Below, piece by piece: positions 1 to 35,998 of a stretch of 35,998 nucleotides of DNA. The position numbers and the translations under genes were made by a program. The stretch is from the NCBI GenBank assembly GCA_036387335.1, contig DASVTZ010000223.1, forward strand, positions 1 through 35,998. The letters are read 5' to 3'. Positions within the stretch are counted from its first letter, which is position 1, and each line of letters starts with the position of its first letter. This DNA is from Longimicrobium sp. (GTDB taxonomy: Bacteria > Gemmatimonadota > Gemmatimonadetes > Longimicrobiales > Longimicrobiaceae). The notes under the pieces are model-generated. The model was given only the letters and a program-made list of their open reading frames with translations. It was not told the origin of the DNA and did no database searches.

Positions 1-55
1 CCCTCCCCCGCCCTGCGCCCCCGCAGGCGGGGGAGGGGGTCGGGGGGAGGGGGCC
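1..55. repeat. C/G-rich dispersed repeat, copy 1
   Basis: A C-rich/G-rich block built around the core GCCCTGCGCCCCCGCAGGCG, where CCCCCGC and GCGGGGG can pair. Near-identical blocks lie at 177-238 (same orientation) and 35798-35855 (inverted). The other two sit at the 3' end of a gene, so this copy may follow a gene lying outside the window. There is no coding evidence here. Confidence 0.7.
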
Positions 56-120
56 TGTGCGCGGCCATGGATCCGCCAAAACGCACCCAAGCCCCCTCTA
101 CCGATGACAGGAGGGCGGAG

Positions 121-144
121 CCCTCTCCTGTTATCGGGAGAGGG
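121..144 (-). terminator. Candidate terminator hairpin downstream of the sensor kinase
   Basis: CCCTCTCC (121-128) pairs perfectly with GGAGAGGG (137-144) around an 8-base loop, about 40 bases past the stop codon of the histidine kinase on the minus strand. There is no clear T-tract, so it may be a repeat-derived hairpin rather than a true intrinsic terminator. Confidence 0.3.
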
Positions 145-176
145 GGCAGGCGAGTGTAACGAGCCGGGGGTGAGGG

Positions 177-238
177 CCCCTCCCCCTCACCCGCCCTGCG
201 CCCCCGCAGGCGGGGGAGGGGGCTGGGGGGAGGGGGCC
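177..238. repeat. C/G-rich dispersed repeat, copy 2, overlapping the kinase 3' end
   Basis: Second copy of the block at 1-55. It overlaps the last ~16 codons and the stop codon of the sensor kinase gene (stop at 187-189), giving that protein a Pro/Gly/Ala/Gln-rich tail. The same sequence occurs inverted at 35798-35855, there entirely after the stop codon of uppP. Confidence 0.7.
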
Positions 239-3027
239 TCCTCCGGCGGCGCCAGCGGCAGCACCAGCGTGAACGTGCTCCCGCTCCCCGGCTCGCTGTC
301 GACGTCGATGCGGCCGCCGAGGAGCTCGGCGTACTGGCCGGAGAGGTAGAGGCCCAGCCCCGTGCCGCCATGCGGGCGCGAGAAGCCGCTCTGGAGCTGC
401 TCGAAAGGGCGGAAGAGACGCTCGCGCTCGTCGGGGCTGATCCCGGGGCCGGTGTCGGAGACGGCGAGGGCGACGCCGTCGGGGCGCGACTCCACGGAGA
501 TGCGGACGCCGCCCGTCTCGGTGAACTTCACCGCGTTGCCGGCCAGGTTGATCAGGATCTGCCGCACCTTGTCCGGATCGGTGGGGATGCGCGCGGGGGG
601 ATCGCAGGTGAGGACCTCCAGCTCCAGCCCCTTGCGCGTTGCCAGCGGCTCGATGACCGACGCCACCTCCGTCGCCAGCCCGCACACGTCCGTCTCCTCA
701 ATGCGCGCCTCGGCGCGGCCGGCCTCCAGGCGGGCGAAGGAGAGGACCTCTTCGATGAGGCCGCGCAGGTGGCGCGAGGCGGTGTCGATGCGGCCGAGCG
801 CCTCGCGCTGCTGGGGGGTGAGCGGGCCGTGGATCTCCAGCTCCAGCAGCTCCAGGTGCCCCAGCACGGCGTTGAGCGGGGTGCGCAGCTCGTGGCTCAT
901 GGTGGCGATGAAGTCGCTCTTGGCGCGGCTGGCCTCCTGGGCCGCCTCCAGGAGCTGCGCGTTCTCCACCGCGACCGCGGCGTGGCGGGCGAGGCGCTCC
1001 AGCAGGCGCAGGTCGCTCAGGGAGAAGGGCTGCCGGCCGTCGCGGCCACGAACGGCGCTGAGCGCGCCCAGCGGACCCGAGCGCCCCACCAGTGGCGCGC
1101 AAATCACGGAGCCGGCCTCGCTCAGGTCGGCGTGGGAGTGCATGACGCGCTCGTCGTCGTTCACGTCCAGCACCAGCGCGGGCTCGCCCGTCGTCACCAC
1201 CCAGCCGGTGAGCGAGCCCTCCACGGGAAGCTCGCTCCCGGCCGAACCCGCCAGCAGCCCCAGCGCGGAATCGTCCATCTTGAGCGACTCGCCGCCGGGC
1301 TGCAGCAGCACGATCCCGCAGCCGTCGGGGTCCACCAGGCGGGCGGCGGCATCGGTCACGCGGCGCAGCACCTCGGCCGGGTCCAGCGTGGATGCCAGGG
1401 AGCGCGCGATCTCGCCCAGAAGCTCCAGCTCCTCGGCGCGGCGGCTGAGGGCGTTGGCCATGCGGTCGAAGTCGCGCCCCAGCGCCGCGATCTCGGTGGG
1501 GGCAGCCTCGGAGAGGGGGCCCACGCGCGCTTCCAGGTCCCCCGACCCCAGCGCCGCCGATGCGCCGCGGATGCGCAGGAGGGGGCGCGCCATGTACCGG
1601 GCCAGCGCGTTGCTCAGCGCCAGCGAGGCCAGCGTCACGCCGATCAGCAGCGATAGCAGGCGCACGTACGAATCGGCCACGTACGCCTGGATGTCGGCGA
1701 ACGGCTCCTCCGTCCACACGCGCCAGTCCAGCCCGGGCACCTGCGCCACGCCGGCCAGCATCCGCGCCGTGAGCCGCGAGGCGGGCACCCGCCCCACGCC
1801 GCGGCGGTACGTGGTGGTGCCGCGCTCTCCCACCGCCGTGATCGCCGCGAACGAAGCCGAGTCGCCCATGGAGCGCGGCGCCTCGCCGGCGGCGTAGGGG
1901 GCATGCGTGTCGTAGAGCACCAGCCCGCGCCGGTCCGCCACGCGCAGCCGGTCGCCCATGGGAGGCGTGGGGGTCGGGGTGGGCATGGTGCGAAGCTGCA
2001 GCGCGCCGCCCACGAAGCCGGCCAGCGTGTCGCCCAGCATCACCGGGTGCACGATGACCACCACCGGCGCGCGCGTGCGGCGCCCCAGCAGCACTTCGGA
2101 GACGACGGTGGCGCGGGTGGCGCGCAGGCGGCGGAAGTACTCGCGGTCGCTGTAGTCGGTGCCCACCCCCGCCATCCCGCCCGCGAACGCCGTCATCCGC
2201 CCGCGCGAGTCGGCCGCGAAGACCCCTGCGAAGGAGGGGAACTGCGCGTGCACCTCCTCGAGCTGGCGGGTTGCATCGTCCGCGCTCAAGCCGCCCTGCC
2301 GCTCGGCCAGCCCGGCCGCCGTGCGCACCACGCCGGTGTGCAGCCGAACGTACTCGCCCAGGTGCGCGGCGTGCGCCTCGGAGGTGAGCAGGAGGCGCTC
2401 GCGGGTGCGCTCCAGCGAGCGCTCCCACTCGCGCCGGCCGCTCCACACGCCGAAGCTGAGGGTGGGGACGATCCCGGCCAGCGCCACCACCACCGCCAGC
2501 GCCGAGCGCAGCGACGGGGCCCCACGCACCCGCAGCCCGCGGCGCACGGCGGGGATCAGCAGGAGCGTCTCCGCGGCCAGGGCGTTGATCAGCCCGTTGA
2601 GCGGCTGCTTGAGGAGGATGACCGCCGCGGTGGCGCCCCCCACCCCCATGATCCCCCCGTAGGTGACGAAGAGGAGGGGGAGCCCCAGCAGCGCCCAGAA
2701 GACGAAGTCCGCCACCAGCGGGCGGCGCCGGTAGCGCGTGACGAGCAGCCCCACCACCAGCGCTTCCAGGGTGAGGATGGCCCAGGCGTACGGATGGCCC
2801 CAGAGGAAAAAGGTGCGCGCCGCCGCCACGAACCCCGCCAGCGTCCCCGGCCCGGGGCCCAGCGTGACGGTGGCGACCAGCGCGGCCGTCCCCCCCAGCA
2901 GCAGCTCGGTGCCGGGCGAGAGGGAGACGGGGTTCATGTTGATGGCGTACCCGGCCGCGCCCAGCAGGAACGCGGCAACCCAGCGTTGCCGCGCCCGGAA
3001 TTCCGATGCGCCGCGGATCGCGTCCAA
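187..3027 (-). CDS. Membrane-bound sensor histidine kinase (multi-TM, Cache-like, HAMP, GAF, HisKA, HATPase)
   Basis: A 946-residue two-component sensor kinase. In order: a hydrophobic N-terminal sensory module of about five or six membrane segments (~15-165, resembling the 5TM-5TMR_LYT type); a further TM segment (~175-195); an extracytoplasmic Cache-like region (~200-440); a TM segment (~455-475); HAMP (~475-535); GAF (~550-690); HisKA with H712 in MSHELRTP; and an HATPase domain with GTGLGLY in the G2 box (~810-925). It should autophosphorylate on H712 and pass phosphate to a regulator not found in the window. The start lies 3 bases after the stop of the vWA gene, so the two are probably cotranscribed. 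The C-terminal [15 protein letters not shown] is encoded by a dispersed repeat and is probably not functional. The ligand cannot be read from sequence. Confidence 0.93.
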   Translation of the reverse strand: MDAIRGASEFRARQRWVAAFLLGAAGYAINMNPVSLSPGTELLLGGTAALVATVTLGPGPGTLAGFVAAARTFFLWGHPYAWAILTLEALVVGLLVTRYRRRPLVADFVFWALLGLPLLFVTYGGIMGVGGATAAVILLKQPLNGLINALAAETLLLIPAVRRGLRVRGAPSLRSALAVVVALAGIVPTLSFGVWSGRREWERSLERTRERLLLTSEAHAAHLGEYVRLHTGVVRTAAGLAERQGGLSADDATRQLEEVHAQFPSFAGVFAADSRGRMTAFAGGMAGVGTDYSDREYFRRLRATRATVVSEVLLGRRTRAPVVVIVHPVMLGDTLAGFVGGALQLRTMPTPTPTPPMGDRLRVADRRGLVLYDTHAPYAAGEAPRSMGDSASFAAITAVGERGTTTYRRGVGRVPASRLTARMLAGVAQVPGLDWRVWTEEPFADIQAYVADSYVRLLSLLIGVTLASLALSNALARYMARPLLRIRGASAALGSGDLEARVGPLSEAAPTEIAALGRDFDRMANALSRRAEELELLGEIARSLASTLDPAEVLRRVTDAAARLVDPDGCGIVLLQPGGESLKMDDSALGLLAGSAGSELPVEGSLTGWVVTTGEPALVLDVNDDERVMHSHADLSEAGSVICAPLVGRSGPLGALSAVRGRDGRQPFSLSDLRLLERLARHAAVAVENAQLLEAAQEASRAKSDFIATMSHELRTPLNAVLGHLELLELEIHGPLTPQQREALGRIDTASRHLRGLIEEVLSFARLEAGRAEARIEETDVCGLATEVASVIEPLATRKGLELEVLTCDPPARIPTDPDKVRQILINLAGNAVKFTETGGVRISVESRPDGVALAVSDTGPGISPDERERLFRPFEQLQSGFSRPHGGTGLGLYLSGQYAELLGGRIDVDSEPGSGSTFTLVLPLAPPEEAPSPQPPPPPAGAQGG

Positions 3028-3030
3028 AGG

Positions 3031-4329
3031 CTACCCCGCCCTGCGGGTCTTCCGGCGCAGGAAGTCCCGCATGATGTACTGCCCCAGCGTCATCGTGTTG
3101 GTGAAGTACGCCTTGCCGCGCGCGATCTCGCTCACCTTGTTGACGAATGCCACCAAGTACGGGTCGCGCGCCAGCATGAAGGTGTTGATGAGGATCCCGC
3201 TCTTGCGGCACGCCCCCACCTCGTGGAACGTCTCGCGCAGCACGCGCGCGTCCAGCCCCATCGAGTTCTTGTAGACGCGCCCGCCCGGCAGGGTGATGGC
3301 CGACGGCTTTCCGTCCGTGATCATCACGATCTGCCGCATGTCCTTGTTCTGGGCCAGCAGCAGGCGGCGCGCCAGCTTGAGCCCCGCCGCCGTGTTGGTG
3401 TGGTACGGCCCCACCTGCGCGCGCGCCAGCTCGCCCATGGGGATCTCCTCGGCCTCGTCGCCAAAGGTGACCACCCGCAGCGTGTCGCCGGGAAACTGGG
3501 TGCGGATCAGGTGCGTGAGGGCGAGCGCCACCTTCTTGGCCGGGGTGAAGCGGTCCTCGCCGTACAGGATCATGCTGTGGCTGGTGTCCAGCATCAGCAC
3601 CGTGGCGCAGCTGGACCGGTACTCCGCCTGGTTGACGTACAGGTCGCCGTAGTCCAGGTCGATGGTGCCGTCGTCGCCCAGCCCTTTCCTTCCCAGCGCG
3701 CTCTTGAGGGTGGCGGGGATGTCCAGGTTGAGGGTGTCCCCGAACTCGTAGGGGCGGCTGGCGGCTTCGGCCTCCACGCCGGTGGCCAGGTGCGGGGTGT
3801 CGTGCGAGCCGAACGAGCTCTTCCCCATCGCCCCCAGCAGCCCCTTGAGGGTGCGGTAGCCCAGGAAGTCGATCCCCTTTCCCGTCAGCGAGAACTCCAC
3901 CTGGCGGGCGGCCTCGCGCGCGTCGTCGGTCTTGCCGGCGCCCTCCATCTCCGTGTAGCCGCCGGGCATCTGCGGCTGCTGGCCGACGTTGAGGTACCCC
4001 TCTTCGACGAGGCGCTCGATGAGGCGGTCCAGCAGCTCGGCGATCTGCTGGCGGACCTCCTCGTTGGGCTCGCCGCGGCCGCTCAGCTCGTCCACCATCT
4101 CGGGGGTGAGCTGGCCGCTCTCCATGAGCGCGCGGAGGAGCGCCTCCTTGAGCGAGTCCATGGAGCGGTCGCCCTCGTCGCCACCGAACTCGCCCCAGTA
4201 CGGATGCTCGTACGCGCCCCCCGCGAACCCGCTCTGCAGGAGGAAGTCCGAGAGCCGGTCCAGGAGCGCCTGCAGGTTCAGCGCGTCCGCCTGGTGCCCC
4301 GTGAACTTGGAGTAGTTGGTGAAGCGCAT
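3031..4329 (-). CDS. von Willebrand factor A (vWA) domain protein
   Basis: A 432-residue cytoplasmic protein with no signal peptide. Its C-terminal half is a vWA fold with a MIDAS metal site, DTSHS starting at D248, then a conserved Thr (HTNTAAG) and ITDGKPS. The N-terminal half is helical and charged, as in vWA proteins that work with MoxR-type AAA+ chaperones. I chose the ATG at 4329 (MRFTNYSK) because GGAG lies 9 bases upstream. The frame stays open to 4686, but that extension translates the octamer array at 4399-4462 and other repeats. The sensor kinase follows after 3 bases. A MoxR ATPase is in the window at 25742, but on the other strand and about 21 kb away, so partnership is only possible. 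The substrate is unknown. Confidence 0.88.
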
Positions 4330-4398
4330 GCTCCGGGACTCCGGGATGGTGAGGCCGAACGGGGCGAGGACAGCAGTTTGCGGGCCAGGGAACGGCGG

Positions 4399-4462
4399 TG
4401 CGTGAGTGCGTGAGTGCGTGAGTGCGTGAGTGCGTGAGTGCGTGAGGGCGTGAGGGCGTTGG
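4399..4462. repeat. Octamer tandem array, TGCGTGAG x6 plus two degenerate units
   Basis: Six perfect TGCGTGAG units (4399-4446) are followed by GGCGTGAG and GGCGTTGG. Read on the minus strand (the coding strand of the adjacent vWA gene) it begins CCCAACGC and continues as (CCTCACGC)/(ACTCACGC). The same design recurs at 26721-26755 (same orientation) and at 27036-27060 and 33428-33460 (opposite orientation). It lies about 70 bases before the vWA start codon. Confidence 0.85.
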
Positions 4463-4820
4463 GTTCGGGCGCGGCGCCGGGGGTCACGCCGGCGGCGGCA
4501 TCGCCGGGGGTTGAATCCCCCGGCTGGAACCACGCGAAGGCGGCTGAAGCCGGCTCGTGCGACGCGGGCATCGGCCCCGAGTCCGCGAAGGCGGACTTTG
4601 CGTGGTTCCAGCCGCGAATTCATTCGCTCCTGGACCGGCGCGCCTGGAAAACGGGCGTCGGCGCGTGGCGCGGCACGGGCAGCCACGCGGGGCTGCCCCT
4701 ACGGGATCTGTGCGTCAGGCACGGAAGGGGTGGCCGCGACGGCGCTGCGGCCCGGGCACCGCGCGCGGATCTCGCCCGGGAGTCCGCGCAGGCGGACTTT
4801 GCGCTTTTGTTGCCGCGATT
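4463..4820. repeat. Gene-free stretch filled with hairpin repeats
   Basis: No gene is seen in this 360-base gap. It contains the two-hairpin module (4504-4555: CCGGGGG/CCCCCGG, linker GCTGGAACCACGCGAAG, then CGGC-TGAA-GCCG); AGTCCGC-GAAG-GCGGACT (4580-4597) with a second hairpin GCGAATTCATTCGC; GGGCAGCC/GGCTGCCC around ACGCGG (4678-4698); and another GTCCGC-GCAG-GCGGAC hairpin near 4783-4798. Copies of each occur at 8806-9015, 9889-9940, 22756-23130, 26767-26813 or 35890-35911. Confidence 0.75.
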
Positions 4821-8741
<3,921 letters not shown>

Positions 8742-8805
8742 CCTTCAGAGTCCTGTGATGCGCGGGATTGGCGGGGTGGGATGCCGTGGAATCGCCGGCT
8801 GGCAA

Positions 8806-9060
8806 TTTAATGCACGGGGGCGGCTGGGGCGAGTGAACTCGCGGCAACGACTGCACAAAGTCCCCCTGCGGGGACTCTCGGGCCAGATCCGCTGCGCGGC
8901 CGGATGTCCGTGCAGCGCCACCCTCGGCCGCGATTCATCGCCCCCGCCCTCACCGTGCCTCGATCCTCGCCCGGCACGCCGATCCCGTAGGGGCAGCCCC
9001 ACGTGGCTGCCCGTGCCCTGGAATGCGCCGCAACCTGCCCCAGGAGCACCGGTCCAGATC
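8806..9060. repeat. Gene-free stretch with dispersed hairpin repeats
   Basis: Between the hybrid kinase and the antitoxin gene I see no gene. The stretch is largely the inverted counterpart of 4670-4825: GGCGAGTGAACTCGCGGCAAC; a GTCCCC/GGGGAC hairpin near 8861-8876; and GGGCAGCC (8991-8998) paired with GGCTGCCC (9005-9012) around CCACGT, preceded by CCCGTAGG. The same three-part order appears at 4678-4825 in opposite orientation. Confidence 0.65.
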
Positions 9061-9089
9061 ACGGGACACGGAACCAGAGGGTGGTGCGC

Positions 9090-9123
9090 GTGTACGGACT
9101 GTGTGATATGGTTGTACGTACAC
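9090..9123 (+). promoter_or_regulatory. Inverted repeat, probable operator/promoter of the toxin-antitoxin operon
   Basis: GTGTACG (9090-9096) and CGTACAC (9117-9123) form a perfect 7-bp inverted repeat. The right arm overlaps a 10-bp palindrome TGTACGTACA (9113-9122). TGATAT in the spacer could be a -10 element. The antitoxin ATG is 15 bases downstream. Toxin-antitoxin operons are usually repressed by their antitoxin at such palindromes; that this is the operator here is inference. Confidence 0.5.
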
Positions 9124-9138
9124 GAACTCGGAGTTGTC

Positions 9139-9375
9139 ATGGCCGCACCGTCCAAGTCCGCGCTTCCGAGTGCCCGCCGCAGCGCCGCCCACGAAGGCAA
9201 GGTTCGCAAGGAGTTCTGGCTGGACCCCCAACTCCTCACTGAGGCGCAGGCCGCGCTGGGCGCCGCCACCGAGCGCGAAACGGTGGAGATCGCGCTCGAT
9301 CTCGTGGCCTTCCGGGGTGAGCTCCTGGCGGGCGCGAAAGCACTGCGCGGACTCCCGCTGTCCCGGCTCGACTGA
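9139..9375 (+). CDS. VapB-like antitoxin
   Basis: A 78-residue protein encoded 14 bases before a PIN-domain gene, the standard order for a type II antitoxin. The segment from about residue 25 (KEFWLDPQLLTEAQAALG, then ATERETVEIALDLVAF) fits the short strand plus two helices of ribbon-helix-helix VapB-type DNA-binding domains. The C-terminal part (~50-78) would wrap the toxin. The ATG at 9139 is preceded by GGAG with 5-base spacing. The N-terminal ~20 residues are Ala/Ser-rich and less typical. Identification rests on context plus pattern; the family is not certain. Confidence 0.75.
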   Translation: MAAPSKSALPSARRSAAHEGKVRKEFWLDPQLLTEAQAALGAATERETVEIALDLVAFRGELLAGAKALRGLPLSRLD

Positions 9376-9389
9376 CCCGGGTCTCGCCG

Positions 9390-9848
9390 ATGGCGGCATT
9401 GCGGAAGTACGTGCTCGACACGAACTGCTTCGTGGATGCGGCCCGGTCCGAACCCGCAGCGGCGGCCTACGAGGCATTCGTCGCCCGAGCGGCGCCGGGC
9501 CTCTGGCTCAGCGCCGTCGTCGCCGCCGAGCTGCGGGCGGGTGCCCGGACGGCCCGCGCGCGCCGCGTGCTGGAGCGCCAGGTGCTCGGCCCCTACCTGC
9601 GGCGCGGACGCGTGCTCACCCCGTCGGCGGCGAGCTGGGAGGCGCTCGGCACCGTGCTGGCCACCCTCGCCACCCGCGAAGGCCTGGACCTGAAGCAGGT
9701 GCCGCGCAGCTTCGTCTTCGACGTGCTCATCGCGCACAACTGCCGTGAAGCCGGCGCGGTCCTGGTCTCCGCGAACGTCCGCGACATGGAGCGCATCCGG
9801 CGCGCATTCTCGTTCGACCACGTGGCGCCCTACCCGGACGCGCCCTGA
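9390..9848 (+). CDS. PIN-domain ribonuclease toxin (VapC-like)
   Basis: A 152-residue PIN protein, the expected size for VapC. Acidic metal-binding positions are visible: D10 in VLDTN, E47 in VAAEL, D111 in FVFDVLIA, and the N129/D132 region in VSANVRDMERI. VapC toxins cleave tRNA or rRNA with Mg2+ or Mn2+ and are held inactive by the upstream antitoxin. The gene starts 14 bases after the antitoxin stop with only a weak ribosome binding site, consistent with coupled translation. The ALR-rich middle helices are longer than in the shortest VapCs. The target RNA cannot be predicted. Confidence 0.88.
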   Translation: MAALRKYVLDTNCFVDAARSEPAAAAYEAFVARAAPGLWLSAVVAAELRAGARTARARRVLERQVLGPYLRRGRVLTPSAASWEALGTVLATLATREGLDLKQVPRSFVFDVLIAHNCREAGAVLVSANVRDMERIRRAFSFDHVAPYPDAP

Positions 9849-9888
9849 CCGTACGAACGCGCGTCGCCCGTGAATATGTTGTGAGCTA

Positions 9889-9940
9889 GACCGCTTCAGC
9901 GGTCTTCGCGTGGTTCCAGCCGGGGGCTTCAGCCCCCGGC
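9889..9940 (-). repeat. Two-hairpin TGAA-loop module
   Basis: On the plus strand GACCGC-TTCA-GCGGTC (9889-9904), linker TTCGCGTGGTTCCAGC, then a 9-bp stem GCCGGGGGC-TTCA-GCCCCCGGC (9919-9940). It is the reverse complement of the module at 4504-4555 and 22909-22960. The short hairpin has different stem bases from the other copies but still pairs perfectly. Confidence 0.75.
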
Positions 9941-9983
9941 GGCGCGGCCCCCCGGTGCCCCATCCCACGGTGCCCCAACGCAA

Positions 9984-10017
9984 CGGAGGCACGGAGAACC
10001 CTCTCTCCGTGCCTCCG
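9984..10017. terminator. Strong 14-bp hairpin between converging genes
   Basis: CGGAGGCACGGAGA (9984-9997) pairs perfectly with TCTCCGTGCCTCCG (10004-10017) around a 6-base loop. It lies between the convergent VapC-like gene and the metalloprotease and could end transcription from both sides. It is followed by a short CATCCAT-type tandem stretch (10021-10045). There is no T-tract on the plus strand. Confidence 0.45.
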
Positions 10018-10080
10018 CCAGCATCCATCATCCATCATCCATCCACCCTGGCGCCCCGTCTCAGCGGCGCCCCGCGACGA

Positions 10081-12657
10081 TCAGTCCGCCGGGTCCAGGA
10101 TGTTGCCGATGCGGTGCACGGCGCCCTGCAGGTGAAGCAGCGTGCCGCGATCCGTGGTGCGCGGGATGGCGCGCTGGATCTCGGAGCGCAGCGTCACCAG
10201 CACGCCGCGCAGCTGCGACTTGGCGTCGTCCGAGAGCGGCGCCGGGCGCGGGCCGAAGAAGATCACCGCCTGCTGCCCGGGCTGCTCCTGCGGGTTGAGC
10301 TTCCGGTCGATCACCGACAGGAAGTCCATCTGCAGCTCGCGCCGGTACGGGTCCATCACCGGGCGCGCGGAGTAGATCTCCGACCAGATGCCGCGGCGCA
10401 CGTCGTCCAGCATCGACGACAGCGGGTAGACGTACTGCCGCTCGCGGCCCAGGGCCTCCTGCTCCAGCAGGCGGTTCATGCGCCCGTCGTCCATCAGGTT
10501 GTTGAGCACGCGCGTCTGCGCCCCGTTGATGCGCGAGATCATCCCGCCCGCCTCGATGCGGCTGGCGATGTCGGGGCGAACCAGGAACTGCGGCGTGCGG
10601 AAGACGTTGTCGTTCAGGAAGCGCACCGCCGCCTGCTGGCGCGCGGCCGGCATGGGCGCGTACACGGCGCCCGGCTGGCTGCCGCTCTTGTACTGCACGG
10701 TGCCGCCGCCCACCATGGTGGCCACGTGCCCCGCCTCGGTGGACCACTGCTGCACCGTGCGGTCGTACAGCTCGCGGAGGTCGGTGTTGTCCTCACCCGG
10801 CCGCGTGGCGGCGGCGGGGATGTAGCCCACCACCCGCTGCAGGTTGCGGAAGCCGAGCCCCGTGGACTGGATGGGGTCCGCGTCGCCCACCGCCTCGTTC
10901 AGCGTGCCGTAGCCGCCGAACTCGTTGTTGGCCGAGAAGCGGTACCAGGGGATGGTGTCCTGCATGCGCGACCACCGCTCCAGCGTGGGGCGCTCCTGCT
11001 CGCTCGTGGTGGCGCCGGGGATCGGCTTGTACCCCCACATGATGGCGTACTTGTCGTACGGCCCCACCCGCGGAATGATGTGCTCCAGCGGGATGTTGTC
11101 CTCGGGCTGCGCCACGTAGTTGAAGCGCGAGTAGTCCATGATGCTGGGCGAGTGCCCCATCCGCCGCACCCAGCTGGCGCTGCGCACGCTGTCGGCCGGG
11201 TAGGTGGAGCTGCCGATCTGGTCGTGCTGCAGGCCGATGGTGTGCCCGATCTCGTGCGCCACCACGAACTGCAGCAGGCGGCCCATCAGCGAGTCCGGCA
11301 TGGGCAGCATGCGGGCGCGCGGGTCGATGGCCGACGCCTGCGTGAAGTACCAGGAGCGCTGCAGGTTCAGGATGTTGTGGAACATCCGCACCGAGCCGTT
11401 GAGGATCTCGCCCGTGCGCGGGTCGTGAACGTGCGGCCCCACCGCGTTCTCCGTGGTGGACGGCAGCCAGCGGATCACCGTATGGCGGATGTCCTCGGGC
11501 GACCAGTCGGGGTCGTTCGCCGGCACGTCGCCGGGGACGATGCCGTCCTTGAAGCCCGCCGCCTCGAACGCCTGCTGCCACTCCACGATGCCGGCGCGCA
11601 CGTACGGCTTCCACCGGTCGGGCGTGGCGGGGTCCACGTAGTAGACGATCGGCTTCTTGGGGTAGCAAAGGTCGCCCTCGCGCCGCTCGGAGCACTCCAG
11701 GCGGTAGCGGGTGATGTAGCTGCGGCGCGCCGAGCGGTGCTCGTCGGTGCCGAAGTCGATCTGGCGGATCGAGAAGAAGCCCACGCGCTCGTCGAAGCGG
11801 CGCGGCATCATCGGCACCTCGGGAAGGCGCACGATGCTCCAGTGCGCCAGCACGCTGGTTGCCGGCGTCGGCTGCCCGCTGGGGGGCGCCGGCGGGGCGC
11901 CCGGGCCGCGCGGGGGGGTGGGGACGCCGGTCTGCGTCGCCTCGACCTCCACGTTGTCCGGGAAGGCCAGGGCGCGCTCGATGTACGAGCGGGCCGGGTC
12001 CACCGTGCCGCGGATCGCCGCGATCTCGGGCGTGGCGGTGGTGAACAGGCGCGTCACGTCCACTACGGCCGAGCTGTCCGGCCCGAACGCTTCCACGTTC
12101 ATCACCGCGACGATGGCCGGGTAGTTGGAGGTCTCGACCGCGCGGGCCACGGGGAGCGTGGTGTCCGCCGTGATGTCGAACGACGGGGAGCGCAGGATCA
12201 CGCGGTTGCGGTTGCGCTCCCAGCGCAGCGTGAGCTCGGCGAACTGGTCGCCGCCGAACTCGCCGAAGCCGCCGGCCGGGTTGTTCGGGTTGATGGGCGC
12301 GGCGCGGGCGTAGCGCCCCACCAGCAGCATGTCCTTGTTGAGCTCGCGGCGCGGGATCTCGAAGTACAGCTTGTCGCCCACCTGGTGCACGGCGAACATC
12401 CCGCGGCGCGTGCGCGCCTCGGAGGTGATGACCGACGCGTAGGCGCGGGGGCGCGCGGCCCCGCTTCCGCCACCGCCGCCGGCGGGGGCGGTGGTGTCGC
12501 CGCCCATGGCGGCTCCGGACGGCATGGTGCGCTGGACGGGGGCTCCGGCGCGGGCGGGGCCGTTGCCGGCCGCCGATGGACCTGTGGCCGGCGGCGTCTG
12601 GCGGGCGCACCCCGCCAGGAGTACGGCCGCCAGGAGGACGGTGGACTGGTGCTTCAT
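10081..12657 (-). CDS. Zinc-dependent metalloprotease lipoprotein (gluzincin-like, DUF5117/DUF4953 type)
   Basis: An 858-residue exported protease. The N-terminus [17 protein letters not shown] is a lipoprotein signal with lipobox LAGC, so the mature protein is membrane-anchored. The zinc motif [12 protein letters not shown] begins at H468 (HExxHxxGxxH), followed by a [11 protein letters not shown] Met-turn-like segment, as in metzincin-like secreted peptidases of this large family. I chose the ATG at 12657 because the signal peptide starts there; the open frame continues 31 codons upstream without plausible sequence. A Pro/Gly/Ala-rich stretch (~255-275, [15 protein letters not shown]) is a likely linker. 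It is transcribed divergently from padR. Substrate unknown; a role in peptide scavenging or cell-surface turnover is inference. Confidence 0.9.
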
Positions 12658-12806
12658 GGGCAAATATGCTCCGGGGGAGGATGCCTTCAGGGAGCCTGGG
12701 CGGGCGCCCCTGCTAAAATAATTGCACGCTGATGCACCCGGGGCAAGCACCCCCCATCCTCACGGCCCTCTTCCGTGCCCCCGGTCCCGCCGCGCTCAGA
12801 CGATTC

Positions 12807-12835
12807 TTGACATCGCCGCGGGCGCGCCGCATACA
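12807..12835 (+). promoter_or_regulatory. Candidate promoter, upstream copy
   Basis: TTGACA (12807-12812), a 17-base spacer, then CATACA (12830-12835). The -35 is a perfect sigma-70 consensus. The arrangement is repeated 72 bases downstream. It points toward padR. CTATGCATAG (12851-12860), a perfect 10-bp palindrome, lies between the copies and could bind a dimeric regulator such as PadR. Confidence 0.45.
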
Positions 12836-12850
12836 TGCTACCCTAGCGGT

Positions 12851-12860
12851 CTATGCATAG
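12851..12860. promoter_or_regulatory. 10-bp palindrome, candidate PadR operator
   Basis: CTATGCATAG is perfectly self-complementary and lies between the two promoter copies, just downstream of the first. PadR family regulators commonly control their own operon through short AT-containing palindromes upstream of their gene. Binding here is inference. Confidence 0.35.
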
Positions 12861-12878
12861 AGGGCTGCGCTGATTCTC

Positions 12879-12907
12879 TTGACAGCGCGTGGGTATCGCC
12901 GCATACA
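12879..12907 (+). promoter_or_regulatory. Candidate padR promoter, proximal copy
   Basis: TTGACA (12879-12884), a 17-base spacer, CATACA (12902-12907), with TATACA (12909-12914) just beyond as an alternative -10. This is the most AT-containing stretch in the divergent intergenic region and lies 34 bases before the padR start codon. The spacer shares CGCCG directly before CATACA with the upstream copy, suggesting local duplication. Confidence 0.5.
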
Positions 12908-12940
12908 TTATACATAGTTGTCTAGGTAATAAGACCGGGG

Positions 12941-13285
12941 ATGACGATGACGACACGAAACCGTACGGACGTACTGCAGGGGACGCTGGGGATGCTGGTA
13001 CTGCGCACGCTCAAGGTGCGCGGCCGGCTGCACGGCTACGCCATCAGCTCAGACATCCAGCGCGTCTCCGCCGAGCTGCTGCGCGTGGAGGAGGGCTCGC
13101 TCTACCCCGCGCTGCACCGCATGGAGCAGGAGGGATGGATCGCCAGCGAGTGGGGGATGACGGAAAAGAACCGCCAGGCCCGGTTCTACTCGCTCACGCC
13201 GGCCGGCGAGGCGCGGCTGGCGCAGGAGCAGGAGAGCTGGGCGCGACTCACGCTGGGCGTGCACCGGGTGCTGGGGTTCGCGTGA
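12941..13285 (+). CDS. PadR-family transcriptional regulator
   Basis: A 114-residue winged-helix repressor of the short PadR type. The core is recognisable: VLQGTLGMLVLRTL (helix 1), HGYAISSDIQ (helix 2), then EEGSLYPALHRMEQEGWIASEW (recognition helix and wing) and ARFYSLTPAGEARL. The ATG at 12941 directly abuts GGGG; the in-frame ATG at 12947 has better spacing and may be the true start. The gene is followed, after two 7-bp tandem arrays, by an ADOP permease. PadR plus ADOP permease is a recurrent pairing in Acidobacteriota and Gemmatimonadota, so it probably represses this operon. The effector is unknown. Confidence 0.92.
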   Translation: MTMTTRNRTDVLQGTLGMLVLRTLKVRGRLHGYAISSDIQRVSAELLRVEEGSLYPALHRMEQEGWIASEWGMTEKNRQARFYSLTPAGEARLAQEQESWARLTLGVHRVLGFA

Positions 13286-13292
13286 GGAACTG

Positions 13293-13341
13293 AAGTGCTA
13301 AGTGCCAAGTGCTAAGTGCCAAGTGCCAAGTGCTAAGTGCT
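13293..13341. repeat. 7-bp tandem array AAGTGCY x7
   Basis: Seven consecutive heptamers (AAGTGCT or AAGTGCC), exactly in register from 13293 to 13341, begin 8 bases after the padR stop. The array is in the transcribed leader between padR and the permease gene. It is not a CRISPR: there are no spacers. Confidence 0.9.
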
Positions 13342-13367
13342 GAACAGCAACCCGGCAAAGCAGTTCA

Positions 13368-13430
13368 GGACTTCGGACTTCGGACTTAGGACTTAGGACT
13401 TAGGACTTAGGACTTAGGACTTAGGACTTC
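13368..13430. repeat. 7-bp tandem array GGACTTM x9
   Basis: Nine heptamers in register: GGACTTC x2, GGACTTA x6, GGACTTC. The array has the same period as the one at 13293-13341 but a different unit. It ends 60 bases before the permease start. Tracts of this kind can change copy number by slippage, altering the spacing between the two genes. Confidence 0.9.
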
Positions 13431-13490
13431 CCCCTGGATACCCGCCTTCCTGGGAACAACTACCCACCTCAAGGCACGGAGATACCAGCG

Positions 13491-16160
13491 ATGGGCTGGT
13501 TCAAACGATTCGCCAACCTGGGCCGCCGCGACGGGGTCACGAACGAGATCGACCGCGAGCTCGACTTCCACCTGGCGGAGCTCACCGACGAGCTGATGGC
13601 CGGGGGGATGAGCGAGGAGGAGGCCCGGCGCGAGGCGCGGCGCCGCTTCGGCAACCCGGCCGTGCAGCGGGAGCGCACGCGCGACGTCGACGTCATGGTC
13701 TGGCTGGAGTCGCTGGGCGCGGACCTGCGCTACGCCCTCCGCTCGCTGCGCGCCAGTCCCGGCTTCACGCTGGCCGCGGTGCTCTCGCTGGCGCTGGGGA
13801 TCGGCGCGAACACCGCCATCTTCAGCCTGGTGGACGCGGTGCTCCTCCGCAGCCTGCCTGTGAGCCGCCCCCAGGAGCTCCTGCAGGTGAGCATGGACGG
13901 GCGCGACAACACCTTTTCCAACCCGTTGTGGGAGGAGGTCCGCGACCGGCAGAAGGCGTTCTCGTCGGTGGCGGCGTACTCCAGCAACCGCTTCGAGATG
14001 GCGCGTGGCGGCGAGTCGCGCCGGGTGGACGGGGCTTGGGTGAGCGGCGCCTACTTCGCCACGCTGGGAGTGAGGCCCGCCGCCGGGCGCCTGCTGGGCG
14101 CCGCGGACGACCGGCGCGGGTGCCCCGCCGTGGCGGTGCTCGCCCACGCGTTCTGGCAGAGCGCGTACGGCGGCGACCCCGGCGTGGTGGGGCGCACCAT
14201 CTCGCTGAACGGATCGCCCGTGGAGGTGATCGGCGTGGCGGCGCGCGGCTTCTCCGGCCTGGAGGTGGGGCGGGCCGAGCGGATCTTCGTTCCCATCTGC
14301 GCCCAGGACGCCATGGACCCCCTGGGCGACGGCGGCCTCTCGGAACGGGGGCGCTGGTACCTCCAGATCGTGGGCCGCCGCGCACCCGGGCTGGACGACG
14401 CCGCGGTGGCTGCCCGCCTGGCGGCGGTGGCTCCGTCCATCTTCGCGGCCACGGTGCCGGAGTACTACCCCCCGGACGCGCGGCGCGAGTACGTGCGCAC
14501 CGCCCTGACGGCGCGCACCGCCGCCAACGGCGACTCCTCGCTGCGCGAGAGCTACCGCACCGCGCTGCTGGCGCTGATGGGGGTGGTGGTGCTGGTGCTG
14601 ATGGTGGCGTGCGCGAACCTGGCGAACCTCCTGCTGGTGCGCGGCACCGTGCGCCGCCGGGAAATCGCGGTGCGCATCGCCATCGGGGCGGGGAGGGCGC
14701 GCCTGATCCGCCAGCTCCTCACCGAGAGCATGGTGCTGGCCACCCTGGGCGCGGCGCTGGGAGTGCTCTTCGCCCTCTGGTCCACGCGCCTCCTGGTGAG
14801 CCTCCTCTCCACCTCGTCGCGCCCGGTGTGGCTGGACCTGTCGCTGAACGGGCGGGTGCTGGCCTTCGCGGCGGCCGTCACCCTGGTCACCAGCCTCCTC
14901 TTCGGGCTGGCGCCGGCGTGGCAGGCCGCGCGGGGCGAGCCGCACGGACTGCTGCGGGGGCAGGTGCGCGGCAGCGACGCGGCGCTCGGCCGCGGCGCCG
15001 GGCGGGCGCTGGTCGTGGGGCAGATCGCGCTGTCCATGGTGCTGGTGGTGGGCGCGGGGCTCCTTCTCTCCACCTTTTCGCGGCTCCAGCGGCTCGACCC
15101 CGGCTTCGACCCCAAGGAAGTGCTGATCGTTTCGGTCGGCGGGTCCGCCCGACAGCTCTCCCCGCCGGCGCGGCTGGCCATGCAGCAGCAGGTGCTGGAG
15201 CGGCTGCGCGCGCTGCCGGGGGTGCGCGGCGCGGGCGCGGCGGATCTGACGCCGATCGGCGGCTCCATGTGGAACACGGACATCAAGGTGGACGGGTACC
15301 AGCCCGCCAAGCCGGAGGACACCATGGTGTGGCTGAACGCCGTGGGCGACGGCTACTTCGGGGCGATGGGCACCCGCCTGCTGGCCGGGCGTGACTTCGC
15401 GCCCGGCGACCGCGAGGGCTCGCCCCCCGTGGCGGTGATCAACCAGGCGATGGCGCGCCGCATCTTCGGCGCGGCCCAGCCGGTCGGGCGGCGGATCCGG
15501 TACACCGCCGGCCCCATGGAGCCCATCGAGGTGGAGGTGGTGGGGGTGGTGGAGGACGCGGTGTACCGCTCGCTGCGCGACGGGGGCGAGGCCACGATGT
15601 ACCTGCCGGCCGGCCAGCAGGAAAAGGCTCCGCTCAACTTCGTGGTCCGCGGCGGCGATCCGCAGTCGCTGGTACGCCCGGTGGGCGCGCTGCTGCGGGA
15701 CGCGGCACCCGGCGCCGTCTTCGAGCTCCGCACCCTCTCCGACCAGGTGGCCGCCTCGCTCCTGCGCGAACGGCTGCTCGCCACCCTCGCCGCCTTCTTT
15801 GGCGGGCTGGCGCTGCTGCTGGCGGTGCTGGGGCTGTACGGCACGGTGGCGTACTCGGTGGCGCGCCGCAGCACCGAGATCGGCATCCGCATGGCGCTGG
15901 GCGCGCCCGGCCGCCGCGTAGTGAGGATGGTGCTGGGCGACGTGGTGCGGATGGTGGCCCCCGGCGTGGTGCTGGGCCTCGCGCTGTCGCTGGCGATGAG
16001 CCGCTTCGTCTCCTCCTTCCTCTACGGCCTGGAGGCGACGGACCCCGCGGTGATGGGCGCCGCGGCCCTCGTGCTCGCCCTGGCCGCGCTCGCCGCGGGC
16101 GCGGTCCCCGCCTCCCGCGCCGCGCGAGTCGATCCGATGGTGGCGGTGCGGGCGGAGTAA
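13491..16160 (+). CDS. ADOP-type ABC transporter permease (MacB/FtsX-like)
   Basis: An 889-residue permease. Residues 1-75 are the cytoplasmic ADOP N-terminus ([21 protein letters not shown], then [13 protein letters not shown]). TM1 (~85-110, [20 protein letters not shown]) is followed by a MacB-type periplasmic domain (~115-355), three TM segments (~365-490), another TM (~505-530), a second periplasmic domain (~535-755) and three C-terminal TM segments (~765-885) ending [14 protein letters not shown]. The family exports lipoproteins, peptides or amphiphiles by a mechanotransmission mechanism with a LolD/MacB-type ATPase, but no ATPase gene is next to it, so that partner must be elsewhere. 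It lies downstream of padR, separated by heptamer arrays. The cargo is unknown. Confidence 0.92.
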
Positions 16161-16190
16161 GCTGCCTCAGCAACAGAATGTCACGCAAAG

Positions 16191-16253
16191 GCGCGAAGAC
16201 GCAAAGGAAAGACACGGAAGCCCTTTCTTTGCGCCTTTGCGCCTTCGCGTGAG
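16191..16253. repeat. Imperfect long palindrome of the ACGCAAAGGCGC type
   Basis: TCACGCAAAGGCGCGAAGAC... at the left is mirrored by ...GCGCCTTTGCGCCTTCGCGTGA at the right, with a few mismatches, around a short centre. The element fills most of the gap between the permease and the serine hydrolase and could act as a bidirectional terminator. It is related in design to the larger palindrome at 21722-21903. Confidence 0.65.
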
Positions 16254-16280
16254 ACCATTTCCTTCGATGCACACGGATTC

Positions 16281-17948
16281 ATGAGAAGCGGTATGACGTC
16301 GGCGTTTCTGATCGCCTTCGCCCTCCTGCCGACCCAGGCATCCGGGCAGGCGAGCACGGGCGAACGGGGATTCGCCTGGGTGGATACCGTGTTCGCGGAG
16401 TTCGGCCCCGCCACGCCCGGGTGCGCCGCCGCCGCCTCGCGCGAGGGGCGTACGCTGTTCGCGCGGGCGTACGGGATGGCGGACATGGCCGGGCGCCTCG
16501 CCACGCCCGCCACCGTGTACGACATCGCTTCCGTCACCAAGCAGTTCACGGCGATGAGCGTCTTGCTGCTGGCGTGGGAAGGCAAGCTGTCGCTGGACGA
16601 CGACGTGCGCCGCTGGATTCCCGAGCTGCCGGGCTACGGACACAAGATCACGCTGCGGCACCTGCTGACGCACACCAGCGGCATCCGCGACTTCATGAAC
16701 CTGCTGGCCATGCAGCGCGGCGGCAGCCCCCGGGTGACCGATGCGGACGCGCTGGAGATCGTCGTGCGCCAGCGGGAGCTGAACTTCGCGCCGGGAACCG
16801 ACTGGGCGTACACCAACTCGGGATACCTGCTGCTGGCGGAGGTGGCGCGGCGCGCGTCCGGGCGCCCGCTTCCCGAGCTGGCGCGCGAGCGCATCCTGGC
16901 GCCCCTGGGGATGAGCGCCACCCACTTCAGCGCGGACTCCGTGCGCGACCGGCTCGCCCTGGGATACGTGCGCCACGGCGCGGGATGGGCCCAGGCGAAC
17001 TACCCGGTGTTCACCACCGGCGATGGCGGCATGTATTCCACGGTGGAGGACCTGCTGCGCTGGGCGGAGGGCCTGCGCACGGGGCGCGTGGGCGGGCCGG
17101 CGGCCGTGCGCGCGATGGAGACGGCCGGGGCGCTGAACGACGGCACCCCGCTGAAGTACGCGTTCGGCGTGGAGCTCGGGGAGCACCGGGGCGTGCGCAC
17201 CGTCTCGCACGGCGGCGCGGGCGGAGGGTACCGCGCCGAGCTCGTGCGCTTCCCCGGCCGCGGGCTGGCCATCGCCGTGCTGTGCAACGCGGGCACGGCG
17301 CCGGCCGAAGCGCTCGCCCTACGCGTCGCCGACAGGTTGCTGGGGCTGGAGCCGCTCGATGCGCAGGCGCCGGAGACCCCGCCCGCCGCGGCGCCGGGCA
17401 CCGAGTTCAGCCGGTTCGCGGGCGTGTACGTCAGCCCCGCCGGCGTGGTGCGGACCTTCGAGGCTGATTCCGGCACGCTGCGCATGCGCGTTCCGCCGGG
17501 CGTCGTCCGGCGGCTGGTGCCGGTGGGCGGCGCCGTCGTGCGCGTGGTGAACACCAATACGTCGTACCACTTCACGCAGGGTGCCGCCCGCCGCGAGACT
17601 CCGGGCGAGCCGCCCGCGGTGTTCCGCTACGTGGGCCCGCCGGGCGACACCATGGCGGCGCCTGCCCGGTACGCGGGTCGGTACCACAGCCCGGAGCTCG
17701 GCGTCACCTGGGAGCTGAGCGCGGGCATCGACGGCACGCTCCGGGTGGGGCACGGCGGACCCGGATCGCCCGAGACGGCCGCGGCCATGTTCAGGGACGG
17801 CTACATGATCGTCTACGGGCTGATGCGGTTCATCACCGGCTGCGAAGGCGAGGTGGTGGGCTTCACCGTCTCCGACGAGCGCGTGTACGGCCTGCGCTTC
17901 GACCGGGTGGGGAGCGTCCGCCCGCCCGCCGTCTGTCCGCCCCGGTAG
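16281..17948 (+). CDS. Beta-lactamase-fold serine hydrolase (class C / penicillin-binding-protein-like)
   Basis: A 555-residue exported hydrolase. The N-terminus MRSGMTSAFLIAFALLPTQASGQ is a signal peptide (M5 is an alternative start). The catalytic domain (~30-360) carries S84-V-T-K87 (SxxK nucleophile motif), Y177-T-N (YxN) and H310-G-G in place of KTG, as in class C beta-lactamase-like esterases and D-amino peptidases. A C-terminal extension (~375-555) looks like two lipocalin-like beta modules common in this family. True beta-lactamase activity is unlikely to be its main role; an esterase or peptidase on cell-wall or small-molecule substrates is more likely. It follows the ADOP permease on the same strand after 120 bases with a palindrome between, so separate transcription is likely. 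Confidence 0.9.
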   Translation: MRSGMTSAFLIAFALLPTQASGQASTGERGFAWVDTVFAEFGPATPGCAAAASREGRTLFARAYGMADMAGRLATPATVYDIASVTKQFTAMSVLLLAWEGKLSLDDDVRRWIPELPGYGHKITLRHLLTHTSGIRDFMNLLAMQRGGSPRVTDADALEIVVRQRELNFAPGTDWAYTNSGYLLLAEVARRASGRPLPELARERILAPLGMSATHFSADSVRDRLALGYVRHGAGWAQANYPVFTTGDGGMYSTVEDLLRWAEGLRTGRVGGPAAVRAMETAGALNDGTPLKYAFGVELGEHRGVRTVSHGGAGGGYRAELVRFPGRGLAIAVLCNAGTAPAEALALRVADRLLGLEPLDAQAPETPPAAAPGTEFSRFAGVYVSPAGVVRTFEADSGTLRMRVPPGVVRRLVPVGGAVVRVVNTNTSYHFTQGAARRETPGEPPAVFRYVGPPGDTMAAPARYAGRYHSPELGVTWELSAGIDGTLRVGHGGPGSPETAAAMFRDGYMIVYGLMRFITGCEGEVVGFTVSDERVYGLRFDRVGSVRPPAVCPPR

Positions 17949-18067
17949 CGCCGCCGCCGGGGCACACCACGTATCCACCGCGTACCATCCCCGTGTGAGA
18001 CCTGCCGTTTGCGCTCCGCCGCGCTATCTTGTGCGGCGCGCAGACGACTCGCACCGGGGGTGGCACG

Positions 18068-19318
18068 TTGAAGGAACCCGCCGAAGATGGAGCGGAGCGC
18101 CCGCCCGCGCAGCGGGGGGCGCTGGCGGCGTTGCGGCACCGCAACTTCCGCGTCTTCTACGCTGGCCAGATCCTGTCGCTGTGCGGCACCTGGATGCAGA
18201 GCACGGCGCAGGGGTGGCTCGTGCTGGAGCTCACCAACTCCGCGCTCCTGCTGGGCGTGGTGACGGCGGCGGGGTCGCTTCCGTCGCTCGCCTTCACCCT
18301 GTGGGCCGGCGTGGTGGCGGACCGCGCGGACAAGCGCCGCATCATCCTCATCGCCGACCTGGTGATGGGGGCGCAGTCGCTCGCCCTGGCCGTGCTCACG
18401 CACCTGGGTCTCATCACCTACCCCGTGCTCCTCCTGCTGGTGCTGGTGCTGGGGAGCGCCAACGCCTTCGAAGTCCCCACGCGCCAGTCGTTCTTTGTAG
18501 ATCTCGTTGGAAAGGAGGACCTCCCCAACGCCATCGCCCTCAACTCCTCCGCCTTCAACGGCACGCGCATCATCGGGCCGGCGCTGGCGGGGTGGCTGAT
18601 CGGGGTGGCGGGGGTCGCGGCGTGCTTCTACGCCAACGCCGTCTCCTTTCTGTTCGTGGTGGTAGGGCTGCTGATGATGCGCCTACCGCCCTTTCGTCCG
18701 CCGGAACGCACGACTTCGACGCTGGACGACCTGCGCGAGGGGCTCGCCTTCATCCGCGGCGACCGGCTGGTGAGGACGCTGGTAGGGCTGATCGCCGCGA
18801 TGAGCATCACCGCCTTCCCCTACGCCATGCTCCTCCCCGTCTTCGCGCGCGACGTGCTGCGCGTGGGCGCCACGGGGCTCGGCTACCTGCTGGCGGCGAC
18901 GGGGCTGGGGGCGCTTGCGGGGGGCGTCGCGCTGGCCGCGGGGGGCGGACGGCTGCCGCGCGGAAGGCTGATGGTGTGGTCGTCGCTGGCGTTCTGCGCC
19001 TTCCTCTTCGCCTTCACCTTCGCCCGCACGCTTCCCCTGGCGCTCGTGCTGCTGGGGTGCGCGGGCTTCTGCATGATCCTCAACAACGCCACCCTCAACG
19101 CCCTCCTCCAGTCGCTGGTCCCCAACCGGCTGCGGGGGCGGGTGATGTCCGTCTACGTCTTCATGTTCCTGGGGATGACCCCCATCGGCGCGCTGCAGGC
19201 GGGCGCCCTTTCGCGCGCCGTCGGCGCCCCGTACGCCCTCGCGGCCGGAGCCGCGGCGCTCTTTTTGATCGTGCTCACCGTCGCCGTGCGCGTGCCCGAG
19301 CTCCGGCGCGTGCGGTAG
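18068..19318 (+). CDS. MFS transporter (MFS_3 / enterobactin-exporter-like)
   Basis: A 416-residue, 12-TM major facilitator. RHRNFRVFYAGQILSLCGTW at the first helix, the VADRADKRRII loop between helices 2 and 3, and VPNRLRGRVMSVY near helix 10 are typical of MFS_3 exporters such as EntS. I prefer the TTG at 18068 because GGGGG lies 7 bases upstream; an in-frame TTG at 18029 would add 13 residues that do not look like an MFS start. It lies 92 bases upstream of egtB on the same strand. Export of a metabolite linked to the ergothioneine genes is possible but unsupported. Confidence 0.88.
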   Translation: MKEPAEDGAERPPAQRGALAALRHRNFRVFYAGQILSLCGTWMQSTAQGWLVLELTNSALLLGVVTAAGSLPSLAFTLWAGVVADRADKRRIILIADLVMGAQSLALAVLTHLGLITYPVLLLLVLVLGSANAFEVPTRQSFFVDLVGKEDLPNAIALNSSAFNGTRIIGPALAGWLIGVAGVAACFYANAVSFLFVVVGLLMMRLPPFRPPERTTSTLDDLREGLAFIRGDRLVRTLVGLIAAMSITAFPYAMLLPVFARDVLRVGATGLGYLLAATGLGALAGGVALAAGGGRLPRGRLMVWSSLAFCAFLFAFTFARTLPLALVLLGCAGFCMILNNATLNALLQSLVPNRLRGRVMSVYVFMFLGMTPIGALQAGALSRAVGAPYALAAGAAALFLIVLTVAVRVPELRRVR

Positions 19319-19410
19319 CGCGAGAATCCACGCGAGGGCGCGGCGTCGTATCGCTTGCGCGCTCCCGGCGCCCATGCACACCCGACCCACCTGCGGGAGG
19401 ACGGTACCGA

Positions 19411-20673
19411 ATGGCCACCCTGATGCTCGAATCGTCCCCTGCCCTGGCGCAGCGATACACCGCGGTGCGCGCGTTCACCGACCGCCTGTGCGACGGGCTG
19501 GCGACCGAGGACTACGTCGTCCAGTCGATGCCCGACGTGAGCCCCACCAAGTGGCACCTGGCGCACACGAGCTGGTTCTTCGAGCAGTTCGTCCTGGTGC
19601 CGCACCTGGCGGGTTACCAGCCGCTCAATCCGGCGTACCTGTACCTCTTCAACTCGTACTACGTCCACGCGGGCGAGCGGCACTGCAGGGCGCAGCGCGG
19701 CTACATCTCGCGCCCCACGGTGGCGGAGGTGTTCGCGTACCGCCGCCACGTGGACGAGCGGATGATGGAGCTGCTGGACGGGGCCGACGACGAGCTCGCG
19801 GCCACCCTGCAGCCGCTGGTGGAGATCGGCCTGAACCACGAGCAGCAGCACCAGGAGCTGATGCTCACCGACCTCAAGCACGTCTTTTCCGTGAACCCGC
19901 TGCGCCCCGTGTACCGCGAGCGCGCGCCGGAGCCCGCGGGGGAGGCTGCACCGCTGCGCTGGATCGGCTTCGAGGGTGGGCTGCACCGCATCGGCCACGA
20001 GGGGGAAGCCTTCGCGTACGACAACGAGGGCCCGCGCCACCGCGAGTGGATCGAGCCGTTCCAGCTCGCCAGCCGGCTGGCGACCAACGGCGAGTACCTG
20101 GAGTTCATGGCGGACGGCGGCTACCGTCGGCCGGAGCTCTGGCTCTCTGCCGGGTGGGCCACCGTGCAGGAGAACGGGTGGACGGAGCCCTTCTACTGGG
20201 AGCGCCACGGCGACGACTGGCGCATCTTCACCCTCTCCGGCATGCGCGCGCTGGCCGTGGACGAGCCGGTGTCGCACCTCAGCTACTTCGAGGCGGATGC
20301 CTTCGCGCGCTGGGCCGGCGCCCGGCTCCCCACGGAGGCGGAGTGGGAGGTTGCGGCGGCCACCGTGCCCATGCGCGGCAACCTGGCCGAGAGCGGGCGC
20401 TTCCACCCCGCCCCGGCCTCCGGCGACGGCCTCCTGCAGATGTACGGCGACGTGTGGGAGTGGACGCGCAGCCAGTACGTGCCCTATCCCGGCTACCAGC
20501 CCCCTCCGGGCGCCCTGGGCGAGTACAACGGCAAGTTCATGTGCAACCAGTTCGTGCTGCGCGGCGGCTCGTGCGCGACCTCGGAGACCCACATCCGCCC
20601 CACCTACCGCAACTTCTTTCCGCCGGACGCGACCTGGCAGTTCACGGGCGTGCGGCTGGCAAGGGACGTGTGA
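19411..20673 (+). CDS. egtB: Ergothioneine biosynthesis sulfoxide synthase EgtB
   Basis: A 420-residue non-heme iron enzyme that joins Nalpha-trimethylhistidine (hercynine) to a thiol with O2 to give a sulfoxide. The N-terminal DinB-like domain supplies the iron ligands H49 (KWHLAHTSWFF) and H143/H147 in HEQQHQE. The C-terminal formylglycine-generating-enzyme-like domain (~190-420) contains LPTEAEWEVAA, MYGDVWEWT, and FVLRGGSCATSETHIRPTYRNFF. The ATG at 19411 is preceded by GGGAGG. It overlaps egtD by 4 bases, so the two are translationally coupled. No egtA (gamma-glutamylcysteine synthesis) or egtC is present, so the enzyme may use cysteine directly, as some EgtB types do; this is inference. 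Confidence 0.95.
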   Translation: MATLMLESSPALAQRYTAVRAFTDRLCDGLATEDYVVQSMPDVSPTKWHLAHTSWFFEQFVLVPHLAGYQPLNPAYLYLFNSYYVHAGERHCRAQRGYISRPTVAEVFAYRRHVDERMMELLDGADDELAATLQPLVEIGLNHEQQHQELMLTDLKHVFSVNPLRPVYRERAPEPAGEAAPLRWIGFEGGLHRIGHEGEAFAYDNEGPRHREWIEPFQLASRLATNGEYLEFMADGGYRRPELWLSAGWATVQENGWTEPFYWERHGDDWRIFTLSGMRALAVDEPVSHLSYFEADAFARWAGARLPTEAEWEVAAATVPMRGNLAESGRFHPAPASGDGLLQMYGDVWEWTRSQYVPYPGYQPPPGALGEYNGKFMCNQFVLRGGSCATSETHIRPTYRNFFPPDATWQFTGVRLARDV

Positions 20674-21674
20674 CGAGGGCGGCGCGGGCGGTCGCACACG
20701 GCCGCATGGTGCTGTACGACCTGGAGCCGGTGCCCGACGACCTGCGGGCCGACGTGCTGGCGGGGCTCACCGGGCCGGTGAAGAAGCTGTCGCCCAAGTA
20801 CTTCTACGACGAGGCCGGGGCGCGCCTCTTCGAGCGGATCTGCGAGCTGGACGCCTACTATCCCACCCGCACGGAGATCGGCATCCTGCGCAGCGCCGCG
20901 GGGGAGATCGCGCGGTGCATAGGGCCCGGGTGCCGCCTGGTGGAGTTCGGCAGCGGAAGCGGCATCAAGACGCGCATCCTGCTGGAGGAGCTGCGCGAGG
21001 CGGCGGCCTACCTCCCCATCGACATCTCGCGCACGCAGCTCCTCGCCTTCGCCATCTCGGTGGCGGAGGCGTTCCCAGAGCTGGAGGTGCTGCCGGTGTG
21101 CGCGGATTACACCTCCACCTTCTCTCTGCCCGAGCCCACGCGCCCCGCGGCGGGCGTGGTGGCCTTCTTCCCCGGCTCCACCATCGGCAACTTCGAGCCG
21201 GACGATGCGGCGAGCTTCCTGGAGCGGGTGGGGGAGCTGTGCGGGCCGGGCGGCCGCCTGCTGATCGGCGTGGACCTGGCCAAGGAGCCTGCGGTGATCG
21301 AGCGGGCCTACAACGACCCGGAGGGGGTGACGGCCGCCTTCAACCTGAACCTGCTGGCGCGCATCAACCGCGAGTGCGGCGCCGACTTCGACCTCGCCGC
21401 CTTTCGCCACCACGCCCCGTACGTGCAGGTGGACGGCCGCGTGGAGATGCACCTGATCAGCACGCGCGCGCAGGAGGTCCGCATCCCCGCCGCTGACGGC
21501 GGCCACCACACGCGCATCGCCTTCCGCGCGGGCGAGTCGATCCTCACCGAGTACTCGCACAAGTACGCCCCCGGTGCCTTCGAGCGCCTCGCCCTCCGCG
21601 CGGGATGGGTGCTGGAGCAGCGCTGGACGGACGACCGCGACTGGTTCGGCGTGTACCTCCTTCGCCGCACCTAG
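20670..21674 (+). CDS. egtD: L-histidine Nalpha-methyltransferase EgtD
   Basis: A 334-residue SAM-dependent methyltransferase that trimethylates histidine to hercynine, the first step of ergothioneine synthesis. Motifs seen: SPKYFYDEAGARLFERICEL, YYPTRTE, the SAM-binding VEFGSGSGIKTR, PIDISRTQL, FFPGSTIGNFEP, and the C-terminal ILTEYSHKY characteristic of EgtD. I chose the GTG at 20670, whose GTGA overlaps the egtB stop and which has AAGG upstream; the ATG at 20706 would give 322 residues, closer to the usual length, but lacks a good ribosome binding site. Product synthesis would still need a C-S lyase (EgtE) encoded elsewhere. A large palindrome follows the gene. Confidence 0.95.
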   Translation: MTRAARAVAHGRMVLYDLEPVPDDLRADVLAGLTGPVKKLSPKYFYDEAGARLFERICELDAYYPTRTEIGILRSAAGEIARCIGPGCRLVEFGSGSGIKTRILLEELREAAAYLPIDISRTQLLAFAISVAEAFPELEVLPVCADYTSTFSLPEPTRPAAGVVAFFPGSTIGNFEPDDAASFLERVGELCGPGGRLLIGVDLAKEPAVIERAYNDPEGVTAAFNLNLLARINRECGADFDLAAFRHHAPYVQVDGRVEMHLISTRAQEVRIPAADGGHHTRIAFRAGESILTEYSHKYAPGAFERLALRAGWVLEQRWTDDRDWFGVYLLRRT

Positions 21675-21721
21675 CACCGGTATATTTCCACCTGACATCT
21701 GTGCATTCTGAACGGCGGGGT

Positions 21722-21903
21722 CTCACGCAGAGGCGCAGAGACGCAGGAGAGAAAACAGAAGAACATAAGGCCCCACACAGAGGAACACAGAGGAAACTAC
21801 AAGCCACAGAGAAAACCTCTTAGCGGTTCTCTCTGTGTCTCTGTGTCTCTGTGTGAGCCATGCAGTTGCTGTTCTCTCCTGCGTCTCTGCGCCTCTGCGT
21901 GAG
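21722..21903. repeat. 182-bp nested palindrome with perfect 32-bp arms
   Basis: The 32 bases 21722-21753 (CTCACGCAGAGGCGCAGAGA...) are the exact reverse complement of 21872-21903. Inside are further paired blocks: CACACAGAG-type repeats against CTCTGTGTGAG, and CAGAGAAAACC against GGTTCTCTCTG around a short centre. The whole gap could fold into one long hairpin. It separates egtD from the AAA ATPase gene. No coding potential is evident. Confidence 0.85.
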
Positions 21904-21984
21904 GCTAGCGGTTCAGGAGTTTGCACGTACGTTCTGAAGAGATGGATTGATTGTCCGCAGGCCCACCGCTCACCCGTACCGCTC

Positions 21985-22746
21985 GTGATCCCAACGCAGT
22001 ACCTGCGCTCGGTGCGCCTGGAGCGCCACGACGTGCCGTCCTTTGAGGAGTACCCATTCAGCCTCCCCGCGGTGCGCACGCTGGGGAAGCTGGACCTGCA
22101 CCCGGAGGTCACCTTTCTGATCGGCGAGAACGGGAGCGGAAAGTCGACGCTGCTGGAGGCGATCGCGGTGGCGTGGGGGTTCAACGCGGAGGGCGGGTCG
22201 CGCAACTTCCGCTTCGCAACGCGCAGCTCGCACTCGGAGCTGTTCCGCTACCTGACGCTGGTGCGCGGGGCGGGGCGGGCGCACGACGGATACTTCCTGC
22301 GCGCGGAGAGCTTCTTCAACGTGGCCACTGAGATCGAGCGCATCGACTCCGCCGACCACGCGCTCCTTCCGCCGCTCGGCCGCCCCATCCGCGAGTCGTA
22401 CGGCGACCTCGCGCTGCACGAGCAGTCGCACGGCGAGAGCTTCTTCGCGCTGATGACGGAGCGGTTCAGCGGCGGCGGCCTGTACATCCTGGACGAGCCC
22501 GAGGCCGCCCTCTCGCCGATGCGCCAGATGGCCGCGCTGGTGCGGATCCGCGACCTGGTGAAGATGAAGTCGCAGTTCCTGATCGCCACCCACTCGCCCA
22601 TCCTGATGGCGTACCCCGGCGCGCGCATCCTGCTGCTGGAGGAGGGCGGCATCCGCGAGGTGGCGTACGAGGACACCGAGCACTACGTGGTCACTCGCGA
22701 GTTCCTGAACAACCCGCGGGGGATGCTGAGGGAGCTGATGGGGTGA
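21985..22746 (+). CDS. Lone ABC-type AAA ATPase
   Basis: A 253-residue single-domain ATPase of the RecF/SMC-like AAA group rather than a transporter subunit with a linked permease. Walker A is GENGSGKST at 47-55. A signature-like SHGESFF precedes Walker B LYILDEPEA with D170/E171, then a D-loop (LS) and the switch His in ATHSPILM. The frame is open to 21835, but GTG at 21985 (M-I-P-T-Q-Y) is the first sensible start, with only a weak ribosome binding site. Similar small ATPases occur alone or next to nucleases, but no nuclease is adjacent here. The biological role is unknown. Confidence 0.82.
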   Translation: MIPTQYLRSVRLERHDVPSFEEYPFSLPAVRTLGKLDLHPEVTFLIGENGSGKSTLLEAIAVAWGFNAEGGSRNFRFATRSSHSELFRYLTLVRGAGRAHDGYFLRAESFFNVATEIERIDSADHALLPPLGRPIRESYGDLALHEQSHGESFFALMTERFSGGGLYILDEPEAALSPMRQMAALVRIRDLVKMKSQFLIATHSPILMAYPGARILLLEEGGIREVAYEDTEHYVVTREFLNNPRGMLRELMG

Positions 22747-22755
22747 GGGGGGCCG

Positions 22756-23130
22756 GCGGTTGAAACCGCTGCAACAACCGCGGGAAGCCTGCCTTCGCAG
22801 GCTCGGCGGGCGCGGGTGCCGTGTCGCCGGGGTGGGCAGCGCCGGGCCGGGTCGGTGGGGGCATCGGCGGACGTGGGGGCCGCGTCGCCATGCGCCGGCG
22901 CCGCGTCGCCGGGGGCTGAAGCCCCCGGCTGGAACTACGCGAAGACGGCTGAAGCCGGCTGGACAAACGGGCACTGGAGCCCGAGTCCGCGAAGGCGGAC
23001 TTTGCGCGTTCCAGCGGCGAATTCATTCGCTCGTCGACGGGCGCTCGGGGCCACGCGGGCATTCAGGACGCGCCGGGATCTCGCCCGGGAGTCCGCGTAG
23101 GCGGACTTTGTGCTGTTGTTGCCGCGAGTT
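22756..23130. repeat. Gene-free stretch with a cluster of hairpin repeats
   Basis: This ~410-base gap between the AAA ATPase and the minus-strand barrel gene has no gene. Hairpins in order: GCGGT-TGAA-ACCGC (22756-22769); AGCCTG/CAGGCT around CCTTCG (near 22786-22802); CCGGGGGC-TGAA-GCCCCCGG (22909-22928), the linker, and CGGC-TGAA-GCCG (22946-22957); GAGTCCGC-GAAG-GCGGACT with GCGAATTCATTCGC; and GAGTCCGC-GTAG-GCGGACT ending at a GCCGCGAGTTCACTCGCC hairpin. The order matches 4500-4825. Confidence 0.7.
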
Positions 23131-23158
23131 CACTCGCCCGGCCACACCCGGCCTTCCC

Positions 23159-23836
23159 TCAAAACACCACCCCCACCCGCAGGAACAGCGACTGCGCGGG
23201 CACCGCGGCGGTGACGAGGTCGTCGGGGAGTTCGGAGAAGCTGCCGCCGAAGGTGAGGGCGGCGCGGCCCACGCGCAGGCCGAGGCCCGCTTCGACGCCG
23301 GGGGCGTCGGCGGACCGCTCGTAGTCCAGGCCGAGGACCTCGCCGCGGGTGCGGGAGAAGAGATATTGCGGGGCGACGTACGGAACCAGCGCGCGGCCCT
23401 CGCGCAGGGCGATGGGGAGCTCAAGGACGACGCCGACCGGGAAGGTCACGTTGTCCAGCTCGCTGGCGCTGGGGTCGTCCGAAAGGCGCGATGCCATCGC
23501 GCCGCCGCGCGCGCAGAGCGAGACGCCGAAGCGCGAGATGGGGGCGCGGAGAGCCAGCATGACGCCGCCCGATTGCAGCGGGACGTCGTTGTCGCCGACG
23601 GAGGCGCGGGAGTACTCGGCGGAGTAGGCGAGCAGGCCGCCGGGGTTGTGGCGGAACGAGCCGCCGATCCCCATCCCCTCCACCTCGGGGGCGGAGCTGT
23701 AGACGGAGGAGGAGCCCTGGAGCTGGACGGCCTTCGTCCCCTCGGCGAGCGGGGCGCCGATGCACCCCTGCGCGCGCGCCGCCGTGGGGAGCGCGAGCGC
23801 CAGCGCGGCGAGGGCGGCGGGTACGATGCGGGTCAT
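23159..23836 (-). CDS. Small exported protein, probable outer-membrane beta-barrel
   Basis: A 225-residue protein with signal peptide MTRIVPAALAALALALPTAARAQG. The rest alternates polar and hydrophobic residues in strand-like segments (GMGIGGSFRHNPGGLLAYSA, FGVSLCARGGAMASRL, AALTFGGSFSEL) and ends with a phenylalanine (FLRVGVVF), the usual C-terminal signature for barrel insertion. Function unknown. It is translationally coupled to the upstream peptidase gene through TGATG (stop and start share one base), so the two were likely selected to be made together. Confidence 0.8.
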   Translation of the reverse strand: MTRIVPAALAALALALPTAARAQGCIGAPLAEGTKAVQLQGSSSVYSSAPEVEGMGIGGSFRHNPGGLLAYSAEYSRASVGDNDVPLQSGGVMLALRAPISRFGVSLCARGGAMASRLSDDPSASELDNVTFPVGVVLELPIALREGRALVPYVAPQYLFSRTRGEVLGLDYERSADAPGVEAGLGLRVGRAALTFGGSFSELPDDLVTAAVPAQSLFLRVGVVF

Positions 23837-25554
23837 CAGCGGGTCCTCACGAGCGAGAAGCGGAGGTCGTCGGTCGGCGCAGCGCCGTTGCTGGTGAGGC
23901 GCAGCCCCACGCGCGCCCCGCCCGCGATGCCGAAGCGCAGGTAAGCCGCGCCCCCGCCGCGCAGGTTGTACATCCGCGTCGCGTTGGAGCCCAGCCGCTC
24001 CACCTTGAGCGGAAAGACCTCGTCCTCGCCGTACAGCGCGGCGACCGCGGGCATGATGCTGCGGAAATTCCAGCTCGGCTGCGTGAAGCGCGCCTCCACC
24101 GGCACCGCATCGTCCGTATAGACGGAGAGCGTCCAGTCCTGCACCCAGTCCAGCGCGGGCGCGCCGAGCACCTGCGACAGGTTGTCCAGCCCGACGCGCG
24201 TGTTGTTCACCAGTTTGAAGAAGAGCTGCTGGTCGCCCGTGCCGCGGCGGTCGATGGCGTAGCGGAGGAAGGCCCACGAGCCGCCGCGCGTCTCCAGCAG
24301 GTCGGGACCGATCACCGAATTGCTGTCCGGCGCCTGCAGGTAGGTCATGTAGCGCCCCAGGTTGTCCAGCAGGTAGTTGTCCACCGCGTTGTTCCTGCGG
24401 GTGTCGGCGGTGATCTGTTCCAGCGTCAGGTTCTGGCGCGGCGAGAGCCCGGACGCCGCGTAGAAGTTGATCTCCTCCGCCGCGTGCGACAGCGCCTCGT
24501 CCAGCCACACTTCCTCGAACTCCTCCGCGTTGTTCACGTAGATGCGGCGCGCGCTGTTGATGAGGTGCTGGAACTCGTGCGCGATCGTCCCTCCGGCGGT
24601 GCGCAGGACGAGGTCCTTGGGGAAGCGGTTTCCGTTGACGGCGCCGTTCGGGTCCGGAGCGAGGAGGTAGAAGATCTCGCCCACGTTGCTGCGCGGGCAG
24701 GCGCCCAGCTGTGGCGTCCCCACCCGCGGGAAGAGGTCTCCGGGGAAGAAGAAGCCTCCGAAGTAGCCGCCGCCGCTGTTGGGCGGGGTGAGCGCGTTGA
24801 CTTCGCGGGTGAAGACGATGATGACGCGCCCGCCGTTGTCGTCCAGGTCCGTGGGCGCGCCGAAGTTAAGCACGTCCACCGGGTAGATCTGCCGGTCGAA
24901 CTCGTCGCCGAACGCCCGCAGCTCCGCGTCGGTGAGGCCGCCCGCGGGGTTGGTGGGGTCGTTCACCAGGATGGCGCGCTGCGTGACCGCGGAGACGCGC
25001 ACCTGCCGCACCGCGCCCGCGGTGCACGGGTTCTGATTCAGGTAGAACTGCGGGATGCCGACGGTGATGAAGCTCCCCACCGCCGGCACGACGGAGGCGG
25101 TCGCGGGTGCCACCGGCTCCACCTCGCGGCTCGCGGCGGTGGCGGGGCGGATGTGGAGGCCGCTCCGCATCCGCTCCATCAGGCGCAGGTGCATGTCCTG
25201 GTCGCGCTGCGGCTGCGCGGCGGCGAGCGCGCCGGGCATCCGGTTGGGATCGGGCGGCCCGACGGCGTCGCGGAGGTTCGCGCCGATGGCTTCCACCTGG
25301 AGCCGCGCCTCGCCGTCCTGGTCGGCCAGGAAGGGGACCAGCGTGTAGTCCGCCCCCTCGCCGCCGGCCTGCAGGCAGAGCTTCCGCGCCTGGGCCCCGG
25401 TCACCGTCATCGTCTCGCCCACGTCGAGCCGCGTCCCCTTGCCGAAGACGCAGGGGAGCAGCTCGGCCGAAAGCTCCGGCGCCGTCGGCGATGGATCATC
25501 CGCGCACCCCGCCGCCACCAGCACGGCGAGCGCGGTGAGTATGTGTCTCTTCAT
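23836..25554 (-). CDS. HExxH metallopeptidase lipoprotein (M30/hyicolysin-like)
   Basis: A 572-residue exported lipoprotein: MKRHILTALAVLVAAGCADD carries a VAAGC lipobox. The zinc motif is HEFQH at H326-H330, followed about 25 residues later by WLDEALSHAAEE, which supplies the third ligand in gluzincin-type peptidases; this matches the M30/hyicolysin style (GTIAHEFQHLIN). The N-terminal ~180 residues are a Pro/Ala-rich region and possible propeptide containing two cysteines. A C-terminal beta region (~480-572) may bind substrate. It is the first gene of a two-gene unit with the barrel protein. The ATG at 25554 was chosen by the signal peptide; the ribosome binding site is weak. Confidence 0.85.
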   Translation of the reverse strand: MKRHILTALAVLVAAGCADDPSPTAPELSAELLPCVFGKGTRLDVGETMTVTGAQARKLCLQAGGEGADYTLVPFLADQDGEARLQVEAIGANLRDAVGPPDPNRMPGALAAAQPQRDQDMHLRLMERMRSGLHIRPATAASREVEPVAPATASVVPAVGSFITVGIPQFYLNQNPCTAGAVRQVRVSAVTQRAILVNDPTNPAGGLTDAELRAFGDEFDRQIYPVDVLNFGAPTDLDDNGGRVIIVFTREVNALTPPNSGGGYFGGFFFPGDLFPRVGTPQLGACPRSNVGEIFYLLAPDPNGAVNGNRFPKDLVLRTAGGTIAHEFQHLINSARRIYVNNAEEFEEVWLDEALSHAAEEINFYAASGLSPRQNLTLEQITADTRRNNAVDNYLLDNLGRYMTYLQAPDSNSVIGPDLLETRGGSWAFLRYAIDRRGTGDQQLFFKLVNNTRVGLDNLSQVLGAPALDWVQDWTLSVYTDDAVPVEARFTQPSWNFRSIMPAVAALYGEDEVFPLKVERLGSNATRMYNLRGGGAAYLRFGIAGGARVGLRLTSNGAAPTDDLRFSLVRTR

Positions 25555-25741
25555 TGGGAACTGCTCTTTGGATGGGAGGAGGCGGGAAACAGGCGTCTGG
25601 TATTTCGCACCGCCGCAACGTTTCAGTCAAGTGCATCAACGAACAACGGCTCCACACAGAGACACGAGGGCACGTGCCAGGCTTTTTGCTTTTGCCGTTC
25701 CCTGCTAACTTTCGTGCCCGAACCCCCTGCACATCGACCTG

Positions 25742-26713
25742 ATGCTGAACGCACTCGCAGCGCACGCCGAGGAGATCGGCCTCGCCCTTCTCCCGCGCCT
25801 GGTGGACGAGGTGGAGACCGTCTTCCGCGGGAAGCGCGAGACGGTGCGGCTGTCGCTGGCGGCGCTGCTGGCCCGCGGGCACCTCCTCTTCGAAGACATC
25901 CCCGGCGTGGGGAAGACCACCCTGGCGCGCGCCCTGACCGCCGCGCTGGGGCTGGATTTCCGGCGCGTGCAGTTCACCAGCGACCTCCTTCCATCGGACG
26001 TGCTGGGCGTCTCGGTCTACAATCCGCGCACGCACGAGTTCGAGACGCGCCCCGGGCCCATCTTCACCCACGTGGTGCTGGCGGACGAGATCAACCGCGC
26101 CCCGCCCCGCACGCAGAGCGGCCTTCTGGAGGCGATGCAGGAAGGGCGCGTCACCATCGACGACCGCTCCTTCGACCTGCCGCGCCCCTTTCTGGTGATG
26201 GCGACGCAGAACCCGCTGGAGCAGCACGGCACCTATCCGCTCCCCGAGAGCCAGCTCGACCGCTTCCTGATGCGCCTCGCCATCGGCTACCCGGATGCGG
26301 ACGAGGAGCGCTTGGTCCTGCTGCGCTCGGCATCAGGCGGCGACCCGGTGGAGCGCATCAAGCCGATCCTGGATGCCGCGCGCGTGCTGGCGCTGCAGGA
26401 CCGCGTGGAGCAGGTGCACGCCGAGCCCGCGCTGGTGGACTACCTGATGGCCATCATCCAGGCCACGCGCGCCGACCCGCGCCTGCGCGCCGGCGCCAGC
26501 ACGCGCGGCGCCATCGGCCTTCTTCGCGCCGCGCGCGGCTACGCCCTGGTCGACGGCCGCGACTTCCTGGCCCCCGACGACATCCGCCGCCTGGTCGTCC
26601 CCTGCCTCGCCCACCGCCTCCTCCCCGCCGCCGCCGCGGGGCCGGGGGATGCGTACGACGAGGCGGTGGCGGTGTTGGAGGAGATTCTGAATACGGTGCC
26701 GGTTCCGGTGTGA
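25742..26713 (+). CDS. MoxR-family AAA+ ATPase
   Basis: A 323-residue MoxR chaperone-type ATPase. Walker A is GVGKTT with K58 (FEDIPGVGKTTLA), then RVQFTSDLLPSDVLG, Walker B VLADEINRAPPRTQSGLLEAMQE, sensor 1 MATQNPLEQHGTYPLPESQLDRF, and the C-terminal lid with GASTRGAIGLLRAARGYAL. MoxR proteins act with vWA or DUF58 partners to activate or mature other proteins. It is followed by DUF58 and transglutaminase genes on the same strand, a recurrent trio. Here the trio is split by 355 bases holding a 198-bp inverted-repeat element and repeats. No ribosome binding site is evident before the ATG. Confidence 0.94.
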   Translation: MLNALAAHAEEIGLALLPRLVDEVETVFRGKRETVRLSLAALLARGHLLFEDIPGVGKTTLARALTAALGLDFRRVQFTSDLLPSDVLGVSVYNPRTHEFETRPGPIFTHVVLADEINRAPPRTQSGLLEAMQEGRVTIDDRSFDLPRPFLVMATQNPLEQHGTYPLPESQLDRFLMRLAIGYPDADEERLVLLRSASGGDPVERIKPILDAARVLALQDRVEQVHAEPALVDYLMAIIQATRADPRLRAGASTRGAIGLLRAARGYALVDGRDFLAPDDIRRLVVPCLAHRLLPAAAAGPGDAYDEAVAVLEEILNTVPVPV

Positions 26714-26720
26714 GAAAAGA

Positions 26721-26755
26721 AGTGCGTTAGTGCGTTAGTGCGGGAGTGCGTTGGG
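26721..26755. repeat. Octamer array (AGTGCGTT type)
   Basis: AGTGCGTTAGTGCGTTAGTG, then CGGGAGTGCGTTGGG, directly after the moxR stop. Its reverse complement begins CCCAACGCACTC and is a member of the octamer family at 4399-4462, 27036-27060 and 33428-33460. With 27036-27060 it flanks the 26833-27030 element in inverted orientation. Confidence 0.8.
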
Positions 26756-26766
26756 ACGGGGTGCGA

Positions 26767-26813
26767 GGGGATGAATCCCCCGCTGGAACCACGGGAAGCC
26801 CACTGAAGTGGGC
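26767..26813 (+). repeat. Two-hairpin TGAA-loop module
   Basis: GGGGA-TGAA-TCCCC (26767-26780), linker CGCTGGAACCACGGGAA, then GCCCAC-TGAA-GTGGGC (26798-26813). Both stems differ from the other module copies yet pair perfectly. Confidence 0.75.
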
Positions 26814-26832
26814 TCGCGAGCCGCGGCGTTTT

Positions 26833-27030
26833 TTTGTCATCCTGAGCAACGCGCCACGCTGACCTCACCCCGTTCCCCACACTCTGGCGCGTAGCGAAGG
26901 ATCTACTGCGCGTGCCGGGGGACTCGTGTCAGCAGCCGTCCTCCTGCCGCGCCGGCTAGATCCTTCACTCGCCGCAGCAGTGTGAAGCGTTTCGCCGGCT
27001 CCGGCGATGCGGCTCGTTCAGGATGACAGG
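26833..27030. mobile_element. 198-bp non-coding element with inverted ends (copy 1)
   Basis: The ends TGTCATCCTGA (26835-26845) and TCAGGATGACA (27018-27028) are inverted repeats. Inside are GCGAAGGATCTACTGCGCG and GCCGGCTAGATCCTT. A second copy at 33057-33409 shares the ends and both internal blocks; once its 150-bp insertion and target duplication are removed it is also 198 bp. No protein is encoded, so it is a MITE-like or structured repeat. It lies between moxR and the DUF58 gene. Confidence 0.7.
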
Positions 27031-27035
27031 GTAGT

Positions 27036-27060
27036 CCAACGCACTCACGCACTCACGCAC
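27036..27060. repeat. Octamer array next to the DUF58 start
   Basis: CCAACGC followed by ACTCACGC x2 and AC, ending 8 bases before the DUF58 start codon and occupying the place where a ribosome binding site would be. It is the same family as 4399-4462, 26721-26755 and 33428-33460. Confidence 0.8.
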
Positions 27061-27068
27061 TTCCGTTC

Positions 27069-28130
27069 ATGCCTTCCGCCCCCTTCTGGTCCACCGCCGA
27101 TTCCCTCCGCCGCTGGTTCAGGCCGCCGCGGCGGCTGAAGTTTTCGCGCGCGGGGTGGATGTTCAGCGGTGGGGCGCTGTTGCTGGGCGTGGCGGCGATC
27201 GGGACCGGGAACAACCTGCTCTTCCTGCTGCTGGGCGCGATGCTGGGCTTCATCACGCTCAGCGGCTGGCTCAGCGAACAGATGCTGCGGCGCGTCGAGG
27301 TGCGAAGGCGTCCGCCGCGCGGGATCACGGCGGGCGAGCCGGCGCGGGTGTCGTACGAGGTGAAGAACACGAAGCGCCGCGTCCCCTCCTTTGCGCTGGA
27401 GATCGGCGAGGCGGGGTCGCCCGCGCGCGCGTGGGTCGCGGCGCTGGAGCCCGGCGCCGCCACCGTCGCGCGGGCCGAGGGGCAGTGGGAGCGGCGAGGC
27501 GTGTATCCGCTGGGGACGGTGACGCTCGCGACATCGTTCCCGTTCGGCCTCTTTCGGAAGGAGCGCGACGTGGAGCTTCCGGGCGAGGCCGTCGTGTGGC
27601 CGCGCGCGGACCGGCCCGTGCGCGAGCCGCGACCCGCTGGGGAGCGCTCCAGGCCGCCCGGCGAGCGTCCGGCCGGGGCTGGGGGGCCTCGGGGCGAGTT
27701 CCGCGCGCTGCGCCCCTTCCGCCCCGGCGACGACCCGCGCGACGTGCACTGGCGCACCACCGCCCGCGCCGGCGCCCCCGTCGTCCGCGAGTACGAGCGC
27801 GACCGCACCCGCGCGCTCTGGATCTGCCTCGAGCTGCGCGCCCCCGACGGCGACGACGCCGAAGCCGCCATCGAGACCGCCGCCGCCCTGGCCGCCGCTG
27901 CGACTCACCGCGGCGACGCCTTCGCGCTGGCGACGGCGGACGCGCGCGTGTCCCCCGGCGACGGGCCCGGCCAGCTGGAGCGCGTCCTCGACGCCCTCGC
28001 CCGCGCCCGCTTCCGCGAGGATGCGCCGCGCCCCAGCCCACCGGTCCCGCACGGCGAGTGCGTGTGGGTCACGCCCGGCCGCGGGGCGGAGGGCGGGTGG
28101 GGCGACGTCTTCGCCGTGGGCGCGCGATGA
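27069..28130 (+). CDS. DUF58 domain protein
   Basis: A 353-residue membrane-anchored protein. Two adjacent hydrophobic segments near the N-terminus (~28-70: FSRAGWMFSGGALLLGVAAI, then LLFLLLGAMLGFITLSGWLS) are followed by a beta-rich region and the DUF58 motif FRPGDDPRDVHWRTTAR (~220-240), which begins a vWA-like C-terminal fold. DUF58 proteins are partners of MoxR ATPases. The start at 27069 lies just after an octamer array, with no ribosome binding site. The stop overlaps the next gene by ATGA, so the two are translationally coupled. Its role in envelope assembly is an inference from the family. Confidence 0.9.
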   Translation: MPSAPFWSTADSLRRWFRPPRRLKFSRAGWMFSGGALLLGVAAIGTGNNLLFLLLGAMLGFITLSGWLSEQMLRRVEVRRRPPRGITAGEPARVSYEVKNTKRRVPSFALEIGEAGSPARAWVAALEPGAATVARAEGQWERRGVYPLGTVTLATSFPFGLFRKERDVELPGEAVVWPRADRPVREPRPAGERSRPPGERPAGAGGPRGEFRALRPFRPGDDPRDVHWRTTARAGAPVVREYERDRTRALWICLELRAPDGDDAEAAIETAAALAAAATHRGDAFALATADARVSPGDGPGQLERVLDALARARFREDAPRPSPPVPHGECVWVTPGRGAEGGWGDVFAVGAR

Positions 28131-30184
28131 CCGTCGCCCTGCTGCACCGACGTCTCACGGCCGGGATGGCGCTGGCCGCGCTCGCAGCCTACGCGTCCGG
28201 CGCCGGCCTGGGCATGGCGACGCTCACGGCGGGCGCGGGGCTCCTTCTCGCCACCCTCTGGCAGCCGCCGGCCTCGCTGAGCGCGTGGGTGGAGCAGGGG
28301 ACGCGCGTCGGCATCGTGGGGCTGTGCGCGTGGATGCTGTACATCGCCTTCGTGCGCGGCGGCGACTTCATGCCGCAGGTGCTCGGGATGCTCCTCTTCC
28401 TCCTGGTGGCCGAGTCGCTGCGCTCGCTCGACGCCAGGAACGACATGCGGCTCTACTCGCTGAGCTTCGCCCTGATGATCGCGGCCACCGGGTACTATCC
28501 GGGGATCGCCTTCGCGGGGGCGTTCGCGGCGTACGTGGCCCTTTCGGCGCTGGCGATGATGGTCGGCTTCCTCCGCCGCCAGGCCGAGGGGTACCGCGCG
28601 CCGGAGATCCGCGTGGGCCGCCGCTTCCTGTGGACCACCGCGGCGCTCAGCGGGGTGACGCTGCTGATGAGCGCCGTCCTCTTCATCCTCTTTCCGCGCC
28701 TGCCGCGGCAATGGAACGTGCACGGCCGCGCCCGCGGCGGCGAGGCGATGGTGGGCTTCGGCGACGGCGTGTCGCTGGGGGAGCACGGCTCTCGGCTGCA
28801 GCTCAGCGACAACCCGCGCGTCGCCTTCCGCGCCGAGTTCCCGGACGGCCCTCCGCCCGGCCTCACCTCCATCCACTGGCGCGGCCGCACGTACGACACC
28901 TTCGACGGCACCCGCTGGTCGCGCGGCCCGGTCGGACTGGTCGATCTCCCCCCCGGCGCCTACCGCCGCCGCTGGGGCGGCGAGGCGCTGCGCGTGAGGA
29001 TCTTCGGCGGGCCGCCGGGCGTGCAGGTGCTCTTTGGGCCGCACCCGGTGCTGCGGGTGGAGCCGCGCTCGGCCGTGCGCCCCTTCCGCGACAACAGCGG
29101 CGACGTGCGCTTCAGCGGCAGCGAGACGCCGGTCTACACCGTCGTATCCGGCCCGTCCGCTCCCCCGCCCGAGGCGCTGGCGGAGGGGCAGGATGCCGAC
29201 CTCCCGCAGCTCGCCCCGTACCTGATGCTCCCGCCCGTCTCGCGGCGGGTGCGCCGCCTGGCCGACTCGCTGCGCGCGGGCGCGGGGACGCGGCTGGACC
29301 AGGTGCAGGCGGTGGAGCGCCACCTGCGTTCCTTCAGCTACACGCTCGAGCTCCCCGCCACCCGCGCCGAGACGTCGCTCGATCACTTCCTCTTCCGGCG
29401 CCGCGCGGGGCACTGCGAGTACTTCTCCACCGCGATGGCGGTGCTGCTGCGCGCGCAGGGCATCCCCGCCCGCAACGTGACCGGCTTCCTGGGCGGCGAG
29501 TGGAACGCCGGCGCCCGCTACCTTCGCGTCACCGAGAACGACGCGCACTCCTGGGTCGAGGTCTGGTTCCCCGGCGCCGGATGGGTTCCCTTCGACCCCA
29601 CGCCCCCCTCGCGTTCCGACGTGGTGCAGCCTGGCTTTGGAAGCTCGTGGAGCGGCCCGTTCCGCTTCTGGTTCGATGGCGTGGAGTATCGCTGGTACCG
29701 CTGGGTGATCGACTACAACCTGGACCGGCAGCTCTCCGTCTTCCGCGGCGTCGGCTCCCTCTTCGCCCGCGGCGACGGCGCCGAGCGCGATGCCGAGCGC
29801 CCGCGCCCCGGCGGCGGCGTGCCGGACGAGGCGCCGTGGGTCGTGATCGCGCTGGTGCTGGCCGGCGGCGCGGTGTGGATCATCCGGCGCCGCGGCGAGC
29901 GCCTTCCGCCCGAGGCGCGCATCTACCTCGCCCTCCGCCGCGCCTACGCCCGCGCCGGCATCGGCGACGACGCGGCCGGCCCGCTGCAATGGGCCGAAGG
30001 GCTGGAGCGCGCCGGCGCGCCGGGCTCGGAATCCGCCGCCCGCCTGGTGCGCCACTACCTGGACGCGCGCTTCGGCCGCCGCCCCGCCGGCCCGCGGGGC
30101 ATCGCCGAGATGACCCGCGCCCTCGACGAGTCCCGCGCCGCCCTCCGCGCCGGCAGGCGGGTGCACGCGGCCTCGGCGAAGTAG
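28127..30184 (+). CDS. TgpA-like membrane transglutaminase (DUF3488 plus transglutaminase core)
   Basis: A 685-residue membrane protein. The N-terminal third has about six TM segments (~10-190, DUF3488). A periplasmic region follows (~200-580) containing the transglutaminase-like core: catalytic C430 in GHCEYFSTAMAVLLRAQGIP, H474 in NDAHSWVEVWF and D490 in FDPTPP. One further TM (~565-585, APWVVIALVLAGGAVWII) precedes a cytoplasmic DUF4129-like tail. Family members are thought to act on periplasmic proteins or peptides, as a transglutaminase or protease. It completes the MoxR-DUF58-TgpA group. The substrate is unknown. Confidence 0.93.
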   Translation: MTVALLHRRLTAGMALAALAAYASGAGLGMATLTAGAGLLLATLWQPPASLSAWVEQGTRVGIVGLCAWMLYIAFVRGGDFMPQVLGMLLFLLVAESLRSLDARNDMRLYSLSFALMIAATGYYPGIAFAGAFAAYVALSALAMMVGFLRRQAEGYRAPEIRVGRRFLWTTAALSGVTLLMSAVLFILFPRLPRQWNVHGRARGGEAMVGFGDGVSLGEHGSRLQLSDNPRVAFRAEFPDGPPPGLTSIHWRGRTYDTFDGTRWSRGPVGLVDLPPGAYRRRWGGEALRVRIFGGPPGVQVLFGPHPVLRVEPRSAVRPFRDNSGDVRFSGSETPVYTVVSGPSAPPPEALAEGQDADLPQLAPYLMLPPVSRRVRRLADSLRAGAGTRLDQVQAVERHLRSFSYTLELPATRAETSLDHFLFRRRAGHCEYFSTAMAVLLRAQGIPARNVTGFLGGEWNAGARYLRVTENDAHSWVEVWFPGAGWVPFDPTPPSRSDVVQPGFGSSWSGPFRFWFDGVEYRWYRWVIDYNLDRQLSVFRGVGSLFARGDGAERDAERPRPGGGVPDEAPWVVIALVLAGGAVWIIRRRGERLPPEARIYLALRRAYARAGIGDDAAGPLQWAEGLERAGAPGSESAARLVRHYLDARFGRRPAGPRGIAEMTRALDESRAALRAGRRVHAASAK

Positions 30185-30186
30185 CT

Positions 30187-30209
30187 CGCGAAAGGGACCC
30201 TGTTTCGCG
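30187..30209 (+). terminator. Candidate terminator after the transglutaminase gene
   Basis: CGCGAAA (30187-30193) pairs with TTTCGCG (30203-30209), extended by GGG/CCC inside, two bases after the stop codon. No T-tract follows, so termination is uncertain. Confidence 0.35.
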
Positions 30210-30304
30210 CGCCCCTTCCATTCCGGGCGCAGTTGTAGCAGAGTAGAGTAACAAATGCACGCGGGGGGCACCCCGCATCCTCCCATCCGAGAGTGTCCAG
30301 GACG

Positions 30305-30850
30305 ATGGAGCAGAAGCGCTTCGAGGTGGAGATCACCTTCCGCCAGACGGTTCGTTACGTGGTGGATGCAAAGGACCGCAAGCTGGCCGAGCGGATGGCC
30401 GTGGAGCGCTGGCACGGCGGCGAAGAAGGGACGACGCTGAGCATCGACTGCTCGGAAGTGATGGCCGTCGCCGCCGCCGAGTCGCCCACCGAGGACAAGC
30501 AGTGCCGCGACTGCGAAGCCGCCTTCCGCTACCTGCGCGACCGCGAGCTGGTGATCGAGATGCTGGACGCGGACGCCTTCAACCCCACCGTGCACGACGC
30601 CGTCTCGGCCGATGACGTGGCCACGCACCTCGGCTGGAAGCGCAAGGACGACCCCACCCTGGCCGACACGGCCCGCGCCGCCCGCGCCCTCGACCGTCTC
30701 TGCCAGGAGCACCGCGTGGTCTGCTTCACCCGCCCGCGCGTGCGCGCCAGCGAGCGCGGCGAGGTCCGCCTCTACTGCACCCCCCAGCACCTCGGCCGCC
30801 TGACCTCCCTGCTGATGGACGACCCGGAGCTGAGCGCCGCGGCGGTGTAA
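30305..30850 (+). CDS. Uncharacterised two-part protein (DpnD/PcfM-like N-terminus, possible winged helix)
   Basis: A 181-residue soluble protein that I do not recognise with certainty. The N-terminus KRFEVEITFRQTVRYVVDAK then LAERMAVERWHGG resembles the small DpnD/PcfM-type fold. The middle has C49 and a C67-R-D-C70 pair that could bind a metal or form a redox pair. The C-terminal half (~95-181) has helix-turn-helix-like spacing (SADDVATHLGWKRKDDPTLA, then ALDRLCQEHRVVCFTR and a strand pair), consistent with a winged helix. I prefer the ATG at 30305, with AGGA 4 bases upstream, over the GTG at 30293. It is a single-gene unit closed by the hairpin at 30880-30909. A regulatory role is only a guess. 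Confidence 0.75.
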   Translation: MEQKRFEVEITFRQTVRYVVDAKDRKLAERMAVERWHGGEEGTTLSIDCSEVMAVAAAESPTEDKQCRDCEAAFRYLRDRELVIEMLDADAFNPTVHDAVSADDVATHLGWKRKDDPTLADTARAARALDRLCQEHRVVCFTRPRVRASERGEVRLYCTPQHLGRLTSLLMDDPELSAAAV

Positions 30851-30879
30851 GGGGGGCCCCCTCCCCGCTCGTTCCTCGC

Positions 30880-30909
30880 TGCCCCTCCCCCAAACTGCTG
30901 GGGGAGGGG
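30880..30909 (+). terminator. Perfect 12-bp hairpin after the 181-residue gene
   Basis: GCCCCTCCCCCA (30880-30891) and TGGGGGAGGGGC (30898-30909) pair perfectly around AACTGC. TGTTCTTTCCTT follows, a weak T-rich tail. It marks the change into the lower-GC block with the peptide/radical SAM genes. The same arms recur at 35963-35994 with a different loop. Confidence 0.6.
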
Positions 30910-31025
30910 CATGTTCTTTCCTTATTTGGGCAGGCAGGCACGACCTTCAACAGAAATATGGCTTTTTGTGCGCGATTCAATTACCATCGAAATGGACCGT
31001 GGTCTCTCTGCTTCTCTCTTGAACC

Positions 31026-31030
31026 GGAGG
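31026..31030 (+). promoter_or_regulatory. Ribosome binding site fixing the start of the precursor peptide gene
   Basis: GGAGG lies exactly 6 bases before the ATG at 31037, the best Shine-Dalgarno site in this part of the window. It decides the start: the frame is open for 42 codons further upstream (to 30911), but that part has no such site. Confidence 0.75.
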
Positions 31031-31036
31031 TGCTTG

Positions 31037-31243
31037 ATGACACGCGAATCTATCACGACACAGGCGCGGAACGCTCGCGTGCTTGCCGAGGAGCGGTCGC
31101 ACGGCGCGGGCGGGGTTATGGGGAAGGAGACGGAAAGTCCGCACCAGGCACCCGCCGGCCCCCATCAGGCTCCTGCCGGTCCGCAGCAGGCACCCGCCGG
31201 CCCGCAGCAGGCACCCGCCGGTCCGCAGCATAAGCGCAAGTAG
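31037..31243 (+). CDS. Candidate RiPP precursor peptide with four P-H/Q-Q-A-P-A-G heptads
   Basis: A 68-residue peptide gene. Residues 1-34 form a polar, charged leader-like part (MTRESITTQARNARVLAEER...). Residues 35-62 are four heptads PHQAPAG, PHQAPAG, PQQAPAG, PQQAPAG, followed by PQH and a basic KRK tail. The repeat has no Cys, Ser or Thr, so thioether or azole chemistry is excluded in the core; only carbon or side-chain modification of Pro, Gln, His, Ala or Gly is possible. At the DNA level the units are 21 bp with synonymous differences (GGC/GGT, GCA/GCT, CCC/CCT), so they are not a fresh slippage product. A radical SAM gene starts 12 bases after its stop. No signal peptide, transporter or protease is adjacent. 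I know no named family with this repeat. It could instead be a low-complexity structural peptide. Confidence 0.62.
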   Translation: MTRESITTQARNARVLAEERSHGAGGVMGKETESPHQAPAGPHQAPAGPQQAPAGPQQAPAGPQHKRK

Positions 31244-31255
31244 CGGGGGCTGATC

Positions 31256-32635
31256 ATGCGTTACCTTGTGCTGAACCCGCCCTACATCATGAAAGAGGGA
31301 CAGGTGATCCCACCGGCAGCAGCAATGCTGCCGATGGGCCCTCTGGGAATCGCCACCGAACTCGTGGAACGGGGGCATGAGCTCGACTACTTGGACTTTG
31401 CCTTCGCCGAGTCGCTACCCGATGAAATCGACGCAAGTGAATACGACGGCGTGCTCATCGCGATCCATACCCTGCGCAACGTGCCGACTGCGAAAGAGCT
31501 TTTGAACCGGGTGAAGGGCGCATCCTACGTGGTTGCGGGGGGGAATGTGTGTTCCGAACTCGGAAAGGAGGATCTGGGCGGAGTTGGGGTATTCGCGGAT
31601 GCGGTGTTCAGGGGGTACGCGCACGGCCACCTTGATCGGATCGAGAGTGCGACGCAGGGTGACATCAAGGCCGGCTCCGCTTCTAGCCGCATGCCCGCGC
31701 CAAACCTATCCCTGCTCACCGCTGAGTTGCGAGATGTGTATTGGGAGCGATCGAGCGCACGCTATCCGATCATCGGACCCGGCGGTTTCGGGTGTGCGTG
31801 GTCATGCAACTACTGCACGGCCAAGATGTTGTCCCGACGCGTCGAACGGGACTTCTCGGTGATCGAGCGCGAGATTGATCAGGCGAAACGCCTCGGATAC
31901 CGCGAGCTGTGGTGCGTCGACAACATCTCGTTGGTCGACGCGGACTTGGCCCTGGAGTTCGATCAGATGGTAGAGCGTGCGGGCCTTACGTGGCTCGGTA
32001 TGACTCGCGCGGAAACGGTGATTGTGGCGCGGAACCGGCTACCGAAGTTCAGGCGGCTGACGGACATTGCGCTCGGGGTGGAAGCGCCGGCGCGCCAGCT
32101 CGTGACGCTGAACCGAGGCGAGCGCAGGGACAACGACGAGCGACTTCACCACGCTTTCGGGCTGCTGCATGATTCCGGTATTACTTCCACCGCATTCGTC
32201 ATGCTGGATCTTCCTGGCTCCTTAGATGCCGACTACTGGGCGCTTGTGGATCTGCTGGCTTACGTTCGACCCGGGAACGTCAGCTGGAGCTTCTTCAACC
32301 CCCCCGCCGTGAAGGCAATCACCCTCGGGCTGGATCTTGCCGCGACTGGGTTTTACCGGTGGCCCCTCGGGTTCGCGCGCATCCCTGACACGCGTGTGGT
32401 ACAATTCGCGATGGTGATCACTGGCACGTGGTGGATGAACTGGGCTCCTGAATCCTTTGTCAGAACCCCGGATCATTTTGGGGTCGTTTTCGATGAGGGA
32501 GAGATCGTCCAGACCCCCGACGCGCGCTCAGTTGTAGGTGACTTGTGGAGCGCATGGGACTTCAATGCCGCGCCGTTACGTCTGCCTGACCCTCCGCATC
32601 TAGCCAAGCCACTACTCGAGAGAACGGGAGCGTAG
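31256..32635 (+). CDS. Cobalamin-binding-type radical SAM enzyme (putative peptide C-methyltransferase)
   Basis: A 459-residue enzyme. The N-terminal ~135 residues have a B12-binding-like Rossmann pattern (MRYLVLNPPY, PLGIATELVERGHELDYLDF, YDGVLIAIHTLRNVPTAKEL, SYVVAGGNV). The radical SAM core has C180-A-W-S-C184-N-Y-C187 (CxxxCxxC) in PGGFGCAWSCNYC, followed by (beta/alpha) segments with WCVDNISLVDADLALEFDQM and ALGVEAPARQLV. The ~70 C-terminal residues are family-specific. Class B radical SAM enzymes of this layout methylate unactivated carbons, including proline in bottromycin. GGGGG lies 6 bases before its ATG. The gene has noticeably lower G+C and more AT-ended codons than its neighbours, suggesting transfer. 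The peptide encoded 12 bases upstream is the natural substrate candidate; this is inference. Confidence 0.83.
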   Translation: MRYLVLNPPYIMKEGQVIPPAAAMLPMGPLGIATELVERGHELDYLDFAFAESLPDEIDASEYDGVLIAIHTLRNVPTAKELLNRVKGASYVVAGGNVCSELGKEDLGGVGVFADAVFRGYAHGHLDRIESATQGDIKAGSASSRMPAPNLSLLTAELRDVYWERSSARYPIIGPGGFGCAWSCNYCTAKMLSRRVERDFSVIEREIDQAKRLGYRELWCVDNISLVDADLALEFDQMVERAGLTWLGMTRAETVIVARNRLPKFRRLTDIALGVEAPARQLVTLNRGERRDNDERLHHAFGLLHDSGITSTAFVMLDLPGSLDADYWALVDLLAYVRPGNVSWSFFNPPAVKAITLGLDLAATGFYRWPLGFARIPDTRVVQFAMVITGTWWMNWAPESFVRTPDHFGVVFDEGEIVQTPDARSVVGDLWSAWDFNAAPLRLPDPPHLAKPLLERTGA

Positions 32636-33056
32636 CCCCGCGGCGCTGTCGCAGGAGTATTAGACTGCGCGCGGCTCCGGGCTACAACTCCCCCTCCACT
32701 TCCGGAACTCGTCGGACGCCGATCTGGCATGTCTGGGGTATGGTATGGGTGGCGGCGGGATCACCGGTTGCCGCCCGCTACATCCGCCGACATCCATAGG
32801 TCCGTAGGTGATTGATCGCGCCTGTGTCTACGTTGCTCGGGTCGAAGTAACTGCACAACCCACCCTGGCGTTTAACGCGCACTGGACACACAAGCTCCCG
32901 TAGCGTTCATCACACCGCCGATTACTCCGCTCCATCGCCTTGCACCCATCTTGGACCCCTCAGCGTTGCACGCGGGGGGATGGCGGTCTATCCTTTCGCG
33001 CGCGCCACTCGGCGCAAGATTCCACTCGGGTTCGCCGGGCCCTCGGTCGCCCCCAA
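32636..33056. other. Gene-free lower-GC stretch after the radical SAM gene
   Basis: About 420 bases with no convincing gene in either direction. An imperfect hairpin near 32747-32775 (GGGTGGCGGCGG against CCGGTTGCCGCCC) could end the peptide/radical SAM transcript. Base composition is mixed and lower than in flanking genes, and short out-of-frame stretches suggest degraded coding sequence, but I cannot name a source. Confidence 0.45.
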
Positions 33057-33409
33057 TTTGTCATCCTGAGCGACGCGCTGCGCAGGTGCTTGTGTTTCTC
33101 TGATCCGTGGCGCGGAGCGAAGGATCTACTGCGCGAGACTGGAGGCCTGGTCCGTCACGCCGGGGCCCTTGGTTCGCCGGCTAGATCCTTTGGTCGCCGC
33201 CGGAGGACAGCGTGCGTGCGGGGGTCTGGGTGGCGGCTCCCTCAGAGGGTGTTTAAAAACGTCAATCCGGCAGATCCGATGGCTCGCGCGAGAGCAAGAT
33301 CAATCTTCAGTTGTGCGGAAGATGATTACTTCTTGCTTCCCTGCGGCATCGCGAGACTACGGATTGAGGGCCCCAGTGGAGTTTTTAAACACCCTCTCAG
33401 GATGACAAA
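33057..33409. mobile_element. 198-bp inverted-end element (copy 2), interrupted by a MITE
   Basis: TTTGTCATCCTGAG (33057-33070) and CTCAGGATGACAAA (33396-33409) are perfect 14-bp inverted repeats. Internal blocks GAGCGAAGGATCTACTGCGCG and CGCCGGCTAGATCCTT match copy 1 at 26833-27030. Subtracting the 150-bp insert and the 5-bp duplication leaves 198 bp, the same length as copy 1. Confidence 0.75.
33246..33395. mobile_element. 150-bp MITE with 15-bp inverted ends and CTCAG target duplication
   Basis: AGGGTGTTTAAAAAC (33246-33260) and GTTTTTAAACACCCT (33381-33395) are perfect terminal inverted repeats. CTCAG flanks both sides (33241-33245 and 33396-33400) as a target-site duplication; removing element plus one CTCAG restores GGCTCCCTCAGGATGACAAA, the expected end of the host repeat. 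It encodes no protein, so it must be mobilised by a transposase elsewhere. The end resembles several insertion sequences, but I do not assign a family. Confidence 0.85.
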
Positions 33410-33427
33410 GTGGGTGTGGCCTGAACC

Positions 33428-33460
33428 CCAACGCACTCACGCACTAACGCACTCACGCAC
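33428..33460. repeat. Octamer array before the symporter gene
   Basis: CCAACGC then ACTCACGC, ACTAACGC, ACTCACGC and AC, ending 28 bases before the symporter start. It is a member of the octamer family and, as at 4399-4462 and 27036-27060, lies in the 5' leader of a gene in the orientation CCAACGC-first on the coding strand. Confidence 0.8.
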
Positions 33461-33488
33461 TTCCCCTCCCCCCAACCCGCTCCCCGCC

Positions 33489-34952
33489 TTGACGTTCTCC
33501 GCGCTCGACTTCGCCATCGTCATCGGCTACATCGTCTTCGTGTCCGTGCTGGGGGCGGTGCTGGGGCGCCAGCAAAAGGACGCGAGCGACTACTTCCTCG
33601 CCGACCGGGCCATCCCGTGGTGGGCGGCGTGCTTCAGCCTGGTGGCCACGGAGACCAGCGCGCTCACCGTCATCAGCGTGCCCGCCACGGCGTACGGGGC
33701 GGACCTGTGGATGATCCAGCTTGCCGCAGGGTACTGCATCGGGCGCATCGGGATCGCCATCTTCCTGCTGCCGCGCTACTTCCGGGGCGAGATCGCCACC
33801 GCGTACGTGCTGCTGGAGCGCCGCTTCGGAGACAGGGCGCGGCGCTTCGCCTCGCTGATCTTTCTGGTGACGAGGACGCTGGCGGACGGGGTGCGGATCT
33901 TCGCGACGGCGCTGCCGCTGGCGGTGGTCGCGGGGATCCCGGTGTGGCAGAGCATCGTGGCGATCGGCGTCTTTACGCTGCTCTACAGCTACTACGGCGG
34001 GTTGCGCGCGGTGGTGTGGGTGGACGTGGCGCAGCTCTTCATCTACGTGGCGGGCGGCGTCGCGGTGCTCTGGGTGCTGGTGCGGCTGGTGCCGGGCGGG
34101 TGGAGCGGGATCGTGGCCGCCGCGGAGCCGGGCCACAAGCTGCGCATCCTGCACCCCGGCGGCGGCTTCGCGGACCCCAAGTGGCTGCTGACCGGGATCG
34201 TGGGCGGCGCCTTCCTCACCATGGCCAGCCACGGCGCGGACCACCTGATCGTGCAGCGCCTCCTCGCCTCGCCCTCGCTGGGCGATGCGCGCAAGGCGCT
34301 GGTCGGGTCGGGCGTCATCGTCCTGATCCAGTTCGCGCTGTTCCTGCTGATCGGGGTGGGGCTGTTCGCGTACTACAAGGGCGCGCCTTTCACCCCGCCG
34401 GACTCCGTCTTTCCGCGCTTCGCGGTGGAGCACCTTCCGACGGGGGTGCGCGGGCTGGTGGTGGCGGCGATCCTGGCGGCGGCGATGTCGTCGTCGCTCA
34501 ACGCACTGGCGGCCGTGTCCGTGCACGACATCTACGTGCCGCTCACCGGGCGCGGCGGCGAGGCCCACCTGCTGGCGGTGGGGAAGCGTTTCACCCTCTT
34601 CTGGGGCGCGGTGATGATCGTGGTGTCGCTCGCCTTCCAGTGGGTCGCGTCGGGGACGCCGCTGGTGGTGATCGCCCTGCAGATCGCCTCGTTCACCTAC
34701 GGCGGGCTGCTGGGAGGCTTCCTGCTGGGGCTCGTTTCGAAGCGCGCGCGGGAGCGTGACGCCATTGCGGGCATGGCGGTTGCCGTCGCGGGGATGGCGG
34801 CGCTGTGGGCGCTGCAGCAGTTCGGCGCGATTCCCAAGGTGATCGACACCCTGTGGTTCGCGCTGCTGGGCTCGGCCATCACCGTGGCCGTGGGCTCGGC
34901 GACGGCCCGGCTGCGGCCCGGCCCGCCGAAGCCTGAGCCGCTTGGCGCATAG
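33489..34952 (+). CDS. Sodium:solute symporter family transporter (SSS)
   Basis: A 487-residue membrane protein with about 13 TM segments. SSS features: DFAIVIGYIVFVSVLGAVLG as TM1; DYFLADRAIPWWAACFSLVATETSALTVI with the Na+-site region; RYFRGEIATAYVLLERRFGD; VYSYYGG-type LLYSYYGGLRAVVWVD; and MSSSLNALAAVSVHDIY in TM8. It should take up a solute with Na+; the substrate (sugar, amino acid or carboxylate) cannot be read. No ATG fits; the TTG at 33489 immediately precedes TM1 but has only pyrimidine-rich sequence upstream instead of a ribosome binding site. The frame is open back to 32940 through repeats. It lies 29 bases before uppP, a possible operon. Confidence 0.88.
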   Translation: MTFSALDFAIVIGYIVFVSVLGAVLGRQQKDASDYFLADRAIPWWAACFSLVATETSALTVISVPATAYGADLWMIQLAAGYCIGRIGIAIFLLPRYFRGEIATAYVLLERRFGDRARRFASLIFLVTRTLADGVRIFATALPLAVVAGIPVWQSIVAIGVFTLLYSYYGGLRAVVWVDVAQLFIYVAGGVAVLWVLVRLVPGGWSGIVAAAEPGHKLRILHPGGGFADPKWLLTGIVGGAFLTMASHGADHLIVQRLLASPSLGDARKALVGSGVIVLIQFALFLLIGVGLFAYYKGAPFTPPDSVFPRFAVEHLPTGVRGLVVAAILAAAMSSSLNALAAVSVHDIYVPLTGRGGEAHLLAVGKRFTLFWGAVMIVVSLAFQWVASGTPLVVIALQIASFTYGGLLGGFLLGLVSKRARERDAIAGMAVAVAGMAALWALQQFGAIPKVIDTLWFALLGSAITVAVGSATARLRPGPPKPEPLGA

Positions 34953-34981
34953 CTTCCTTCATCCTCCTGCCGGACGAGCGA

Positions 34982-35797
34982 ATGGACCTGTACCTGTTCC
35001 TGAAAGCCGTGATCCTTGGCCTCGTGGAAGGCGCCACGGAGTTCATCCCCGTATCCTCCACCGGGCACCTGATCCTCTTTCAGGACTGGCTCAACTTCGA
35101 GGGGAAGAAGCAGAACGCGTTCATCATCTTCATCCAGCTCGGCGCCATCCTGGCCGTGGTGTGGGTGTACCGCGAGAAGATCGTGGAGGTGCTGCGGACG
35201 TGGCGCACCCCCAGGTCGCGCGGCCTCATGATCAACCTGGTCGTCGCGACCATTCCCGCCGTGGTGATCGGCGTGCCCACGGAGAAGTGGATCGAGGCGC
35301 GGCTGTTCAAGCCCTTTCCCGTGGCGCTGGCGCTGGTGGTGGGCGGCATCGCGATCCTGCTGGTGGAGCGCTACTTCCGCACGCCCACGGTGGAGTCGGT
35401 GGACGACATCCCGCTGCGCAAGGCGCTGGGGGTGGGGCTCTTCCAGGTGCTGGCGATGCTCTGGCCGGGGTTCTCGCGCTCGGGCGCGACCATCATGGGC
35501 GGGCTGGGGCTGGGCCTGTCGCGCACGGCGGCCACGGAGTTCTCCTTCTTCATGGCGATCCCGGCGATGCTGGGCGCGTCCGTCATCAAGATGGGCGACA
35601 TCATGGACGTGGCCACGAAGGCGGACGTCCCCGTCTTCGCCACTGGCTTCATCGTCGCCTTCATCTCCGCGCTGGTGGTGATCCGCGGTCTGCTGTCCTA
35701 CGTCTCCAGGAACGACTTCAAGCCGTTCGCCTGGTACCGCATCGCCATCGGGATCGTGCTGATCGCCTGGTACTGGAACGGTTCGGGGGGGGCGTAG
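34982..35797 (+). CDS. uppP: Undecaprenyl-diphosphatase UppP (BacA)
   Basis: A 271-residue polytopic membrane enzyme of typical length that dephosphorylates undecaprenyl pyrophosphate to recycle the lipid carrier of peptidoglycan and polysaccharide synthesis; extra copies give bacitracin tolerance. Both catalytic signatures are present: EGATEFIPVSSTGH at 16-29 and PGFSRSGAT starting at P162. About eight TM segments are visible. The ATG at 34982 has GGACGAG upstream. It follows the symporter after 29 bases. Downstream is an inverted copy of the C/G-rich repeat. Confidence 0.96.
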   Translation: MDLYLFLKAVILGLVEGATEFIPVSSTGHLILFQDWLNFEGKKQNAFIIFIQLGAILAVVWVYREKIVEVLRTWRTPRSRGLMINLVVATIPAVVIGVPTEKWIEARLFKPFPVALALVVGGIAILLVERYFRTPTVESVDDIPLRKALGVGLFQVLAMLWPGFSRSGATIMGGLGLGLSRTAATEFSFFMAIPAMLGASVIKMGDIMDVATKADVPVFATGFIVAFISALVVIRGLLSYVSRNDFKPFAWYRIAIGIVLIAWYWNGSGGA

Positions 35798-35855
35798 GGC
35801 CCCCTCCCCCCGGCCCCCTCCCCCGCCTGCGGGGGCGCAGGGCGGGTGAGGGGGA
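35798..35855. repeat. C/G-rich dispersed repeat, copy 3 (inverted)
   Basis: Inverse complement of the blocks at 1-55 and 177-238, starting directly after the uppP stop codon. It contains CCCCCGCCTGCGGGGGC and could form a GC-only hairpin as a terminator. Confidence 0.7.
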
Positions 35856-35889
35856 GAACTTCGCGCGCGTTGCGGCGATCCCATCGTAG

Positions 35890-35911
35890 GGGCCGCCCCA
35901 TGTGGCTGCCC
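35890..35911. repeat. GGGC(A/C)GCC hairpin repeat
   Basis: GGGCCGCC (35890-35897) and GGCTGCCC (35904-35911) around CCATGT, preceded by CGTAG. It matches 8991-9012 and, inverted, 4678-4698. One stem position is a C-T mismatch here. Confidence 0.6.
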
Positions 35912-35962
35912 GTGCCCGCCGCCGCACCGCCCCACGCGCGCCGGCACGGACGCACGCGAAAC

Positions 35963-35994
35963 GCCCCTCCCCCAGGTTGTTTTGGGGGAGGGGC
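35963..35994. terminator. Perfect 12-bp hairpin near the window end
   Basis: GCCCCTCCCCCA (35963-35974) pairs with TGGGGGAGGGGC (35983-35994) around an 8-base T-rich loop. The arms are identical to those at 30880-30909, so it is a dispersed hairpin repeat that may serve as a terminator. Confidence 0.45.
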
Positions 35995-35998
35995 CGCG

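Follow-up and report, generated by a model that had tools for sequence, protein, structure and literature searches.

In the tvg cluster of Halomonas anticariensis, a single radical SAM enzyme, TvgB, modifies every unit of the repeat core of the peptide TvgA, a C-terminal tandem array of TVGG, to give cyclopropylglycine (PMC9062424). Class-B radical SAM enzymes C-methylate peptide residues, proline included, in bottromycin (BotRMT1-3; PMC11285071). MgmA (PDB 9ccb), the glutamine methylase of MCR, has a wide cleft able to hold an extended peptide (PMC11796369). We compared these systems with a pair of genes, encoding a short repeat peptide and a B12-type radical SAM protein, in the genome of Longimicrobium sp., a soil-type bacterium (NCBI GenBank assembly GCA_036387335.1, contig DASVTZ010000223.1). 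The whole stretch of DNA that was analysed, 35,998 nucleotides, is hereafter referred to as the window.

Going by the published description, the pair is like TvgA/TvgB in combining a C-terminal tandem-repeat core with one radical SAM enzyme in the cluster. The tvg cluster differs in having five genes, among them an oxygenase and putative peptidase/transporter genes; its repeat is four residues long and unrelated, and its product is unlike the C-methylation that we propose below. BotRMT1-3 are B12-type radical SAM enzymes, as ours would be by its fold, and act in C-methylation of a ribosomal peptide, at proline among other residues, but bottromycin has a single core, a follower peptide and a large cluster, and the enzyme described here matches no RiPP C-methylase model. 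One feature of the RiPP layout, a short precursor gene with a likely leader and a core beside a putative modifying enzyme, is present; two others, a known maturase family for the enzyme (a supporting trait that is not strictly required) and an in-cluster protease or exporter (common, not universal), are absent. The pair would resemble a multicore radical-SAM RiPP system in its working; as no maturase family model matches and no homologous pair came up in the collections searched, we have not filed it as a member. Among the papers listed by our searches of open-access literature, none described a system with this heptad core, which does not contradict the statement in the initial annotation that no class with it is known.

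The same annotation had described a 68-codon gene preceded by GGAGG six bases before its ATG and ending in four heptads and a KRK tail, followed 12 bases later by a 459-residue protein with a CxxxCxxC motif. We confirmed each of these elements from the sequence, with both genes on the same strand (Table 1).

Table 1. Features of the two-gene locus (positions in the window).
Feature	Position	Strand	Remarks
Stem-loop resembling a terminator (upstream gene), at the segment's left edge	30880..30911	+	G251 homology ends at 30910
Strain-specific low-GC segment with both genes, missing in G251 and G361	30911..32959	.	~2 kb
Shine-Dalgarno GGAGG of the peptide gene	31026..31030	+	Spacer of 6 to ATG at 31037
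Putative precursor peptide gene	31037..31243	+	68 aa; likely leader (1-34) + repeat core
Four heptad repeats P-[HQ]-Q-A-P-A-G, 21-nt units, then PQHKRK	31139..31222	+	
Orphan B12-binding-domain/radical SAM protein	31256..32635	+	459 aa; CxxxCxxC at C180-C187

The peptide has the sequence MTRESITTQARNARVLAEERSHGAGGVMGKETES-(PHQAPAG)2-(PQQAPAG)2-PQHKRK, in which the boundary between leader and core likely falls after about 34 residues. At the DNA level, the tandem array (31137-31230) has a score of 153, the highest among the arrays of the window. Six heptad residues (P1, Q3, A4, P5, A6 and G7) are invariant, and H or Q at position 2 is the sole residue difference among the copies. The 21-nt unit varies in five columns, each of them at codon position 3 (hypergeometric p = 0.001, with random placement as the null). 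Read in the coding frame, the four heptads have an identity of 0.95; this DNA gives 0.57-0.67 when read in its other frames, and no other part of the window exceeds 0.60. Because their differences fall on third codon positions only and the repeat is near-perfect in the coding frame alone, the heptads are very probably translated; their sequence has been preserved through DNA divergence, under coding constraint. A longer form of the peptide starting at 30911 (110 aa) was rejected, since the ribosome-binding site suits the start at 31037 and position 30911 is the junction of the segment. Scans with a DNA pattern of the heptad motif revealed no second locus in the same genome and none in viral contigs, and a plasmid search with the peptide gave no match.

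The composition of the pair sets it apart from its surroundings. The GC content at third codon positions (GC3) is 0.74 in the peptide gene and 0.72 in the enzyme gene versus 0.93-0.96 in five neighbouring genes, and the local GC content is about 61% at the pair, down from some 66-82% in the upstream DNA. The genes flanking the segment are common to the sister genomes, and the 185-aa gene upstream of the pair is found in 10 out of 10 genomes of the genus. Two sister genomes, G251 and G361, have kept both flanks (about 84-97% identity in the aligned pieces) but lack the segment itself. The slot is occupied there by a gene for a nucleotidyltransferase (Pfam NTP_transf_2, 1.7e-8), which has a weak, sub-cut-off MarR-like match at its N-terminus and is a PADLOC candidate (PDC-M05A, 2.7e-35); of these slot loci (L080 in G251, L081 in G361), that of G361 has an additional 85-aa ORF. 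Because the pair lies in a segment missing from the sisters, with another gene in its place, the slot is variable and the cassette self-contained. To judge from its contents, the slot seems to be a place where accessory genes, possibly with a role in defence, turn over. Assignment of the pair to a known anti-phage system was rejected, as PADLOC gave no match for either protein.

The two genes are the only ones in the segment, which encodes no protease, no transporter or exporter and no second enzyme, in line with the earlier remark that no export or protease gene adjoins the pair. A consensus search for a sigma-70-type promoter of the pair found none. The joint arrival of the peptide and enzyme genes is well supported by their shared atypical GC3 and their location in the same sister-absent segment, and this anatomy argues well for a partnership. 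On these sequence grounds, the pair would be a compact, recently acquired foreign cassette of 1.6 kb and of an unusual kind, known from a single genome. Its occurrence in one genome, the change of several usually conserved enzyme residues (see below) and the variability of the slot could also be accounted for by a decaying import: a radical SAM gene and a proline-rich repeat ORF would have come in together and since ceased to work as a system. We consider this very improbable, given that neither reading frame is interrupted, the peptide gene has a ribosome-binding site, the repeats change at third codon positions only and the cluster cysteines are kept. Taken together, the leader, the multicore C-terminus, the enzyme gene 12 bp further on and the common origin likely constitute a precursor-maturase arrangement.

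The enzyme matched Pfam Radical_SAM (PF04055) at 2.1e-10 (41.4 bits, above the cut-off of 29.5), with C180, C184 and C187 as the cluster cysteines. Its match to B12-binding (PF02310) had an E-value of 7.5e-5 and 23 bits, under the cut-off of 32.1; with the N-terminal domain alone as the query, the E-value was 8.6e-6. No domain was detected by Pfam in the C-terminal 110 residues, and hence no RRE was seen. We then compared the enzyme with 19 distant relatives. The cluster cysteines, G274 and E276 are kept, whereas the usual H98 and E121 are replaced with V and Y, respectively, and R178, G267, K290, G318, P362 and G363 are changed as well. Since these relatives were mostly picked by a motif of the C180-C187 region and are 16-22% identical to the enzyme, the altered residues are a sign of divergence and not proof that cobalamin binding has been lost. 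The B12-like N-terminus claimed in the initial annotation is upheld as a fold, while cobalamin use is not assured, the domain match being below the cut-off and the usual residues changed.

A comparison of the enzyme with RiPP enzyme families, suggested earlier as a check, gave no matching family model. Nothing in NCBIfam reached the family level: the best matches were HpnR (35.8 bits, cut-off 650), BchE (29.6, cut-off 481) and PhpK (25.9, cut-off 600), and up to E = 1 no RiPP-maturase model (e.g. TIGR03975, TIGR04428 or NF050148) appeared. HpnR, a lipid methylase, acts on a hopanoid, BchE on a porphyrin and PhpK on a phosphinate, all of them non-peptide substrates. This would fit an enzyme that acts on a lipid, a cofactor or a small metabolite, with the repeat peptide independent or regulatory and co-transferred by chance. 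So would the short ORFs near the distant relatives, none of which encodes a peptide like the heptad one, although at about 20% identity this says little; two weakly repetitive ORFs (L039 and L050), not adjoining the enzyme gene, were judged unrelated. The model matches are nevertheless generic, as the HpnR score illustrates, the segment holds no further biosynthetic gene, and precursors and their maturases are usually encoded in just this way, in a tight operon (here with a 12-bp gap) that includes a peptide of leader plus repeats. We thus regard a non-peptide substrate as unlikely and retain the peptide as the candidate substrate.

An AlphaFold2 model of the enzyme, built with the 19 distant relatives, had a mean pLDDT of 64.7. 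Confidence was high over much of the core, made up of the Rossmann domain and the SAM barrel, and was good for the N-terminal Rossmann domain. Two regions were weakly modelled: the surroundings of the cluster motif (residues 167-197) and the C-terminal part (residues 348-459), with pLDDT values below 50 in the last ~110 residues. By its modelled fold, the enzyme would be a class-B-type radical SAM protein with putative cobalamin binding. Foldseek ranked AprD4 first (4e-13), followed by MgmA (2.6e-12), TsrM, MtaB and CysS, with OxsB lower; by sequence, the alignment profile also matched AprD4, 9ccb, TokK, TsrM, OxsB and CysS. AprD4 (PDB 6fd2) has a similar length and domain order, but it is a non-methylase with an aminoglycoside-type substrate (paromamine) and is 14% identical to our enzyme. 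MgmA methylates a glutamine, and the heptad has an invariant glutamine; it differs in acting on a single site of a large archaeal protein (PMC11796369), and its model TIGR04014 is not among the family matches of our enzyme.

Given the altered residues of the cobalamin domain and the match to AprD4, radical chemistry of another kind is conceivable. The peptide could be the substrate of a non-methylating reaction (dehydrogenation, epimerisation, cross-linking or another rearrangement) by an enzyme whose cobalamin domain is degenerate or serves no methylation, as is the case for some enzymes with this type of fold, AprD4 among them. AprD4 is a 1,2-diol dehydratase, and TvgB, the best repeat-peptide precedent, makes C-C bonds and adds no methyl group; the changes at H98 and E121 and the sub-threshold B12-binding score point the same way. 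The B12-binding match of the N-terminal domain is still significant when it is searched alone, however, and the confidently modelled Rossmann domain likewise speaks for a retained cobalamin-type fold. On balance, such a reaction seems improbable to us, and C-methylation is kept as the leading candidate.

Searches for homologues were directed at several collections. In its own genome, the enzyme has no second copy (next match, E = 0.12), and a search of the family Longimicrobiaceae returned one generic match of 24% identity. Two overlapping samples of Gemmatimonadota, of about 395 genomes each, contained no homologue at E-value limits of 1e-20 or 1e-8. Exact enzyme peptides were found in none of 84,980 species genomes, and a degenerate motif run over the same species-genome contigs yielded only 54 distant relatives (22-34% identity in the best segment). 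In samples of Myxococcota, Chloroflexota and Planctomycetota, the best matches had 28-30% identity over residues 175-364 (Planctomycetota). Exact-peptide and degenerate-pattern scans of viral contigs gave nothing close, the phage search gave nothing, and the plasmid search gave one Streptomyces protein (24%) with neighbours that resemble small-molecule genes. The closest match across the genome, plasmid, phage and viral searches was about 30% identical over the SAM core. For several of the pattern scans (viral and genome contigs), artificial variants of the window protein had been added to the alignments as extra rows; these are non-natural and shaped the pattern only. The orphan status of the enzyme holds for the collections searched, as the genome samples are partial and relatives of 35-60% identity may escape the pattern scans if they do not contain the motif used. 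Within these collections, the enzyme appears to be very divergent, of a lineage without close known relatives. No homologous precursor-enzyme pair was found in the collections searched, so that the association comes from one genome.

We propose that the peptide serves as a precursor, in which about 34 N-terminal residues make up the leader and the four heptads a C-terminal multicore. The enzyme, with its cobalamin-type Rossmann domain and SAM TIM barrel, would bind the peptide and modify one invariant residue per heptad by radical chemistry. Proline and glutamine are candidates for this residue because both have precedents: the likeliest chemistry would be C-methylation at Pro, as in bottromycin, or at Gln, as by MgmA. 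Host enzymes would carry out proteolysis and export, or else the product would stay intracellular; the cassette itself would have been gained horizontally as a two-gene RiPP-like unit. The enzyme-substrate relation, the methylation, the modified residue and the host proteolysis and export are all our inferences from this analysis. We give slightly better than even chances to the reading in which the peptide is the substrate of the enzyme, with C-methylation as the likeliest chemistry, in an unusual multicore RiPP-like pair; for methylation specifically, the chances are a little below even. Tentatively, the pair may represent a new minimal RiPP class, in which a stand-alone, heptad Pro/Gln-rich multicore peptide and one orphan B12-type radical SAM enzyme, carried on a 1.6-kb mobile cassette, give the same modification in every heptad (e.g. 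C-methyl-Pro or C-alpha-methyl-Gln). Should the enzyme modify each heptad, two components would form a compact system that modifies unactivated carbons iteratively along a repeat peptide, and such chemistry would come from an enzyme lineage lacking close known relatives. The readout of a co-expression experiment would be simple, with the repeats as a built-in tally of modification events.

Other repeat elements were observed in the window. A 150-bp MITE-like insertion (33246-33395) has terminal inverted repeats AGGGTGTTTAAAAAC / GTTTTTAAACACCCT and is flanked by a 5-bp direct repeat, CTCAG; the corresponding site of G251 is empty, with a single CTCAG. Two microsatellites with 7-bp units, (AAGTGCT)n and, next to it, (AGGACTT)n, occupy 13293-13429, between the predicted genes at 12941-13285 and 13491-16160. 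Tandem repeats of 8 bp, of the kind ACGCACTC / GTGCGTGA, occur at 4398-4459, 26721-26752, 27039-27061 and 33430-33461, the last of them directly before a transporter gene and at the same place in G251.
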